From: a virus
Direction: 5' to 3' (one strand)
IMG/VR virus record: IMGVR_UViG_3300007735_000783
Location: 1 to 64,000 of that record
Length of the DNA stretch: 64,000 bases
How positions within the stretch are numbered: the stretch's first letter is position 1; each line of letters begins with the position of its first letter. This document shows, piece after piece, positions 1 to 64,000 of the stretch. The notes under the pieces were generated by a model. That model saw only the letters and a program-made list of their open reading frames with translations, did not search any database and was not told the origin of the DNA. The translations under genes and the position numbers were made by a program.

Positions 1-2
1 AC

Positions 3-2378
3 TCCTTTACAGGACAGGCAGTAACAGGTCTCACAAGCGGAGACTTCACCTTTGTCCGCATTGATTCTTCAGGAAATCTGCAACAGTCCACTAGCGATTT
101 CACGCAGAGCCAATACCTCAACAGCGTGGTATTGGGAAACCTTGTTCACCCAAGCCGCAGCACACTAGATCGTGTTCACTCTCACCCAATCGTAGCCTAC
201 GCCTCAAGCGCACAGTACGAAACCTTCATTCGCTACTTTGGCCCTCTGAAGGTATCTGGCTATGCCATGTCTGGCTACGGAACAACAGGTCAGGTGCAAG
301 TGTCTTCAGGTATTTCGTTTGCGTTGGGTGCAAACATGGACACGGATCCAAACAACCCAAGTCTTGTCACGGATTCGGCAAACACTCCGCTTTCCACCTT
401 CTACTATCTGTACAGAAACGCAGACGGATCTTACAAGACCAATGCCGCTACCAGCACAGTAGTCAATTTCGGCAATTACGACAACGGTTCAGGAACGCTT
501 GCGGGTATGGCTCCCAACAAGTGGTCTATTCAGCGTGTCTACAAGATTCCCGGTACAAGTGTTGTGTATGTGTATTACGGCAGAGCCGAATATAGTACTG
601 ATACTGCCGCAATTGGTGCAATTCTGTCGGAATCGTTTGATGAAGCGGACATTACTCGCTACAACGGCGTGTTCTTGGGATGGCTGATTGTTCGTGGTGC
701 GGGATCAGATGTTGGCAATACATTAGACTGCCGTATTATTTCTGGTGGCTTCTTCCGCAATACCACAGGCGGCGGCGGTGCTGCAACAGTAGCAAACTTG
801 GATGACTTGGGTGATGTTGTCATCACATCGGTAGCAAACAATCAAATTCTTCGCTACGACAGCACTCAAGGGCTGTGGGTGAATTCTCCTGTATCTGCCG
901 TGGCTGTATCTTCAGTCAATGGACTCACAGGTGCTATCTCAAGCATAGCGGTTACGGGTTCCAACACATTCGCGGGTCTTCAGACCATGAATGCAGGAAT
1001 TACAGCAAACAATCTTTGGGTAACAAACGGCGTTACATTTGGTGATGGAGTATATCAAACCGGACTAGCACAATTTGCAGGTGGTATCACAGCCAACAAT
1101 TTACGGGTAACGAATGGTGTTACTTTTGCTAGCACAAGCGTCCACACAGGTCTAGCCACATTCAATGCTGGTGTTACGGCTAACAATTTTTATGTTTCTC
1201 AAGGTGCTACATTTGCGTCCAACATTTCAGCACCAAATGTTGTTTACAGTTTTAATGGAAATTCGGGAACGGTAACCTATGCTCCGCCTTTAGCCACTTC
1301 TAGCGTAACCGGTGTTGCCTCGTTTGGTAATGAGTTTACAGTATCTGCTCTAGGTGCAGTATCTCTCACCGCAAATTATGTTAAATCTTGGAACGGTTCT
1401 ACAGGTGCGGTTACTTTCTCTAACTATGTTACTTCGGTTAACGGAGCCACAGGCGTTATCTCAAGCATAGCCGTTACAGGAGCAAATACATTCACAGGTC
1501 TACAGACCATGAATGCGGGATTGACTGCCAACAACCTGTATGTCTCTCAAGGCGTTACCTTTAATAGCACCAGCGTTCACACAGGTCTAGCAACATTCAA
1601 TGCTGGTGTTACGGCTAACAATCTGTGGGTAACCAACGGTGCAACCTTTGCTAGCCGCGCTGCGTTCACCCAAGGATTCACCGCAAGCAATGTGTTTGTT
1701 AACGGTGGTGCTACATTTGCAGGAGCAAATACAGTAGCGTTCACCGCAGGACTAACAGCAAACAATGTTTACGGTGGAACGGTTTACACGAACAACATAG
1801 TTGCACAAAATGTTGGTTCTCCCGTTTACATAAACGACAGCGGTGCGGAACAAATAACTTATATTGGAGATTACAGCGGAGCAGGTAGTTCAACATATAT
1901 TGAAGTTAATGATGCTACAAATACCATTACGCTAAATGGTTTAATTAGTAGCATTAATGCTGTTGGCGGTGTTCAGGGCAACACAATAGTATCCAATACA
2001 ACTGTTAGTTACGGTCTTGGTCCAGCATATATTGATTCGGTTTCCACTGCACTCACAACAACCGCATCCAATCAAACCGTGTGGGATGTTTATGTTGGGG
2101 CTGCTAACCAAGTTCCATACAGTTCTGACTATCGCTCTATGGAATTTATGATTCAAGCGGCAACAGGAACAACCTTTGAAGCCATGAAGATGTTGGTGAT
2201 TCACGATGATGGAAACACATGGAATACTCAATACGGTGCAATTCGCAATGGCTTAACTATGGGTTCTTACACTACAACCATTGTAGATGTTGCAACTAGC
2301 AGATATCTAAGATTGCGAGTTTCTCCAACATACCGAGGCACAAAGTTTACAGTGGCTGGAACTATCTTGACGGCATAA
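3..2378 (+). CDS. Repeat-rich tail fibre-like structural protein (5' partial)
   Basis: The reading frame is open from the first complete codon at base 3, so the gene begins upstream of the window; the GTG at 126 is only the first start-like codon inside it. The visible 791 residues are rich in Gly, Thr, Asn and Val. The middle holds seven copies of a unit like NAGVTANNLWVTNGATF, mixed with NGLTGAIS and NGSTGAVTF motifs common in phage fibres. The last 120 residues (DYRSMEFMIQAATG onward) look like a globular tip of the kind found in marine phage structural proteins. The next small ORF repeats the same motif. I infer a late virion fibre or appendage protein; the attachment point and receptor are unknown. 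The gene is on the plus strand, opposite the main fibre array. Confidence 0.7.
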   Translation, partial: SFTGQAVTGLTSGDFTFVRIDSSGNLQQSTSDFTQSQYLNSVVLGNLVHPSRSTLDRVHSHPIVAYASSAQYETFIRYFGPLKVSGYAMSGYGTTGQVQVSSGISFALGANMDTDPNNPSLVTDSANTPLSTFYYLYRNADGSYKTNAATSTVVNFGNYDNGSGTLAGMAPNKWSIQRVYKIPGTSVVYVYYGRAEYSTDTAAIGAILSESFDEADITRYNGVFLGWLIVRGAGSDVGNTLDCRIISGGFFRNTTGGGGAATVANLDDLGDVVITSVANNQILRYDSTQGLWVNSPVSAVAVSSVNGLTGAISSIAVTGSNTFAGLQTMNAGITANNLWVTNGVTFGDGVYQTGLAQFAGGITANNLRVTNGVTFASTSVHTGLATFNAGVTANNFYVSQGATFASNISAPNVVYSFNGNSGTVTYAPPLATSSVTGVASFGNEFTVSALGAVSLTANYVKSWNGSTGAVTFSNYVTSVNGATGVISSIAVTGANTFTGLQTMNAGLTANNLYVSQGVTFNSTSVHTGLATFNAGVTANNLWVTNGATFASRAAFTQGFTASNVFVNGGATFAGANTVAFTAGLTANNVYGGTVYTNNIVAQNVGSPVYINDSGAEQITYIGDYSGAGSSTYIEVNDATNTITLNGLISSINAVGGVQGNTIVSNTTVSYGLGPAYIDSVSTALTTTASNQTVWDVYVGAANQVPYSSDYRSMEFMIQAATGTTFEAMKMLVIHDDGNTWNTQYGAIRNGLTMGSYTTTIVDVATSRYLRLRVSPTYRGTKFTVAGTILTA
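985..1780 (+). repeat. Seven in-frame copies of a fibre repeat (NAGVTANNLxVxxGxTF)
   Basis: Copies begin near 987, 1071, 1158, 1509, 1596, 1671 and 1737. Two of them (about 1149 and 1584) are almost identical over some 39 bases at DNA level, which suggests recent duplication or gene conversion rather than only protein-level constraint. A linker with NGNSGTVTY and NGSTGAVTF separates the first three copies from the last four. Confidence 0.75.
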
Positions 2379-2388
2379 GGAATAATAC

Positions 2389-2581
2389 ATGGCAGACTAC
2401 ATAATACAACTTGAATCGGTTGGTGGGTTTAGCGGAGCCAATTTGTTTGTTTCTAGTGGTGCAACCTTTGCAGGAACTGTGAGTTCAGACACAGGATTTA
2501 ACAAATATTGAAGGTCCATACACGATTGAAGAAATTTTGCCAATTGTTGCTGGTGCGGATTGGGAGCCTCCCGAAGCGTAA
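2389..2581 (+). pseudogene. Frame-disrupted small fibre-repeat gene
   Basis: An ATG at 2389, ten bases after the upstream stop, opens a 40-codon frame that carries one copy of the neighbouring fibre repeat (FSGANLFVSSGATFAG) and stops at 2509-2511. The frame one base further (+1) then reads an ordinary-looking protein tail, IEGPYTIEEILPIVAGADW and so on, to a stop at 2579-2581. The two frames overlap only between about 2483 and 2508, so one extra base there would explain the break. It could be an inactivated gene, an assembly error, or a +1 shift at TAT TGA. I favour a broken or misread gene because no known +1 shift signal is evident. If intact it would encode about 63 residues. Confidence 0.5.
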
Positions 2582-2632
2582 ACCAAATACTCATCCAAAT
2601 GTGATGCTGTTCAAAATGTTCGCTGGTAATAA

Positions 2633-2660
2633 TTGACACCAGAAAAATTCATGTTATACT
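2633..2660 (+). promoter_or_regulatory. Sigma-70-like early promoter (TTGACA-N16-TATACT)
   Basis: A perfect -35 box TTGACA lies at 2633-2638 and a -10 box TATACT at 2655-2660, with a 16-base spacer that ends in CATGT. The predicted start point is about 2667, ahead of the HNH, nrdJ and ruvC-like genes. The promoter at 48270-48297 has the same spacer length and the same CATGT ending, which supports both. A host-polymerase early promoter is inferred. Confidence 0.65.
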
Positions 2661-2665
2661 TGTGT

Positions 2666-2689
2666 GACTCCTCCGCTTTCGGGGGAGTC
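2666..2689 (+). other. Strong hairpin at the predicted transcript 5' end
   Basis: GACTCCTCCG (2666-2675) pairs with CGGGGGAGTC (2680-2689) around a CTTT loop: ten pairs with one G-T wobble. No T-run follows on either strand, so it is a poor intrinsic terminator. It begins one base before the start point predicted for the promoter at 2633-2660, so a 5' stabilising hairpin is the better reading. It could still close transcription of the upstream fibre gene. Confidence 0.55.
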
Positions 2690-2732
2690 GTGTCCTAATA
2701 GTGTTCCAAATATCAATGATTTATACATACAA

Positions 2733-2740
2733 TATAAATC
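2733..2740 (+). promoter_or_regulatory. Possible late promoter box TATAAATC
   Basis: TATAAATC differs from the T4 late consensus TATAAATA at the last base and sits 23 bases before the HNH start. It may allow late expression of the HNH-nrdJ-ruvC group. This is weaker than the exact boxes elsewhere in the window. Apart from this box, the promoter and hairpin upstream, and the broken small ORF, I see nothing in the 2379-2763 interval. Confidence 0.35.
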
Positions 2741-2763
2741 TCTGATATAAAGGAAACAAATCA

Positions 2764-3339
2764 ATGTCATTAGTATACAAAGGCGAGAATTGGTTAAACA
2801 AAAAAGTAGGACACTATACTGTTATTGATTCTGGTTCTTCAGTAAAATACAAAAGTCAAAGTTGCTCTATTCCCAAGTGGAAGGTAAAATGCGATTGTGG
2901 AACTGAAAAGGAAATAAGCAAGTGGCATATTGTTTACGGAAATGTATTAGGATGTGACAACTGTGTTAAAGAAAGATTGCGATTTGAAGATTCACATCAT
3001 TGGAATTCTGACGCAAAAAATGTAACTGGAATGTATTACGGCAAAATAAAAGCGGCAGCAAAAAAACGAAAAATTTCATTTGCAATAACCAGAGAAGAAA
3101 TGGATGAAGTATTTCAAAAACAAAATAAAAAATGTGCCTACACAAATATAGATTTGTTCTTTGAAACTAGCGGTAAAAAAGGCAACGCTTCACTAGATAG
3201 AATAAACAGTTCTCTTGGATACACTAAAGAGAATGTTCAATGGGTTCACAAAAAAGTGAATATCATTAAATGGGATTTGAGTCACGAAGAATTTATAAAC
3301 TTTTGCAAAACAGTAACGGAGAATTACAATGGCATATAA
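2764..3339 (+). CDS. HNH-family (homing-type) endonuclease with N-terminal zinc finger
   Basis: The 191-residue product has a probable zinc-binding module at the N-terminus (C43-x-C45 and C64-x2-C67 flanking a short basic helix). A C-terminal HNH-like nuclease region follows: C124AYTN, then ASLDRINSSLGYTKENVQWVHKKVN between residues 142 and 167. The LDRI...GYxxxNVQWVH...N pattern is typical of free-standing phage HNH enzymes. It lies directly ahead of, and overlaps by 11 bases, the ribonucleotide reductase gene; nrd genes are classic homing targets in T4-like phages (I-TevIII and mob genes). Its lysine- and AT-rich codon use contrasts with nrdJ, consistent with separate acquisition. Cleavage activity and target site are inferred, not visible. 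Confidence 0.75.
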   Translation: MSLVYKGENWLNKKVGHYTVIDSGSSVKYKSQSCSIPKWKVKCDCGTEKEISKWHIVYGNVLGCDNCVKERLRFEDSHHWNSDAKNVTGMYYGKIKAAAKKRKISFAITREEMDEVFQKQNKKCAYTNIDLFFETSGKKGNASLDRINSSLGYTKENVQWVHKKVNIIKWDLSHEEFINFCKTVTENYNGI

Positions 3340-5272
3340 TAGCAACAACGGTAACATGAGTCTTTACAGTCAATTCATTCATCTTTCCAGATACAGCAGA
3401 TGGATGCCAGAAAAGAATCGCAGAGAAACATGGGAGGAAACCGTTGCTCGTTATTTTAATTTCTTTGAGAAGCATCTTGAAACCAAGTGTGGTTACAAGG
3501 TTGAAAAGAGTGTTCGCAACGAACTAGAGGCTGCGGTTCTCAATCTTGAAATCATGCCAAGCATGCGAGCATTGATGACCGCAGGCGAAGCCTTGGAGCG
3601 TGACCATGTTGCAGGCTACAACTGTGCATTTGTTGCTTTGAATCGTCTTCGTGCGTTTGATGAAATTCTGTATGTGTTGATGTGCGGCACAGGCGTTGGT
3701 TTCTCTGTGGAGCGTCAGTTTGTTGATAAACTGCCAACCATCGCTGAAGAGTTCAGCGAGAGCGATACTGTTATTGTTGTTGAAGACTCCAAGATTGGTT
3801 GGGCAAAGGCTTACAAGGAACTGATGTCTCTGCTTGTTGGTGGACAGATTCCGAAGTGGGATGTAAGCAAGGTTCGTGCTGCTGGTGCTCGCCTCAAGAC
3901 TTTCGGCGGCAGAGCGTCTGGCCCAAGACCACTTGAAGACTTGTTCCGTTTCTGTGTAGACACTTTCAAGCGAGCCGCAGGACGCAAACTAACTTCCATT
4001 GAAGTGCACGACATTGTTTGCAAGATTGCAGAGATCGTGGTAGTCGGTGGTGTGCGTCGTTCTGCTCTCATCTCTCTGTCAGACTTGAACGATGAGCGTA
4101 TGCGTGATGCCAAGACTGGAGCATGGTGGGAAGCCAACGCACAACGAGCCTTGGCTAACAACTCAGCCGTTTACAACGAGCGTCCTGAAGTAGGAACCTT
4201 TATGAAAGAATGGCTGTCGCTTTACAACTCCAAGAGCGGCGAGCGTGGCATTTTCAATCGTGATGCTGCCAAGCGAACCGTTGCCAAACTAGGTGATCGT
4301 CGTAATCCAAACTACGAGTTCGGAACTAATCCTTGCTCTGAGATTATTCTGCGTGATCGTGAGTTCTGCAATCTTAGCGAGGTTGTGGTTCGTAGAGAAG
4401 ACACGCCAGAAACTTTGAAGCGTAAGGTTAAACTTGCTGCTATTCTTGGCACATGGCAGGCTAGCCTTGTTGACTTCCGTTACCTGTCAAGCGAGTGGCG
4501 AAAGAACTGCACCGAGGAAGCCCTGCTTGGTGTTTCACTCACCGGCATCTTGGACAATCCTATGATGCGTTCGCAGGGAGCAAATCTAGATGTGTTGCTT
4601 GAAACACTCAAGAACGATGCCGTTACAGTAAACGCAAAGTGGGCAACGAAACTTGGTATCAATCCTGCTGCGGCTATTAGTTGTGTAAAGCCAAGTGGAA
4701 CGGTATCACAGTTGACGGATGCTGCTTCAGGCATTCACGCTCGTCACAACCCGTATTACATCAGAACCGTTCGTGCTGATCGTAAAGACCCCCTGTGTCA
4801 GTTCATGGTGGACAAGGGATTCCCACACGAGCCGTGTGTAATGAAGCCGGATTCAGTCATGGTGTTCTCGTTCCCCATGAAGTCTCCTGACAAGTGCATT
4901 ACTCGTAATGACATGACAGCGGTTGAGCATCTTGATCTGTGGTTAACCTATCAGAATCACTGGTGCGAACACAAGCCTTCAATCACCGTGACCGTGAAGG
5001 AACACGAATGGGTTGAAGTGGGAGCATGGGTTTACAAGCACTTGGATGCGGTATCAGGCATTTCATTCTTGCCGCATTCAGATCACTCTTACAAGCAGGC
5101 TCCGTATCAGGACTGCACCAAGGAAGAATACGAAAAAGCATTAGCCGCTATGCCAAAGGATGTGGATTGGACTGAGTTAAGCAAGTATGAAAAGGAAGAC
5201 AATACCTCAGGCACTCAAACCTATGCTTGCTCGGCTAACTCATGCGAAATCGTAGATCTGGTTGCAAACTAA
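3329..5272 (+). CDS. nrdJ: Ribonucleoside-triphosphate reductase, class II (adenosylcobalamin-dependent), monomeric type
   Basis: It should reduce ribonucleotides to deoxyribonucleotides with an adenosylcobalamin-derived radical, in the host cytoplasm, to feed phage DNA synthesis. The 647 residues resemble the monomeric Lactobacillus-type RTPR (about 740 residues). The redox and radical residues line up: C99 in GYNCAF, C336 and E338 in NPCSEI, C347 in EFCNLSE, and the C-terminal pair C634/C639 in CSANSC. The spacing C336-E338-C347 and the C-x4-C tail match the Lactobacillus enzyme (C408-E410-C419; C731/C736). The ATG at 3329 has a GGAG seven bases upstream and overlaps the HNH gene. T4 itself uses class I NrdAB; a class II enzyme frees the phage from oxygen and a small subunit but ties it to cobalamin. 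Confidence 0.9.
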   Translation: MAYNSNNGNMSLYSQFIHLSRYSRWMPEKNRRETWEETVARYFNFFEKHLETKCGYKVEKSVRNELEAAVLNLEIMPSMRALMTAGEALERDHVAGYNCAFVALNRLRAFDEILYVLMCGTGVGFSVERQFVDKLPTIAEEFSESDTVIVVEDSKIGWAKAYKELMSLLVGGQIPKWDVSKVRAAGARLKTFGGRASGPRPLEDLFRFCVDTFKRAAGRKLTSIEVHDIVCKIAEIVVVGGVRRSALISLSDLNDERMRDAKTGAWWEANAQRALANNSAVYNERPEVGTFMKEWLSLYNSKSGERGIFNRDAAKRTVAKLGDRRNPNYEFGTNPCSEIILRDREFCNLSEVVVRREDTPETLKRKVKLAAILGTWQASLVDFRYLSSEWRKNCTEEALLGVSLTGILDNPMMRSQGANLDVLLETLKNDAVTVNAKWATKLGINPAAAISCVKPSGTVSQLTDAASGIHARHNPYYIRTVRADRKDPLCQFMVDKGFPHEPCVMKPDSVMVFSFPMKSPDKCITRNDMTAVEHLDLWLTYQNHWCEHKPSITVTVKEHEWVEVGAWVYKHLDAVSGISFLPHSDHSYKQAPYQDCTKEEYEKALAAMPKDVDWTELSKYEKEDNTSGTQTYACSANSCEIVDLVAN

Positions 5273-5291
5273 ACCCCATAAATAATGGGGT
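5273..5291 (+). promoter_or_regulatory. Hairpin containing a late-promoter-like box at the resolvase start
   Basis: ACCCCAT (5273-5279) and ATGGGGT (5285-5291) can form a perfect 7-bp stem around the loop AAATA. The same bases hold CATAAATA (5277-5284), one mismatch from the T4 late box. The stem begins right after the nrdJ stop and covers the first two bases of the GTG start of the next gene, so in an nrdJ read-through message it could hide that start. A transcript begun from the late box would lack the 5' arm. Confidence 0.5.
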
Positions 5292-5829
5292 GAAGATTGT
5301 AGGAATTGATTATTCGCTATGCTCGCCGTGTGTGGCTGTAACAACAGACGGCGGGCTATCTTTTCAAGCCCATTATCTTACCGAAACTAAAAAGTTTCTA
5401 GGCAATTTTAAATTTGGCAACTTTTTAATAAAAGGATGGGAGTATCCTGCTTGGAACACTCCTGAGGAACGCTACCAGGGGCTGTCAGAATGGGCTATAA
5501 GCCTCGCTGGTGCGTCCGAGCGGGTAATGATAGAGGACTATGCCCTTGGAGCCAAAGGGCGTGTTTTCCATATCGGAGAGAACGCAGGATTATTAAAATG
5601 GAAACTGTGGAACTCTAAAATTTCCTTTAAAGTTGTAGGCCCAACAGTTCTTAAAAAATGGGCAACAGGTAAAGGAAATGCGGATAAAGAGAAAATGCAT
5701 GAGGCATTCCGACAGCGTTTTGGATTAGATCTGCAAGCCCGTCTAGCAGGCGGTAAAGGCAGAATAGGCAATCCTGTTAGCGATGTAGTGGATGCGGTAT
5801 GGCTCTGTCAGTACGCTATAGAGAATTAA
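5290..5829 (+). CDS. RuvC-like Holliday-junction resolvase
   Basis: The protein should cut branched DNA (recombination and replication intermediates) before packaging, the job of T4 gp49. From the GTG at 5290 it is 179 residues and begins VKIVGIDYS, the usual first strand of the RuvC fold. The RuvC acidic set is visible: D7 (GIDYS), E82 (MIEDYALG), D165 and D168 (SDVVDAVW). A GKGNADKEKM segment (residues 128-136) fits the family's conserved Lys/Gly region. An in-frame ATG at 5242 would add 16 residues from within nrdJ but has no ribosome site and breaks the family N-terminus. No clear Shine-Dalgarno precedes GTG 5290, so coupling to nrdJ or hairpin control is possible. Its stop overlaps the stop of the converging fibre gene. 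Confidence 0.75.
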   Translation: MKIVGIDYSLCSPCVAVTTDGGLSFQAHYLTETKKFLGNFKFGNFLIKGWEYPAWNTPEERYQGLSEWAISLAGASERVMIEDYALGAKGRVFHIGENAGLLKWKLWNSKISFKVVGPTVLKKWATGKGNADKEKMHEAFRQRFGLDLQARLAGGKGRIGNPVSDVVDAVWLCQYAIEN

Positions 5830-6341
5830 GGAACAGCAATCCAAGTTTCTAGTGTTGCAGTCATTCTCTTCCAACGATTGGTTCCCACACAAATATACAA
5901 AGTATCAGAACTCCAAGCAATCTGTCCTGTTATCCCTGCACTCGTTGCTGTTTCTGGTGGAGCAACCGCGCCTGTTGCTGTTATTGGATAAAGGCGTACA
6001 TTTCCTGTTAAGCCGTTATAAGATTGAACATAATTCCCAACAGGCCCTGTTGCTCCTTGAGCACCCGCAACACCTTGAATACCCTGTGATCCTGTTTCTC
6101 CTTTAGGGCCAGTTGCTCCTTGAAGACCCATTGCTCCTTGAGGGCCAACGATGCTCATTCCCTCTCCCATAGAAACAGGAGTAACCAATCCGGTATTTGA
6201 AATTTCTACTGAAGATACGAGTTGAGGAATACTCGCTCCCAAAGAAACAGAAGATACTGTTCCTACAGAAAGATCTATTGAAGATACGGGCCCTGTAGAT
6301 GTGCCCCCAACAATCACAACGCTAATATCTGGCGAACACAT
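5826..6341 (-). CDS. Collagen-like tail fibre protein, short
   Basis: This 171-residue protein is the last gene of the long minus-strand late block. Residues 65-100 are collagen-like Gly-x-y triplets (GPQGAMGLQGATGPKG and onward), likely a trimeric stalk. After it comes YVQSYNGLTGNVRLY, a motif shared with the first fibre gene of the window. The end, GQIAWSSDTLYICVGTNRWKR, is a small C-terminal module seen in many marine phage fibres. Its ATG overlaps the stop of the upstream gene by one base (TAATG), so translation is coupled. Role inferred: fibre or adhesin component; receptor unknown. Confidence 0.6.
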   Translation of the reverse strand: MCSPDISVVIVGGTSTGPVSSIDLSVGTVSSVSLGASIPQLVSSVEISNTGLVTPVSMGEGMSIVGPQGAMGLQGATGPKGETGSQGIQGVAGAQGATGPVGNYVQSYNGLTGNVRLYPITATGAVAPPETATSAGITGQIAWSSDTLYICVGTNRWKRMTATLETWIAVP

Positions 6342-6676
6342 TAAATTCTCGTAACTTCAGGATATACAGTAACCATTCCCTGAACAAGACGCTGAACCAT
6401 TGTTCCGTTGTTGGAGTGTAATTCCACATCATAAAAATAAACACCAGGTTTTACGGCTGCGGTATTTGTCGCTCCCATGAAAACCGTAATGTATCCCGTT
6501 CCACCAGTAATCGCTGTTCCTAAAGTTATTGCGGTTTCTGAAGTGTAATACTTACGCATCTGACAATAAGCAGTGCTGCCTGAAAGACCTATTGCATTAC
6601 CTAAAGAATCTTTAGCAACTATGCTGAAAGCAAAATTTGCTCCCTGATCCATATCGTGATTGATGCTTACTGCCAT
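6341..6676 (-). CDS. Small beta-sandwich structural protein (BppU N-domain-like)
   Basis: The 111-residue protein opens with INHDMDQGANFAFSIVAKDSLGNAIGLSG and ends in beta-strand-rich sequence with PGVYFYDVEL. That pattern resembles small Ig-like or BppU N-terminal domains that anchor appendages to baseplates, and small linker proteins found beside fibre genes. It overlaps both neighbours by one base and lies between two fibre-region genes, so a linker or adaptor job is plausible. The identification rests on pattern only. Confidence 0.45.
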   Translation of the reverse strand: MAVSINHDMDQGANFAFSIVAKDSLGNAIGLSGSTAYCQMRKYYTSETAITLGTAITGGTGYITVFMGATNTAAVKPGVYFYDVELHSNNGTMVQRLVQGMVTVYPEVTRI

Positions 6677-7203
6677 TACTGTACCCTTTGTGCAAGATAG
6701 TATTTGAACCCGACTACTTCATTACTAAATCCACCACAAACTCCTCGGCTTTTCCACACACCAGGCATCTTTAGAAATCCATTAGTAAAAACTTCTTTGC
6801 CGTCAAACCAGTGAAAAACCTGTCCGGATTTTGTATCAAGTATATTTAGATAAATGTTGTTTAGAGTGGAGTTAACTTTAGGCCCCTTCTCAAGGTATGG
6901 TAGGCGACCTTCCTCTTGAGAGCAGGTGACAGATACTGAAATGAACGATCCTAATGGATATTCTTCATTTGCCACAGAGTTTTCTTGTGCTGTGCATACC
7001 CGAGAATATTCAGATAGTTTTTCTTGAGTGTTCTGTTTAGCCAGTTCAAGAATTTTAGCGTCTGCTTGAATGAGCCTAATTTCTTGTTCCGTCAAAGTAT
7101 TTGCAATTCCGCCTACTGCTTGATTAGCAACTTCTTCAGCATACTTTTTTGCTAGAAACAAATATGCTTTGTTTTGCGAATCAATGTACTCTTCATTGCT
7201 CAT
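6676..7203 (-). CDS. Hypothetical fibre-region protein
   Basis: I do not recognise the family. The 175-residue product has a charged, probably helical N-terminal half (residues 1-70, several Glu/Lys/Ala heptad-like stretches) and a C-terminal half with Gly, Trp and aromatic residues that looks like a compact beta domain (HWFDGKEVFTNGFLKMPGVW). It has two cysteines in the middle and one near the end. It is translated in the fibre array, overlapping the next gene by one base, so it is likely made late and may be a fibre, a fibre chaperone or a linker. Confidence 0.5.
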   Translation of the reverse strand: MSNEEYIDSQNKAYLFLAKKYAEEVANQAVGGIANTLTEQEIRLIQADAKILELAKQNTQEKLSEYSRVCTAQENSVANEEYPLGSFISVSVTCSQEEGRLPYLEKGPKVNSTLNNIYLNILDTKSGQVFHWFDGKEVFTNGFLKMPGVWKSRGVCGGFSNEVVGFKYYLAQRVQ

Positions 7204-7220
7204 AATAAATGTTTATATTA

Positions 7221-8177
7221 TTATCTAAGTTCCATCCAAGAACCATTTGGTGATAATGGGAAAGAACCAAAAGTTATTTTATAAACGCCACTAATAGGAA
7301 CAACAAATGATGGCGGTTCAACTGAGGAAGCATTGTTGTAAATTGTCACCAAAGATGACGCATTAGCACCAACAGAAATTGCCACAGAAGTTGAACTATT
7401 TGGCTTAACCATTACTTGAATTGGTCTACCTGTGGTATTAGTATAATTTGTATTGTTTGCCCTTGATCCCAACATATCAGTCCATACTTGATTGCTTGAT
7501 CCTAATGAGTTTGCATCAATAATTACACGATTCACTACTTCTGTTACTGCGGTTACACCAGTTCCAATAATTTTATTGAAAGATTCTGTGCTGTTGGATC
7601 CTGTTACAGACGCACCATTTTTTCCTTCAATTATAAAATAGCCATTATCTGCACCATACAAAAATGGTATAAATTTTGCTGTTAGATTTGGGGCAACAGG
7701 ATCGGTGTATGATGCCGAAGCACCTGTAACTGCTCCAGGCACACCTACTTTAAGAAACATTCCAGTTGTAGCAATATTAATTGTGCTTATTTGTGAGTTT
7801 GTGTAAGCCTGTGCAGATGCTAGTGTAGCATTATCGGCAGTATCAACATAAGTACGATTTGTTAAAGAATCTAAAGTGCCGGGAAGTTGTGAGCATTGGG
7901 GTGCAAGAGTAAATGTTTTTGTTCCGGTTATAGTTTCAGATACCGCATTTACTTTATCAACATAATTTGTTTGGGCTAAATTGGCATAGTATTGATCTTG
8001 AGTGTTTACATATAGAGCATTAACACCAATCCCGCTAGCAGTTAAAATGCTATCAACATACTGCTTGTTGGTTAAATCGTTAGGATTAGCGGGAGGAACA
8101 TTACATTTAATTGTAGAATTTGATACAATAGAACTTCCAGATTGCGCTTCTATGGTGTTTACTTTTAAGTTTGACAT
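7221..8177 (-). CDS. Tail fibre protein with the shared MSxLKVNxI N-terminus
   Basis: The 318-residue protein begins MSNLKVNTIEAQSG, the N-terminal peptide shared with five genes upstream in the array. DLTNKQYVDSIL, GTKTFTLAP and LTNRTYVDTADNATL follow, the repeat phrases of phage fibre shafts (GTKTF and NKxYVD). The second half is Ser/Thr/Asn-rich beta structure ending PNGSWMELR. I infer that the common N-terminus docks to the virion and that the C-terminus is the variable receptor-facing part. A CTAAATA box lies 22 bases upstream, at 8200-8206. Confidence 0.6.
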   Translation of the reverse strand: MSNLKVNTIEAQSGSSIVSNSTIKCNVPPANPNDLTNKQYVDSILTASGIGVNALYVNTQDQYYANLAQTNYVDKVNAVSETITGTKTFTLAPQCSQLPGTLDSLTNRTYVDTADNATLASAQAYTNSQISTINIATTGMFLKVGVPGAVTGASASYTDPVAPNLTAKFIPFLYGADNGYFIIEGKNGASVTGSNSTESFNKIIGTGVTAVTEVVNRVIIDANSLGSSNQVWTDMLGSRANNTNYTNTTGRPIQVMVKPNSSTSVAISVGANASSLVTIYNNASSVEPPSFVVPISGVYKITFGSFPLSPNGSWMELR

Positions 8178-8198
8178 AAACTATTCCTTTTGAATCTT

Positions 8199-8206
8199 TT
8201 ATTTAG
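8199..8206 (-). promoter_or_regulatory. Late promoter box CTAAATAA (minus strand)
   Basis: Read on the minus strand, CTAAATAA precedes the start of the gene ending at 8177 by just over 20 bases, the same distance as other late boxes in this window. It overlaps the 3' end region of the upstream fibre gene. It would give the last four array genes extra late transcription inside the 32-kb block. Confidence 0.45.
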
Positions 8207-8208
8207 CG

Positions 8209-9135
8209 TTAGCGAACTATACTGTCTACATCAAGTGGTCTAATGGCAAATCCGAACAAATCGTATGTGCCAGACAACTTTGCGGGTATAGTATTTTTTA
8301 TAGTATCGTTCGTTAGTGTCCATACACCAGATGAATCTATTGGAAAATGTGCTTCCTCGTTATCACTACACGAACAACTTCTTTGTGATCTTGAGAATCC
8401 TATCACAAGCCATTTTCCTGTAAGCAATTCGTTGTATGCTCCTTGATTGTATGCACCAGGAAGAGTTTGACATCCACAGCAACATTCTTCCCCCTTACCC
8501 CAAAGTCCCAACTTAACAAAAAAATTGTTGGAGGTACGCTTACCCATTTTTATTCCACCATTATCAAGAGTGCCAAATGTAGACCATGTTTTTAAGGTGG
8601 TTGTATTCAATATCCATTGTTTAAACAGATTCAAATTTATTAGTTCATCATCATTTCTGGCTATTCCACCACATGATGGCATGTAAGAATAATCAAAATT
8701 TGCTTGTCCTACAAATCCTGCGGTTCCACCAAAAACTGCTTTAGAAATTAATTCAGCATTGCTATTTGATAGAAAAATACCACCAGTAGCAGAACTAGCA
8801 TCCGTCATAATTGGGCCTGTGATACCCGATTCTAACGAAATAATTTTATCGGCTGTAGAAGATACGCAAGCCCGTTTTACACCGGCTTTATCTGCAAATT
8901 GAAGAACCGAAGGCAATCTAGTAAATGTGTTTGGTGTTCCAGACGGGGCTTTAATCTTAACGCCAAAGTTTTCGCTTGTAACCGTAACTACTTCCGCTGA
9001 ACTGTTTACTACAGAAACATGTCCTAAAATATTTAATCCATCACTTGTAGGATTAGTATTAACACCAACAGGACTGTTTATTTTTATTCCTGCTGTTCCT
9101 AAACCGCTTATAGAATTCACATTCGCTTCAGACAT
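8209..9135 (-). CDS. Tail fibre/adhesin paralogue A, cysteine-rich C-terminal domain
   Basis: The 308-residue protein starts MSEANVNSISGLGTAGIKI and is a clear paralogue of the gene directly upstream (9155-10000). They share the INSPVGVNTNP motif near residue 20, EVVTVTSENFGVKIKAP, a conserved LNTTTLKTWSTFG block, and a C-terminal block around WLVIGFSRSQRSCSCSDN followed by HFPID. A CCCGC cluster before that block is divergent between the two. The shared CSC/CxC suggests a disulphide or metal site in the tip, although secretion is not expected. Function inferred: one of several alternative or co-assembled receptor-binding fibres. Confidence 0.55.
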   Translation of the reverse strand: MSEANVNSISGLGTAGIKINSPVGVNTNPTSDGLNILGHVSVVNSSAEVVTVTSENFGVKIKAPSGTPNTFTRLPSVLQFADKAGVKRACVSSTADKIISLESGITGPIMTDASSATGGIFLSNSNAELISKAVFGGTAGFVGQANFDYSYMPSCGGIARNDDELINLNLFKQWILNTTTLKTWSTFGTLDNGGIKMGKRTSNNFFVKLGLWGKGEECCCGCQTLPGAYNQGAYNELLTGKWLVIGFSRSQRSCSCSDNEEAHFPIDSSGVWTLTNDTIKNTIPAKLSGTYDLFGFAIRPLDVDSIVR

Positions 9136-9154
9136 TATTGATTTTCCTTTATAC

Positions 9155-10000
9155 TCAAACTATTCTTATTGCTATGCCAAATGCATTATAAGCACTACCA
9201 AGATTGGCTATAATTGTATTCTGAACAGTTTGTGCGTAGTCGCCACTAATAATCCAAACTTTAGACTTATCTATTGGGAAGTGAAATTGTTCGTTATCAT
9301 AACAAGAGCAACCTCTTTGACCGTAAGAGAATCCAACAATCAGCCAACTTCCAGACTGCTGCTCGGCATAACAACCGATGGCAGTATTTGAATTTACCCC
9401 ATTTATATTGCCTACTCCTTTATAGTGGGTGCAACATCCTTGAAATCCTGCATTATTAACATCTCCAAACACAGACCAAGTTTTTACGGTTGTATCGTTT
9501 AGAACATATCTCTTCAAGTATGCAAGATTTACTAAATGCTCATCACGATATGGAACACCAGAACATGTTGGTATAGCAGTTGAACTAAAAGTTGTGTTGT
9601 TATTAAACTGTGTTATTCCTTTAAAGGTGGTTGGCTTATTGAATTGTGCTTGTTGTTGTATTTGAAATACTCCACCACCAGACATTACAGCGGCAGTTGC
9701 TCCTCCTGCTTTGAAGATTAAATCATTTGATGAGTTGGAAGAAATTGTGGCTCGTTCTGTTCCATCATAGTTAGAAAACTGTAAAACTGAATTAGCATTT
9801 GTAGCAGGGGCTTTAATCTTAATACCATAGTTTGATCCTGCAACAGTAACAACTTCCAGATTGTTATCAATCACATTTAGTTTGCCGCTAATTTGCATAC
9901 CACTAGCGGGAGGATTTGTATTAACGCCAATAGGACTGTTTATTTTTATTCCTGTTGCTGGAGCAATTGGCGATATTGTGTTTACTTTTAATTCTGACAT
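9155..10000 (-). CDS. Tail fibre/adhesin paralogue B
   Basis: The 281-residue protein starts MSELKVNTISPIAPATGIK and is the sister of the 8209-9135 gene. Matching blocks are INSPIGVNTNP, EVVTVAGSNYGIKIKAP, LNDTTVKTWSVFG and SWLIVGFSYGQRGCSCYDN with FHFPID. Central shaft sequence has diverged and differs in length, while both ends are kept, the usual outcome of tandem duplication followed by diversification of fibres. It has its own ATG about 20 bases after the upstream gene's end, with a run of pyrimidines on the plus strand (AAAGGAT-like on the message) as ribosome site. Confidence 0.55.
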   Translation of the reverse strand: MSELKVNTISPIAPATGIKINSPIGVNTNPPASGMQISGKLNVIDNNLEVVTVAGSNYGIKIKAPATNANSVLQFSNYDGTERATISSNSSNDLIFKAGGATAAVMSGGGVFQIQQQAQFNKPTTFKGITQFNNNTTFSSTAIPTCSGVPYRDEHLVNLAYLKRYVLNDTTVKTWSVFGDVNNAGFQGCCTHYKGVGNINGVNSNTAIGCYAEQQSGSWLIVGFSYGQRGCSCYDNEQFHFPIDKSKVWIISGDYAQTVQNTIIANLGSAYNAFGIAIRIV

Positions 10001-10010
10001 GTTTAATCCT

Positions 10011-10517
10011 TTATACTTTAATTATATAAGTTAGAGTCCAAGTTCCATTATATGGTGTTGTAGTGTTGCAGCCGCCTTCAAATGAAAGTTGTCCTGTTAT
10101 GGTATTTACTGTTCTAAAATCGGGTGTTCCGTTACTTCCGTCGCAATAATAAAATCCAGTTGGTGCTGCTGGAAAGTCCACGATGTTTGATGAACATCCA
10201 TCATAATATCCCGGAACGAGATATCTAAAAATAGAATTTGTTGGAATTCCTGTTTGTATAACAGGGCAGTTATACTGAAAAGTTTTCCATCTTGCTGGTT
10301 CTTTAGGATCGCCTGATGAGGAAACCATTTCAAAGGTTCCTCCTGAGGTATTTCCAGTTTGAGTTCCCAACAATAATGCTCCTAAAAATTTAATAGCACC
10401 ATAATCAGTAACTTCAAATTGTCCTTTTGTTTCGTCACCAATAACAACACCAGTTCCTATGGTTATGTTTTGTCCAGGAATATTTGAAGTTATTTTATTT
10501 ACTCTTAATTCTGACAT
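10011..10517 (-). CDS. Short fibre protein with collar-like CDGxxGTPDxR motif
   Basis: The 168-residue protein starts MSELRVNKITSNIPGQNIT. In the middle EPARWKTFQYNCP corresponds to PPKWSDVPSVNCP and PPVWKPLP in the two genes upstream. PTGFYYCDGSNGTPDFRTVN near the C-terminus resembles the collar motif of short tail fibres (GWxxCDG...TPDLR). It is the shortest of the three array members with this motif, so it looks like a minimal version: docking peptide, linker, collar-like knob. The receptor is unknown. Confidence 0.55.
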   Translation of the reverse strand: MSELRVNKITSNIPGQNITIGTGVVIGDETKGQFEVTDYGAIKFLGALLLGTQTGNTSGGTFEMVSSSGDPKEPARWKTFQYNCPVIQTGIPTNSIFRYLVPGYYDGCSSNIVDFPAAPTGFYYCDGSNGTPDFRTVNTITGQLSFEGGCNTTTPYNGTWTLTYIIKV

Positions 10518-10526
10518 TGGTGTTAA

Positions 10527-12251
10527 TTAAACCTTTTGTATGTAAGTTAATTGTCCACTAATTAACCCATTCCTATTTGTTGGTGTGTTACCACATCCAT
10601 CGTTGTTATCTACTGGTGGCCAATCTAATTTTAATGTGTTTGGGTTAACCCAATTTTTCATGTTTGGAGTTCCGTTTTTCCCATCACAATACACCCATCC
10701 TGTTGGAGGACTAGGTGGAGTATCTATAGAGGTTGAGTTACCACATGGTGTGTTTCTCAAAGATGTGTATCCTGCTCTCAACCATTGAGTAACAGTATTT
10801 TGTGGAGCAACTAAAACTTCCTCACCAATACCATAAAAAGTTTGTCCTTGTATTGCTCCAATTTTTGTCCAAAGAATACTTTGACCGTAAGGAGCAATAG
10901 TTGGAGTATAATATGTTATTGAAGGTTTACCAAATTCACCATTTGCTGTTCCTGTTCCAATCAACCAAAGAGTTCCATTACTTTTTAAAGCCCATGCTCC
11001 GTAATCATTAGAAACCACATCCAACCAATCTGTGTCGGTTCCTATTTGTGTAGGTGTTCTAACTACAAAATTTTGTGCGTAATTTGAACCAAGACCCAAA
11101 TACTGACCGCTACTATTAGGCCCCCACGCCCAAAGAGTTCCATTTTGTTTTAATGCAAATACACTAATTCCCTCAACAACCTTTTTCCAACTACCAGTAT
11201 CAATTTTCTTTGGAGTTGATTGAATACCCGTTGTTCTTCCATCTCCCATTTTATCTACTGTTCCCCACGACCATAAAGAACCGTCAGTTTTTATTCCCTT
11301 TGTTCTACTAACATAAACCCAATCTGTATCTGTTCCTACTTGAGTTAGAGTTCTAATAGTTGTCGTGCTTGTTCCAACACCACAGTCATAAAAAATACTA
11401 TTATATCCCCAAGCCCAAAGAGTTCCGTTTGTTTTTATTGCTCTAGTTGAAACTGGACTTAAAAATTTCCAATTTGTATCAGTTCCTATACGAACAGGTT
11501 CTTTAGATTGCCAACCATTATTTAATGCGAGTGCGGGATTACCAAATTCTCCGAAAGCATTTGCTCCCCAAACCCAAAGAGTTCCATCCGATTGTAATCC
11601 TAAAGAGGTGCTTAATGATCTTGTAACAGATATCCATTTATCTGATCCAGTAGTTTCTTGTATTGGAGCATCCCAAGAAGATCCTGAAATTTGTGATGAT
11701 GTGTTAGTCCATATTCCTTTTCCCACACCCAATTGACCTGCACTATAATCTCCCCATGCCCAAAGAGTTCCATCGTCCTGTATTGCCATAGGACCAGATT
11801 CGCATATAATTTTCCAGTTTTTGTTAGGTCCTGTAGATTTACCAATACCCACTTGTGCTAAAACTGTTGAACTTCCACCATTTGACAAATTTGACCAATT
11901 TTGTTGTGCTCCAACGCCTCTGCCTAATTGATAAGTATAATTGGAGCCTATAGCCCATGTGGAACCTAAAGTTGGTAGCGGAGGACAATTAACAGAAGGA
12001 ACATCACTCCACTTAGGTGGTAGATAAGGTCCTCTTGATATAAGAACTTGATTTATATTTCCTGATGAAGTTTGTGTTAAAGAACCAATATTCAGAGGAG
12101 CAAACAATTCAATTTGTCCAGTTTGGTTTACTCCAAATGATTGCTGTCTATCTGAAAGTCTAGTTTCATCATTAACTGCTATTCCAGAATCAATTGTTAC
12201 CTTTACAGGGTTTAGTGCTGGTTTTATTTTGTTTACTTTGATTTCAGACAT
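10527..12251 (-). CDS. Fibre protein carrying a complete RCC1-type beta-propeller
   Basis: The 574-residue protein has three parts. Residues 1-95 are the shared array N-terminus (MSEIKVNKIKPALNPVK) and linker ending PPKWSDVPSVNCPPLP. Residues about 97-470 contain seven RCC1-like repeats of the form NGTLWAWGxNxxGxLG, each with Trp-x-Trp-Gly or close variants, enough for a closed seven-bladed propeller. Residues about 490-574 hold PTGWVYCDGKNGTPN, the collar-like motif also seen in the neighbours. The propeller lies exactly between the linker and knob that adjoin each other in the 168-residue neighbour, so it looks like an inserted domain. I infer a host-surface-binding propeller displayed on a fibre; its ligand is unknown. 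Confidence 0.7.
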   Translation of the reverse strand: MSEIKVNKIKPALNPVKVTIDSGIAVNDETRLSDRQQSFGVNQTGQIELFAPLNIGSLTQTSSGNINQVLISRGPYLPPKWSDVPSVNCPPLPTLGSTWAIGSNYTYQLGRGVGAQQNWSNLSNGGSSTVLAQVGIGKSTGPNKNWKIICESGPMAIQDDGTLWAWGDYSAGQLGVGKGIWTNTSSQISGSSWDAPIQETTGSDKWISVTRSLSTSLGLQSDGTLWVWGANAFGEFGNPALALNNGWQSKEPVRIGTDTNWKFLSPVSTRAIKTNGTLWAWGYNSIFYDCGVGTSTTTIRTLTQVGTDTDWVYVSRTKGIKTDGSLWSWGTVDKMGDGRTTGIQSTPKKIDTGSWKKVVEGISVFALKQNGTLWAWGPNSSGQYLGLGSNYAQNFVVRTPTQIGTDTDWLDVVSNDYGAWALKSNGTLWLIGTGTANGEFGKPSITYYTPTIAPYGQSILWTKIGAIQGQTFYGIGEEVLVAPQNTVTQWLRAGYTSLRNTPCGNSTSIDTPPSPPTGWVYCDGKNGTPNMKNWVNPNTLKLDWPPVDNNDGCGNTPTNRNGLISGQLTYIQKV

Positions 12252-12252
12252 A

Positions 12253-13179
12253 TTAGATTTTCTTAATGAAGGCTAAAGATTTTGTATACTGAGCAGTATT
12301 TGACCAATCAATATTTGAAGTTCCACCAGAAAACATTTGGGCTTGAACACTATTTGCTGGTACTGCGTTTACAGTAAACATTGTACCTGCGGTGCTGTCC
12401 TTAAATTTAATGTATCCTCCTACTGCAAAATCTTGTGGGAGACCTGATATAAATTCGCCTGGATTTGCAGCATCACCAGCAGTTCCTCCGCCTATTATAA
12501 CAATCGCTTTCTGATGAAGAGGAACTCCTGTTGGTTTGCCTGAAGCCCCAACAGTTGTGGGACCAGTTATTCCTCTCAATATGCCTACTGTTGGTGCTCC
12601 CCAAGTTACTCCTGCCGAAGTTGCAGCATAGAACACTCGTTTGTTTAACGGAAGAGTACCGTATAACGCTCTTATATCCGGAGTAGCCCCTGTTATTTCA
12701 ATAGTTGCAAGAATATCTGAATCTGCAAGCAACTGCCAATTTTTTGCTCCTGTTGCTGATTTAGGATTAACAACACGCAAATCTGGTGTGTTGTTGGTTC
12801 CATCACAGTATATCCATGCAGGAGCACCATTTACTGTTGGAGCAGCAGGAAGCGCAGTTGTAGTAGCAAATCCATTCCATCCAGTAAGAACTAAAGGAAA
12901 TATTTCATTTGATGCTATAACTTCTGCACTTGGAATTGGAAGAGGCTTCCAAACTGGTGGCATTGTTGCACCATTTCCAAAAAGAATGTCTCCCGAATTT
13001 CCTGGTGAATTGTCTTGATAGGTTCCTGCGTATACGGGGCCTAAAATTCTTATACCACCGGTTTTTGATGCGCTGAATGTTTCACCGACTCCAGAAGAAT
13101 CTGTAATTAGAATTTCAGGCCCTAAAACAACAGGAGCCCCGCTAATAGATTTAATTTTATCTATCTGTAGTTCCGACAC
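12253..13179 (-). CDS. Fibre protein of the MSELxVxKI family with collar-like motif
   Basis: Starting from the second of two adjacent GTG codons (13179) gives MSELQIDKIKSISGAP, matching the array N-terminus; the first GTG (13182) would add one Met. It is 308 residues. GDILFGNGATMPPVWKPLP occupies the linker position and APAWIYCDGTNNTPDLRVVNP the collar-like position near residue 130. About 150 extra residues of beta-rich sequence follow (GVTWGAPTVGILRGITG, GGYIKFKDSTAGTMFTVNA), a unit with resemblance to segments of the 1291-residue gene upstream. Likely a virion fibre with a different tip from its neighbours. Confidence 0.55.
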   Translation of the reverse strand: MSELQIDKIKSISGAPVVLGPEILITDSSGVGETFSASKTGGIRILGPVYAGTYQDNSPGNSGDILFGNGATMPPVWKPLPIPSAEVIASNEIFPLVLTGWNGFATTTALPAAPTVNGAPAWIYCDGTNNTPDLRVVNPKSATGAKNWQLLADSDILATIEITGATPDIRALYGTLPLNKRVFYAATSAGVTWGAPTVGILRGITGPTTVGASGKPTGVPLHQKAIVIIGGGTAGDAANPGEFISGLPQDFAVGGYIKFKDSTAGTMFTVNAVPANSVQAQMFSGGTSNIDWSNTAQYTKSLAFIKKI

Positions 13180-13187
13180 CACTCACC

Positions 13188-16100
13188 TCACAAAATTTTC
13201 CATGTAAAACCAGTTTGAATATCTACGCGATTTCCTTGTAATATAGTTATGCCAGTTCCAGGATCAACAGTATAAATTCCATTTGGGTTTTCTGGGAATA
13301 TGCTGTTACTCATGCTCAATCCTACCCCAATTGTGGTCAATCCTGTTGAATTGAACATACCACCTATAAACATTCCTTGCGTTGGAACTGTATTCCAAGC
13401 AGGAGCAGAATTTGTTGTATTTCCATCGTAAAGACTTGGGCCAACTTTGATACCTGAGCCACGAACATCAAGTGACATGGTTGGATTATTAGTTCTAATA
13501 CCAACCATACCACCTGTGATTCCTGTACCACCAGTGATGCAAATTCCCCAATTTCTCAAAACTCCAGTTGCTCCACCAACATTCAAACGAAGATTTAAAT
13601 CAACGCCTGTTACAATGCTCACATCATTAGAATTTAAAATACGAAGATCGTAGTACTCTGAAGTTGCACCTGTAATGGTTGATGCAAACGGAGAAACCAT
13701 ATCAATGACGCTTACTCCAGCACCTCCCATCTTGATCTTGCTCCATCCATATGGATTTTCAATTTCAAGATTTGTGGCGTTAGAAGCAGAAGAAGTTGAG
13801 TAGAATTTATACTGTCCGTCGCTAGAGAAAGTTATACCTGCTACTCCAGTATGAACATCTCCGGTTTCACGAGACAAGGCTTGAATATTGTAACGAGCAT
13901 TATTTCGGTTTTGGGCTGTATAACCAGAACCCACATGAAGTAGTGATTGACCTGTAAGATCAAATCGTACATATCTATCGTCATGGTTATGTCCTGATAG
14001 AATTAGTGCGTTAACTTCTGGTGTGGCTCTGATAATATAATTTGTAACAATGCCAGGTGCGTACTTGTAGCCAGTTACGCCTGCTGATCCTGTTACACCA
14101 CCGAAGGTATCTCCACCGAGAGGGCTTGGATATCCACCGCTAATTGAGTATCCTAAAGAATCCACCAAATCACCCACAGCCATTTGTGCGCCGTTGTCGT
14201 ATTGATTACTACCTTCTCCTGCACCGTAAACAGTTCGGCTTCGTATATCAGGCAGAATAGTAGTTCCCCAAATACTTAGTGCATCGGTTCTGTGTCTACC
14301 GTATAGTCTTACTGAATAATCTTTGTCAGACTTTACTGAATTCAACAGAGTGACAAAATCATCTCGGGTATATCCTGCTTGAACCGCAGTATTTCTTAGA
14401 GCAATTGCTAGTTCGTATGAACCGTTAATAGACCATACTCTAGCGTCTCTTTCGGTTACAATTGATTTGGTTACATTTGAGTAAATAGCGAGTTTAATCA
14501 AATCGCCTTGAGAAAGAACAGGATTAGCGGATACCGAGAATCCTCTTGTGCCTCCCTTGATGAACATTGTTACTAGTGAATCGTTTTGACCCGACACTAT
14601 ACCGTCTTCATCGTTGAAGTTTTGACTAGAAGTACTTGTAACCTTAACATCAGCATAATATCTTTGATTGTCTGTGGAATTGCCGGTTAGACCAATTACT
14701 TTGTATAGTTCAGGATATTGACCTGGACGAATTACTCCACCGTTACAAACTATCCAAGAATCTGAAAGCAAATTCAAATCGCCAGAATATGGAACAATGG
14801 TTCCTACTGGAACAAGACCCTTGGCGTATATTTGATCGGTTGATGTTCCACCAACCAAGAATCCTGGTTGCGACATTACAATACCAGTTGCCTTACGATC
14901 ACTTACTGAACCAGTTATTGCAACTGGCATGAACATTGTTTTCTCTATGTAAAATGGTTCATCGCCGTAATTTGTTGTTAAACCACCGTTTGCAGCCAAC
15001 AACAAAGAAATACCAGGCTTGATGTCCGGAGGAACAGGAATAGTAGCCAAACCACTATTAACATATACGAATTGATTAGCATCTATAACTTCAACAACAA
15101 TACCAACTGCTTCTGCAAGTTCATTTGAGAATGGACTAGCAACAATATACTTGGCTGCTGTTGGTCCCATTACGCTGCCAACTTCTCGGATAATACAATT
15201 GCCGTTTGTTAATCCGTGAGCGGTTTGATATACACGAATGCGATTAGAATCCGCTTCCAACCAATTTGCATTTATTCTACCGCGATTATCTGATATTGGT
15301 ATACTATAAGCAGTTGATCCTGGATTACCTTCATTAGGTTCACCAATGTTTCCATAAGGAGTTCCTGTGGTTGCTCCTGCACCGTCTAGGAAATCTGCAT
15401 TGAATCCCTTGGCAAACATATTTGAAGTTCCACCAACAGATTGTGTGAAACCATGTGGACCAGTAGTTAAACCGTAGATTGTGGATAAAGTATATTCCGA
15501 ACCGGATGTGGTGGAATCATTCTTTAGAAGAAGTGGAGATCCTGCAAGGTTATGTGCATATGACCATGCCCATCTTCCTGCTTGATCGTGACCTAATCTT
15601 AATGTAACATGACCGCTCTGACCAGATACGCCATAGAAATTAAATTCGTTTAATCCGTCTCCTTGAAGACAAACATTTCTATAGTTTCTAGCGGTTATAA
15701 ATCCTAGAGAAGTGTCTACACCAAGATTCTTGTCTGATATCCAAGCCTTGCTGCAATTCTCCCAGGTAAAATACTTGTCTCCGCTTAGTCCTTTGATAAT
15801 TATTCCTGCACCATCAAGATCATTATCATTGAAGAAGTTTGTTGTTGCACCATTTGCCGATAGAACCGAGAATGTAGCACCTGTTACCGATACAAATCGT
15901 ACAATACCTGCGGTTTGGAAATCGTCAGGATTGCCTGCCGAGAAAATTGAACCGATAGACACTTGTGCGGTCAGTCCGTTAGCAGGACCCGTAATGCTCT
16001 TAACAACACCGATGGTTGATGAGGTAGTGCCTGGACTATTTGCCACATCATCGTAAAATGCTGAAGCACCAACAATTCCTATCTGATACAACTGCTTGAT

Positions 16101-17063
16101 ACTTGCAGAAGGGCCTGTAATTGTAATTAAACCAGATTTTTGATAAGCAAGATTTAAATTCTTACTTTCTACAACAATGTTGTTTGTTCCAACATTACTT
16201 TGACTTCCGACAATAGTAAAGTTACCGTTAATCGTAACATCGCCATTAAGTTCAAGTTGGTCAAATGTTAGTCTTGGCGGAGCCATGAATTCCGCAGGAA
16301 CTGATTTTGGGGTTCCTGAGTATACCTGTGTGGTATCACTCATATCCTTAAACATAAACAAGTCGTTGTTTGCAACAGTAAACAAACCAGTAACTGTTGG
16401 TAGAGTTGCAGGATCAACAAACATCTTGTTGTAGTAAAGACCGCCTGTTAGAGTATGATCGGCACTTCCCCATGTCATACCAGGACCATGCTTAAATGAA
16501 ATTCCAACTATACCGTTATAGTTACAGTTGCTTCTTCCAGAGATCAATTCAATACCAGTCAATCCAGCAATTTCATAGAGATTTACAGGATTGACTGCTT
16601 CGATTATTTGATTTGTTCGGTCATACCAAGTTTGGAATGTATCCGAAAGAACTAGTTTTTCAATCTTTATTAGGTCTGCACAACCGTATGCGGTTCCACC
16701 GGTTCCACCAAGAGGATCAACACAAGACGGACAGGTTGAAGTTGCACCCATAGGGCCTGTTGGGCCTGCAACATTTCCTGCATTAAATGTAACTCCAGAA
16801 GATAGAGTAAGGATAAGTCTTCCGCCGCTTACAACAGCATTGGTGATATTAACACCAGTAACGCCTGTTGCTCCAGGAGCACCTGTAGCACCTGTAGCAC
16901 CTGTAATACCACGAGCACCAGTAGAACCAATCACACTACCAACATCAACATTATAAGTTAAACCGGCAGGATCGGTTAAATAGTCCTTGACCGTTAATAT
17001 CAAGTGACCATTTGCATCTAGAGCAACACCGTAAATGCTAGTTCCTGTTACGCCGTCTGCCAT
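13188..17063 (-). CDS. Long tail fibre with collagen-like stalks and a phage tail collar domain
   Basis: The 1291-residue protein begins MADGVTGTSIYGVALDANG. Short Gly-x-y runs (GSTGARGITGATGATGAPG near residue 48, and another near 97) look like collagen-type stalks. A collar domain spans about residues 755-960: GLVPVGTIVPYSGD, SWIVCNGGVIRPGQYPELY and TILPDIRSRTVYGAGEG. These match the order in the plus-strand 1164-residue fibre at 51329. NHDDRYVRFDLTGQ around residue 1040 and VGIRTNNPTMSLDVRGSG near 1215 are common fibre shaft phrases. No intramolecular chaperone domain is recognised. Inferred to be a main distal fibre or short-tail-fibre analogue (gp12 role). Confidence 0.65.
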   Translation of the reverse strand: MADGVTGTSIYGVALDANGHLILTVKDYLTDPAGLTYNVDVGSVIGSTGARGITGATGATGAPGATGVTGVNITNAVVSGGRLILTLSSGVTFNAGNVAGPTGPMGATSTCPSCVDPLGGTGGTAYGCADLIKIEKLVLSDTFQTWYDRTNQIIEAVNPVNLYEIAGLTGIELISGRSNCNYNGIVGISFKHGPGMTWGSADHTLTGGLYYNKMFVDPATLPTVTGLFTVANNDLFMFKDMSDTTQVYSGTPKSVPAEFMAPPRLTFDQLELNGDVTINGNFTIVGSQSNVGTNNIVVESKNLNLAYQKSGLITITGPSASIKQLYQIGIVGASAFYDDVANSPGTTSSTIGVVKSITGPANGLTAQVSIGSIFSAGNPDDFQTAGIVRFVSVTGATFSVLSANGATTNFFNDNDLDGAGIIIKGLSGDKYFTWENCSKAWISDKNLGVDTSLGFITARNYRNVCLQGDGLNEFNFYGVSGQSGHVTLRLGHDQAGRWAWSYAHNLAGSPLLLKNDSTTSGSEYTLSTIYGLTTGPHGFTQSVGGTSNMFAKGFNADFLDGAGATTGTPYGNIGEPNEGNPGSTAYSIPISDNRGRINANWLEADSNRIRVYQTAHGLTNGNCIIREVGSVMGPTAAKYIVASPFSNELAEAVGIVVEVIDANQFVYVNSGLATIPVPPDIKPGISLLLAANGGLTTNYGDEPFYIEKTMFMPVAITGSVSDRKATGIVMSQPGFLVGGTSTDQIYAKGLVPVGTIVPYSGDLNLLSDSWIVCNGGVIRPGQYPELYKVIGLTGNSTDNQRYYADVKVTSTSSQNFNDEDGIVSGQNDSLVTMFIKGGTRGFSVSANPVLSQGDLIKLAIYSNVTKSIVTERDARVWSINGSYELAIALRNTAVQAGYTRDDFVTLLNSVKSDKDYSVRLYGRHRTDALSIWGTTILPDIRSRTVYGAGEGSNQYDNGAQMAVGDLVDSLGYSISGGYPSPLGGDTFGGVTGSAGVTGYKYAPGIVTNYIIRATPEVNALILSGHNHDDRYVRFDLTGQSLLHVGSGYTAQNRNNARYNIQALSRETGDVHTGVAGITFSSDGQYKFYSTSSASNATNLEIENPYGWSKIKMGGAGVSVIDMVSPFASTITGATSEYYDLRILNSNDVSIVTGVDLNLRLNVGGATGVLRNWGICITGGTGITGGMVGIRTNNPTMSLDVRGSGIKVGPSLYDGNTTNSAPAWNTVPTQGMFIGGMFNSTGLTTIGVGLSMSNSIFPENPNGIYTVDPGTGITILQGNRVDIQTGFTWKIL

Positions 17064-17067
17064 CTGG

Positions 17068-17292
17068 TTATCCTTCCTTTATCTGATTCAAAATCAGTTC
17101 TACCATTTTTCTCAATTCTTCCATATTTTCTTTGATAGTATTTATTTCCATTTTTAAAGTATTATCTTTTTCTTGTCGTTTTCGCTTTTTTGCTTCATAT
17201 TCTTCTATTTCTATCTTGTTGGTGAAAATCAAAGCCCCATTTTGGGTGTCTCTATAGATAGGTTCGTTTTCCACCTTTATCTTTTCACTCAT
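17068..17292 (-). CDS. Small coiled-coil protein between DUF4815 and fibre genes
   Basis: The 74-residue protein starts MSEKIKVENEPIYRDTQNGALIFTN and then becomes highly charged and helical (EYEAKKRKRQEKDN, then NTIKENMEELRKMVELI), a probable coiled coil over residues 30-72. Small proteins with a similar RDTxxGAL N-terminus and helical tail occur in marine T4-like tail clusters, with no assigned function that I know. Its ATG overlaps the DUF4815 stop by 4 bases, so the two are coupled; it may trimerise or cap a neighbouring fibre. Confidence 0.6.
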   Translation of the reverse strand: MSEKIKVENEPIYRDTQNGALIFTNKIEIEEYEAKKRKRQEKDNTLKMEINTIKENMEELRKMVELILNQIKEG

Positions 17293-20200
17293 GTTGCTAT
17301 TACTCTTAGAGATTTGATTGTTGGAACAACACTCTCTATACTAGAGTTAAACACAATCTTTATAGCAAATGTAGAGAACTTATCCTTGTCATCAACTGTG
17401 AGTGTATATTTGGCTTCTTGATATTCGCCCTCGGCTGTATTTGCGGTAGTTGAGGCGGTCATTTTTGTGTAGCCTCTACTTGAGAAGAATATAGAAGAAT
17501 CGGTTTCATCGGGTAGAGTTCTTGCAAACACTTCTATTGAAGATGGGTATGGATTACTCATTGTGAGATACACATCCAATCGTGTTGCTGGATTTTCTAG
17601 ATTTACCTTCTTTGTGATATATCTAGATTTAGAGCGAGCACTTCCATCCACTAGACGATTATCAGGAGTTTGTTCTCCGTTATCATTAGATGAACCAACC
17701 TTATTATTATTGATTTGATTTTCAACAAACACAACGCAAGCCCTATCCAAGTCTACAACAGGAGAGACATACTTGTTTGTGGTTGTCATGTAAGCATACA
17801 CAGAGGTAAACTGTGTAGTTGGATCAAGTCCTGTAGAATCAGCAGAAATTGAATTTCTTCTAATTATATTCTTGCTTTCCAAAATTTTTGTAACACCAGC
17901 GTTTCCAAATATTCCCTCTTCCACCATATTGATACTTGTTCCAGGTGGATTCATGTTTGGTATATGGAATCTTACCACAGAAGGATTTGTATCTTCTGTT
18001 CCATAATAATTGTTTGGAATATTTGTAATTCTCAATACTGGAGAATTTGCTGTATCAAAAACACAAACATTTACTGTAAACTTCAAGTCTTCATTTTCAA
18101 TTTTTGTCAAAGTATTTTGACCTTGAGCAGCAAACAGGTTTCCTACATTTGGCTGACTTGTTGCAGTATATGAAGGATCGCCTTCTGTTGCGCGATAAAC
18201 CGTATCTCCCATTACTGCGGTGTGTATGGAGAAATCCTGACTGCTTGTTTTGAATGAGAATGAATATTCGTATCCTGGAGCCAAATAAATTGGTGAGGTG
18301 AATGGGAAGTTTGTTCCAGTTCCTGTTGCGTAAGTGGATGTTGTTATATCTCTAGAATAGAGTGTTGCAGTTCCTAGAGGCATAACTTTTGATGGGTGTG
18401 GATAACCATCCGACATTGGTTTCAGCATCAGGGTTATTGGCACACCAGAATTACTATCCTTTGTTGCAAACCATACATTAATACTCTTGATAAAGAATCC
18501 GTAAGGATATAGCGTAGGATCAACAAAGAACGATTGTGATAATGGACTAACTTTACTTCTTGTGGAAGCAGCAGAACCAGTCTTCTTTGTAAATATTTCC
18601 GTTTCAATGTTGCTAGAATTTACACTTTCTCTGAAAGAAGATGTTTTTCTTGTACTTACAATATCATTTTCTTTACTACCATACGATCCTTCTGCATAGA
18701 ACAATTTTTCAGCACAAGTTGTGGTTTGTGATAAATCGTTTGTTGAACTGTCGGAAAGTCTAATCAATCTTGGGCCAATTTTCACATTTCCAGTTTCGTT
18801 CAATAGTATGGCATATTTTGTGCCAGACTTTCCTACACCACCATCTTCGTCAACAACAATATTGTTTGCAGAACTTACAATACTGTAAGCCCCTGCTGTT
18901 GCTCCCTGAACCACTTCGTAGATTGATGATGGAGTTGTATTTCCATCAACAAAGGCGTAAACCTTAGTATATGGCTTAAGACCTTCGGCTTGAACTAGAA
19001 CATAGATGTTTCTTGCGTAGTAATCCAAGTCCTTATTTACAAGATTGGTAGACTTTGATTGGGTTATTGATTCTGGAGTTTGAGAGGTCAAATTATTGAT
19101 TGAAGATGATTTATCATAATTTGATTGTATTGACATGTCTCCAATACTCTTGTTTGAGAGTAATTGATTTGTTTCATCCGAATTACTCTTACCAAACCAA
19201 TTTGACTCCCAATCATTCCATTGAGTTCCGAATCCGTAATAATTGCCAGGACCACTTCCACCTTCTGCTCCTACAGTTCCTCTAACAGAATAGGACCAGT
19301 TATCATTTTCGCCAGAAATGTTTACTCTGACAGTTGGTGTTGCTGTATCCGAGAACCAGAAATCTGATTCTGGATATAGTTTCATATTTCCCAAATAGTC
19401 AAATATTCCATATGGGTTTACTTTTCTACTGGTTGTTGCCAATGCCTGAACAACTCCTGGTGTTTCCGTGTACTGAATTGTGTAAATTCTATCTGCGGTT
19501 ATGCCTGGTGTTGGTTGAGCAGGCGTCACATACGATGACGATGGGAATCTGCTATCCACATCCATTCTATAGATTTTGCTTCGGAATGCTGGTCTCAAAA
19601 TATTGTTTTGATAATCAACAGAAGCATTAAACATTCTATCTGTAACATCGGATATATTATGTCCTCGGAATGAATCAACCAAGATTCCCTTCTTAGGAAC
19701 ATCTATTCCGTTGTCGTCTTCTATTACAGTATTTTTTGCTTCTTGTTCTAATAGACTTAGAGATGTGTAGTACTCAACAGCACCGATTCGCTTTTCAAGA
19801 TTACCTATGTCTTCCATAGTGTATCTCTTATTATTTTGAACTCTAACCGCAACATCATTCTTGGAATAGGTGTATGCTGGATTGAAGAGGGTGTAAAGAG
19901 TCATGTTGTTTGGTTCATCTTTTGGTGTTGGAGCACTAACATCGGAAACTCCCTGAACCAATTTAAACTCTTTATTTCTTGTCAAAACAATTTTGTCTGT
20001 TCTTGGTAGATACCTACTCAAACTTATAAAATTGATGCTGTTGTTTGATGGTATAATATTTGGGTAGAATGTACCATCACTCAATTTATCTGATCTAAAA
20101 TCTACAACATCCGATAGTTTAATAGACTTACCTGTGTCTGAACTTGTGTATGTTGGAATTTGTTCTAAAGGTAATGAGTACGAATCTACCGTGAATGGTG

Positions 20201-22391
20201 CTGCTAAAACGCCTGATGTTGGTCTAGCAAAATATTGCATGGACACCGTTAGTGTTCCTGCTAGTTTTCCTGGAATGTTTCCCGATGTATAGCCTGGAGC
20301 AACAACAATCTTCGACCAATCGTAATAATTATCTCGTTGACCTGTATCAAGAGTGAAGTAGTTGGTAATGTCCCCTGAGACTCCAGTAATAGAAGATACA
20401 CTTACCACATCAACATAATTGTTTAGATACAGGAATTCTTTTCCTAATGATCCTAAACCTGAGGTTCCCACTTCAAATTTAATTTCAGAACCACCTGTTA
20501 CACTTATTGTTGTGCTGGTTAGAGTTTTTGGTCTATACAAATATGTACCACCTTGACCCTGCATTGATACTTCAAAGTTAACTATGCCAGAAACTCCCGT
20601 TGGTCCTGAAGAGATAAAAAGTTGTCCGTAAGAATCTACGGAATTTCCATAAGCATACGCATTAGTTACAGATTGACCAGACAGGTTTATGACTGAAAAA
20701 TTGCTTGCTGGTGAGTAAACTCCAGAAGGATAATTAAAGAATGCTTTGTTTGAATCGGAACCAAGGTTCAAATTGGATATTGAAATTGTATTTGAGCCTG
20801 TAGCATCAAACTTAACTACCTTTGACATTCTTATCAAGTAGTTCACATCACTAATACTTTGTGTTCCATTTCCTGCGGTATGAGGAAACAGTAGCGTGTT
20901 TGTGTAGTCTAAAAGTTCAGCCCCGCCTGTTGGAGAGTAAACACTGAATAGTTGTTGTCCTGTCAATGATGCTGATGTTAGTCCTGCAACAAATATGCTT
21001 CTAACATTTGAGAACACATTGGAACCAGTCATGGATATATCAAATAGGTCTATTCTCCATCGCTTTCCTACAGTTCCTCCAACATATTCAATTCCTCTAA
21101 TGTTTGCATTTCCAATCTGTGAGAATGGTGCGCTGCCTGTAACAGAAGATAGGAAAATTTTAGGGCAACTTGCCACATCAAATGCCGATAGACCATTAGC
21201 AGCAAACCCATAAGGAGAAATTTCACCAAGAACATATGGGCCAACAACTGTTGAAAGTCTAGCGTCTTCGTAATAACGAGTTGTTCTTGGCTTTGGCAAA
21301 TCTAGTTTGGTGGTTCCCTGTGTTTCAAATTCATAGCCATAGATGTATGCTTTGCCTGCTCCAAGTTCAACAGACAAAGTGGCTCCTGTTGGACCGTATA
21401 CAGAATCTGTGATGTTTATTGAAAATGGTTCTACAGTATAATTTCCAGACTCGTCATAAGTTCTTCTAGCCATAGTGTCCACTATGGAAACATAATCTGG
21501 ATATTTTTCTTTCTTTACTACATTTCCTTCTACAATTCTAATAAATTCAATAAAGTTTTCTCTTGAGAAGTTTTCTGTAGATGAACTGTTTGTTGGGGCA
21601 AACTGATATTGTGCCAAATTCAAATCAATTTTATAGCGATCTGCACCTGGTGCAGAATAGTTGTAATAGCCGAATGCTGGATCTTTAAGGGTTTCTTCTT
21701 CTTCTGAACTTACAAATTGTCTGTCAACATTGAATCCGATTCTACTGTTTGCTAGATCGTATTGTCTTATTTGTGTTCCGGTTGTTCCGGTTAACGAATA
21801 TGCTCCGATGGTTTGCTTATCGTTGGCAACAAAGAATCCATCAACATAACGAACACCTTCGCCAACGCTAACAACTACAGCATTACCTAGAGCATTTCCT
21901 GTTATAGAGCCTGAGGTTATTCCAGACAGTTGCATTGAGATACTGCTGCCATCAGATGCTGTTCCGCCAACTGTTAGATTGGAAGAGAATGCAGTTCCGC
22001 CAGAAGTATATTCAAAGAAAATTACAGGAAAATTGTCTATGGTGCTTGCGGATAATCCCGACTCTGCGTGAACTACTCTAGCGTTTGCATAACCATTTGC
22101 GGTCAACAAAGTTCCTATGGTATTTTGTATATCAAGGGTTCCTGTCAATCCTAAAATACGAGCATACTTAACTTTATTTTCTACTACTTCACCACCCAAT
22201 ACAATTGATCCATCGTAAAATACATTGTCACCAAATCTTTGGATTTGATTATGAAGTATACTCTGTATCTGTGTTAGTTCTCTTGCTTGAACTGCGTATC
22301 CAGGTCTAAACAACATACGAATGAATTTCTTCGTTGAATCGTAATCGTCATAATAAGGATCTATGTTGAATATCGTTGGATCGTATGCCAT
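17289..22391 (-). CDS. Giant baseplate/tail structural protein (DUF4815-type)
   Basis: At 1700 residues it is the longest gene of the window. Its first 60 residues (DPYYDDYDSTKKFIRMLFRPGYAVQARELTQ, then ILHNQIQRFGDNVF) are the hallmark of the DUF4815 proteins of marine T4-like phages. The rest is mostly beta-structure with many Ser/Thr/Gly residues and few cysteines. A helical stretch around residues 830-880 (NKRYTMEDIGNLEKRIGAVEYYTSLSLLEQEA) could be a trimer coiled coil. The C-terminus (NPYPSSIEVFARTLPDETD, then YQEAKYTLTVDD) is a typical conserved end. It follows gp8 directly, roughly the place of gp9/gp10 in T4, so a peripheral baseplate or fibre-anchoring role is inferred. Confidence 0.7.
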   Translation of the reverse strand: MAYDPTIFNIDPYYDDYDSTKKFIRMLFRPGYAVQARELTQIQSILHNQIQRFGDNVFYDGSIVLGGEVVENKVKYARILGLTGTLDIQNTIGTLLTANGYANARVVHAESGLSASTIDNFPVIFFEYTSGGTAFSSNLTVGGTASDGSSISMQLSGITSGSITGNALGNAVVVSVGEGVRYVDGFFVANDKQTIGAYSLTGTTGTQIRQYDLANSRIGFNVDRQFVSSEEEETLKDPAFGYYNYSAPGADRYKIDLNLAQYQFAPTNSSSTENFSRENFIEFIRIVEGNVVKKEKYPDYVSIVDTMARRTYDESGNYTVEPFSINITDSVYGPTGATLSVELGAGKAYIYGYEFETQGTTKLDLPKPRTTRYYEDARLSTVVGPYVLGEISPYGFAANGLSAFDVASCPKIFLSSVTGSAPFSQIGNANIRGIEYVGGTVGKRWRIDLFDISMTGSNVFSNVRSIFVAGLTSASLTGQQLFSVYSPTGGAELLDYTNTLLFPHTAGNGTQSISDVNYLIRMSKVVKFDATGSNTISISNLNLGSDSNKAFFNYPSGVYSPASNFSVINLSGQSVTNAYAYGNSVDSYGQLFISSGPTGVSGIVNFEVSMQGQGGTYLYRPKTLTSTTISVTGGSEIKFEVGTSGLGSLGKEFLYLNNYVDVVSVSSITGVSGDITNYFTLDTGQRDNYYDWSKIVVAPGYTSGNIPGKLAGTLTVSMQYFARPTSGVLAAPFTVDSYSLPLEQIPTYTSSDTGKSIKLSDVVDFRSDKLSDGTFYPNIIPSNNSINFISLSRYLPRTDKIVLTRNKEFKLVQGVSDVSAPTPKDEPNNMTLYTLFNPAYTYSKNDVAVRVQNNKRYTMEDIGNLEKRIGAVEYYTSLSLLEQEAKNTVIEDDNGIDVPKKGILVDSFRGHNISDVTDRMFNASVDYQNNILRPAFRSKIYRMDVDSRFPSSSYVTPAQPTPGITADRIYTIQYTETPGVVQALATTSRKVNPYGIFDYLGNMKLYPESDFWFSDTATPTVRVNISGENDNWSYSVRGTVGAEGGSGPGNYYGFGTQWNDWESNWFGKSNSDETNQLLSNKSIGDMSIQSNYDKSSSINNLTSQTPESITQSKSTNLVNKDLDYYARNIYVLVQAEGLKPYTKVYAFVDGNTTPSSIYEVVQGATAGAYSIVSSANNIVVDEDGGVGKSGTKYAILLNETGNVKIGPRLIRLSDSSTNDLSQTTTCAEKLFYAEGSYGSKENDIVSTRKTSSFRESVNSSNIETEIFTKKTGSAASTRSKVSPLSQSFFVDPTLYPYGFFIKSINVWFATKDSNSGVPITLMLKPMSDGYPHPSKVMPLGTATLYSRDITTSTYATGTGTNFPFTSPIYLAPGYEYSFSFKTSSQDFSIHTAVMGDTVYRATEGDPSYTATSQPNVGNLFAAQGQNTLTKIENEDLKFTVNVCVFDTANSPVLRITNIPNNYYGTEDTNPSVVRFHIPNMNPPGTSINMVEEGIFGNAGVTKILESKNIIRRNSISADSTGLDPTTQFTSVYAYMTTTNKYVSPVVDLDRACVVFVENQINNNKVGSSNDNGEQTPDNRLVDGSARSKSRYITKKVNLENPATRLDVYLTMSNPYPSSIEVFARTLPDETDSSIFFSSRGYTKMTASTTANTAEGEYQEAKYTLTVDDKDKFSTFAIKIVFNSSIESVVPTIKSLRVIAT

Positions 22392-22401
22392 TTGTTATCC
22401 T

Positions 22402-24861
22402 TTAGAATTGGAAAATAACCTTTATCTCTTCTTTTTGCTCAATGTTCCTAGTTATAGGTTGAACATTTTGTATGTATATCAGTTCACCGGAACGATATTT
22501 TAACTCTTCTTCGTGGGGTACTCCCGTAACTATTGCGTTTGAAGTTACTCCATTAGAATCTTTAAATTGTATTCTTGTTCCTAAGAATGTTCCTTCAACT
22601 CCGTAGAGTCTTAAAGACCCTTGTGTTGATCCTGTTGCGGAAACCCAATCCACAACATATCCCTTTGCTTGTGAAGTTGATCCTGTTAATCCAAAAACCA
22701 ATGAATTTGCTATAAAGCATGATTCGTTGAATGGATTACTTATAGTAGTTTTTACAGATACAGATGTGGTTTGATCGTATATTGATACAGAATCTCTAAC
22801 AGTTTCACCAACATCCATAATTGTTGCTATGCCCGAAGCCCCGGATGCTCCGCGAATAGGAGTCATAAAGTAATCACACTCAATAAGTCTTTCCAATCTT
22901 GTTGGTATTTTTGAAGGATCTTCTATGTACAAGGTTCCTAAAGAATCTACTCCTGCGGCAGTAACCCATCTATTAATTTTGCCACCAAAGCGACTATTTG
23001 ATATGTTGTTTAATTTATTACCAATACCGCTAACAAACAATCCTGGTCTAAAATCTGTTCCGTCAACACGGAATTCAACACCAGAAGAACCTCCCATAGC
23101 ACCTGGCGCAGGACTTACTTGTAATCGTAAAACTTCTCTGCCTTCTGTTCCTGCAACAATTCGTTGACTTACATCAACAACAGTGAAATCGCCGCTGTTT
23201 AAAAACCCTGTTGTAGAGGAAACAAAAGTATCACAATGAAATTTTCCACCTGTAACAGAATCTACAATCAATTCGGATGTCCCGTAATATCCCGAAACTC
23301 CCTTACTCCAAGAAACTATTCGTCCTAAAGCCGTATCATATCCTGTAATTCCGTTTGCTCCTGTTGCAGCCTGCAATAGAGTTGCACCAACAACAAAAGA
23401 ACCAGTGCTTCCAGCCTCTTGAAACTTTAATCGGAATTGAGGATTTTGTAATTCTGGATTTTTTACTATTCCGAATTGACGATATTTTGTTATTGCGGAA
23501 AGTTTTGTCTTTTCGTCTTGCGTGAAGTCTACAACAACCATGATTGTTGAAGCACCCAATTCTTTAACAGCATTATTTCCATGACCATTCGGAGGAGAAA
23601 TGATTATGTCTGCAACATCATTGATATCGCCAACATATCCGGAAATAAAGGTTAATCCTTTTGTTGCTGAAAAATCTGCTTTTGTATAGTTTATTCCTGT
23701 ATCAACCAACTCAAAAGAATCAACATAAGATTGATTATAGATGTTTTGCGATAAGCAAGTATCAATATTAGTTGTTATGCCTTCACCAAATTTTACAGTC
23801 ATATCTGCTCGTCCAAAATTATTCAGATATGTGTCTTTTGCTAGACCGTCTCCGACTATTTGCAAATTTGGTTGGATAGAAAATTTACTATCGTTTGCTG
23901 ATAATCCCACAGTTAGTGGAGAATCAATAGTAATAGTTCCATAATTTCCTGTTGTGGAGTATGAGTATGATTTTATTTCTCGTCTTTGACCTTCGCCCTG
24001 ACCAGAATCAACAGAGAATATCAAATTGTTATAAAAATTGTTTGCTCCAATTAAGTATGGACTGTATATGCTTATGGAACCTGTATAACCATTTCCATAA
24101 TCCTGTTGAACAGAATTGTTTACATCAGGTTTTACACAATTTATTATAGACAAATATGGTTTATATTTTTCTTTCAATTGAACGAAAGAAACTTCTCCAG
24201 GCACTGCTGCCTGTTGAACATTCCATTGAAGTGTTCTTTCTTCATCTGTAACTTTAAGATAATTTACATATTCAATAGGCATGTAGCCTTGAGTTATTAT
24301 TCTTTGTGTTGCTGATGATCCTACACTTTCGTCGTATACAGTTTTTGTTAAAAACTTACGCTTACTTTCGGGAATCATATACATGAATTTCCAACGATAT
24401 CCATCCGACAGTTTTCTAATCTCTGGATCGGTGTGTGTTGGAGCAACTCTAGATGCTGTGTTATAGTAGTTGTCTATGCACTTGTATACGCGAGTTTCGT
24501 CTACCAAAACATAAAATTTTGATGGATTAGCGTCATTAAATAAATCCAATTGGCTATTATATGGTTCATAAACCGAACCCATCTTCCAATCGTATCTTGG
24601 GATAACCAAGGAAATGTTATCTTGGGTTATTCTTTTTGCTGCAAGTATATCCTGCCAAAAACTAGTTTCGGCAAAATCGGTATCCATAGATTCTGGAATT
24701 GTTAGTATTCCACCACCCGTTATTGCAGATTCGGTTTCCCAAGGTGCAACTCGTCCCATAGTCAGGAAATAGTTGTTTGTTGATGATATATTCATATCCG
24801 CCAACAACATTTCTGCCATGTGTCGTCTATAATTTTGTCTAATTGGTGAACATGATGCCAT
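22402..24861 (-). CDS. gp8: Baseplate wedge protein gp8-like
   Basis: The 819-residue protein should be a wedge subunit of the contractile-tail baseplate. The N-terminal 200 residues carry the gp8 signature in order: NYFLTMGRVAPWE, FWQDILAAKRITQDNISLVIPRYDWKMGSVYEPY, KFYVLVDETRVYKCIDN and LSDGYRWKFMYMIPE. At 819 residues it is more than twice T4 gp8 (334); the extra 450-500 residues are beta-rich Gly/Ser/Thr sequence inserted before the C-terminus, as in other marine T4-like phages. It lies between the gp7-position gene and DUF4815, matching the 6-7-8 order. Confidence 0.75.
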   Translation of the reverse strand: MASCSPIRQNYRRHMAEMLLADMNISSTNNYFLTMGRVAPWETESAITGGGILTIPESMDTDFAETSFWQDILAAKRITQDNISLVIPRYDWKMGSVYEPYNSQLDLFNDANPSKFYVLVDETRVYKCIDNYYNTASRVAPTHTDPEIRKLSDGYRWKFMYMIPESKRKFLTKTVYDESVGSSATQRIITQGYMPIEYVNYLKVTDEERTLQWNVQQAAVPGEVSFVQLKEKYKPYLSIINCVKPDVNNSVQQDYGNGYTGSISIYSPYLIGANNFYNNLIFSVDSGQGEGQRREIKSYSYSTTGNYGTITIDSPLTVGLSANDSKFSIQPNLQIVGDGLAKDTYLNNFGRADMTVKFGEGITTNIDTCLSQNIYNQSYVDSFELVDTGINYTKADFSATKGLTFISGYVGDINDVADIIISPPNGHGNNAVKELGASTIMVVVDFTQDEKTKLSAITKYRQFGIVKNPELQNPQFRLKFQEAGSTGSFVVGATLLQAATGANGITGYDTALGRIVSWSKGVSGYYGTSELIVDSVTGGKFHCDTFVSSTTGFLNSGDFTVVDVSQRIVAGTEGREVLRLQVSPAPGAMGGSSGVEFRVDGTDFRPGLFVSGIGNKLNNISNSRFGGKINRWVTAAGVDSLGTLYIEDPSKIPTRLERLIECDYFMTPIRGASGASGIATIMDVGETVRDSVSIYDQTTSVSVKTTISNPFNESCFIANSLVFGLTGSTSQAKGYVVDWVSATGSTQGSLRLYGVEGTFLGTRIQFKDSNGVTSNAIVTGVPHEEELKYRSGELIYIQNVQPITRNIEQKEEIKVIFQF

Positions 24862-24899
24862 ATGTTATTATCTATAATGAATTTTAATGGTGGATTTTC

Positions 24900-27314
24900 T
24901 CATATTGTTATAAGGTAGTTAAAATCTATTACGGTTTCACTACCGGGTATAACATTGTTTGAGGTGTTCATAAGGTATAGTTTTGCCCTATACACGCAAT
25001 TATTGTTTGTGATAATACTCCCATTATACGCAAAAGGGGTTCCTATCACACCCGTTCCTAGACTTATTGCTCCAGATTCGCTGTTTGGGTTTTGAGGATT
25101 TATGAACGGATAGTTGATGTTTATAGTTCTGCTTGATAGTGATATAGGCCCAATATTAGCCATAGTGTACTCTGTTCCATTCTGAGCAACTATGTAAAGA
25201 TCGCATTTCATATAAATTGCGCCATAATACCCAACATTTAGGAATGTGGATGCTCCAGACGCAGATTTTATTTCATCTATAGTTAACGATATAGACCTAC
25301 TTCCGCCTGTGCCGAAGGCGATATATTGTGGATCGGTACTCCAAGAACTTGATATGGTGGTATTATTGATTTTTGTAACTCTAAATCTTGGCACTTCAGG
25401 TATTGCTATGTTTTCTTTTTTGCAATCAAATTCAATGTTATTAGGTATTTTTAAAAAACTATTAATAGTTATTTTTCTAAATTCCGAATAATGGGTTTCT
25501 TCTCCTGTACTTGTTACCCCACCAACATTTCGGGTTACAGCCGCAGTTGGGTTGTAATTCAAAACGACATATCTCTCACCTGATGTGAATCCTGAAGCCC
25601 ACTCTTGACGGATTGAAGTTGAACCTTCTGCCCATTCCTGCCAGTATCCCGTAGTTCCGTTGTTATATCCTATTGGATTTGTTCCTCTATTAATGTAATC
25701 CACATTGGAAATCATTCGGAATCCTCCTATGTCATTTAAAAATTCATTCTTTAAATCATAGGGAATTCGTGCAACAACGGAATCCTTTATTTTTCTATTG
25801 GGGTGTTGATAAATTATCCAAAATGGCACGGAATTTTCAAATTCTGGTGTAGTTTGTGGAGAAACGGGATTAACAAAATTTCTATTGTAGGTTACTGGAT
25901 TGCCCAAAATTTTATGGGCTTGAAATGGGTCTATCCCTTGGCTCATCATTTCAGGCATGTCACCAGAATTAAAAACTCCATCTTGATTAAAATCCAAACT
26001 TCCTTGTATTAAAGGATCGTGGATAATAGGATCATATCCTGTCAGTAGACCTGTTGTTGTATCGGTAAACCACGGAGCAAGATCATCGTATGTTAATAAT
26101 GTGTATGGACTATAGTTTCCTATTAATGGCACTTCGTAACTAATAAGAGAAGAACTAGTGTCTAGTGCAGCGATTGCACATCTCTTTAATTGTACTTTTC
26201 CAAAGAAAGCAAGTCCTGCGGGATTTAGTAGTCTCTTTATGATATCTTTATAACGATCTATCGTAACTTCGCTCAATATCAAGTATGAATAATTTTGATA
26301 AAAGTGATTATCTTGTATTACTTTATTTGTACTTAATCTGCCATCATTATTTGCATAATATCCCTCGTATTCCGATACAGCACTTATTCCTATTGTTCCG
26401 GAAAAATTTCTACCAAAATCAGAGGTTATACTTAAAGATGGTGCAGTTTTATAATTTATTCCAAAATTGTTTATGGTTATTTTTTTTACTTTACCACTAC
26501 TATCAACCTCACTTACACGACCTGCTCCCTTGATGCCAGTATCGTTTGATGCTGATGTTATTACAATAGTATCTCCAACCCTATAGTTACTACCACCATT
26601 TGTTATTTCTATTTTGCCCAATACAGGAAACACTCTTGGTTCAACCCTAGTAACCCCTTTGGAATCTTCAAATTCTATTCCATTGTAACCCGAAACAAAT
26701 TCACCATTGATATTGGCTAAAAACAATTCTGCAATATCGTTTGTTCCAACCCTATAAACACTAGCATCCAGAACACGAGCACTTGCAATCAAATTTCCAT
26801 TTTGATCTTTTTGATATATGGTCTTTCCAAGACTATCAAATATAGTATTGCCCAAATTATTTGATAACTTTATAGATCTAGAAAGTATCCACTTTCCATC
26901 GGATAGTTTTAAAATGTCGTTTTTGGGGTAGTAGAACTCAACACCAGTATCAAACAAAATTCTGAATAAGAATTCGTAAGTCTTCTCTGTTCCCTTTGCG
27001 CTATAAAACCCTTTAATGTTCTTTAGTAGTTTTACTGCATCTACGGGTTTTTTAGTTTTTTCCGATATTGCTAGAGTTTGTGGGAAATCCAAAAGATATT
27101 CGTTTTTAAATCGGTCAATAAATTGATCTAGACTTTCATCAACTTCTATCGCACTTCCTAATTTTTTAGGAGAACGAAATCCCGATTCGTCGTTATCTAA
27201 CCACTCGTAGTATGCGGATAAAAAGGCAACCATAGTTGGATGACCAATTCTAACAAATTCCGGTAGTTGTCCGGATATGAACGGTGTTATTGGTTTACTT
27301 TTATCGCTAGCCAT
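24900..27314 (-). CDS. Baseplate wedge protein at the gp7 position
   Basis: The 804-residue protein begins with SGQLPEFVRIGHPTMVAFLSAYYEWLDN, followed by FKNEYLLDFP, KGFYSAKGTEKTYEFLFRILF and LSDGKWILSR. This is the conserved N-terminal module of a marine T4-like baseplate protein encoded between gp6 and gp8. By position it replaces T4 gp7 (1032 residues), although I cannot show sequence homology to T4 gp7 by eye. Around residues 424-437 lies DFNQDGVFNSGDMPE, which fits a dockerin/EF-type calcium loop (D-x-N-x-D-G-x5-D). The C-terminal 200 residues are beta-rich and may be a surface domain. It is separated from gp8 by 38 bases. Confidence 0.6.
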   Translation of the reverse strand: MASDKSKPITPFISGQLPEFVRIGHPTMVAFLSAYYEWLDNDESGFRSPKKLGSAIEVDESLDQFIDRFKNEYLLDFPQTLAISEKTKKPVDAVKLLKNIKGFYSAKGTEKTYEFLFRILFDTGVEFYYPKNDILKLSDGKWILSRSIKLSNNLGNTIFDSLGKTIYQKDQNGNLIASARVLDASVYRVGTNDIAELFLANINGEFVSGYNGIEFEDSKGVTRVEPRVFPVLGKIEITNGGSNYRVGDTIVITSASNDTGIKGAGRVSEVDSSGKVKKITINNFGINYKTAPSLSITSDFGRNFSGTIGISAVSEYEGYYANNDGRLSTNKVIQDNHFYQNYSYLILSEVTIDRYKDIIKRLLNPAGLAFFGKVQLKRCAIAALDTSSSLISYEVPLIGNYSPYTLLTYDDLAPWFTDTTTGLLTGYDPIIHDPLIQGSLDFNQDGVFNSGDMPEMMSQGIDPFQAHKILGNPVTYNRNFVNPVSPQTTPEFENSVPFWIIYQHPNRKIKDSVVARIPYDLKNEFLNDIGGFRMISNVDYINRGTNPIGYNNGTTGYWQEWAEGSTSIRQEWASGFTSGERYVVLNYNPTAAVTRNVGGVTSTGEETHYSEFRKITINSFLKIPNNIEFDCKKENIAIPEVPRFRVTKINNTTISSSWSTDPQYIAFGTGGSRSISLTIDEIKSASGASTFLNVGYYGAIYMKCDLYIVAQNGTEYTMANIGPISLSSRTININYPFINPQNPNSESGAISLGTGVIGTPFAYNGSIITNNNCVYRAKLYLMNTSNNVIPGSETVIDFNYLITI

Positions 27315-27321
27315 TGATTAC

Positions 27322-29256
27322 TCAGAAAAGAACTGTTTGAGATTGGTTTGTTGTATATAGATTGTCTGGTTCAACTGCGTAATTTGAAGATTCTGCATCA
27401 ATTGATATTATCTGATTTCGCAATGCCTTGATATCTTGTTTTTCAGGTATTACAGTAATTCGTATTTCGGAACTTGTTTTTGGAACTATGTACTCGGGTT
27501 TAAAGTTGTTTAGAGTTATTAATCCCTTTGTGTAATCAATCTTGCCCGCTTTGGAATTTATGTAAACTTTAGAAGTACCATCTATTTTGTAGACTCTAAT
27601 GTTTCCATAACCGTCATCATCAAGATAGCAATCTACTATTGGTTTAACTGTTGCTGAACTTGTTTTATCTTGATAACCAAAAGCATTCGTAGAAACAACA
27701 GAAGTAAATCCATCTATAGGATGTAAGATGGAATTATAGAATTTTATGGTGTAAGACGAAGCCTTATTTAATAGCGGTTCAATTCTTTTTTGCAACTTCA
27801 GATTCATTGTTGTTCCTGTAATTGAGGTATTTACAGAATCTATTGTTGTTATAAATTTTGATGCTCTAAAATCTTTTCCAAACTTGAACAAGTATGCCGA
27901 CTCGTAACTCAAAACTCGGTTTGTAATTAGTTCTCGTAATCCATCAATACTTAAATTAGTTTTTGTAGGATCATACATCGTATTTGTACTTATTTCCAAA
28001 TAGATGTAATCTGGATCAACAACTTCTGGCGTTATAGTTACAAGATTTCGTTTTCCTAGTACTGTCTTTTCAATAGCCAATTTTTCTATTAAACTTATTT
28101 TCTTGCCATTTTTTGGTTTAATTGAAATGAACACCTTACCGTATGCTGGTGGTTCGTTATCTTCTCCACCCCATACAAAGAATGAGTCTATTGTATCACT
28201 AAATTCCGAGACTAAAATTGTTTTATAATCTTCTGTAGTTACTGCTCTTTCTTTTGCTTGATAACTTCTTGGAGCGTAATACTTGATAGATTCTAGCGTT
28301 TCTGGTGTTGTTCCACCAAAAGAGGAAGTGTAATTTCCCTCCGTGTCAAGAATAGTAGTAATTGCGGTTGTTCTACCAGAAGTTCTTGGAGAAGCAAAAG
28401 ACGAAACTGCTCCGCTTGTATAGGTGAAGGCTTTGCAATTGTTAGCCAAATTACCACTTGTAACGATGTACTCTAGATTTATCACATTACCGTTTTCTAG
28501 GGCTTTACCAACAACTCCATCACCAAAATAAATCTCATATCTACCGTCTTCAGATTCCTGTAAGAAATAAACATAAGAATCGGAATTTAAAGAATTCACA
28601 TCAGCAACTCTACTCCAAATGTTCAAAATTCCTGTGCTATCATTTACAGAGTTTTGAACTCTTACTTTTATTGTGTCTACATCTATATTACTACTTGGCA
28701 ATATGAATCTTTGTGAGGGATCAAATGTGTTTACAACATAAGAATATGTTTTTAGAGAACCCTCAGATAATTTTACATTTGTGGCTTTTATTATGTTGTT
28801 AACAATTTTTAGTTTTGTATCTTCTGTGGCAATAAAATCATAGTAAGAGCCTCCAGGAAATTTCCCTCTAAAAACATCTCCGCGATTTACAAAAGCGTTT
28901 CCGCTTTTCACACGATCTAGTAATAAAGAAGGTTGCGAGGTATTTCCGTTTAAAAATTCTATATCAACAAAAACTTGCGATGATTTGATTGATCTTGGTG
29001 TGTAACCTAATTGTTTTGCTATAGAAACTACGCTATTTCGGGTTATAGCAGAATCTAAAAATGCTTCATTAGCAACCATATTTGCATAAAATGCTTGATA
29101 ATGTGTGTTGTATGAAAGCAAATCCAAAATTATGTTTATACCTGCTCCTTCAAAATCAAAGTCTTTGAATAGAGGTTGATCTTTAAGGTATGTTTTAAGA
29201 TTGCTTTTTATTGAATCAAAATCTAAAGCATCTATTTTTAAATTATTTTTGTTCAT
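27322..29256 (-). CDS. gp6: Baseplate wedge protein gp6
   Basis: The product is the wedge subunit that joins wedges into the inner baseplate ring (gpJ-like family). At 644 residues it is close to T4 gp6 (660). The conserved N-terminal block is present: FDSIKSNLKTYLKDQPLF, GAGINIILDLLSYNTHYQAFYANMVANEAFLDSA, then RNSVVSIAKQLGYTPRS. The central part includes DVEFLNGN-type beta sequence and YEIYFGDGVVGKAL. ERAVTTEDYKTILVSEF around residues 330-350 is also typical of gp6/gpJ. Its ATG overlaps the gp25 stop by 4 bases, and gp25 and gp6 contact each other in the T4 wedge. Confidence 0.88.
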   Translation of the reverse strand: MNKNNLKIDALDFDSIKSNLKTYLKDQPLFKDFDFEGAGINIILDLLSYNTHYQAFYANMVANEAFLDSAITRNSVVSIAKQLGYTPRSIKSSQVFVDIEFLNGNTSQPSLLLDRVKSGNAFVNRGDVFRGKFPGGSYYDFIATEDTKLKIVNNIIKATNVKLSEGSLKTYSYVVNTFDPSQRFILPSSNIDVDTIKVRVQNSVNDSTGILNIWSRVADVNSLNSDSYVYFLQESEDGRYEIYFGDGVVGKALENGNVINLEYIVTSGNLANNCKAFTYTSGAVSSFASPRTSGRTTAITTILDTEGNYTSSFGGTTPETLESIKYYAPRSYQAKERAVTTEDYKTILVSEFSDTIDSFFVWGGEDNEPPAYGKVFISIKPKNGKKISLIEKLAIEKTVLGKRNLVTITPEVVDPDYIYLEISTNTMYDPTKTNLSIDGLRELITNRVLSYESAYLFKFGKDFRASKFITTIDSVNTSITGTTMNLKLQKRIEPLLNKASSYTIKFYNSILHPIDGFTSVVSTNAFGYQDKTSSATVKPIVDCYLDDDGYGNIRVYKIDGTSKVYINSKAGKIDYTKGLITLNNFKPEYIVPKTSSEIRITVIPEKQDIKALRNQIISIDAESSNYAVEPDNLYTTNQSQTVLF

Positions 29257-29657
29257 CTAGTTCTCTCCAAGACAATACTTGTTTCAAAAGTTTGTGGTCG
29301 GTTTACCACATTAAATTTAACGGTTACATTCAATTCGTTTGTGTCTGCGTTTGATAGAAAGTTTATGCTTAATCCTTCAACTCTTGGTTCATATTTTCTT
29401 ATTACTTCTTCTATATTTCTTTTTAAAACAGAGTATACCACAGGGCTTGGATTTTCAAATAACAGATCTTGTATTCCTGAACTTATTTCAGGATGAAAAG
29501 GTTTTTCAAATTTTTTCAATAGAAGTAAATTTCGTATGGCTCGTTTAACCGCGTTTTCATTAACCTTAACGATAACATCATTTGTGATTGGATGAGGAAT
29601 CATATTAAGATCCAAGTCACCAAACAAAAAGTTTTCCAATTTAGTTGTGCTTTTCAT
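29253..29657 (-). CDS. gp25: Baseplate wedge protein gp25 (lysozyme-like fold family)
   Basis: At 134 residues it matches T4 gp25 (132). Key features are LDLNMIPHPITNDVIVKVNENAVKRAIRNLLL near the N-terminus, then HPEISSGIQDLLFE and YEPRVEGLSIN, the standard gp25/GpW order. The family forms the sheath-initiating core of the inner baseplate with gp6 and gp53. Despite the family's lysozyme label, the conserved E in the PEIxxG segment is generally regarded as structural. It is coupled to gp6 by the overlapping ATGA and begins right after the membrane-anchored GAF-like protein gene. Confidence 0.88.
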   Translation of the reverse strand: MKSTTKLENFLFGDLDLNMIPHPITNDVIVKVNENAVKRAIRNLLLLKKFEKPFHPEISSGIQDLLFENPSPVVYSVLKRNIEEVIRKYEPRVEGLSINFLSNADTNELNVTVKFNVVNRPQTFETSIVLERTR

Positions 29658-30293
29658 TTAGTTTCCTCTCAATATTTCCAATTCAACAAAAGAACGATAC
29701 TTATCCATTGCTCTTTCACAATCATCATAGTCATCGGGAATATCGTGTAAATTCCCCCACTCAGCCCTAACAAATCCTAAAAACAATTCTTCTTTCTTTA
29801 TCGGCACTAAAGAAAACGCATCTATATTTTTTGATTCATTGTAAGTTTTTATTAGACTGTCTTCTGGTAGAGATCTAGTTAATCTAATTTTCGGATTATC
29901 TTCCTTTAACATAGAAACCATACACCAAAATAGAGACACAAGAATGTTGTGTAGATTTACTGATTCCATTGAAACGCCAGGTCTGCAAGACTCGTGGCTT
30001 ACACTAAATCGTTTCATTGGTGATCCTTCTAGGAATTTGCCACCATTATGAAACTGCGCTAGTTGAACACGATCAGCATTTAATTGTATTCTTAAAGAGG
30101 TTAGCAATTCGTGTATAGTGGTATGTTTATACCCATCCTTTGAATTTACATTCAAAGAATTTTGTTCTTGCTTATTTCGTAGTTCTTTATATTTTTTTCT
30201 AAGGTAGATTAAACCCAAAATTAAACCACCTATAGAGCCTACTATAGCACTACTTGAATCCAACCAATGCTGAATGTCTGTTACTTGTGTCAT
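29658..30293 (-). CDS. Membrane-anchored GAF-like protein in the baseplate operon
   Basis: The 211-residue protein has one predicted membrane helix near the N-terminus (SAIVGSIGGLILGLIYL, residues 14-30) followed by a basic KKYKELRNKQ stretch, so the bulk would be cytoplasmic. The soluble part starts TTIHELLTSLRIQLNADRVQLAQFHNGGKF, a phrase typical of GAF-like domains in phage and bacterial proteins, and continues with RPGVSMESVNLHN and IDAFSLVPIKKEELFLGFVRAEW. I infer a ligand-sensing or scaffold protein at the inner membrane. Its place between PAAR and gp25 suggests a role in baseplate assembly, which in T4 occurs at the membrane, or in sensing host state. The function is not established. 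Confidence 0.5.
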   Translation of the reverse strand: MTQVTDIQHWLDSSSAIVGSIGGLILGLIYLRKKYKELRNKQEQNSLNVNSKDGYKHTTIHELLTSLRIQLNADRVQLAQFHNGGKFLEGSPMKRFSVSHESCRPGVSMESVNLHNILVSLFWCMVSMLKEDNPKIRLTRSLPEDSLIKTYNESKNIDAFSLVPIKKEELFLGFVRAEWGNLHDIPDDYDDCERAMDKYRSFVELEILRGN

Positions 30294-30593
30294 TTATCCT
30301 CCACAATAAACATTTGTACTTCCTGTGGCAATAGATGAGCCGCAGGCAACCGGATCGCCAACTCGCATTATTTGTCTGCTATTTACATATACTTGAGAAG
30401 ATCCCTGAATGCTAACCGAAATGTGAGATGGGTGCTTATCGTCGCAAGAATCGGTATGTGGCCCTAATCCGTCAAACTGCCTATGGCAACCTTTGCTGTT
30501 AACAAAAACATTGCCAGACCATGCAATAACCGGTCTTGGCGGATAACAACCGTGTCCGCTACAAATATCCCCTTGTGTGCTAACTGCTGGCAT
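30294..30593 (-). CDS. PAAR-like spike tip protein
   Basis: The 99-residue protein should form the sharp tip that caps the central spike and pierces the outer membrane (T4 gp5.4 role). It shows the PAAR pattern of paired Gly-Asp/His/Cys strands: GDICSGHGCYPPRP, then NVFVNSKGCHRQ, DSCDDKHPSHISV, SSQVYVNSRQIMRVGDPVACGSSIATGSTNVYCGG. The many His and Cys residues could bind the metal ion found in PAAR tips. It is encoded directly downstream of the gp5-like spike and the 332-residue structural gene, the expected neighbourhood. Confidence 0.78.
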   Translation of the reverse strand: MPAVSTQGDICSGHGCYPPRPVIAWSGNVFVNSKGCHRQFDGLGPHTDSCDDKHPSHISVSIQGSSQVYVNSRQIMRVGDPVACGSSIATGSTNVYCGG

Positions 30594-31591
30594 TAGTCGT
30601 AAAATCCTCTTTCCTTCATTTTATTGAGGTATTCTTTGTTTGTCGCAGGCTTCCCATCAACATAAAATTGATTATTGATATTTAGGATCAAACGATCACG
30701 ATCCGAAGACCAGTTGTTTGATATACCTATGCTGAATTCCTTGTCGGTAAACACTCTTGGATCTCTAGCATTAAATGCTCTTATAATGAACCTTGCAACA
30801 TTTTCTGCTCCCCGTCCAACCCTAAATGACGAAGCCGAACCGACTGTTGCATAGTTCTTTTCTGTTATTTTGAAATCTGGAGGAAGTCTCCACCTCTCCA
30901 TGAAGTAATCCTTGGTGTTTTTATCTTCAGGATTGTCGGGCAAATCCATTTCCGAGATGAATCCATAAGCCACACCCGTATCCATATCTAATGTTAGATT
31001 TGGTGGAAATTCACCACCAACAACCATATACTTGATATCGCAGCACTCGTTGCATCCGTAAACTACACCATATAGAGAAGCGTATATTCCACTAGGGCCA
31101 TATGTTGAAGGTCCTGGAGACGGATAAGCATAAAATGCTATTGTTTTTGATTCTTTTGTTATTCGTTGTCCCTCTCTAAATGAACCAAGACTAGAGTTTA
31201 TAACAGAGGGTACACTTTGACTAATTCCATTTTTACCGCCAAACACAATCAAACATCTGCTTTCCGTTTGCCCTGGACCATAAGTTACCTGTTTTGTATG
31301 CACTGCCCCTGAACCTGAAAGTCCATAGCAATTAAAATTATCCAATCCTACAGCATAACATCCTGTAGTTTCGGATATGACATTTCCCTCAATATTGTAA
31401 GCACCATTAGGATAATAAAACTCTGGTGGTCTCATTCCGTAATGGCTATATCTTCCTTGCCATATACCCCAATCTTTAGGGCCCGTATTACCGTAAGTCT
31501 CTGATCCATCGGTTATATGACATGTTGCTTGAACACTACAAACGGTAGAGTAACCACCATATCCATATCTTGTTCCGTTTGTGTATCGCAT
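30593..31591 (-). CDS. Spike-associated structural protein with putative Ig (He_PIG-like) motif
   Basis: The 332-residue protein sits between the gp5-like spike and the PAAR tip with 1-base overlaps on both sides, so the three are translated as a unit. The first 150 residues are rich in Tyr, Gly and Cys (GYGGYSTVCSVQATCHI, CNECCDIKYMVV). Residues about 196-212, EFPPNLTLDMDTGVAYGFI, resemble the LPPGLSLDxxTGxISG strand of putative-Ig He_PIG domains. The C-terminal part (AENVARFIIRAFNARDPRVFTDKEFSI) looks like another beta-sandwich strand followed by a short helix. I do not recognise a T4 counterpart. A hub or needle decoration is the most likely role. Confidence 0.5.
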   Translation of the reverse strand: MRYTNGTRYGYGGYSTVCSVQATCHITDGSETYGNTGPKDWGIWQGRYSHYGMRPPEFYYPNGAYNIEGNVISETTGCYAVGLDNFNCYGLSGSGAVHTKQVTYGPGQTESRCLIVFGGKNGISQSVPSVINSSLGSFREGQRITKESKTIAFYAYPSPGPSTYGPSGIYASLYGVVYGCNECCDIKYMVVGGEFPPNLTLDMDTGVAYGFISEMDLPDNPEDKNTKDYFMERWRLPPDFKITEKNYATVGSASSFRVGRGAENVARFIIRAFNARDPRVFTDKEFSIGISNNWSSDRDRLILNINNQFYVDGKPATNKEYLNKMKERGFYD

Positions 31592-33741
31592 CAGAATTCG
31601 CCACCGTCTATTTCTATTGGACTTGCAGTTATTGGTGGGAATTCGGATTCAAATGCTACTATAGGTATTGCAGGAATTCCTTGTGTGGCACTACCTACAT
31701 CAGACCTTCCTGGATAAGCAGATATCAAAGTTGCCTTTCCTCCAGGTACTGCATACAAACTTTGGGTAGGAATTCCTGGTGCTCCAACATCCACAAGGTT
31801 TACATCAGTCACATTACCCGACAACCCTCCACCCACAGGAGGCAAAGGAACTGCGCTTAGGTTTGTTATATTTTGTGGCCCTGATGATAAGAATGAGGAT
31901 GGTGCTGGTGCTACTGCGGTAGCAACATTTGCTCCGGTGTTTACTGCCTGAATTGCTGCTGCTGGATTTATAAACGCCAACACACCAGCAAATGCTCCAC
32001 CCACAGAAGTTCCAACAGCACCTCCAACACCACCCAATCCAATTCCTGCTCCTATTGCAACTACATTTGTTAAATTGATTCCTGAAGATAGACTTTGTAG
32101 GGTTTCTCCAATTGCTTTAGGTATTGCTGATAGGCTTTCTCCCGCAGAGTTCAAAACTCCTCCAATATTTTGTCCTAGAGGATCCGATCCTCCTGCGGAA
32201 GCGATTGTGGCGGTAGTTGTGGAAACTTCTGTGGTTGTTTCAGTACCAGCAGCCAAAATACTTTGGTCTGTATTGATAAGATCAACATTACTTTCTCCAA
32301 CAACCTGTTGCAACTCAACCTGTTGCGTTGCTCGGCTTGCGATTGCAGCGTCAACTTGTGCTTTTTCTGTTGCGGAAGATTGAATATTTTGTTCGTCTGA
32401 TCCAATTTCCTTCAAGGTTTGTGTTCTATTATTAACAGTAATTTCATCACTATTATACAATTTAGAGTCAACATCAGAAACCTTTGAACCTTTAGGAAGA
32501 TTTGAAGGAATTGTTGCTGTATTGTTTTCTCCACTTACAACATTTGAAAGATTGGCTTGGTTGTTGCCCCAAGATTTTGCCGAAGTTCCGTCTGGCAAAA
32601 CTGCGGTTTGTAATCCCTTTCCTCCACTAGATTGTCCGTTTAGATTTTTTAGATAATCGGTGTTCAAAAACACATTGCCCATTCTATCTTGCAATTGTGT
32701 TAAAGCATCCGAAGGAATTGCAGATTTAATAAATGGTGATACTTGAGCATTGCTGAGATTTGGGCTTGATGCTAATCCTGGTTGAACTCCTTCAGGATTA
32801 AAATCTATTCTTGGTGCAACAAACATCATATTACCATCACTTGCTACAGTATAAGTTCCGTGAACTCTATGCTCAAAGTTCTTATCTGTTTCCATTACAA
32901 CATTGCCCTTTGTATGGACTAGAACATCACCACCAATTTCAATGTAAAAATCTTTTGCTGCTTTTAAGGTGGTAACTGCACCATCCATATTCATGTAGCA
33001 ATTGCCTTTTATAAGCAACTTTTTATCCGAAAGAATTATTTCGTTATCTTCGCCAACAACTTTTTCCACTTTAGAACCATCAGGATGAATCTCCATCCAA
33101 GTTCCGGCTTTATGGTAAACACCAATTCTTTCTTTATCGGGAGTATCATCTAATTCAATTATGTGTCCCGATTCTGTTTCTAAAACATGGTTTTTGGGAT
33201 ACTCTGCTGCGTATGGAGTTTCCTTTTCATCCCATTTTAACCAAGACTGTATAGCAGTTTCAACACCAGAAACTTTATCTTTTCTTTTCTTTTCTACGAT
33301 TGTCTTTTCAATAGATTCGTTTCTAGATAACCGATTGGTATCTGGTTCTTCTAGATGATCTTTATTGGGCCATTTGCCATCAGGATCATTGAATCCTAAT
33401 GATGGTGTTGAAGGATATCCTGGTATGCCGTGAAACGAACCAATTACTATTGGGTCTTGAAAATTCACTCCATCTCTAAAAAACCCAATTACCCAAGATC
33501 CTTTTAATAATCCCGTTGGCGAATGTCCTTTGCCGCTAACCGAAGAACTAGTTGCAGGCATTAATAGAGTTGCCCAAGGAAGATCTTCTGTAGGCAAATC
33601 TTCTTTATTGTGAGTATGATATTCAAAACAACGAACACGAACTCTACCAAGTTTTAGTGGATCATTATTGTCTTCCACAACTCCGTGGAACCAATAAAAT
33701 CCATTTTTTCCCATTTGGTCATGTATCGTATAAGATTCCAT
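31591..33741 (-). CDS. gp5: Central spike/hub protein gp5-like, without a lysozyme domain
   Basis: The 716-residue protein has an N-terminal OB-fold (residues 14-110: FYWFHGVVEDNNDPLKLGRVRVRCFEYH, LPWATLLMP, GSWVIGFFRDGVNFQDPIVIGSFHG) as in gp5/VgrG hubs. Residues about 184-310 form a beta-helix-like spike (ESGHIIELDD, GTWMEIHPDGS, EIILSDKKLLIKGN, DVLVHTKGNVVMETDKN). T4 gp5 carries a lysozyme between these parts; here the 75 intervening residues are charged linker with no ExxxDxxG pattern. The C-terminal 400 residues are Gln/Ser/Ala-rich, with a Gly/Ala-rich hydrophobic stretch near 585-620, and are unlike T4. It neighbours the gp27-like hub and, one gene on, the PAAR tip. Confidence 0.8.
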   Translation of the reverse strand: MESYTIHDQMGKNGFYWFHGVVEDNNDPLKLGRVRVRCFEYHTHNKEDLPTEDLPWATLLMPATSSSVSGKGHSPTGLLKGSWVIGFFRDGVNFQDPIVIGSFHGIPGYPSTPSLGFNDPDGKWPNKDHLEEPDTNRLSRNESIEKTIVEKKRKDKVSGVETAIQSWLKWDEKETPYAAEYPKNHVLETESGHIIELDDTPDKERIGVYHKAGTWMEIHPDGSKVEKVVGEDNEIILSDKKLLIKGNCYMNMDGAVTTLKAAKDFYIEIGGDVLVHTKGNVVMETDKNFEHRVHGTYTVASDGNMMFVAPRIDFNPEGVQPGLASSPNLSNAQVSPFIKSAIPSDALTQLQDRMGNVFLNTDYLKNLNGQSSGGKGLQTAVLPDGTSAKSWGNNQANLSNVVSGENNTATIPSNLPKGSKVSDVDSKLYNSDEITVNNRTQTLKEIGSDEQNIQSSATEKAQVDAAIASRATQQVELQQVVGESNVDLINTDQSILAAGTETTTEVSTTTATIASAGGSDPLGQNIGGVLNSAGESLSAIPKAIGETLQSLSSGINLTNVVAIGAGIGLGGVGGAVGTSVGGAFAGVLAFINPAAAIQAVNTGANVATAVAPAPSSFLSSGPQNITNLSAVPLPPVGGGLSGNVTDVNLVDVGAPGIPTQSLYAVPGGKATLISAYPGRSDVGSATQGIPAIPIVAFESEFPPITASPIEIDGGEF

Positions 33742-33742
33742 T

Positions 33743-35344
33743 TTATTTCCTTATTGCTCCAATACCAATATTGGGAACAGTTGGAGTTCTGCTTGTTGTT
33801 GTTGATTCTGCACCAATAGACTTGCTGCCATCCGACAAAATAAATGTTTCGCCCTGTTGTTTAATATTACTCAATGGCTGTGCATATGAGTCTTTAACTA
33901 GTGTCATTATCAATTCATAGTTGTTGTGCGTGAATGAATGGTTGATTTTTGTAACCATATAATTACCACTCAAGTACCTATCATACTCAAATCCACTTGC
34001 AACTCCCGCAGGGTCTTCCATAGAAGGAATGAGAAGTTCTACCATATCTCCAACTCTTCTCCGAGAATCGCCTAAAACTTTAATCTGAACTACTATTGAA
34101 CCAATTTGATTCATTAAACTTTGTCTAAGCAAAACATAATTTTCATAACCATCATTATCAACCATTGATTCGTGTTTATAATTCGCATTGTCTCCAAATT
34201 TATTGGATTTTTTTGGTAGTATCTTTGTATAAGATGCTAAACGAGTTGAGTATGTGTCTCCATTGTTTTGCGATCCTCCAAAAGAGAAAGACTCTGAAGT
34301 TATCAAAGGATTAGGAATACCACTCTTATCAAAATTAGTAGATGATAAATTAGGGGCGTCTTCGGTATGAACTGTTTTATAGAAAGTGTTAAAATAATTA
34401 AACAAATCAATTTCTATAGTTTTTTTGGTTATGTCTAAAGTTTTGTATGATGATGCGTACATACCTGATGTGACATCTTTCATCTTATCCGCATAACTTA
34501 GAACTATAAATTCTTGTATGTTTTTGTATTGCATCATATCTTTTGTTTTATCACTTGGTATTCTTGTATAACTTGCAACTACTTCTTTGTTCTTGAAATA
34601 AGAAACAGGAACAAAATTATAGATTCCATTTAGTTGTTGAAAAAACAAATAATCGCAGCCGAGTTTGTTGTCTAGTATTCCATGTGATCTATTAGCCAAC
34701 CAATTTATTGCATAAAACGGCGACCAATAAGGAAATACAACGCTCTTATTTCCTTCAGTTTTATAATCAAAAAATGCTGGAGAATAAGACTCTTGTGATT
34801 GGTTGGCAAATGCTGGACCACTAACAAACATCGGATCTTGTTTTACAATCTTTACAATATAATCCTCAAATATCTTTTTAGCCATATCCGAATACGGCAT
34901 ATCACGATAGGATCCTGAAAATTTTACCTGAGTATTTACAAAAAATTCAGGGGACACAAATTCAAGAGTGACAAAGGCGTTTTTATCCGAGGAGCCAATA
35001 GTATTTCTCGTACACTTATACACTCGCATCATTAGTGTAATTTCTTTACTTGATTGATTGTCTTGACCTGGAGTGTAAAAGGATATTGATAGTTTTTCGT
35101 CTCCGATAATTGGTGCGTGCGTCACCAAAGCCAAAGAATCTATAAACGAGATAGTTCCAGACAAACTATTGAAATAAATGTCTTCGTATATTTCAACCGA
35201 ACTTATAAGTTTTAATAGACTAACAGATAAACCAGATCTAGTTGTCAACATAACATCTTTGATTATGATGTCACCAAGATTTGCTATCTTGTTTGACGGT
35301 GTTGCTGCCTCTATAGTACTATCGTTTATATTTGGTAATGCCAT
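33743..35344 (-). CDS. gp27: Baseplate hub protein gp27-like
   Basis: The 533-residue protein fits the gp27/gpD hub family that forms the pseudo-sixfold ring between tail tube and spike. The first 130 residues carry the usual pattern: LISSVEIYEDIYFNSLSGTISFIDSL, IIGDEKLSISFYTPG, EITLMMRVYKC and FVTLEFVSPEF. The segment around YWSPFYAINWLANRSHG (residues 205-220) is a typical hub middle region. The C-terminal GDMVELLIPSMED and YLSGNYMVTKINHSFTHNNYELIMTLVKD match hub OB-like ends. It lies beside gp5-like and gp53 genes, as expected for the hub-wedge cluster; the assignment to gp27 is by pattern and position. Confidence 0.72.
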   Translation of the reverse strand: MALPNINDSTIEAATPSNKIANLGDIIIKDVMLTTRSGLSVSLLKLISSVEIYEDIYFNSLSGTISFIDSLALVTHAPIIGDEKLSISFYTPGQDNQSSKEITLMMRVYKCTRNTIGSSDKNAFVTLEFVSPEFFVNTQVKFSGSYRDMPYSDMAKKIFEDYIVKIVKQDPMFVSGPAFANQSQESYSPAFFDYKTEGNKSVVFPYWSPFYAINWLANRSHGILDNKLGCDYLFFQQLNGIYNFVPVSYFKNKEVVASYTRIPSDKTKDMMQYKNIQEFIVLSYADKMKDVTSGMYASSYKTLDITKKTIEIDLFNYFNTFYKTVHTEDAPNLSSTNFDKSGIPNPLITSESFSFGGSQNNGDTYSTRLASYTKILPKKSNKFGDNANYKHESMVDNDGYENYVLLRQSLMNQIGSIVVQIKVLGDSRRRVGDMVELLIPSMEDPAGVASGFEYDRYLSGNYMVTKINHSFTHNNYELIMTLVKDSYAQPLSNIKQQGETFILSDGSKSIGAESTTTSRTPTVPNIGIGAIRK

Positions 35345-35350
35345 AATTTA

Positions 35351-36217
35351 TTATACTTGTGTTTTTCTTTTTGGCTTAAGTAAATCCGTCATTTGAGAAA
35401 TAACTATATCAATGTATTCGGGTTTGACTAAATTTATAATTCTTTTCTTTTCATTTAAAGAAATTTCATAGTCGGTATTATTTACTTCTCCTAGTAAATT
35501 AAGAGTTCTTGGAGTGCCTGAAGAGTATATCCTTATTCTAGATTCTGTTGTGTCTTCAAATGGAATTCCTCTAGGATTCGCCCAAGAACCATCGCTATCC
35601 TCAAAATGATGAATTGCTGTAGAATTCGGTTCTACATATCGTATTTTTGTTTCTATACTTACACCATTTGAATTTGTTATTGTTAGTATGTTTGCATCCG
35701 TTGCTGGCACTCCAGTATTTCCAACATCACCGTAAACAATCATTTTACTTAGAGTAGGATCGTATGAAGTTATTAGCAAATTATTAGTAGTGGTTGATGT
35801 GACTACTTTTGCTGTTGTGTTTCCGTTAATTATAGGTTCACTTTTTAGTGTTTCCTGAGATCGTTTTGAGCCAGATGCATAATAAAAAATATCGTCTGTA
35901 TAAACAGCATAACCTGAATATTTTTCTGCAATGTAATTTGTTAAGGCTCTTTCGTTTAGAGGCCAATCAAAATACGGATCTAAAATTTCATTAAACAGAA
36001 GAATTACCCAATGTAAATTGGAGTTGCCGTAAAAATTATGCGCCAAAGTATCTGGTCTATCATTTTCCTTTATTCTATAGGGAGCAAATAGTCCCTCTTT
36101 TTGTTTAAGATAATTAGAAAATTTAGCACGAACAAGTATGTTTTTTACTTGTTTTACTTCTAGATTTTCACCATCTAAAACAATAGATGTAACTGGAAAT
36201 GCGGAAAAATAACTCAT
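35351..36217 (-). CDS. gp53: Baseplate wedge protein gp53
   Basis: The 288-residue protein matches the gp53 family that closes the inner wedge ring around gp6 and gp25. Its signature is in the first 100 residues: NILVRAKFSNYLKQKEGLFAPYRIKENDRPDTLAHNFYGNSNLHWVILLFNEILDPYFDWPLNERAL. The RPDTLAxxFYG...HWVILLFN part is the LysM-like module of gp53. T4 gp53 has 196 residues; the extra length here is a beta-rich insert (residues 135-245) before a C-terminal segment, NEKKRIINLVKPEYIDIV, that is common in marine relatives. Confidence 0.85.
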   Translation of the reverse strand: MSYFSAFPVTSIVLDGENLEVKQVKNILVRAKFSNYLKQKEGLFAPYRIKENDRPDTLAHNFYGNSNLHWVILLFNEILDPYFDWPLNERALTNYIAEKYSGYAVYTDDIFYYASGSKRSQETLKSEPIINGNTTAKVVTSTTTNNLLITSYDPTLSKMIVYGDVGNTGVPATDANILTITNSNGVSIETKIRYVEPNSTAIHHFEDSDGSWANPRGIPFEDTTESRIRIYSSGTPRTLNLLGEVNNTDYEISLNEKKRIINLVKPEYIDIVISQMTDLLKPKRKTQV

Positions 36218-36218
36218 T

Positions 36219-37769
36219 TTAGAATCCTTGCTCTATTCTGTCTGCTGTTAGAATTTCTAGTTCTGAGAAGGTTAAAGACATCTCAATTTTTGTTGGTGCG
36301 GCTCCTCCGACAGGTTCTCCTCTATCGGTTTGTGTGGAAACTGGAGCAAATGTGGAAAATGGCTCATCACCGTAAGTGACATTTATATCAGTTAAAGAGC
36401 ATCTGCCTATTCTAGGCAAGTATAAATTTTCCATTCCATCGTGATTAAATCTGATTCGGAATTCTGCGGGGAACTCTACATAACGCCCTGCCAATCCACC
36501 TATTCTTTTTGGCAAAGAATATCTTTTGAATAGATTTATTATCTGATAGGTAGTTTCAACTTCTTTTGCGTTTCTTGGTAAAAATTTAAAAGTAAACTCA
36601 AAAGTTCTTCGCTTTGTGGATTTATACATGTTTATGATAAATGGATTAGTAACTTTTCGGCTTACTGCTCTATAATAATTCGCAAGATTTAGTTGACCTC
36701 CAAGTTCTCCTCCTAAATTTTTTGTTAGTTGGTTCAAGTAGTCTCCACTAGATCTCAATGCTTGTCTACCGAAAGTTTCCATTGTGGCTCGTATCTGTGC
36801 TGAAAGATTTTCATCATTCACACCTCTACTCTTAAACAGATTCGTTAAAGTTTGTGCAGTAACTTTCATAGTATCAGTAACAACTCCAAGTTTAGTAAAA
36901 TCTTCTTCCGTATATTCAACGCCATAAGAAGTTTTTAAATTTGATGGCATGTATAAACATATTGTTCTAGGAACTCTTTGGTTTGCTGTACTCATTCCCG
37001 TAGTTTCTTGAACAAACCCAAATTCTCCTGCACCAACTTTATCGCTTCCTTCATAACTGAAGTTATTCCATAAATCTTTTGCTACTTGTGATCCTATTCC
37101 ACTTGATGCTAATAATCCTGCACCTAAGCCAAAACTTCCAAGAGTGGCTGCAATTCCTGCTGGACTGTTTATTAAATCGGCGGGACCTGATAATAGACTT
37201 GCAACTCTTTCTGGATCAAGTCCTACTGTTGAAGACATTTTTTTAATGTCTATTCCGTATATTCTAGGATTTGCATCAGATTTGGAATCGGTATTTGTTT
37301 TCAAGTTATTTCCGCCAGAAACAAACATCTCAAACGATATCCAATTTTTTAGTTCTGGAGTAAGACCCAAATCATATGGATAAGAAAATATCATTTCCTT
37401 ATCGCTACCTGCCGGTTTAAGTTGATTGGCATCACTAAAATAGCCGCTATCCTGTTGCTGTAATTGTCTAAATCCTTCTTCTCTGTCTTGTTGTATTTTC
37501 TTCTGCTCGTTATCTTGTAAATCTTTTAGAATAGCGTTTGCTTTGGCTTTGTTGGGTGATGGTTTCACCTTCCAAGTATTGGTGGCAGAATCATAGAAAA
37601 TGTCTTGATTATCATTTAATAGAGCGGGATCATCCGTTATTATGTCAAAATCTTGACCGTTCTGATAAACAGCATTGGTATCAGCATCCAAAAGTTTTGG
37701 ATCTACCTGCTGAAATCCCTTTCTTAATCCTTGAGCCCCGTTAAATGCCCCCTCGCCTAGATCTGGCAT
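36219..37769 (-). CDS. gp48: Tail tube cap/baseplate protein gp48-like
   Basis: This first gene of the minus-strand late block is 516 residues. It has the mixture expected of gp48: FSYPYDLGLTPELKNWISFEMF (residues 129-150), TICLYMPSNLKTSYGVEYTEEDF, and a C-terminal tube-like fold with KVTNPFIINMYKSTKRRTFEFTFKFLPRNAKE, YLPRIGRCSLTDINVTYGDEPFSTF and PTKIEMSLTFSELEILTADRI. The last phrases resemble those of tube proteins (gp19/gp54). It should bridge the hub and the first tube ring with gp54, which is encoded on the other strand at 38950. T4 gp48 has 364 residues; the extra Gln/Asp-rich N-terminal 125 residues and Gly/Ala-rich segment near 215-235 are additions. Confidence 0.72.
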   Translation of the reverse strand: MPDLGEGAFNGAQGLRKGFQQVDPKLLDADTNAVYQNGQDFDIITDDPALLNDNQDIFYDSATNTWKVKPSPNKAKANAILKDLQDNEQKKIQQDREEGFRQLQQQDSGYFSDANQLKPAGSDKEMIFSYPYDLGLTPELKNWISFEMFVSGGNNLKTNTDSKSDANPRIYGIDIKKMSSTVGLDPERVASLLSGPADLINSPAGIAATLGSFGLGAGLLASSGIGSQVAKDLWNNFSYEGSDKVGAGEFGFVQETTGMSTANQRVPRTICLYMPSNLKTSYGVEYTEEDFTKLGVVTDTMKVTAQTLTNLFKSRGVNDENLSAQIRATMETFGRQALRSSGDYLNQLTKNLGGELGGQLNLANYYRAVSRKVTNPFIINMYKSTKRRTFEFTFKFLPRNAKEVETTYQIINLFKRYSLPKRIGGLAGRYVEFPAEFRIRFNHDGMENLYLPRIGRCSLTDINVTYGDEPFSTFAPVSTQTDRGEPVGGAAPTKIEMSLTFSELEILTADRIEQGF

Positions 37770-37804
37770 ATAGAATATCCTTTCTATTCTAAGGTGTGTA
37801 GAGT

Positions 37805-37812
37805 TATTTATT
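37805..37812 (-). promoter_or_regulatory. Late promoter box AATAAATA (minus strand)
   Basis: Read on the minus strand, AATAAATA differs from the T4 late box only at its first base. It lies 36 bases before the gp48-like ATG, with an AAAGGAT ribosome site between. It is the only candidate start for the 32-kb minus-strand late block and is back to back with the plus-strand box at 37826. Confidence 0.5.
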
Positions 37813-37825
37813 CAAAAAAATTTAA

Positions 37826-37833
37826 CTAAATAA
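37826..37833 (+). promoter_or_regulatory. Late promoter box CTAAATAA (plus strand)
   Basis: CTAAATAA is followed by an AGGAGG ribosome site (37844-37849) and the gp4 start at 37858. The same CTAAATA core recurs before other late genes of the window. Together with 37805-37812 it makes a divergent late promoter pair within 30 bases. Confidence 0.55.
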
Positions 37834-37857
37834 TATAGATAGTAGGAGGGGTTTAGA

Positions 37858-38316
37858 ATCGGAACTTTTAAAACATATAAGGGGTTTTATAAACCTAAAA
37901 GTCCTGAAAAATACAAAGGCGATCCAACAAATTGTGTATATCGTTCCTTGTGGGAACGAAGGTTTATGCAGTATTGTGATACAAATGACTCTATTATTGC
38001 ATGGTCTTCCGAGGAAGTGATAGTTCCGTATAGATCTCCGTTAGATGGTAAGATTCACAGGTATTTTGTTGATTTTTGGATAAAGACGCGGGATTCAGAC
38101 AATAACGAAAAGTGTATCCTGATAGAAATAAAACCAAAAAATATGACTGAAAAACCTACAATAACAGAAGGCAAAAAGATGACAAGGGGTGCTATGCTAA
38201 AGATGCGGGACTGGATTATCAACAGCACCAAATGGGAAGCGGCTAGAAATTATTGTTTAGATAAAGGTTGGGAATTCAAGATACTGACGGAAAAGGAAAT
38301 CTTTGGAAAAGTATAA
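37858..38316 (+). CDS. gp4: Head completion protein gp4 (starts at ATC)
   Basis: The protein caps filled heads before tail joining; the family has a TnsA-like nuclease fold. Signature: YKGDPTNCVYRSLWERRFMQYCD, then WSSEEVIVPYRSPLDGKIHRYFVDFWIK and ILIEIKPK, with the D/E and E-x-K residues of that fold. No ATG, GTG or TTG exists between the in-frame stop at 37843-37845 and the conserved block. An ATC at 37858 lies eight bases after a perfect AGGAGG (37844-37849) and gives 152 residues, near T4 gp4 (150). The only standard alternative, TTG at 37948, would delete the conserved first 30 residues. ATC initiation is therefore inferred, or a base is miscalled. Confidence 0.82.
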   Translation: MGTFKTYKGFYKPKSPEKYKGDPTNCVYRSLWERRFMQYCDTNDSIIAWSSEEVIVPYRSPLDGKIHRYFVDFWIKTRDSDNNEKCILIEIKPKNMTEKPTITEGKKMTRGAMLKMRDWIINSTKWEAARNYCLDKGWEFKILTEKEIFGKV

Positions 38317-38328
38317 AGGCGTTCAAAA

Positions 38329-38937
38329 TTGAGTAGAGAACAAGTAAACGCAATAGTAAGAAGATTTAAGTTTGAGAACTATGATATTGCCGACCGAGAA
38401 GCAACCCATTGGTTGGGTAATGCGTTAAAAGAGGTTGGAACGATATACAGAGAGCCTCTCTTAAGAAAAAGTTCCAACAAATCAATGGCGGCGGGAAGTA
38501 TGTACTTCTTTCAATATAATCCTAAACACGCCAGTAATAAGAGTAAACTGCCATTTTACGATCAGTTTCCGTTGATAATTGTTTTAAAGTGGGATAAAGG
38601 ATCGGTTTTAGGATTAAACCTGCACTATCTGAGACACTATAACCGTGCTGTATTTTTAAACTATCTACTAACACAAACAAATATAGACGAATGGTATAGG
38701 TATCCAGCAGATCCATCTTCAGTATTCATAAAAGCATCGTATGATAAAATAAAGGGGTCAAGCCCGCTTATGAATAAATTTTTAAGGGCTGCAATAAAAA
38801 GATATGATTATACTAGGGTTATTGGCGGGGCGTTGTATATCAAACCTATTGATTGGAAGGTCTTACCATTTTTACCCCTAGATAGATTTATAGGAAAAAC
38901 ACGAGAAGAAGTTTTTAAATGGGCAGCAGAACAATAA
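38329..38937 (+). CDS. Conserved T4-like marine phage protein of unknown function
   Basis: The 202-residue product starts at TTG 38329 with AAAGGCG about ten bases before. It contains SMYFFQYNPKHASNKSKLPFYDQFPLIIVLKWDKGSVLGLNLHYLRHYNRAVFLNYLL, a block that recurs in a roughly 200-residue protein of many T4-like marine phages. I know of no assigned activity. It is basic (many Lys/Arg) with a C-terminal GALYIKPIDWKVLPFLPLDRFIG. Position between gp4 (head completion) and gp54 (tube initiator) would suit a head or tail completion protein, or a DNA-end protein of the gp2 kind. No catalytic motif is visible. Confidence 0.6.
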   Translation: MSREQVNAIVRRFKFENYDIADREATHWLGNALKEVGTIYREPLLRKSSNKSMAAGSMYFFQYNPKHASNKSKLPFYDQFPLIIVLKWDKGSVLGLNLHYLRHYNRAVFLNYLLTQTNIDEWYRYPADPSSVFIKASYDKIKGSSPLMNKFLRAAIKRYDYTRVIGGALYIKPIDWKVLPFLPLDRFIGKTREEVFKWAAEQ

Positions 38938-38949
38938 AGGAATCTATAA

Positions 38950-39984
38950 ATGGATAATGTCTTTAATCTTAGTTCATTTTCTTCATCTTTAGGAAATCCT
39001 GGTAGATCGGATAGCCGTTCCTTTCAAGTAGGCGGAAAATCGGCAAAAGACCGAGGTGCGTCTTTTATAGAAGATCAAGTAAACTTTGGTCGTTCCACAG
39101 GATATTTAAGATCTAACAGATATTGTATTCTGTTTCAGGGAGTTCCAAGTTCTCTTGAAATGCAAAGACAGGATAATGGATTTTTGTGGGGTTTGGATAA
39201 CAAAAGACTTTCTTTAAACTGCCTTCAAGCAAGCATACCAGAAAGTTCATTTTCCACATCAGACTTTCGTGTTGTAGGGCCAAAAAGATCAATTCCTTAT
39301 TCCCAAGATTTTGGTGATACCAACGCATCGTTTCAATTTAATTGCGGTACTGATCTTTATGAGTACACATTCTTCAGAGCATGGCAGAGATCAATAATAG
39401 ATCCAGTATCCCGATATGTTTCATTCTATGACGATTACGCAAAACAATGCTCCATATCAATTATTCCTCTTCCAAACTTTGTTTATAATTTTGGTCATGT
39501 TCTAGAGTTGTTGGAATCTGGAAGATTATACGGTATAAAAATGACTGAAGTTTATCCAAAAAGTGTAGGGGTAAATCAGTTCCAAAATGCTTCTACAAAT
39601 ACTCTAACCGTTTCAAGCGTAAATTTTGCCTATCGTGAACTTATTCCATACGCAAGTTGGGACGATGATACCAAATATGCCATGCATGCCGGTATATCAC
39701 AAATAATGGATATGACATCTAATAGTGCTAGAGTTTCCGACGATCAACTAAATGGAATTAGAAAAGATTTGACAAACGAAGAAAAGCAAAGATTGCAAAC
39801 TGCTTGGTTGGCAAAGGCTCCTGCTGGTGCAAAGATAGATGGTGGAAGACCGGATTATACAAAGTATTTGAAAAACAATCCAAACGATCCTACCTTGCCT
39901 CAATACGCAGGAGAGCCGGATCTATTCCTAAACAACCTCATAACATCAGGAATCAATACTTCAGCCTTGTTTAGAGGCATATAA
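38950..39984 (+). CDS. gp54: Baseplate-tail tube initiator gp54
   Basis: The 344-residue protein (T4 gp54: 320) should form the first tube-like ring on gp48, on which gp19 polymerises. The middle resembles tube proteins: NRYCILFQGVPSSLEM, RLSLNCLQASIPESSFST, DTNASFQFNCGTDLYEYTFFRAWQRSIIDPVSRYVSFYDDYAKQCSISIIPLP and YGIKMTEVYPKSVG, then VSSVNFAYRELIPY. These are the conserved tube phrases also visible in gp19 (61871). The N-terminal 40 residues, rich in Ser/Gly, and the C-terminal 90 are gp54-specific. Its stop lies inside the late box that serves gp26. Confidence 0.8.
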   Translation: MDNVFNLSSFSSSLGNPGRSDSRSFQVGGKSAKDRGASFIEDQVNFGRSTGYLRSNRYCILFQGVPSSLEMQRQDNGFLWGLDNKRLSLNCLQASIPESSFSTSDFRVVGPKRSIPYSQDFGDTNASFQFNCGTDLYEYTFFRAWQRSIIDPVSRYVSFYDDYAKQCSISIIPLPNFVYNFGHVLELLESGRLYGIKMTEVYPKSVGVNQFQNASTNTLTVSSVNFAYRELIPYASWDDDTKYAMHAGISQIMDMTSNSARVSDDQLNGIRKDLTNEEKQRLQTAWLAKAPAGAKIDGGRPDYTKYLKNNPNDPTLPQYAGEPDLFLNNLITSGINTSALFRGI

Positions 39985-39987
39985 ATA
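39980..39987 (+). promoter_or_regulatory. Late promoter box TATAAATA (plus strand)
   Basis: An exact T4 late consensus, overlapping the last bases of gp54 and 30 bases before the gp26 ATG. AAGGAG (40004-40009) lies between as ribosome site. It would drive gp26, the small chaperone-like ORF and the tape measure. Confidence 0.65.
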
Positions 39988-40017
39988 AAATTACATTAAT
40001 GTCAAGGAGACTATAAA

Positions 40018-40725
40018 ATGGCTTTACCTATTGTTGCGACACCAAAATATGAAATAAAGATACCTTCAAGCGGTCAGGTGATTGAATATAGACCGTTTTT
40101 GGTAAAAGAAGAAAAGATTCTTCTTCTTGCTAGTGAAACTAAAGATGAGCGTGAACAAATTCGTGCAATGAAACAAGCAATAAGAAGTTGCACTTTTGAA
40201 AAAATTGATGTTGATAAACTTGCTCCATTTGATATTGAATATCTGTTCTTAAAGTTGCGATCAAAATCTGTTGGTGAAACTGTTGAGGTTTCCGTTTCTT
40301 GCGAAGATGGGTGTAAAGAGACTGTAAAAGTTCCTGTTCGTCTTGATGATGTGGAAGTAAAATTCAATCCACAATTTACTAATCGCATTCAATTATCTGA
40401 CAATGTTGGAGTCTTGATGCGATATCCCGCTTACGATGACATGATAAAATTGGCTGAAGCACAAAAGAAAGATGACCCCGCCCTAATCATGGAATTTGTG
40501 GCAAGTTGTGTGGATGTTATATACGATAAGAGTGAAGTCTACAAGGCTAGTGAATACTCAAATAAAGAAATTGTGGAATTTTTAGAGCAGTTGTCTCAAA
40601 TGTCACTAAAGAAAATAATGAATTTCTTTGAGTACATGCCAAGTCTAGAAAAGACAATAACATATAATTGCTGCGGAAAGGAAAAGGAGGTAACGCTAAA
40701 GGGAGCACAAAGTTTTTTTCAGTAA
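40018..40725 (+). CDS. gp26: Baseplate hub/tail assembly chaperone gp26
   Basis: The 235-residue protein (T4 gp26: 208) fits the T4_baseplate family: TPKYEIKIPSSGQVIEYRPFLVKEEKILLLA at the N-terminus and MRYPAYDDMIKLAE in the middle. Cysteines C95/C99 (SCEDGCKE) and C218/C219 (YNCCGKEK) could form a zinc site as proposed for the family. In T4 it is needed for hub assembly and is absent from the virion. The ORF ends AGT TTT TTT CAG TAA: the T7 run forms a -1 slippery heptamer in frame, so a fraction of ribosomes could make a gp26-fusion with the next small ORF. The gene lies two short steps upstream of the tape measure. Confidence 0.8.
   Translation: MALPIVATPKYEIKIPSSGQVIEYRPFLVKEEKILLLASETKDEREQIRAMKQAIRSCTFEKIDVDKLAPFDIEYLFLKLRSKSVGETVEVSVSCEDGCKETVKVPVRLDDVEVKFNPQFTNRIQLSDNVGVLMRYPAYDDMIKLAEAQKKDDPALIMEFVASCVDVIYDKSEVYKASEYSNKEIVEFLEQLSQMSLKKIMNFFEYMPSLEKTITYNCCGKEKEVTLKGAQSFFQ
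40713..40719 (+). promoter_or_regulatory. Candidate -1 ribosomal frameshift site (T TTT TTT)
   Basis: The last sense codons of gp26 are AGT TTT TTT CAG before TAA. T40713-T40719 is a perfect X XXY YYZ heptamer in the gp26 frame. Slipping back one base gives TTT TTT TCA GTA AGC ATG, which stays open through the small ORF to 40928, making a predicted 303-residue fusion. A perfect AAGGAGGT (40684-40691) lies 21 bases upstream, a possible ribosome-pausing element. No strong downstream stem-loop was found by eye. Confidence 0.55.
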
Positions 40726-40727
40726 GC

Positions 40728-40928
40728 ATGATGCACGATAGTCTTGCAAATATGCTTGAAAGTAACTTTGCTATGATTCAACATCATAAGTATTCCTTAA
40801 GCGATATTGAGGGGATGATACCGTGGGAGAGAAGAGTTTATATTGAAATGCTTGTTAATCATGTGAGAGAGGAGAACGAACGGCAGGGTAATTCAAATCA
40901 ATTTGATCCTGCTCAATTTAAAGGATAA
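40728..40928 (+). CDS. Small tail assembly chaperone-like ORF (gp51-position; likely GT-type C-terminal domain)
   Basis: From ATG 40728 (or the adjacent ATG 40731) the product is 66 residues: MMHDSLANMLESNF, then HHKYSLSDIEGMIPWERRVYIEMLVNHVREENER. The YSLxDIExMIPWERxxY pattern is familiar from short ORFs next to gp26 in marine T4-like phages, sometimes called gp51. T4 gp51 is much longer (249), so the name is uncertain. No ribosome site lies close to ATG 40728; the strong AAGGAGGT is 36 bases away. That favours expression by -1 frameshift from gp26 or by stop-restart (gp26 stop and this ATG are 2 bases apart). It ends four bases before the tape measure ATG. Confidence 0.6.
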   Translation: MMHDSLANMLESNFAMIQHHKYSLSDIEGMIPWERRVYIEMLVNHVREENERQGNSNQFDPAQFKG

Positions 40929-40932
40929 GTAG

Positions 40933-43770
40933 ATGGCAGAGTCAGAATTTAATTTAGGTCCTAACTATCCGCCTGGTGGCGCACCCGAAAATCCAAGGGT
41001 GAACAATTCTGCATACGATTCAGAATTGAAAAAGGCGCAGCAGTTACAAACAGATACTTTAAAGTCTCTCAACGAAACTATAAAAGGACTTTCTGAACAA
41101 TATGCCGAACTTACTGCAAATGATCGTAAATTGACTGACGAAGAACTTGCAGCGAGTAAGATGCTGCGAGAAAAAATTGATGTTCTATCTCAAATATTAG
41201 AGAGTGTAAAAAGTGATGCTTCTAAAGGAGGGCCGCAAGTTCCTCTATCTGCTATAGGCATAAAAGAAAGAACAGAAACATTTACAAAACTTTCAAAAGT
41301 AATAACTGACTTTCAAAGGTCTTCTGCTGATCTTAGAGCGGCTGGTGGTGGAGAAATGGAATTTGACCAATGGTTCTCTACCTATTTGGAGCAACAAAAA
41401 CTAGACAACTTAAGTCTATCTCAGCAAGAACACAACAGTTTATTACTTCAAGATGTAAAGAAAATACTTAAAGACTCCAACACATCCTTATCTTCTTTAT
41501 CTGAAGATGAGTTGGAAGAATTGGCTAGAAGATCTATAAAATTATCTATTGACCAAAAGCAAATAGAAACAGACTTATTGGCACAAAACAGGGATGTCAT
41601 TAAACTCAATAAAGATGCTAATGCTCAAGATATAAAAAATACAAAGGCTATAGTAGAGTCAAGCAAATTTGATCCATCAAAACCTATAATTGAATACGGA
41701 TTTAAAACAGTAAACAAGCAGATGGCGGAAATTGTGGAGAACACAAAGCCCCGCAGTCTGTTTAAAATTGTTACTGATTTAATGGGCCCCTTTGGCAAAA
41801 TTATATACTTTTTTGCCAAGTTTGTTGTTGCACCACTATTGTTTTCTTTTGGTATCATTACTGGATTTTTATTAGTTCAATACGGAAAACTTAAAGGATT
41901 AGGTGCTTTATTAAGTGGTGAAGTGTTCCTATTATTTTTAGAGGGATTAAAACGATTTAAAAACATCATAGTGTTTTTGTATAAAGATGTTCCCTTAATA
42001 GTTTCTAGTTTTATAAATCAAGTATCTACAAATGCTGCAAAAGCAGTGCAGCCTATAAGAACTATTTCTAGAATATTTTCTAACATTGCTAGTGGTAGTG
42101 AAACATTCTTTTTCGCTTGGACTCGCATACTAAATTATATACAACTAATACCATATCGTCTTGCTGCATGGTTTGAAATCTTTAAAAATTTTGAATCCAA
42201 TATAGGCAAATTAAGTAAGTTTGAAAAGATTTATGTTGTTGTTGGAGACGCACTAATAGGTATAGGAAAAATAATAGATAAACTGAAACCCACATTTGAA
42301 ACTATTGGAAAATTTGGCACATCAATCACAAACCTAGCAAGTTATATTGGTAGCATAGTAGGAAAAATATTTTCTCCAGTTACCCAATTGTTTTCTTCTA
42401 ATTTAGGAAAAGCGTTGATAGGCTTTGATAAGATGGGTGTTGGATTATCTTCAATGTTTAAGTTTGGTGTTACCATAGGTAAATGGCTTGGTGGGGTTAC
42501 TCCTTGGTTTGTTACCCTTATCACATTATTCGCAGATATTCCTAAATTTTTTAAGGCTTTATTTTATACTGATGCATATACCGCCATTAAATCTGTAATG
42601 GCTTTAATTGTACAAGTTGCTGGATTAGTTTTGTCTACCCTATTTGGCGGACCTTTAGGTGCAATTGCCGCATCATATGTTCTGAAGTTTGAAAACATAA
42701 TGAAATGGCTTGATCCTATCTTTGATTTTATTATATACACTGGTGGTATTGTTTTGGGATTATTGTATTCAATCTACAAAGATTTTGTACAACCTGCATT
42801 TGAAGCAATCGGACAAGTTGCCTTAACTGTATTGAATTTGGGATTTGCTTTATTAAAGCCTATATTTAAATTTGCTCAGTTTGTATTATTGCTATTAACA
42901 CCTCTATTTGCTATTGTTGCTTTAGTGTTTAAGGGTGTGGGTTATCTTTTTAAAGGGATATCAATTCTATTCAAAGCAATAAACAATAATATAGTTGAGC
43001 CGTTTATTAAATTTTCAGAATGGTTTATGTTCAAATTTATACAGCCAATTTATGACTGGCTTGCAAGCACTTGGTTTGGTAGACTTGCTGGCATGGAAAC
43101 AAAAGAAAAGCGTTTAGCCAGAGAGCGTAAACAAAAGTTAAAGAATCAAACTGCTGAAGGCGAATCTAAAAATAGTATTTTTTCCGAAATCAACATTGAT
43201 ACAGAATCTATAGGCAAATCTGTAGATATTGGTATAGGTAAAACAAAAGAGTTTGTAAATTCTGCTGTTGATAAAACTGTTGGTGTTGTTGAAAGTACTA
43301 CAGATTCTTTAAAATTTATTAGTAAAGATTTTTCAGGTTCAATTTATCATTTATCAGACACTTTAAAGACGCAGTTGACCCCAATCACAAATACAATGAT
43401 TCATTTGGGCAAGTCTTTAGGTATGCGGGCTACAGAATTTGGTAATGTGGCTTTAGATAAAATGAATACGCCAATGGTACAAACCGTTTTAACGAATCTC
43501 ACAACGCCCATTTCAGGCTATTCTACTGCCACTACAATAACTCCATCAAATGCTCCCGCCAACAATCGTATGGCTGAAGAATATCAATGGATGGCATCTT
43601 TACTAGAGAAAGCCTCTGGAGATGAAAAGAATAGAGCCGCCAATAATACTGTTAACAACCAACAAACAACGGTAGTCAACAATACTAGTGGCGGCTCATC
43701 AATGACTATGCCTAGCAACAGCGAAAGAACTGTTAATCAAATTAACAATTCAGTTCGCCCCGCAGGATAA
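40933..43770 (+). CDS. Tail tape measure protein (gp29 role)
   Basis: The 945-residue protein has an N-terminal helical, polar region (residues 1-270, many Glu/Lys/Gln; KSLNETIKGLSEQYAELTAN). A long central region with at least five hydrophobic segments follows (IIYFFAKFVVAPLLFSFGII near 288-307, TPWFVTLITLFADI near 523, VMALIVQVAGLVLSTLF near 556, FDFIIYTGGIVLGLLY near 600, and FAQFVLLLLTPLFAIVALVF near 654). The end is Asn/Gln/Thr-rich (NNTVNNQQTTVVNN). This is the composition of tape measures, which fix tail length and enter the host membrane. T4 gp29 has 590 residues. Its place after gp26 and the chaperone-like ORF supports the call; sequence similarity to gp29 is not visible by eye. It converges with gp32, stop to stop. 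Confidence 0.72.
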   Translation: MAESEFNLGPNYPPGGAPENPRVNNSAYDSELKKAQQLQTDTLKSLNETIKGLSEQYAELTANDRKLTDEELAASKMLREKIDVLSQILESVKSDASKGGPQVPLSAIGIKERTETFTKLSKVITDFQRSSADLRAAGGGEMEFDQWFSTYLEQQKLDNLSLSQQEHNSLLLQDVKKILKDSNTSLSSLSEDELEELARRSIKLSIDQKQIETDLLAQNRDVIKLNKDANAQDIKNTKAIVESSKFDPSKPIIEYGFKTVNKQMAEIVENTKPRSLFKIVTDLMGPFGKIIYFFAKFVVAPLLFSFGIITGFLLVQYGKLKGLGALLSGEVFLLFLEGLKRFKNIIVFLYKDVPLIVSSFINQVSTNAAKAVQPIRTISRIFSNIASGSETFFFAWTRILNYIQLIPYRLAAWFEIFKNFESNIGKLSKFEKIYVVVGDALIGIGKIIDKLKPTFETIGKFGTSITNLASYIGSIVGKIFSPVTQLFSSNLGKALIGFDKMGVGLSSMFKFGVTIGKWLGGVTPWFVTLITLFADIPKFFKALFYTDAYTAIKSVMALIVQVAGLVLSTLFGGPLGAIAASYVLKFENIMKWLDPIFDFIIYTGGIVLGLLYSIYKDFVQPAFEAIGQVALTVLNLGFALLKPIFKFAQFVLLLLTPLFAIVALVFKGVGYLFKGISILFKAINNNIVEPFIKFSEWFMFKFIQPIYDWLASTWFGRLAGMETKEKRLARERKQKLKNQTAEGESKNSIFSEINIDTESIGKSVDIGIGKTKEFVNSAVDKTVGVVESTTDSLKFISKDFSGSIYHLSDTLKTQLTPITNTMIHLGKSLGMRATEFGNVALDKMNTPMVQTVLTNLTTPISGYSTATTITPSNAPANNRMAEEYQWMASLLEKASGDEKNRAANNTVNNQQTTVVNNTSGGSSMTMPSNSERTVNQINNSVRPAG

Positions 43771-44676
43771 TCAATCCTCTTCAGCCAACTTGCGGAAGTA
43801 TGACAAGGTATCATCCTCGTCACCTGTTTCCTCTTCCTGTACAGGCTTCTTTGCAGCGGGAGCGTCCTTCTTACGGAACTTCTCGCTCAAACTCTCACGG
43901 ATAGGTTCTTCGTCTTCAGCCTTCTTTGCGGACTTGATTTCTGTGGTGAGAACAGTCTCGTACCGCTCCTTCAGTTCCTCGTAAGACTTAAACTTGTCGG
44001 AAGCAACAAACTCCTGCAAGGCATACTGAGACTTCCACAACTTCTCAAGCCATTCATCCTTGCCTTCAAGCAAAGGACTCTTGGTGTCAAACTCGCTCTT
44101 GTCATAGTTTGCAAAACCACCAACAGTCTGAATCTTCATCTTGAAGTTGCAGCCGTTCCAAAAATCAAACGGGTTGATTGGCTCTTCACCAGGAAACTTC
44201 GGCTGCATGCAGTCGCTAATCTTGTCAAAGATCTTCTTGCCGTAGCGGAACAGGAACACCTTGGTCTCATTGTCCCTATTAGCAGGATCGCTGACAACCA
44301 TGATGTTTGAGATGTACGATAACTTACGCTTGCGGTTACGAGCGATATCCTTGTCGGATTCAATTCCGCTGTTCCACAGTTCGTTGTTTGCTTCGCACAC
44401 AGGGCACTTCTTGCCTACAGTAGTGGGGCAGTTCTCAATGAACCATCCACCCTTGCCTTGGAACCCGTGATTAAACACGCGAACCCAAGGAACTTCTTCG
44501 CCAGCACAAGCAGGCAGGAAACGGATGATAGCAAAACCGTTGCCGTCCTTGCCACGCTCGGTGCTCCAAAAGCGGTCGTCCTTATATGACTTACTTTCCG
44601 TCGTCTTTTCCAATTCCTTGGCGAGAGCCGAGACGGAGTTCTTGCTCATCTTCTTTAGGTCTGAAAATCCAGCCAT
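43771..44676 (-). CDS. gp32: Single-stranded DNA-binding protein gp32
   Basis: The product coats single-stranded DNA in replication and recombination and contacts gp59. At 301 residues it equals T4 gp32 in length. The N-terminal LAKELEKTTESKSYKDDRFWSTERGKDGNGFAIIRFLP and the zinc site H70-x12-C83-x7-C91-x2-C94 (HGFQ...ENCPTTVGKKCPVC) are visible. GRNRKRK-type basic and WNGCNFKMKIQTVGG segments build the OB core. The acidic C-terminus (EEETGDEDDTL) is the usual protein-contact tail. The leader has AAAGGATAC before the ATG and a small TCGTA-TACGA inverted repeat (44689-44699). gp32 in T4 represses its own translation; I cannot see a matching pseudoknot by eye. Confidence 0.95.
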   Translation of the reverse strand: MAGFSDLKKMSKNSVSALAKELEKTTESKSYKDDRFWSTERGKDGNGFAIIRFLPACAGEEVPWVRVFNHGFQGKGGWFIENCPTTVGKKCPVCEANNELWNSGIESDKDIARNRKRKLSYISNIMVVSDPANRDNETKVFLFRYGKKIFDKISDCMQPKFPGEEPINPFDFWNGCNFKMKIQTVGGFANYDKSEFDTKSPLLEGKDEWLEKLWKSQYALQEFVASDKFKSYEELKERYETVLTTEIKSAKKAEDEEPIRESLSEKFRKKDAPAAKKPVQEEETGDEDDTLSYFRKLAEED

Positions 44677-44733
44677 TGTAGTATCCTTTCGTATTACGAG
44701 GTATTAAAAGTATGAGTGAGTGTGTATTGTATA

Positions 44734-45357
44734 CTAAGTATTCTTTGTATGCAACTTGTTTGTGATGATTTCCGAGATAATTCTCTTCAGTTCATCACGC
44801 CTAGTATCTAGGTGAAGGAAGGGCGCATAACGAAGAAGAGGAATACCAACTTCTTCCCAAATAGGATCACCATCCATGTTCCATCGTTTTGTAAAATGTA
44901 ACAGATGATCCAATACTAAAAAAGTTTCAGGAGAAATGCGCTTCTCCATTACTGATCTAAAAATTCGTGGATGTGTTCCGTCTTCCTGATGGAACAGTTT
45001 GTTAAAACATTCAGGATCATCTTTGCAGGTCTCCCATAATTTGTTTATTTCACCCTTTATATGATACTGCAAAGACTGAACTCGCTTCATTCTAGCAAGG
45101 TGGTCAGCCTGTGCTTCTTCGCCAAGCATGTCACCAACCCATGAGCGGTTGGCTAAAACTTGAGATAAAAAGAACTCCACGATTTCATCGCGGGAGTAAC
45201 GCTTGGCTAATTTCTCAAACTGATAACGATCTTTTCGCGTTTCAAACGAACGACTAGAAACTCTAGTCTTTCCGCTATACCTGTGAAAATCAAAGTTATT
45301 GTTTTTAAAGTGAGTTTTTATAGCAAGGTAGATTTGATATGCGTCTACAGGGTTCAT
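44734..45357 (-). CDS. gp59: Helicase loader gp59
   Basis: The protein loads the replicative helicase (gp41) onto gp32-coated forks. It has 207 residues (T4: 217) and begins DAYQIYLAIKTHFKNNNFDFHRYSGKTRVSSRSFETRKDRYQFEKLAKRYS, the gp59 N-terminal pattern. PLLRYAPFLHLDTRRDELKRIISEI ends the protein as in the family. It is encoded in the order gp33-gp59-gp32, as in T4, so the three are probably co-transcribed. The gene has many Arg/Lys residues, fitting fork-DNA binding. Confidence 0.92.
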   Translation of the reverse strand: MNPVDAYQIYLAIKTHFKNNNFDFHRYSGKTRVSSRSFETRKDRYQFEKLAKRYSRDEIVEFFLSQVLANRSWVGDMLGEEAQADHLARMKRVQSLQYHIKGEINKLWETCKDDPECFNKLFHQEDGTHPRIFRSVMEKRISPETFLVLDHLLHFTKRWNMDGDPIWEEVGIPLLRYAPFLHLDTRRDELKRIISEIITNKLHTKNT

Positions 45358-45582
45358 TCAAAATAATTTAGAAGTCTTCTTAAGCATGTTGGCTTTCTGT
45401 CCTTCCACCTTTAGCCGTTCCTTGATTGGCTTGGTGAGAAGTTTTGCAACTGCTTCAGGTTCAATTCCGTGCTTTTCGCAAAGATCAACAATCACTTCAA
45501 TGTAAGTGGTATCTTTACGACTCTTGTACATTTCTTCTACCTGCCGACAAAAATCGGCTTGTAGATTTATTATAGAGCCCAT
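45358..45582 (-). CDS. gp33: Late transcription co-activator gp33
   Basis: The 74-residue protein shows the marine T4-like gp33 pattern: KDTTYIEVIVDLCEKHGIEPEAVAKLLTKPIKERLKVEGQKANMLKK. In T4, gp33 bridges RNA polymerase, the sigma factor gp55 and the sliding clamp, switching on late promoters with TATAAATA boxes. This window has about a dozen such boxes, which this protein would help read; gp55 itself is not present here. It is shorter than T4 gp33 (112). Its ATG is directly followed upstream by the 75-residue gene without a gap, and it is immediately before gp59. Confidence 0.8.
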   Translation of the reverse strand: MGSIINLQADFCRQVEEMYKSRKDTTYIEVIVDLCEKHGIEPEAVAKLLTKPIKERLKVEGQKANMLKKTSKLF

Positions 45583-45810
45583 TTAATCAGATTCCTCTAG
45601 TTCTTCCTCACGAGGAACAGAATTCAATTGTTCGCCCCGTATAATTGCGTTATTAAATTCTTCTTCGCTAAACAGCAGAGTTACTTCACGATCTTTAAGC
45701 ATAATGTGAATAATATGCTTACCTTCTCCTAACTTGTCAAGTATGGAGTCTTTAATCTTATTGATCTCTGCGTGTTCATCTCTCTTAAACAGTCTGGTTA
45801 ACCATTTCAT
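45583..45810 (-). CDS. Small hypothetical protein upstream of gp33
   Basis: I do not recognise the family. The 75-residue protein starts MKWLTRLFKRDEHAEINKIKDSILDKLGEG, possibly an amphipathic helix, then HIIHIMLKDREVTLLFSEEEFNNAIIRGEQL, and ends with an acidic tail (EELEESD). Its ATG lies 26 bases inside the end of the nuclease gene, so it is translated by coupling. It sits between a DNA nuclease and gp33/gp59/gp32, so a DNA-metabolism or transcription role is possible. Confidence 0.5.
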   Translation of the reverse strand: MKWLTRLFKRDEHAEINKIKDSILDKLGEGKHIIHIMLKDREVTLLFSEEEFNNAIIRGEQLNSVPREEELEESD

Positions 45811-46459
45811 TGATTTTCCTCTGTAGGTCTTGAAAATTATTGCTAGCCCAATAGTTCTTTATGGATTCGCCTAACTTGATTTTATAATCATCAGGATTCT
45901 TTTTAAATACCTGAGTGCTTCCATCCTCTGCTGATATAAGAATAACCACCTGCGGAACTCGTACACCCATGCTCTCTAACCACATGTACGAGTATGCAGC
46001 GGTTTGTTCAAAGTAATTTTGAATCCAATCTTCCTTGCGACGAGACTTTGCAGACTTGAAATCAATAACCGAGAGAACGCCTTCATATTCTCCGATGCAA
46101 TCAAACCTGCCTGCCATACGCAAACTGTCGGAACACAACTGAGTTTCCTGAGCCACAACCTTGTTAATTTTGTCAAGGCTAGGAATCATCTGATTGAAAA
46201 GAGTTTGAGTCTTCTCGCAAGTAGTTCTGTAAGTTTCCTTGTTGAGATAATTTTCAATCATCGTGTGCATTGCTGTTCCACGACGCATAGCCTCATCACT
46301 ACTCTTTTTATTTTCAGGATTCTCTCGCCACTTTGCCCAAAACTCTTTCTTGGCAAATCCTGTTACAGTTGTGACTGAGGGATACCAATTACCCGTTTTG
46401 GCAGACTGATAGAATCTTCCCATCCCATCAATTTCAATAGACTTCAATTTCATTTCCAT
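45785..46459 (-). CDS. PD-(D/E)XK exonuclease (RecB/MGME1-like)
   Basis: The 224-residue protein carries the order of motifs of RecB/Cas4-like nucleases: YPSVTTVTGF (residues 26-35), GTAMHTMIENYL (H65), QETQL (E105), MAGRFDCIGEYEGVLSVIDFKSAKS (D120, D133, K135) and QTAAYSYMW (Q152). This is the pattern of the mitochondrial MGME1-like and marine phage exonucleases that digest DNA ends from single-stranded tails. It would act in recombination or host DNA breakdown. Start: ATG 46459 and the in-frame ATG two codons later are both possible. It lies between the zinc ribbon gene and the gp33 cluster. Confidence 0.8.
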   Translation of the reverse strand: MEMKLKSIEIDGMGRFYQSAKTGNWYPSVTTVTGFAKKEFWAKWRENPENKKSSDEAMRRGTAMHTMIENYLNKETYRTTCEKTQTLFNQMIPSLDKINKVVAQETQLCSDSLRMAGRFDCIGEYEGVLSVIDFKSAKSRRKEDWIQNYFEQTAAYSYMWLESMGVRVPQVVILISAEDGSTQVFKKNPDDYKIKLGESIKNYWASNNFQDLQRKINEMVNQTV

Positions 46460-46460
46460 T

Positions 46461-46712
46461 TTAATAGTCTCTCATTGTGTGTCGTGGATGGGCTTTCTTT
46501 ACCTTGGAGATTACTTCTTTAAATCCGTTATCAGGACGAGTAATTCCCAAACGAACAGGATCAATAACCTGAACCGAGGCATCCAACTTGATTACTTTCT
46601 TTTTGCCACACTTAGGACAAGGCTTTTTTGTCGGCTTGTTGCGATTAGCAATAGTTTGCATATCATCCCAAGTGTGATCGCATGCAGTACATTTATAGTC
46701 GTATAGTGGCAT
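46461..46712 (-). CDS. FmdB-like zinc ribbon protein
   Basis: The 83-residue protein begins MPLYDYKCTACDHTWDD, and C8-x2-C11 with C32-x2-C35 (PCPKCG) make a zinc ribbon of the FmdB type. The rest is basic (KKKVIKLDAS, then KKAHPRH). Small FmdB-like proteins are frequent in marine T4-like phages; the usual suggestion is transcription or translation control, but no function is proven. It is preceded by a TATAAATA box on the minus strand (46724-46731), so it may be made late as well as early. It is encoded one gene downstream of uvdE. Confidence 0.72.
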   Translation of the reverse strand: MPLYDYKCTACDHTWDDMQTIANRNKPTKKPCPKCGKKKVIKLDASVQVIDPVRLGITRPDNGFKEVISKVKKAHPRHTMRDY

Positions 46713-46723
46713 ATTGTATCCTT

Positions 46724-46731
46724 TATTTATA
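46724..46731 (-). promoter_or_regulatory. Late promoter box TATAAATA (minus strand)
   Basis: The exact T4 late consensus read on the minus strand, 11 bases before the ATG of the zinc ribbon gene and overlapping the uvdE stop codon. An 11-base gap would leave a very short leader, less than the 24-45 bases at other late boxes, so use is uncertain. Confidence 0.45.
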
Positions 46732-47653
46732 CGGCTGTCAAACTTAAGTTTCGGTATTCCATTAGCGCAAGATCTTTTGCCTTGGCTTCAATCATTACAT
46801 CATAGACCGTATCCGCTAGTTCAGGAATGCGTTCTTTAATAAAATCGGAATGGGCTTGTGGCTTTTTGCCTTCAGCCGACTCAGAGTAATGTACCTTGGG
46901 AACTTCACAAAAGCCTTGCCAAGTTGAAAAAGCCATATCAGCCGCTTGGTGTAAAGACTCTCGTTGGCAGAACCGATGATGATGAATATCCAATACTAAT
47001 TTGAGTCCTTCGCATCGTGACCACAGAATTTCATAAAGATCACTCATGCTCCACATAGAGGCTTTATCATCATTCTCTATGGTTAAGCGTCGTTGAATCT
47101 GTGGTGATAGTCTACGGTAATTGTCTGCGAATCGTTTAGCCGTGTCAGTTTTTTCGTCGTAAGTACCACCTACATGGATATTGATGGCAAACTCATCGCC
47201 ATAACCCAACAGGTCTGCAAGAAAAGAGTGCATTTCAAGACTCATAATACTCTTTTCTACAATATCATGGTTAGGAGAAGCCAAACAGGTATAAGGGCCT
47301 GGATGACAAGATAAACGCATACCGTTTGCCTTGGCTAGTTTGCCTGCTTCAGCAAAGTTACTGACTATGGCTTGACTGTGATGTTCCGCTAGATTTTCAA
47401 GACCATACTTCAGAGTAGGATGATCCATAAACGGAAACATCTCGCTGCTGATGCGAAACATCTTTACATCGTTATCCACATTCCATTGTATGATTTTTAC
47501 AAGGTCAGCAGAATTCTTTGCAGCCAACTCACCGCAGCGATCAAGACTAAAGTTAGCCATACGCAGAGTGCGGCTTGTGGTTATTTCGTTTTTCTTTTTA
47601 ACGCCTTTGTTGAGTGTAAGGTTCACACAGGCGTATCCGATATTGCGTAGCAT
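46727..47653 (-). CDS. uvdE: UV damage endonuclease UvdE/UvsE
   Basis: The product should nick DNA 5' to pyrimidine dimers and other lesions; it is a TIM-barrel metalloenzyme. The ATG at 47653, with GGAGA seven bases upstream, gives 308 residues starting MLRNIGYACVNLTLN; the longer TTG frame to 47674 adds seven unlikely residues. Family blocks in order: IQWNVDNDVKMFRISSEMFPFMDHP, MRLSCHPGPYTCLASPN, INIHVGGTYDEKTDTAKRF, RLTIENDDKASMWS, LKLVLDIHHHRFC and VPKVHYSESAEG. His and Glu residues in these blocks are the barrel metal ligands. T4 uses DenV instead, so this phage has a different dimer-repair enzyme, useful in sunlit water. Confidence 0.92.
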   Translation of the reverse strand: MLRNIGYACVNLTLNKGVKKKNEITTSRTLRMANFSLDRCGELAAKNSADLVKIIQWNVDNDVKMFRISSEMFPFMDHPTLKYGLENLAEHHSQAIVSNFAEAGKLAKANGMRLSCHPGPYTCLASPNHDIVEKSIMSLEMHSFLADLLGYGDEFAINIHVGGTYDEKTDTAKRFADNYRRLSPQIQRRLTIENDDKASMWSMSDLYEILWSRCEGLKLVLDIHHHRFCQRESLHQAADMAFSTWQGFCEVPKVHYSESAEGKKPQAHSDFIKERIPELADTVYDVMIEAKAKDLALMEYRNLSLTAV

Positions 47654-47721
47654 GTTATCTCCAATATAACACAAAAGCCTTGCCGAAGCAAGGCTAATGT
47701 GGTAAGAATCACACCCGTGAT

Positions 47722-47967
47722 TTAGTCGTCGTCCCTATCAGGAACGGAACCGTCGTCTTCGTCATCAAAGTAGAAGTTTGGATCTTCTTCTTCAATTTCA
47801 TCCATCTGCTCTTCACTATACTCAGGCTCATCAGGATTATGAGAAAACTCATTTTCTTCCTCGTGCTCCTGATGCTGATCGTCATCATAATTATCATTAT
47901 CCTCGTCAGGATCGGGACGAATTGCATTATACTGTTCGTAAAAATCGTCAGGATTATAGATTGACAT
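47722..47967 (-). CDS. Very acidic small protein (possible DNA mimic)
   Basis: From ATG 47967, with GAGGAG eight bases upstream, the protein has 81 residues: MSIYNPDDFYEQYNAI, then long Asp/Glu runs (NDNYDDDQHQEHEEEN, IEEEDPNFYFDDEDD). I count 20 Asp and 16 Glu (44%), no Lys and two Arg, so net charge is about -34. The longer frame to 48102 covers the upstream gene and is not the start. No family is recognised. Such charge is seen in DNA-mimic inhibitors and some histone-like or polymerase-binding proteins. It is the second gene after the early promoter at 48239-48266, a place typical of host-takeover proteins. Confidence 0.6.
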   Translation of the reverse strand: MSIYNPDDFYEQYNAIRPDPDEDNDNYDDDQHQEHEEENEFSHNPDEPEYSEEQMDEIEEEDPNFYFDDEDDGSVPDRDDD

Positions 47968-47968
47968 G

Positions 47969-48178
47969 TTACTTGCTCCTCTTAGTGGGTTCAAGATCGG
48001 TATTTTTAACCCACCGATGAATATAGGGATGTGTGTCTTCAATGTTTTCAGGATCGTGAATAGACACAAGATACTGCGGACCATTACGCAGATCACGCTC
48101 AATACGAATAATCATACCCGCTCGTTCCATAGAATAAACCCAAACCTTAGTACCAGTAGGCAAAACTTCTTCAGTCAT
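47969..48178 (-). CDS. Small SH3/Tudor-like hypothetical protein, first in early minus operon
   Basis: The 69-residue protein MTEEVLPTGTKVWVYSMERAGMIIRIERDLRNGPQYLVSIHDPEN has the short-strand rhythm of an SH3- or KOW-like barrel (GTKVWVYS, GxIIRIERD, GPQYLVSI), followed by a C-terminal HPYIHRWVKNTDLEP. I do not recognise a family. It is the first gene downstream of the sigma-70-like promoter at 48239-48266 and ends one base before the ATG of the acidic protein, so the two are translated together. A possible role in binding nucleic acid or protein tails early in infection is inferred only from the fold guess. Confidence 0.5.
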   Translation of the reverse strand: MTEEVLPTGTKVWVYSMERAGMIIRIERDLRNGPQYLVSIHDPENIEDTHPYIHRWVKNTDLEPTKRSK

Positions 48179-48201
48179 TTTTACAATTTTCTAAAATGTT
48201 A

Positions 48202-48218
48202 GGCGACCACAAGCCGCC
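48202..48218 (-). other. Hairpin in the leader of the early minus-strand transcript
   Basis: On the minus strand GGCGGC and GGTCGCC arms form a 6-bp stem (one G-T pair) with a TTGTG loop, about 15-30 bases downstream of the start point predicted for the promoter at 48239-48266. It lies in the roughly 54-base leader and, like the hairpin at 2666, may stabilise the message. Confidence 0.4.
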
Positions 48219-48238
48219 AAGTAACGCTTGATGTAAAC

Positions 48239-48266
48239 AATATACTACACCAAAAAGTTTTGTCAA
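48239..48266 (-). promoter_or_regulatory. Sigma-70-like early promoter (minus strand)
   Basis: On the minus strand TTGACA (48261-48266) is followed after 16 bases by TATATT (48239-48244). It would drive the block from the SH3-like protein through uvdE, gp33, gp59 and gp32. It is back to back with the plus-strand promoter at 48270-48297; the two -35 boxes are 3 bases apart. Confidence 0.65.
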
Positions 48267-48269
48267 GGG

Positions 48270-48297
48270 TTGACAGAGAAAAAAACCATGTTAGTAT
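48270..48297 (+). promoter_or_regulatory. Sigma-70-like early promoter (plus strand)
   Basis: TTGACA (48270-48275), a 16-base spacer ending CATGT, and TAGTAT (48292-48297). The spacer has the same length and last five bases as the promoter at 2633-2660. The predicted start point is about 48304, only a few bases before the ATG at 48307. Confidence 0.6.
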
Positions 48298-48306
48298 TGT
48301 ATCGCT

Positions 48307-49434
48307 ATGAGCAAAAAAATTGAACAACAGTATTGGGGCGATGAGCCACCGTGGGATCACCTTCCTAAAAATCCCGAAGATGTTCGCGTAGCCACGCAAT
48401 ATTGCAGGGCTGTGCAATGGTATCATAATATGGCTGACGAAGCCGATTATAAAAAATGGGTGTTGGAGTGGATGAGTAAAAATAAATATTCTGCCGCAAA
48501 CACCGCATTTATAAAAAAACTGTCGGATGTAAACATATATCCTGATGAAGTGGATGGATTGCGTTCAGGCATGATTATTGGTCCTATTGCTCGTATGCTT
48601 ACGCTAGGCGCACCACTTCAGACTGAACAAATTTCTAATTTGAAAAAGTGCGTGGCTCATTTAATTGCCAAGGGTAAGAACTTAAAAGACGAAACCCAAG
48701 CATCAGGTAGACCTAGTGTGCGGGATCATGTCCGCGAACAGGTGCGTGAACTGATTGAGGATATTGAACTGCTGTCCGACAAGATTTTGTCAGGCGAAAA
48801 GATTAATTGGAAGCCTGAAGAGTATATTAAGGAACGAACCATCAAACCGATGCAATCTGGAATTATTGCTGATTGGTTTGAGCGTCAAACCGAAGATATC
48901 AATCAGGTGCTTAGTGGTAAGGCTGACGAACAATTAAAGGAAGGATATTCATTCTTTAAGAAGCCTGTTCTTAGACGGTATCAGGAATGGCTTACAAGCG
49001 TCGTGGCTGCATTTCGTCAGGTAAAGAAGGCTGCACCCCCTATTCGCCGTGCCAAGCGTCGTAAGCCGCCTATAGAGCGTGTAAAGAAGATGCGTTGGTT
49101 GAAAGAAAATGCAGAACTTGGTATTACCTCACAGCATCCGTCTAGATTGATTGGTGCAAGCAAGGCGGTTCTATTTAATGTAAAAACCCGTATTGTCACC
49201 CTTTTAGAGGCAGAAACTGTAGATGGTTTGGATGTAGACGGAACCTCTGTCAAGAGTTTTGACGCAGGCAGTAAGTGTAAGAAGGTTCGTAATCCTAAAG
49301 AATTCTTGTCTTCAATTAAGGGAGATGTGGGCATTCGTGCGTTTAAGAACGCCTTTGAAGCCCTTAAAACTGAGGAAAAGGAAGCAAGCGGTAGAACTAA
49401 CGAAGATACAATTATTCTTTATGTGTATAAATAA
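48307..49434 (+). CDS. Conserved T4-like marine phage protein, unknown function
   Basis: The 375-residue protein is translated just after the plus-strand early promoter; its ATG lies at or within a few bases of the predicted transcript start and has no Shine-Dalgarno, so a leaderless message is possible. The middle (KWVLEWMSKNKYS, RSGMIIGPIARMLTLGAPL) and the end (GASKAVLFNVKTRIVTLLEAETVDGLDVDGTSVKSFDAGSKCKKVRNPKEFL) resemble a conserved protein of marine T4-like phages whose role I do not know. A basic stretch (RRAKRRKPPIERVKKMRWLKEN, about residues 243-265) separates the two parts. A DNA or RNA contact is possible. Confidence 0.6.
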   Translation: MSKKIEQQYWGDEPPWDHLPKNPEDVRVATQYCRAVQWYHNMADEADYKKWVLEWMSKNKYSAANTAFIKKLSDVNIYPDEVDGLRSGMIIGPIARMLTLGAPLQTEQISNLKKCVAHLIAKGKNLKDETQASGRPSVRDHVREQVRELIEDIELLSDKILSGEKINWKPEEYIKERTIKPMQSGIIADWFERQTEDINQVLSGKADEQLKEGYSFFKKPVLRRYQEWLTSVVAAFRQVKKAAPPIRRAKRRKPPIERVKKMRWLKENAELGITSQHPSRLIGASKAVLFNVKTRIVTLLEAETVDGLDVDGTSVKSFDAGSKCKKVRNPKEFLSSIKGDVGIRAFKNAFEALKTEEKEASGRTNEDTIILYVYK

Positions 49435-49447
49435 GTGTACTAAATAT
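49426..49447 (+). promoter_or_regulatory. Tandem late promoter boxes TATAAATA and CTAAATAT
   Basis: TATAAATA (49426-49433) overlaps the last codons of the upstream gene, and CTAAATAT (49440-49447) follows six bases later. The ATG of the DUF6433-like gene is at 49479, 31 bases after the second box. They mark the start of the plus-strand late region that runs to the end of the window. Confidence 0.6.
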
Positions 49448-49478
49448 ATTCGTTATCACCATAACTAAAAGGACTACC

Positions 49479-49910
49479 ATGAGAATGCTAGTGAGTGAAG
49501 TTCTGTATAAAGTAGAACAGGCTAAAACTGAATCGGAAAAAATAAATCTATTGCGAGTAAATTATTCTCCAGCATTGGAGGATACTCTGCGATGGGCTTA
49601 TGATCCTAATATTTTGTTTTTCACCAAAACAATTCCGCCTTACACACCCGATCTTTCTCCTGAAGGACTGGCTTATACTTCTTTGTATTCAGAACACAAA
49701 AGATTTTATATATTCCTAAGAGATTATAAATTAGTAGAAGAACGAAAGACCGTTTTACTAATTCAAATGCTAGAGGCTTTAGGAAAAACAGAATCAAAGA
49801 TATTAGAAAATATCATACTGAAGGATATTCCTGAAGTATCTAAAGACCTTGCATGCAAGGCTTATCCAAATTTTTTGAACAAACCTATGAAGATTCCTAT
49901 GGAGGCATGA
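49479..49910 (+). CDS. DUF6433-like conserved late protein
   Basis: The 143-residue protein opens MRMLVSEVLYKVEQAKTESEKINLLRVNYSPALEDTLRWAYDPNILF and continues PPYTPDLSPEGLAYTSLYSEHKRFYIFL, the pattern of DUF6433 in marine T4-like phages. ALGKTESKILENIILKDIPEVSKDLACKAYPNF follows. It is mostly helical and its function is unknown. It ends in ATGA, overlapping the next start. Its late boxes indicate synthesis with structural genes. Confidence 0.7.
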   Translation: MRMLVSEVLYKVEQAKTESEKINLLRVNYSPALEDTLRWAYDPNILFFTKTIPPYTPDLSPEGLAYTSLYSEHKRFYIFLRDYKLVEERKTVLLIQMLEALGKTESKILENIILKDIPEVSKDLACKAYPNFLNKPMKIPMEA

Positions 49911-50092
49911 TAGATATGGGTAAGAGTAATGATGGCACGAGCGATTGGAATGATCGGATTTCTAGAAAAAACAAAAAAGCAGAAAACCGAAAAAACAAAA
50001 AAAGAATAAATTCACAGAACATCATGGAGCGTTGGTCTCACAACGACTCGGATGATGATCTGTATCAAGACCGAGAAAAGTTTCGCAAATAA
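49907..50092 (+). CDS. Small basic protein coupled to the DUF6433-like gene
   Basis: The ATG at 49907 overlaps the upstream TGA and follows GGAGG directly, giving 61 residues; an in-frame ATG at 49916 is an alternative, and the longer frame from 49853 is not needed. The product is Lys/Asn/Asp-rich (RISRKNKKAENRKNKKRINS, then RWSHNDSDDDLYQDREKFRK), probably flexible, with opposite charges in its two halves. No family is recognised. Similar small basic ORFs follow the DUF6433 gene in related phages, so it is likely real. Confidence 0.55.
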   Translation: MIDMGKSNDGTSDWNDRISRKNKKAENRKNKKRINSQNIMERWSHNDSDDDLYQDREKFRK

Positions 50093-50113
50093 TTAAATAA
50101 ATGGAGATTTAAA

Positions 50114-51259
50114 ATGACGCAGAAGAAAATTACACTATGCATGATAGTGAAGAATGAATCTAGGGTGATTGAACGATGCTTGGCTTCGGTTCTTCCTGTT
50201 ATTGATTATTGGGTTATCGTGGATACTGGTTCAACCGATGGTACTCAAGACAAGATCAAGAAGTTTTTTGATAATGTAGGCATTCCCGGCGAACTACACG
50301 AGCGTCCTTGGAAGAACTTCGGTCACAATCGTACTGAAGCCCTTGAATTTGCTAGAGCAACAGAAAATGATTACTGCTTGATGATTGACTCAGATGAAGT
50401 TCTTGTTTACGATCCAGGATTTGATCCTGAGAAGTTCAAGGAAAGTCTCACAGCAGATCTTTACAATGTGTTTGCATTCTACGGCAATACAAAGTATCAC
50501 CGTCCTCAGTTGACTAGCAACAAGTTGAAGTACTACTACCGTGGCGTTCTCCATGAATATGTGGACTGCCATGATGAGATCAAGACCCGCGACTTTGCTC
50601 GTGGTTTTACAAATACTCCAATTCAAGACGGTGCTCGTTCGCAGAATCCTAAGAAGTATGCAGACGATGCTGACACCTTTGAACAAGCCCTTAAGGGTGA
50701 GGTTGATCCCAAGGACTTTAATCGTTACCATTTCTATCTTGCTCAGTCTTATCGTGATTCGCAGCAGTGGGATAAGTCGCTTGAGGCTTATCTTAAGAGA
50801 GCACAACTTGGTGGATGGAACGAGGAAGTGTTCTACAGTCTGTTCCAAGTTGGTAGAATTCGTGAAATCTTGAAGCACTCAATTGATGATATTATTGCTG
50901 CATATTGGCAAGCCTATCAGGTTGCTCCTTGGAGAGCGGAAAGTTTGTGGGCTGCCGCAAGAGTTGCTCGTCTATCAGGACGCTTTGACCAGGCTTATAG
51001 ATTTTCAAAAATAGCAGCAAAGATTAGGTATCCTGAAGGAGCATTGTTTGTGGCTCAACCAGTTTACGATTGGATGATTCTAGACGAGTATGCAATTTCT
51101 GCCTATTGGACAGAAAATTATAACGAGGCTAGATCGGCATCTATTAGGCTTATGCAAGAAAATAAGTTCCCACCAGATCAAAAGGAACGAATTGAAGCAA
51201 ACCTAAAGTTTGCTACAGAAGCCATAGTAAATGGATCGGCAGTTTCTGTCGGAGCGTAA
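50114..51259 (+). CDS. Family 2 glycosyltransferase with helical repeat C-terminus
   Basis: The enzyme should transfer a sugar from a nucleotide-sugar donor to an unknown acceptor in the cytoplasm. The 381-residue protein starts with a GT2 domain: ITLCMIVKNESRVIERCLASVL, WVIVDTGSTDGTQD (residues 34-47), NDYCLMIDSDEVLVY with the metal-binding D92-x-D94, and RGVLHEYVD. Residues about 200-370 are TPR-like helices (FNRYHFYLAQSYRDSQQWDKSLEAYLKRAQLGGW). AGATTTAAAATG supplies a weak ribosome site. It lies between the DUF6433 unit and the large fibre, so virion protein or DNA decoration is possible, but the acceptor is not shown. Confidence 0.8.
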   Translation: MTQKKITLCMIVKNESRVIERCLASVLPVIDYWVIVDTGSTDGTQDKIKKFFDNVGIPGELHERPWKNFGHNRTEALEFARATENDYCLMIDSDEVLVYDPGFDPEKFKESLTADLYNVFAFYGNTKYHRPQLTSNKLKYYYRGVLHEYVDCHDEIKTRDFARGFTNTPIQDGARSQNPKKYADDADTFEQALKGEVDPKDFNRYHFYLAQSYRDSQQWDKSLEAYLKRAQLGGWNEEVFYSLFQVGRIREILKHSIDDIIAAYWQAYQVAPWRAESLWAAARVARLSGRFDQAYRFSKIAAKIRYPEGALFVAQPVYDWMILDEYAISAYWTENYNEARSASIRLMQENKFPPDQKERIEANLKFATEAIVNGSAVSVGA

Positions 51260-51288
51260 ATTTAATATAACCTGACTTTATTTCTGTG

Positions 51289-51296
51289 CTAAATAC
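51289..51296 (+). promoter_or_regulatory. Late promoter box CTAAATAC (plus strand)
   Basis: The CTAAATA core recurs here 32 bases before the fibre ATG at 51329. A hairpin begins at the box's last base (51296-51321). Confidence 0.55.
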
Positions 51297-51321
51297 CTCC
51301 TAGAACCAATCTCTAGAGAGG
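51296..51321 (+). other. Leader hairpin overlapping the fibre ribosome site
   Basis: CCTCCTAGA (51296-51304) pairs with TCTAGAGAGG (51312-51321), nine pairs with one bulged A and a 7-base loop. The 3' arm includes the GAGAGG that would serve the ATG at 51329. Transcripts starting in the late box would begin inside the 5' arm, so they would carry only part of the stem, whereas read-through from upstream would carry all of it. Confidence 0.4.
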
Positions 51322-51328
51322 GATATGA

Positions 51329-54300
51329 ATGCCCAGATACAACAGGTTATCTACAATTTATGTTCAGTCAGCAGCAAGTCAGGTAGGGCTAAAGGATACC
51401 TTTACCCAACCAGGTCATAATTTACAGCCAGGAACTGCGGTTTTTGTCAACAGTTCAGGTAATTTGGAAGCAGGAATAGCCTCGTCTATTTCAAAATCCA
51501 ATATTATTGGTATTGTAGAATCTGTAAATGGTAGTGATGTTGTTGTAGTCTATCAGGGAAATGTTGAATTTCCCGCTGGAGCAACATCATCATATACCAA
51601 GTTTCCTTTAGTAACAGGAAACACCTACTATCTTTCAGATGCTGTAACCGGTGGAATAACTGCTGGCTATTCCACATCATCAACATCTAGTTTAATTAAA
51701 CCAATACTCGTACCCTATACTGGTTATAGTGGTATTGTTATAAATTCTCTACCGCTATCCACAACCCCTCTAGTAAGTCTATTTACCCCTGTTGGATCAA
51801 TTGTTCCATATGTTGGTGGTGGATCAGATTTGCCAGCAGGATGGTTGGTGTGTGCAGGCGACTCTCTAGAAAAATCGGGATCATATTACAACGCTTTATA
51901 CGATATAGTTGGAGAAAAATATTCTATTCAAGGACTTGCTAATTCCTCGACAACAGGACAAACCGCAAGTGTTTACTTCAACTCTTCGGTTTATGATGCT
52001 CCAACAGAAGGGCCTGGATCGTCTAAAAATCACTCTATTCTAAACAATGAAGTGTATAAAATGGTTTGGGGTACTAACCAAACTGTGGTTCAAGTGTATT
52101 CTGCAACAGGAACCACGAATAATGTAACCTTCAAATATTTGAGTAGTATTACTGGCAGTACATCATTCAATAACCTAACAACAGGAACACAAATCACTTT
52201 GAAGTCTCTGTTGAATGGTGAGGCAAGCGGATACACATCAAGCAAATTCTTCTTGCCTGACCTTCGTGGCAGAACAGTTGTTGGTGCAGGAACTGCATTA
52301 AGCCTATCGTCAAGAACGCCAGGAGATGTTGGTGGCGAAGAAAATCATTACCTAACAGAAAACGAATTGCCATCTCACTCCCACGCAATTCAACTAATGA
52401 ATTCTACTGGTGTTTCCGGTTCGGCTTCGTATCTTATCGGAGCAACAAACGGTAATGTTTCCTCGTACCTATCGTCATACCCACAAGCACAAGCAGCGTT
52501 TAGTAGTGCTACTGGAGGAGGCGACGATCACGAAAACATGCCTCCATTTGGAGTGGCAAACTGGATTATTCGTTACAAAACAAACGAAGGACAGCCTGGA
52601 ATTGAAGTTGGTCCCAAGGGTGCTCGTGGAGCAACAGGCGCACAAGGCATTCAAGGATCAACTGGCCCAACAGGATCTATCGGTGTAACAGGAGCAGGAT
52701 TAGGTGTAATCAACTACACTTACACTAATGTTTCTTCAATTCCTGATGGATGTTTTTCTTTTGATTATGCTTCCTCTGGAGGATATCTAAGACTTAGTGC
52801 CGTAGAGCATTCTTCTGCTGATGTTGGAGATTACATTGCAACAGTTATGACTAATAACAATACCCAAAGAGCCGGTATTGTTGTGATAAGACCTGTGGTA
52901 AATTCATCTTCTTTCTTAAGAATCTATGAACTTGCTCCTTCATACACTGTTGTAAACGGAAATGGTTTAGGTACTGTTACCACTCACTACAGATTAAATA
53001 TTCAAAACATATTAGCCACACTTGGCGATCCTGTACTAGGTCAACTATACTCTGTAACCATTTTGCCTAGCGCAAACGAGGGTTCTGTTGGTGCTCAGGG
53101 TGCAACTGGCGCAACAGGTTCTCAAGGCGTTGCTGGTGTAACTGGAGATAAGGGAGCAACAGGAGAGTGTGGATGTACTGCTGGGTATTATAGAAGCACA
53201 TTCCCAACCATTTATGTTTCTCCTGCTGGAGATCCTGAACCAGACTTGGGATCAGTAGGCCCTCACAATTTCTCTTCATCGCAATATGCTCCAACTCTAT
53301 ACTCTAGATTTATAAGCGATCTTGATGGAAATTGGGGAAGCACAAAATACTCGGAAGAAACGGATCCTTTATGGCAAATCCCTGCACTAAAACGATATTT
53401 TAATTCTGCTATATCAGTAACATCACAACCCTGTGGTGGAAACTGTAAGGGTTCTAGTGGATACATCTCGTTGTGTGATGTGGCTAGAGACTCCGATAGT
53501 TCAAATTATTACACTCCACCAAAAGAAACCAATATTGTTTTAACCAAGGACTCTGAAAATTCTGTATTCTCCAACACCAAAACAAATATTGTTAATGGTT
53601 GTAAGGTGAATGTGTATGCTTCTTCAGATTCATTCTTTAGTAAGATTCCTACAGGACTATCTGCCGGTCTTTTGGCTACAGCCTATGGAAGCACAGGTAG
53701 AAATAGATTAGTTGTTGATGTGTTTATGGATACTTTAAATGTTGCTGCTGGCAATTACATAGGCATTAGACCTGAATATTTTGCTTTAACTTTAACAGCA
53801 TCTGCAACAGGCCCACAATCTCTAGCCGGAATTTACAAAATAGATTCTATAAGTTCGGGTATTGCGAGAGCATACACAGATGTTCCGTTTGGTATTAGTG
53901 GATCAGATGTATTCCGGGGTTACATTACTGGTGGTGCTTCTAATGATCTACGACAAGTTGACATCTATACAGTATCTGTAAATTTCACGGATTGTAGCGG
54001 ATATCTAGTAAATTCAGGCGAATTGTCTTTGGGTCTTTCCACACAGGGTGATCCATTTGTAATATCCTTTGAAGGAACAACTGCTTCATCACAAGCAGCC
54101 AAAGCAGTAGTAAGCACAGGATCGGGTCTTGTGCGAATTGGTGACAATATGGCATTTTACGGTTGGCCCGAATACGGAAGTGCTCTATACGCTACAAGAA
54201 ATGGTTCTATTGAATCTAAAAACAATCTGTTCTCAAGATGCAAAGGAACTGCAATTCAATCGGATAGAAATGGTTCTGTAATTCTTGAAGCACCTATTAT

Positions 54301-54823
54301 GAGTGCTAATAATTTTGCTATTGTTGCGAAGTCTTTTGGAACTGTGGAAATTGAAGCAAATCCAAACAGCAATAAATTTACAAACATTTCCAACAATGGA
54401 ACTATTGGTTTTGTAAATACTGGAGAAGTATTGATTCGTGACAGTTACGCTCAACTGTTATCAAGTGGATATCAAGCGGGCTTCTACTATGCAGGAACTT
54501 CTAAATTGGTTGTTGAAGGTGATGTTCGTTCTATCGGCTTAACTGGCGGAACAGGACATTCTTCGGCTGCTGTTGGAGGTTCAGGTGGAGCATCAGGAAA
54601 CAGTTCTGTGCAATCATTCTTGACTGTAAGTTCAAATTCGGCAGGAGATCTGTATATAAAGGTTGGTTCTGGAAGAATTGGAGTTTATGTACCATCAACA
54701 TCAAGTATAGGATCTTATGTACTAAACACTGGAGGAGGAGGAAGACCCTCCTATGGTCCTAGTAATACTTCTGGTGGTGATGGTACAATATCAACATCTC
54801 TACCTATAATTGAAGCACGGTAA
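51329..54823 (+). CDS. Large tail fibre with collar domain, collagen-like stalks and beta-helix-like tip
   Basis: The 1164-residue protein has a collar domain at residues about 150-415: PVGSIVPYVGGGSDLPAGWLVCAGDSL, FFLPDLRGRTVVGAGT, ENELPSHSHAIQL and DDHENMPPFGVANWIIRYK. Two collagen-like runs follow, GPKGARGATGAQGIQG (about 428) and GAQGATGATGSQGVAG (about 587). Residues about 930-1050 show right-handed beta-helix rhythm (SIESKNNLFSRCKGTAIQ, GSVILEAPIMSANNFAIVAKSFGTVEIEANPNSNKFTNISNNGT), as in carbohydrate-active or binding tips. The C-terminus is Gly-rich. It shares collar architecture with the minus-strand 1291-residue fibre (13188-17063). A late-box hairpin lies upstream. Probable receptor-binding or depolymerising fibre; no catalytic residues were identified. 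Confidence 0.7.
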   Translation: MPRYNRLSTIYVQSAASQVGLKDTFTQPGHNLQPGTAVFVNSSGNLEAGIASSISKSNIIGIVESVNGSDVVVVYQGNVEFPAGATSSYTKFPLVTGNTYYLSDAVTGGITAGYSTSSTSSLIKPILVPYTGYSGIVINSLPLSTTPLVSLFTPVGSIVPYVGGGSDLPAGWLVCAGDSLEKSGSYYNALYDIVGEKYSIQGLANSSTTGQTASVYFNSSVYDAPTEGPGSSKNHSILNNEVYKMVWGTNQTVVQVYSATGTTNNVTFKYLSSITGSTSFNNLTTGTQITLKSLLNGEASGYTSSKFFLPDLRGRTVVGAGTALSLSSRTPGDVGGEENHYLTENELPSHSHAIQLMNSTGVSGSASYLIGATNGNVSSYLSSYPQAQAAFSSATGGGDDHENMPPFGVANWIIRYKTNEGQPGIEVGPKGARGATGAQGIQGSTGPTGSIGVTGAGLGVINYTYTNVSSIPDGCFSFDYASSGGYLRLSAVEHSSADVGDYIATVMTNNNTQRAGIVVIRPVVNSSSFLRIYELAPSYTVVNGNGLGTVTTHYRLNIQNILATLGDPVLGQLYSVTILPSANEGSVGAQGATGATGSQGVAGVTGDKGATGECGCTAGYYRSTFPTIYVSPAGDPEPDLGSVGPHNFSSSQYAPTLYSRFISDLDGNWGSTKYSEETDPLWQIPALKRYFNSAISVTSQPCGGNCKGSSGYISLCDVARDSDSSNYYTPPKETNIVLTKDSENSVFSNTKTNIVNGCKVNVYASSDSFFSKIPTGLSAGLLATAYGSTGRNRLVVDVFMDTLNVAAGNYIGIRPEYFALTLTASATGPQSLAGIYKIDSISSGIARAYTDVPFGISGSDVFRGYITGGASNDLRQVDIYTVSVNFTDCSGYLVNSGELSLGLSTQGDPFVISFEGTTASSQAAKAVVSTGSGLVRIGDNMAFYGWPEYGSALYATRNGSIESKNNLFSRCKGTAIQSDRNGSVILEAPIMSANNFAIVAKSFGTVEIEANPNSNKFTNISNNGTIGFVNTGEVLIRDSYAQLLSSGYQAGFYYAGTSKLVVEGDVRSIGLTGGTGHSSAAVGGSGGASGNSSVQSFLTVSSNSAGDLYIKVGSGRIGVYVPSTSSIGSYVLNTGGGGRPSYGPSNTSGGDGTISTSLPIIEAR

Positions 54824-54829
54824 AATCAT

Positions 54830-55357
54830 ATGAAATTTGAAAGACTACATTCTGGTGACTTTTTGATTGACGGAAGATTAATCCGAGCATCTGCTTTTAT
54901 GATGCTAGAACCAAATTACTCGGAACCAATCGGAACACTATACCTAAAATATGAAAATGATGGTTCTGCACCGTACAGAATGATTAAAAACAAAGAAACA
55001 CAGTATAAAATATTTGGCGTTTGGGAAGATGGAGAAAGATACTGTAGAAGAGTAAGCGACTTAAATAAATTATCATCTTCAATAGAAACCTCTATTAATT
55101 CTGAAAAAGCAGAAATCTCTGAAGATGTGAAAGCAGCATTAACTCAAAAGAAAATTTTAAGTTGCTTGGATAAAAGAAAACTAGAGTATCCTTCCATAGA
55201 AGAATTAGTTGTGGCTATGTGGGAAAACCTCATAGAGAAAAAGACAAAAGCCGATTCTGGTGTTAGTGAACTTCAAAAATTAAGAAAACAAATAAGGGAT
55301 AAATATCCTTCGGAGAACACAAATGCCCTCAGTCAGAACGAGACAGAAACTAATTGA
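54830..55357 (+). CDS. Hypothetical protein between fibre and neck genes
   Basis: The 175-residue protein starts MKFERLHSGDFLIDGRLIRASAFMMLEPNYSEP and shows FGVWEDGERYCRRVSDLNKL, then a helical C-terminal half ending SIEELVVAMWENLIEKK and ELQKLRKQIRDKYPSEN. The last part resembles helical ends of small tail fibre assembly proteins (the LRxxIxxKYP pattern), so a fibre-assembly partner of the large fibre is possible; the N-terminal half is unfamiliar. It lacks a clear ribosome site but lies 6 bases after the fibre stop, and it overlaps gp13 by 35 bases. Confidence 0.5.
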   Translation: MKFERLHSGDFLIDGRLIRASAFMMLEPNYSEPIGTLYLKYENDGSAPYRMIKNKETQYKIFGVWEDGERYCRRVSDLNKLSSSIETSINSEKAEISEDVKAALTQKKILSCLDKRKLEYPSIEELVVAMWENLIEKKTKADSGVSELQKLRKQIRDKYPSENTNALSQNETETN

Positions 55358-56138
55358 TTATTGCTTGCGATCCTTAGGTTCGCCAGTAATTGAAGTTAAT
55401 GTAGACGAAGATCAAGTTCAAGATCGCGTTGATGACGCTATTCGTTTCTTTTCCGAATATCATTTTGATGGTGTAGAACAGGTTTATTTGAAGTATAAAA
55501 TTCAACCTGAAGATATCGGCAACAGATACATCTCTATTAAAGCCGACAATCCAGGATTTCAAACCTTAGATAGAGATTTTGCAAACGCTGAAGATCCAAC
55601 TGCTGCTGATATTCTTCTAGAAGATCTTATCACAAGTGTAACAAAGATATGGCATATCACAGCACAGTCTGTAGGTATGTTTGATGTTCGTTATCAGTAT
55701 GCTTTGAATGATTTGTATACCTTTGGAACCATTGACTTGGTTCAGTACGATCTAACACAACAATACCTTTCACTTTTGCGTCAATACTTGTCGCCAGAGA
55801 AAATGGTTAACTTTAGTCGTGTCACCAACAAACTGTATGTAAACATGGATTGGAAGTTTGTTAGTCCCGGTCAATACTTCATTATTGAAGCGTATCGTAT
55901 TCTTGATCCACGAGTTTATACAGAAATATACGAAGATCGTATGTTAAAGAAATATCTTACTGCTTTAATCAAAAAACAATGGGGTATCAATTTAAGTAAG
56001 TATAGCGGTATTAAACTTCCAGGTGACATAACATTTAATGGTGACAAAATCGTATCAGAAGCAAAAACTGAAGTAGATGAAATTGAAAAAGAACTGATTG
56101 CCAAGTACGAATTGCCAACCGATTTTATGATGGGATAA
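55323..56138 (+). CDS. gp13: Neck protein gp13
   Basis: The product joins the head to the tail at the portal vertex. At 271 residues (T4: 309) it starts VRTRQKLIDYCLRSLGSPVIEVNVDEDQVQDRVDDAIRFFSEYHFDG, the standard gp13 opening. The end, VYTEIYEDRMLKKYLTALIKKQWGINLSKYSGIKLPG and IEKELIAKYELP, is also typical. The ATG at 55323 has GGAG before it and lies within the previous gene's last 35 bases. gp14 and gp15 follow with 3-base gaps, forming a neck cassette. Confidence 0.88.
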   Translation: MPSVRTRQKLIDYCLRSLGSPVIEVNVDEDQVQDRVDDAIRFFSEYHFDGVEQVYLKYKIQPEDIGNRYISIKADNPGFQTLDRDFANAEDPTAADILLEDLITSVTKIWHITAQSVGMFDVRYQYALNDLYTFGTIDLVQYDLTQQYLSLLRQYLSPEKMVNFSRVTNKLYVNMDWKFVSPGQYFIIEAYRILDPRVYTEIYEDRMLKKYLTALIKKQWGINLSKYSGIKLPGDITFNGDKIVSEAKTEVDEIEKELIAKYELPTDFMMG

Positions 56139-56141
56139 CCT

Positions 56142-57026
56142 GTGGCATTAAATCCGTACTTTAATAAATTCAAGAATCTGCCAGAGCAGAATCTTATAGA
56201 AGATTTGACGGTTGAGGCTATCAAAATTCACGGGATGGAGATATTTTATCTGCCCCGTAATATGGTTCATAAAGATGATTTTTTTGGAGAAGCACCTTAC
56301 TCTAGATTTTCGTCTTTTAAAATGATTGAAATGTATATGGACACTACAACCGCATTTGAAGGCGGAGATACATTCACCAAGTTTGGCTTTGAAATTAGGG
56401 ACAGTGTAAAATTTACAGTTTCACGAAAGCGTTTCAAGCGTGAAACTGGAATGGAAAGACCGATGGAAGGGGATTTACTGTATTTGCCTTTAAATAAAGG
56501 CTTGTTTGAAATTAAGTTTGTAGAACACGAAAATCCTTTCTATCAATTAGGTAAACTATTGTCTTTCCAATTAACATGTGAACTGTTCCAATACAGCGAG
56601 GAGAAGATGAATACCGGAGTCCCAGAAATAGATGTGGTAGAGGACATCAACGGTTATAATATTACCCTCTCTCTAGGAGCAACCGGTGGAACAGGAACTT
56701 TTACAAAAGGCAATACAGTATACCAGTTCGGAAATGGAGCAATTACGGGTTCTGTGGAAAACGCAACTGCAAAGGCAACTGTGGTATCCTTCAACCCAAA
56801 CGATCCAAACACTATTGTTCTTTCTAACATCGTCGGTAAGTGGTCAGAGACCACTATAAGCAAACAATACAAAATTACCGATAACAACAGTATTCCTTCA
56901 TATCGTATTGTAACAGGAATACAGGATAAGTTTGGTGATTTTGTTGATGATAGTAATAAACAAATACAAGACGAAGCAAATCAATACTTCAACTTCACCG
57001 AAAAACATCCATTCGGAGAACCTTAA
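56142..57026 (+). CDS. gp14: Neck protein gp14
   Basis: The 294-residue protein (T4: 256) starts at GTG with ALNPYFNKFKNLPEQNLIEDLTVEAIKIHGMEIFYLPRNMVHKD. DFFGEAPYSRFSSFKMIEMYMD, FGFEIRDSVKFTVSRKRF, EGDLLYLPLNKGLFEIKFVEHENPFYQLG and LTCELFQYSEEKM follow, the order of gp14. An extra Gly/Thr-rich section (residues about 175-235, LSLGATGGTGTFTKG) is found in marine gp14 proteins but not in T4. The C-terminal DEANQYFNFTEKHPFGEP is conserved. It seals the filled head with gp13. Confidence 0.88.
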   Translation: MALNPYFNKFKNLPEQNLIEDLTVEAIKIHGMEIFYLPRNMVHKDDFFGEAPYSRFSSFKMIEMYMDTTTAFEGGDTFTKFGFEIRDSVKFTVSRKRFKRETGMERPMEGDLLYLPLNKGLFEIKFVEHENPFYQLGKLLSFQLTCELFQYSEEKMNTGVPEIDVVEDINGYNITLSLGATGGTGTFTKGNTVYQFGNGAITGSVENATAKATVVSFNPNDPNTIVLSNIVGKWSETTISKQYKITDNNSIPSYRIVTGIQDKFGDFVDDSNKQIQDEANQYFNFTEKHPFGEP

Positions 57027-57029
57027 TAA

Positions 57030-57887
57030 ATGTTTGAACATTTTTACCATCAAACAATAAGAAAAATTGTTGTGGCGTTTGGCGCATTGTTCAACGACAT
57101 TTATATTTCTCGTTACGATGATGCAGGCGGTGAAGTGGAGCGCATAAAGGTTCCCATATCTTACGGCCCACAACAGAAATTCATTCGTAGACTGGCTAGA
57201 ATAGGAACAGATTTTGATGCTACAAAGGTGAGAATAGAAAATTACTTGCCTCGTTTATCTTTTGAGTTGTCTAATCTAAATTACGATTCAACTCGCAAAT
57301 TAAACACAATGAATAGAACAGTATTTTTTAATGCTGCAAACACATCAACTCTAAAAACTCGTTATGAACGAGTTCCGTATAACATGGATATAAATCTTGG
57401 AGTTATGACCAAGAATACAGAAGACGCTCTGCAAATAATAGAACAGATATTGCCATACTTTCAGCCAGAGTATACAGTTTCTCTTAAGATGAATGAACTT
57501 GATACTAATGTAAATGTGCCAATAGTTTTCAAGAATTGTATTTTGGGTGAAGGAGATGATGGTTCTTACGGTGGTTACGATCTTAGAAAATTAACTTACG
57601 CCAATCTTTCGTTTACTTCTAAATTTTATCTGTATGGCCCAATTAAAGAACTCGGAGTCATTACAGATACCGGCGGAGTTTCTATTAATCCAGGAGGGGG
57701 AACTGGAGCAACTGGTGGAACTGGTGGAACTGCCGGTGGAATTAATATTATTGTGGGAGACGAAACTAGGGGTGCTACTGCTGCAACTATCAGAGTATAT
57801 GCAAATGAGGGAGTTACCGCAGGAGATTATGTTCCATTAGGCCCTACTGCACAGGAGTCTATTACTGAATTCCCTCCAAATGATTGA
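57030..57887 (+). CDS. gp15: Tail completion/sheath stabiliser gp15, with Gly-rich extension
   Basis: gp15 caps the head-proximal end of sheath and tube. The first 215 residues carry the family pattern: FEHFYHQTIRKIVVAFGALFNDIYISR, VPISYGPQQKFIRRL, LPRLSFELSNLNYDSTRKLN, YERVPYNMDINLGVMTKNTEDALQIIEQILPYFQPEYTVSLK and SFTSKFYLYGPIKELGVI. T4 gp15 has 272 residues. From residue 220 there is a collagen- or glycine-rich stretch (GGGTGATGGTGGTAGG) and a short beta tail (TIRVYANEGVTAGDYVPLG). This looks like an appended module, possibly for a collar or whisker-like decoration. Confidence 0.88.
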   Translation: MFEHFYHQTIRKIVVAFGALFNDIYISRYDDAGGEVERIKVPISYGPQQKFIRRLARIGTDFDATKVRIENYLPRLSFELSNLNYDSTRKLNTMNRTVFFNAANTSTLKTRYERVPYNMDINLGVMTKNTEDALQIIEQILPYFQPEYTVSLKMNELDTNVNVPIVFKNCILGEGDDGSYGGYDLRKLTYANLSFTSKFYLYGPIKELGVITDTGGVSINPGGGTGATGGTGGTAGGINIIVGDETRGATAATIRVYANEGVTAGDYVPLGPTAQESITEFPPND

Positions 57888-57898
57888 TAGGAGTTTAT

Positions 57899-58390
57899 AT
57901 GAATGGTGAATCAAAAGTTGATATGAATTTGAATGCTGCTATTTTTGGAGAAAAGATACCAGACAAAGGTGACAAGATCGTTGTATCGGAACCTGTTAAA
58001 ATATCTTCCTCTCTAACAGGAAATGCGGATGCTGACCGCGATTATCGTGAAGTTCGTGATAATCTAAAACGGGTTATCATTCAGTCGGAAGATGCTATTC
58101 AAGGCGTACTTCAAGTGGCTCAAGAAACACAAAGTTCTAGAGCATACGAAGTGGCTGCTCAGTTAATTCAAGCAACCCTTGAAGCCAACAATAAACTGAT
58201 GCATCTACACAAACAACTCAAGGATATTAAGCGAGATGATCCTGTTAAAGCAGGAGGTAGTGTTACCACTACAAACAACAATATCTTTGTGGGAAATACA
58301 GCAGAACTATCACGGTTCCTTCGTGCCCGAAAAGATTTGGAAACTGCAACTAAAGAGTTGCCGCCAGGAGATATTATAGATGCCTCCTAA
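57899..58390 (+). CDS. gp16: Terminase small subunit gp16
   Basis: gp16 regulates gp17 and starts packaging by binding concatemeric DNA. From ATG 57899, with TAGGAG six bases upstream, it has 163 residues (T4: 164); the longer TTG frame from 57884 is not needed. A helical core, DYREVRDNLKRVIIQSEDAIQGVLQVAQETQSSRAYEVAAQLIQATLEANNKLMHLHKQLK (residues 45-105), forms the central oligomerisation and binding domain. The C-terminus is flexible (TTTNNNIFVGNTAEL). It overlaps gp17 by 11 bases. Confidence 0.85.
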   Translation: MNGESKVDMNLNAAIFGEKIPDKGDKIVVSEPVKISSSLTGNADADRDYREVRDNLKRVIIQSEDAIQGVLQVAQETQSSRAYEVAAQLIQATLEANNKLMHLHKQLKDIKRDDPVKAGGSVTTTNNNIFVGNTAELSRFLRARKDLETATKELPPGDIIDAS

Positions 58391-60050
58391 AACAGGTATT
58401 GCTTATCTTGGTAACGCTCTGCTCAAAGGACCTGGAGTTAAAATTGAGTATACTCCCGAGCAGATGGAAGAGTATGTTAAATCCTCTGAAGATTTGGGTT
58501 ACTTTCTTACTAATTATTTTTACATTCGTTCGCTAGACAAAGGCCCAATCCTGTTTGATCTTTATGATTTCCAAAAACGATTCATTAAAGAGGTTCGTGA
58601 AAATCGCTTCACCATCTGTAAGTTTCCTCGTCAGACAGGAAAGACTTCATGTGTAACAGGAGACATCCTGCACATGACGCAGTTTACTCCTGACTATAAG
58701 GTAGCGGTTCTAGCCAACAAGCAAAAAACTGCAACAGAAATTCTAGACCGTATTAAACTGGCTTATGAACGCCTGCCTATGTGGATGAAACAAGGCGTGG
58801 TGGAGTGGAACAAAACTTCAATCAAGTTTGAAAACGGTTCCAAGATTATTGCATCATCCACTTCAGCAACCGCTGTTCGTGGTGATTCGTTTAACTACAT
58901 CATGTTAGACGAGTTTGCATTCGTTCCCAATAACATAGCCGACGAATTCTTTGCATCGGTATATCCAACTATTTCATCAGGTAAAACTTCTAAGATTGTA
59001 ATTGTGTCTACTCCCAAGGGTATGAACATGTATTACAAGATTTGGAAGGATGCGTTAGCAGGCAGAAATCCTTATAAAGCCGTGGAAGTTAAATGGTGGG
59101 AGGTTCCAGGTAGAGACGAAAAATGGAAAGAAACCACAAAGAAGGCTTTGGGATCTGAGCGTCTGTGGCTAGCCGAGTATGAATGCGAATTCTTGGGATC
59201 AGAGGACACGCTTGTAACTCCTAGCAAACTGTCATCTTTGGTTTATGAAGATCCAAAATTAACAACAAGAGATGGATTGACAGTATACAAAGAGCCTGAA
59301 AAAGAACACACATATACTATAACTGTAGACACCTGTAGAGCGGTTGGTTTAGACTACCATGCTTTTATAGTTTTGGATGTAACCAAAATGCCGTATACTG
59401 TGGTGGCTAAATTCAGAAACAATACGATGCCTGTGATGCTACTACCAAATATGATTACAACCGTTGCTCAAAAATATAACAATGCTTATATTTTGGTGGA
59501 AACCAACGATACAGGTCAACAGGTATCGGATATTATGCACGAAGAATTAGAATATGAAAATTTGATTACAACAACCATTAAGGGCAAAAAGGGACAACGA
59601 GCAACAGGATTCGGAGTAGGACGAGTTCAGTATGGCGTAAAGATGTCAAATCAGGTAAAGAAAACTGGATGTTTAATTCTAAAGGAAATGGTAGAAGGCG
59701 ACAAGGTAATCTTGAACGATTTTGACCTAGTATCCGAAATGTCTACATTCGTGTCTCACAAGTCATCCTACGCAGCCTCAGAGGGTTATAACGATGACTT
59801 GGTTTCGTGTATGGTTTTGTTTTGTTGGCTGTCAACCCAATCTTACTTTCGGGATTTGGTAAACACCAATATTCGCAAAAAACTAATGGAAGAAAAAATT
59901 AAAAAACTAGAGGAAGAATTGCTTCCGTTCGGGTTTTTAAGCACAGAATTAGACTCAGAAGAACAAGACAAGATTGATCTTGGTAGAGAGGGCCCGAAAA
60001 GGGTTTTTGATGGTGGTGGCTTTGCAAATGGTGACAGTTCTGTGTTCTGA
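58380..60050 (+). CDS. gp17: Terminase large subunit gp17 (packaging ATPase and nuclease)
   Basis: gp17 is the motor that drives DNA into the prohead and cuts the concatemer. The 556-residue protein has an ATPase domain with Walker A in FPRQTGKTS (residues 82-90) and Walker B in YIMLDEFAF (173-181). A VIVSTPKG coupling motif follows. The RNase H-like nuclease has TITVDTCRAVGLDYHAF (about residue 311), LVETNDTGQQVSD (about 372) and NDDLVSCMVLFCW (about 471), giving the metal-binding Asp/Glu set. T4 gp17 has 610 residues; the extreme N-terminus is shorter here. It follows gp16 with an 11-base overlap, as expected. Confidence 0.95.
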   Translation: MPPKTGIAYLGNALLKGPGVKIEYTPEQMEEYVKSSEDLGYFLTNYFYIRSLDKGPILFDLYDFQKRFIKEVRENRFTICKFPRQTGKTSCVTGDILHMTQFTPDYKVAVLANKQKTATEILDRIKLAYERLPMWMKQGVVEWNKTSIKFENGSKIIASSTSATAVRGDSFNYIMLDEFAFVPNNIADEFFASVYPTISSGKTSKIVIVSTPKGMNMYYKIWKDALAGRNPYKAVEVKWWEVPGRDEKWKETTKKALGSERLWLAEYECEFLGSEDTLVTPSKLSSLVYEDPKLTTRDGLTVYKEPEKEHTYTITVDTCRAVGLDYHAFIVLDVTKMPYTVVAKFRNNTMPVMLLPNMITTVAQKYNNAYILVETNDTGQQVSDIMHEELEYENLITTTIKGKKGQRATGFGVGRVQYGVKMSNQVKKTGCLILKEMVEGDKVILNDFDLVSEMSTFVSHKSSYAASEGYNDDLVSCMVLFCWLSTQSYFRDLVNTNIRKKLMEEKIKKLEEELLPFGFLSTELDSEEQDKIDLGREGPKRVFDGGGFANGDSSVF

Positions 60051-60068
60051 TTCTAATAACTGTTTTTA

Positions 60069-60076
60069 CTAAATAC
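60069..60076 (+). promoter_or_regulatory. Late promoter box CTAAATAC (plus strand)
   Basis: The CTAAATA core lies in the 71-base gap between gp17 and gp18, 45 bases before the gp18 ATG, with AAGGAG (60110-60115) close to the start. It fits strong late expression of sheath and tube. Confidence 0.6.
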
Positions 60077-60121
60077 ACCTTGAAACCTTAATTTTATACT
60101 TCCTAACAAGGAGAACGATAG

Positions 60122-61843
60122 ATGGCATTCCAATTAAGTCCAGGCGTAAATGTAACAGAAAAAGATCTAACAACAATCGTTCCTACTGTGGCTACAACTG
60201 CCGCAGGCATGGCAGGATTGTTTGAATGGGGCCCTGTAGGGTTGCCCGTTACAATCAGTAGTGTTCAAGAACTAGGAACCCTATTCGGAATGCCAAGAGA
60301 CGGTAACGCCGAATGGTGGTTTACCGCTTATAACTATCTTGGATACGGTAGCAACCTAAAGGTTGTTCGTCATGTTGACGACACTGCTGCTAAAAATGCA
60401 ACAATGGGTACAAAAACTCCGGTTTTGGTAAAAACCGTAGATGCTGCTCCTTCAACAGGAACAGTTGCTACAAATGGTCTTTTTGCTGCTCGTTATCCTG
60501 GCGAATTGGGAAATTCGTTGTGGGTAGATGTTTGTGGTTCTGCAATAACCGGATCAGGCGCAGGTGCAACTTTCGGAAGTTGGCAGTGGGCTGGTTTGTT
60601 TAGTGGAAAGCCATCATCTTCTGCTTACTCGGAAAGACTTGGAATATCAGAAAACGATGCGTTCCACATGGTTGTTGTTGACTATGCTGGTAAGTTCACA
60701 GGAACTCCTCTATCGGTTCTAGAAAAATACGAAAATATTTCTATTCATCCAGGTGCAATTAATCCTGATGGAACCCCACTTTTCTACAAGACAAAGATTA
60801 ACGATGAATCTCGTTATATTCTTGCTCTAGGAAATCAATCATCAGACGATGTAACCAACTTTACAAGCGGTATGACAGGTTACGGAACACCTACCGCATG
60901 GACAAGTACACAATCTGGTGGTGCTTACGCTGCTCGTATGAGTGGTGGTACAGGACAGTTCTCAGGTGTGGCAAGTATTGCAGATGAAAATGGTGGATTC
61001 TATGCGTTTGGAGACGCTGACACCATTGATGTAAACCTATTAATGGGCGGCCCACTTTCAGGAAACAATGCACAAAAGGTTTGTGATATTGCAAAGGCAA
61101 GAAAAGACTGCGTAGCCTTTGTTTCATCTCCAAACAGCAATCCATCAGAAAGTTCAACCACAAAGGTAAGCAACTGCTTGACTCTAAGAACAGCAGTTGG
61201 TAACAACAACTACGCCTTTATTGATAGCGGTTACAAGTACATGTACGATCCATTCAACGATGTGTATCGTTACATCCCACTAAACGGCGATGTTGCAGGT
61301 TTGTGTGCTCGTTCAGATATCACAAACGATCCTTGGTACTCACCCGCAGGATTCAACCGTGGTCAAGTTCGTAACACCATCAAGTTGGCTTTCAATCCAA
61401 CCAAGACAGAAAGAGATTCAATCTACTCAAACGGTGTAAACCCTGTAGTGACTTTCTCTGGCGAAGGTACAGTTCTCTTTGGAGATAAGACTGCACAAAC
61501 TCGTCCATCTGCTTTTGATCGTATCAATGTTCGTCGCCTCTTCATTGTTCTAGAAAAGGCAATCGCAACTGCTGCCAAGTATAGCCTGTTTGAATTTAAC
61601 GATGCATTTACTCGCTCACAATTCAGATCGTTGGTTGAGCCATTCCTTCGTGATGTTCAGGCTCGTCGTGGTATCACCGATTTTAAGGTTGTTTGTGACG
61701 AGAAGAACAATACATCACAAGTTGTTGACAGCAATCAGTTTGTTGCCGACATCTATGTGAAGCCAAATCGCAGCATTAATTTCATCCAACTCAACTTTGT
61801 TGCTACCAAGTCGGGCGTTTCGTTCGAGGAAGTAGGAGCCTAA
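60122..61843 (+). CDS. gp18: Tail sheath protein gp18
   Basis: The contractile sheath subunit has 573 residues (T4: 659). The N-terminus is standard: FQLSPGVNVTEKDLTTIVPTVATTAAGMAGLFEWGPVGLPVTISSVQELGTLFG, followed by WWFTAYNYLGYGSNLKVVRH. The middle shows beta-rich protease-resistant sequence. The C-terminal contracted-core region is conserved: GVNPVVTFSGEGTVLFGDKTAQTRPSAFDRINVRRLFIVLEKAIATAAKYSLFEFND and RGITDFKVVCDEKNN, IYVKPNRSINFIQLNFVA. It has its own late box and a second one before the tube gene. Confidence 0.95.
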   Translation: MAFQLSPGVNVTEKDLTTIVPTVATTAAGMAGLFEWGPVGLPVTISSVQELGTLFGMPRDGNAEWWFTAYNYLGYGSNLKVVRHVDDTAAKNATMGTKTPVLVKTVDAAPSTGTVATNGLFAARYPGELGNSLWVDVCGSAITGSGAGATFGSWQWAGLFSGKPSSSAYSERLGISENDAFHMVVVDYAGKFTGTPLSVLEKYENISIHPGAINPDGTPLFYKTKINDESRYILALGNQSSDDVTNFTSGMTGYGTPTAWTSTQSGGAYAARMSGGTGQFSGVASIADENGGFYAFGDADTIDVNLLMGGPLSGNNAQKVCDIAKARKDCVAFVSSPNSNPSESSTTKVSNCLTLRTAVGNNNYAFIDSGYKYMYDPFNDVYRYIPLNGDVAGLCARSDITNDPWYSPAGFNRGQVRNTIKLAFNPTKTERDSIYSNGVNPVVTFSGEGTVLFGDKTAQTRPSAFDRINVRRLFIVLEKAIATAAKYSLFEFNDAFTRSQFRSLVEPFLRDVQARRGITDFKVVCDEKNNTSQVVDSNQFVADIYVKPNRSINFIQLNFVATKSGVSFEEVGA

Positions 61844-61847
61844 ATAA
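61840..61847 (+). promoter_or_regulatory. Late promoter box CTAAATAA (plus strand)
   Basis: CTAAATAA overlaps the sheath stop codon and lies 23 bases before the tube ATG, with AAAGGAAACAGGAG as ribosome site. It would give extra tube-protein mRNA. Confidence 0.55.
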
Positions 61848-61870
61848 AAAGGAAACAGGAGAACAGTTAA

Positions 61871-62503
61871 ATGGCATACAGTCAATTTAGCATAGACGCA
61901 TTTAGAGCAAACCTAATCAATGGTGGTGCAAGAGATAACCTTTACCTAGTATCAGGTGTATTTCCTGGTAGTGCAACAGGTATCATCAATGCTGCCGCCA
62001 GTGTTGCTGGTGCTCTCTTTGGTGGAGCCGTAGCAGGAGCAATTACAAACACTGCTGCTGCTGTGGGTCTAAGCAATCCAGGTGCTCAGGTTTCCTTCTT
62101 ATGCCGTTCAGCAGGCATTCCTGCTGCAACTCTAGGGCAAGTAGAAGTAAACTACATGGGTAGAAAGTTAAAGTACGGTGGAGACCGTGAATTTGCTGAC
62201 TGGAACATCAAGTGCTATAACGATGGTGGATATCAGTTGCGTAAAGCATTTGAATCATGGTCAAACATCATCAACTCATATCAGGGCAATGTTGGCCCAA
62301 ACAATATGAATTCTTACCTTTGTGACTGGTATGTACAACCACTATCTCGTGAAGGCAATCCAATTTGCACTTACAAGATGGTTGGAGTATGGCCAAAGGA
62401 TGTTCAAGGTTACGAATTGAACTTTGATTCAAAGACCAACATCTCAGAGTTTGGTGTGGTGATGTCGTATCAGTACCATGAACTTCAGGGCGTAACAACC
62501 TGA
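61871..62503 (+). CDS. gp19: Tail tube protein gp19
   Basis: The tube subunit has 210 residues (T4: 163). It starts YSQFSIDAFRANLINGGARDNLYLVSG and includes SFLCRSAGIPAATLGQVEVNYMGRKLKYGGDREFADWNIKCYNDGGYQLRKAFESWSNIINSYQGNVG, the tube strand-and-loop pattern. VWPKDVQGYELNFDSKTNISEFGVVMSYQYHEL ends it. An Ala/Gly-rich insertion at residues 33-65 (INAAASVAGALFGGAVAGAITNTAAAVGLSN) makes it longer than T4 gp19 and probably projects from the tube. Similar core phrases in gp54 show that the two are related, as in T4. Confidence 0.92.
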   Translation: MAYSQFSIDAFRANLINGGARDNLYLVSGVFPGSATGIINAAASVAGALFGGAVAGAITNTAAAVGLSNPGAQVSFLCRSAGIPAATLGQVEVNYMGRKLKYGGDREFADWNIKCYNDGGYQLRKAFESWSNIINSYQGNVGPNNMNSYLCDWYVQPLSREGNPICTYKMVGVWPKDVQGYELNFDSKTNISEFGVVMSYQYHELQGVTT

Positions 62504-62530
62504 TTCAAAATTTAATGGAGTCTTTATAAT

Positions 62531-64000
62531 ATGGAACTCTTCGGCTTAAAAATTGAGAGGTCGAAGAAGCAGCAAAGCGACTTCAAGGCACTAAAGTCAT
62601 TCGTAGTTCCAACTACGGATGACGGTGCAATTCCAGTCGAAGCAGGCGGCTTCTACGGTCAGTATGTGGATCTTGACGGTTCAGTTCGTAATGACTACGA
62701 ATTGGTAGCCAAATACCGTGAAATGTCAATGGATCCCATTTGTGAAACTGCTATTGACGATGTTGTGAACGAATCAATTGTCTGTGAAGGCAAGCGTTCT
62801 CCTGTAAAGATTTTCTTCACCAGCGATCTAAAAGTTGGTGAGCCTATTAAAGATAAAATACAGGAAGAATTCAAAAACATTCTTCGTGTCATGCAGTTTG
62901 AAACCAAGGGTTACGAAGTGTTTCGTCGTTGGTATGTGGACGGTAAGATTTACTTTCACATTATTACCGATGAGAAAAGAACCGAAAAGGGTATTCTTGA
63001 ACTTCGTTTCGTTGATCCATTAAACATTCAAAAGATTCGTGAGTTTGAAAAAGAAACTCGCAAAGACGGCACGAAAATCATTACTGGTTATCGTGACTTC
63101 TACATCTACAATAAAGATAATCCTCGTGCAGGTGGTAATGCAGCAGGCATCAAGATTAACGATGATGCCATTGCATTCTGTTCATCAGGTCTGTTTGATA
63201 GTCGCTATCGCAGAACTGTTGGATTTATGCACAAGGCTATCAAGCCACTAAATCAACTTCGCATGATGGAAGACGCGGTAGTAATCTACCGTCTATCTCG
63301 TGCTCCTGAACGCCGCATCTTTTACATAGATGTTGGTTCGCTGCCTAAGACTAAAGCCGAGCAGTATGTCAAGGACATCATGGGCAAGTATCGTAACAAA
63401 CTTGTGTACGATGCTAATACTGGTGAAATCCGAGACGACAAGAAGTTTATGAGCATGTTGGAAGACTACTGGCTACCTCGTCGTGAAGGCTCAAAGGGCA
63501 CTGAAATCAGCACACTTAGTGGAGCGCAGAATCTTGGCGAAATGACCGATGTGGTGTATTTCCAAAAGAAACTGTATAAGGCTCTAAATGTGCCGGTATC
63601 TCGTTTAGAGCAAGACAAGGGGTTCCAATTGGGGCGTGCTGCTGAAATTAGCCGTGACGAACTCAAATTTAATAAATTTGTCATTCGTTTGCGTAACAAG
63701 TTCAGTGAAATTTTCTACGATCTGCTACGCAAGCAGTTGCTGATGAAGGGAATCATCAAGCAGGACGACTGGGCTGGTATTAAAGAATGCCTGTTTTTTG
63801 ATTACCTCAAGGATAGCCACTTTGTAGAACTCAAAAATCAAGAGTTGCGAAAGGGTATGTACGAGGAACTGAGCCAAGTTGAAAAATACATAGGTAAGTA
63901 CTATTCACATTATTGGATTCGTACTCAAGTGTTGGCTATGAGTGAAGCGCAGATCAAGGAAATGGACAGTCAGATATCTAAGGAGCGTAATGCAGGCTTG
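62531..64000 (+). CDS. gp20: Portal protein gp20 (3' partial)
   Basis: The frame from ATG 62531 (GGAG at 62516-62519) is open for 490 codons to the window end, so the stop is outside. gp20 forms the dodecameric portal through which DNA passes. MELFGLKIERSKKQQSDFKALKSFV begins it. EAGGFYGQYVDLDGSVRNDYELVAKYREMSMDPICETAIDDVVNESIV, FRRWYVDGKIYFHIIT, ELRFVDPLNIQKIRE, SRAPERRIFYIDVGSLPKTKAEQY and DYWLPRREGSKGTEISTLSGAQNLGE are all standard gp20 blocks. T4 gp20 has 524 residues, so roughly 30-60 are likely missing. Confidence 0.95.
   Translation, partial: MELFGLKIERSKKQQSDFKALKSFVVPTTDDGAIPVEAGGFYGQYVDLDGSVRNDYELVAKYREMSMDPICETAIDDVVNESIVCEGKRSPVKIFFTSDLKVGEPIKDKIQEEFKNILRVMQFETKGYEVFRRWYVDGKIYFHIITDEKRTEKGILELRFVDPLNIQKIREFEKETRKDGTKIITGYRDFYIYNKDNPRAGGNAAGIKINDDAIAFCSSGLFDSRYRRTVGFMHKAIKPLNQLRMMEDAVVIYRLSRAPERRIFYIDVGSLPKTKAEQYVKDIMGKYRNKLVYDANTGEIRDDKKFMSMLEDYWLPRREGSKGTEISTLSGAQNLGEMTDVVYFQKKLYKALNVPVSRLEQDKGFQLGRAAEISRDELKFNKFVIRLRNKFSEIFYDLLRKQLLMKGIIKQDDWAGIKECLFFDYLKDSHFVELKNQELRKGMYEELSQVEKYIGKYYSHYWIRTQVLAMSEAQIKEMDSQISKERNAGL

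Follow-up and report, generated by a model that had tools for sequence, protein, structure and literature searches.

The gp26 gene of a T4-like marine virus very probably carries, in a run of T residues at its 3' end, a signal that makes some ribosomes step back by one base and thereby add 69 residues to the protein. The gene lies in a stretch of 64,000 nucleotides, here called the window. Gp26 would serve as a tail assembly chaperone in its short form, and we consider it highly probable that a -1 slip at a slippery heptamer yields a long form of 303 residues. A -1 frameshift, together with an analogy to the G/GT system of phage lambda, had been proposed in an earlier note on this DNA; the proposal is backed by the conservation of the heptamer and of the open frame, by the suppression of synonymous changes, by a Shine-Dalgarno (SD)-like element, and by the T4 protein gp51, which is an in-frame equivalent of the fusion.

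The gp26 gene and the -1 reading frame

The following features of the cassette are relevant here (window coordinates):

38950..39984, + strand: tail tube-like gene 5' of gp26 (phrog_45, E=7e-18)
40018..40725, + strand: gp26, putative short chaperone form (TAC-N), 235 aa (PF12322, E=7e-64; phrog_150, E=8e-70)
40713..40719, + strand: slippery heptamer T_TTT_TTT
40719..40928, + strand: -1 frame extension (TAC-C), 69 codons and a stop (phrog_634, E=2e-24; C-terminal part of phrog_150, E=3e-5)
40933..43770, + strand: putative tape measure gene, 945 aa, named from its position and length

The 3' end of gp26 reads AGT TTT TTT CAG TAA, with the heptamer in the gp26 register one codon before the 0-frame stop at 40723-40725. 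The -1 frame begins SVSMMHDSLANM and is open up to the TAA at 40926-40928, and a -1 slip gives a fusion of 234 + 69 = 303 residues. Four bases separate the stop of this small open reading frame (ORF) from the ATG of the putative tape measure gene at 40933. All of these details, from the in-frame run T40713-T40719 and the frame open to 40928 to the spacing of the tape measure start, had been described in the earlier note and were reproduced to the base. The 945-aa ORF stands in the right position for a tape measure gene and has no family match in the comparison with Pfam-type and PHROG profiles; in phage phiM12, the annotation of the long gene 3' of the matching cassette notes a similarity to tape measure proteins.

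The families matched by the two parts bear names that refer to the baseplate: PF12322 is called T4_baseplate, phrog_150 is labelled 'baseplate hub', and phrog_634, which is matched by the small ORF, is labelled 'baseplate hub assembly catalyst', the name under which gp51 is annotated in cyanophages. The small ORF also matches columns 226-277 of phrog_150, past the end of gp26 in that profile, so some phrog_150 members hold both parts in one chain. An alignment of relatives revealed a conserved C-domain motif, NFA..HHKYSL..E.M.PWER. The AlphaFold2 model of gp26 (pLDDT 90) matches those predicted for other viral proteins of the gp26 type, and sequence and fold searches of the PDB gave no meaningful match of gp26 to a solved structure. 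The C-domain is predicted to be helical with moderate confidence (pLDDT 75).

Conservation of the heptamer and of the open -1 frame

As the earlier note had suggested, the junctions were compared across T4-like relatives. The first set was retrieved through gp26 and consists of the window, 82 IMG/VR contigs and 11 named phages (KVP40, P-SSM2, phiM12, Milchi, Melnitz, Vibrio D479, Stenotrophomonas Bhz51, Aeromonas CC2, Rhizobium N34, S-CRM01 and S-PM2). In 94/94 of these loci, T_TTT_TTN is combined with a 0-frame stop close by and with a conserved C-domain in an open -1 frame; the named phages had been picked because they carry the arrangement, and gp26 relatives without the heptamer exist outside the set. 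The base following T_TTT_TT is C in 72 loci, T in 21 and G in one; the 0-frame stop lies 0-9 nt past the heptamer, and the -1 extension has a length of about 56-70 codons, save where a contig ends. An independent retrieval starting from the C-domain, with about 70 new loci, revealed the heptamer in 82/82 (C 55, T 21, A 6); the gp26 and C-domain scans covered the best 80 matches each, a sample that leans to closer relatives. Besides gp26, one other window ORF of at least 100 aa has an X_XXY_YYZ sequence in its last 12 codons. Since only this one comparable ORF is found elsewhere in the window, and since every relative retrieved in the two scans has the gp26 heptamer, its presence is not due to chance. 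A candidate T_TTT_TTG (TTTTTTG) near the end of the ORF at 49479-49910, with a -1 frame of 71 codons, was rejected as probably a chance occurrence; the ORF that overlaps it downstream starts at an ATG preceded by a GGAGG of its own.

The small ORF is annotated as a separate gene in public records, and it might indeed be a gene of its own (the cyanophage 'gp51') that is translated from its own ATG, perhaps by termination-reinitiation, without any fusion being made. In the window, the -1 frame reaches an ATG after 3-4 codons, and 52/86 relatives likewise offer an ATG; stop and start overlap in 8/89 loci, and several relatives with such an overlap or a nearby ATG could permit reinitiation. However, 18 of the 86 relatives possess no ATG, GTG or TTG from which a separate ORF could start, and an SD match at normal spacing for any small-ORF start was found in only six of them, which makes a separate small gene unlikely. 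The earlier statement that the small ORF has no ribosome site near its ATG agrees with this, as neither of the window ATGs, at 40728 and 40731, shows SD pairing at normal spacing. Moreover, the stretch between the heptamer and the ATG itself encodes conserved protein, and a separate gene would not need an invariant heptamer. Taken together, we regard independent translation of the small ORF as very improbable.

Nucleotide-level selection at the slippery site

Among 89 non-redundant loci, the codon in front of the two slippery Phe codons has T as its third base in 89/89, though it encodes Ser, Asp, Asn, Ala or Gly, and the first slippery Phe codon is TTT in 89/89, compared to 67% TTT elsewhere. 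The chance of the former is ~1e-21 and that of the latter ~5e-16; both figures assume independent loci and are therefore overstated because of kinship. As a control, internal Phe-Phe pairs of the same gp26 genes were inspected, which show the pattern in 3/77 cases. The heptamer is kept even where its last base turns the amino acid into Leu (TTA in six loci, TTG in one). Across about 165 loci, the signal is thus shown to be under selection at the nucleotide level, and the comparative support for -1 programmed frameshifting in gp26 is very strong.

A run of T residues could also act during transcription, as slippage of the RNA polymerase would produce mixed mRNAs encoding the fusion. The seven consecutive T's of the window, and eight in one relative (L011), would suit such a mechanism; however, most relatives have six T's only, followed by C, A or G, and runs of six T's are usually too short for efficient transcriptional slippage. 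The codon register, the SD element and the T that ends the codon before the Phe pair suit slippage of the ribosome instead, and a transcriptional origin of the fusion is, in our judgement, highly improbable.

Candidate stimulatory elements and proposed mechanism

Three elements around the heptamer could influence ribosomal frameshifting:

40698..40705, + strand: SD-like candidate stimulator AAAGGGAG, 7 nt 5' of the heptamer, at the anti-SD pairing peak
40684..40691, + strand: second SD-like sequence AAGGAGGT, 21 nt 5' of the heptamer, off the conserved position
40723..40758, + strand: candidate RNA stem-loop from the MFE fold, spanning the 0-frame stop and the small ORF ATGs

In 89 relatives, pairing with the 3' end of the 16S rRNA peaks in an 8-nt stretch ending 7 nt before the heptamer, where the mean anti-SD pairing energy amounts to -6.9 kcal/mol versus -0.7 kcal/mol in control segments. 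The Glu codon overlapping the SD-like element is GAG in 54/70 loci, as compared to 27% GAG elsewhere. The earlier note had drawn attention to a perfect AAGGAGGT located 21 bases before the heptamer; this sequence is present, but the conserved element is AAAGGGAG, 7 nt away. A_AAG_GGA (40698-40704) was considered as a second slippery site, being formally in frame and leading to the same frame after a -1 slip; it was rejected, as the relatives do not conserve it as a heptamer and mostly retain just its SD character (GAG GGN).

In the relatives, the RNA folds more strongly just 3' of the heptamer than in most segments nearby (mean z -1.13, 28% below -2). A second, similar dip (mean z about -1.0) is found ~200 nt 3' of the heptamer, close to where the C-domain ends and the putative tape measure gene starts. 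Given this second dip and the weak z of only -1.4 for the stem-loop of the window itself, the downstream RNA element is no more than suggestive as a stimulator. An Rfam search returned nothing at the junction of gp26 and the small ORF.

From this signal we infer slippage, at a rate that would let most ribosomes terminate at the gp26 stop (40723-40725). A minority would pause while the upstream AAAGGGAG is paired to the 16S rRNA, perhaps aided by the downstream stem-loop, and both Phe-tRNAs on TTT TTT would slip back by one base. Reading in the -1 frame would then run on to 40928 and add the small helical C-domain to form the 303-residue protein. Gp26 and the fusion would act as chaperones, a fixed mixture of short and long forms coating the tape measure protein and recruiting tail tube subunits, as in the case of lambda G/GT.

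T4 genes 26 and 51 and relatives without the heptamer

T4 gp51 covers columns 13-280 of the 282 columns of phrog_150, that is, the gp26 part and the C-domain, and a profile comparison agrees with this; T4 gp26 covers columns 14-235 only. The C-domain alone matches the C-terminus of T4 gp51 (hhalign E=1e-4). Judged by these alignments, T4 gp51, a gp26-like domain joined to the C-domain, is the in-frame counterpart of the gp26 fusion, and T4 gp26 is a homologue of the short form described here. The comparison favours the view that T4 has its short tail chaperone in gp26 and its long one in gp51. In contrast to the single frameshift locus of the window, the two forms are encoded in T4 by separate, divergently transcribed genes, and T4 gp26 has TTC TTT instead of a slippery heptamer; in the T4 group at large, where gp51 is likewise a gene of its own, gp26 has TTC TTT or a similar sequence that is not slippery. 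In 2022, Vladimirov and colleagues reportedly described frameshifting as a conserved trait of several T4-like groups, with T4 using genes 26 and 51, and the papers citing them agree with this.

With the separate genes 26 and 51 of T4 as a precedent, a second complete gene could encode the long form in the virus studied here as well, and the slippery run would then be a relic. However, the 70.9-kb record, which is possibly a fragment, contains one gp26 match and one C-domain match only, and no second in-frame gene combining both parts was found in it. Furthermore, the T4 group has no heptamer, so relics seem not to persist. We therefore hold such a second gene to be exceedingly improbable and retain frameshifting at the gp26 heptamer as the source of the long form.

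In some phages, the -1 C-domain is kept after gp26, whereas the junction contains no X_XXY_YYZ sequence and reads [A/C]TT TT[C/T]. These are the Ackermannviridae Mutine, Ds23CZ and Bestiario (L013, L019, L199), Escherichia LHE287 (L201), and the Vibrio phages K448 and K452 (L015, L200). No start codon lies close by in Mutine and Bestiario; the others possess a TAATG-type overlap or a nearby ATG. A non-canonical frameshift or reinitiation may operate in these phages. A broader generalisation falls somewhat short of even probability: the signal, made up of an SD-like element at ~7 nt, T_TTT_TTN, an adjacent stop and weak downstream structure, would be essentially invariant among T4-like phages, the marine ones as well as many others, and would have been lost in the T4 group, in which a separate gene encodes the long form; a non-canonical slip would then be implied for the Ackermannviridae and for some Vibrio phages, which keep the -1 C-domain without a canonical heptamer.

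The annotation of the C-domain is inconsistent among relatives. It is left unannotated in Aeromonas CC2 (L016, 2205-2373) and AsFcp_2 (L202, 1617-1784), and in Vibrio D479 its annotation is trimmed to a later start. Our reading corrects a common error: the annotations of many T4-like genomes list the C-domain as a 'gp51' in its own right or as a 'hypothetical protein', cut it to a later ATG, or omit it.

Comparison with known systems

In E. coli dnaX, an SD-like element lies a few bases 5' of the heptamer and a possible stem-loop lies 3' of it; the window differs from dnaX in its heptamer, T_TTT_TTT, and in its weaker downstream structure. The slippery sequence of lambda G/GT also differs from T_TTT_TTT. 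In lambda, both the tape measure protein and the major tail proteins are bound by a short protein and its -1 extended version (PMC5009743), and gp26 is likened to this pair by analogy: the gp26 system may work like G/GT, and no sequence or fold match of gp26 to solved tail assembly chaperones was found in the PDB that would place it in the family by homology. The same source, a review of 2016, describes the G-T frameshift as a conserved feature of long-tailed phages, T4 excepted. In Pakpunavirus Adele, which belongs to another phage family (Vandenendeviridae), the tail assembly chaperone gene precedes the tape measure gene, and the 3' end of TAC-N carries GTTTTT as a conserved -1 site (PMC12846349).

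The earlier note knew of no report of frameshifting in gp26, a statement that has been superseded. Tail assembly chaperone genes of T4-like phages were identified by Vladimirov, Gautam & Davidson (Virology 2022, 566:9-15), whose work is cited for poly-T -1 frameshift signals in T4-like TAC-N genes (PMC12846349) and, in the PRFect paper (PMC10885494), for T4-like phages with separate short and long genes. In this T4-like TAC-N/TAC-NC arrangement, as the citing papers convey it, a short form acquires the C-domain through a -1 frameshift at poly-T. The window likewise has a gp26-family short protein, a -1 C-domain homologous to T4 gp51 and a conserved slippery site; no essential difference is apparent at the level of detail given there, and the window represents an uncultured marine relative whose gp26 is <50% identical to that of the named phages. 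Measured against the prior description as it appears in the papers citing Vladimirov et al. 2022, the present analysis adds its scale, the test of synonymous sites and the SD-like element, and by its sequence the window is a new, well-supported example of an already reported T4-like arrangement.
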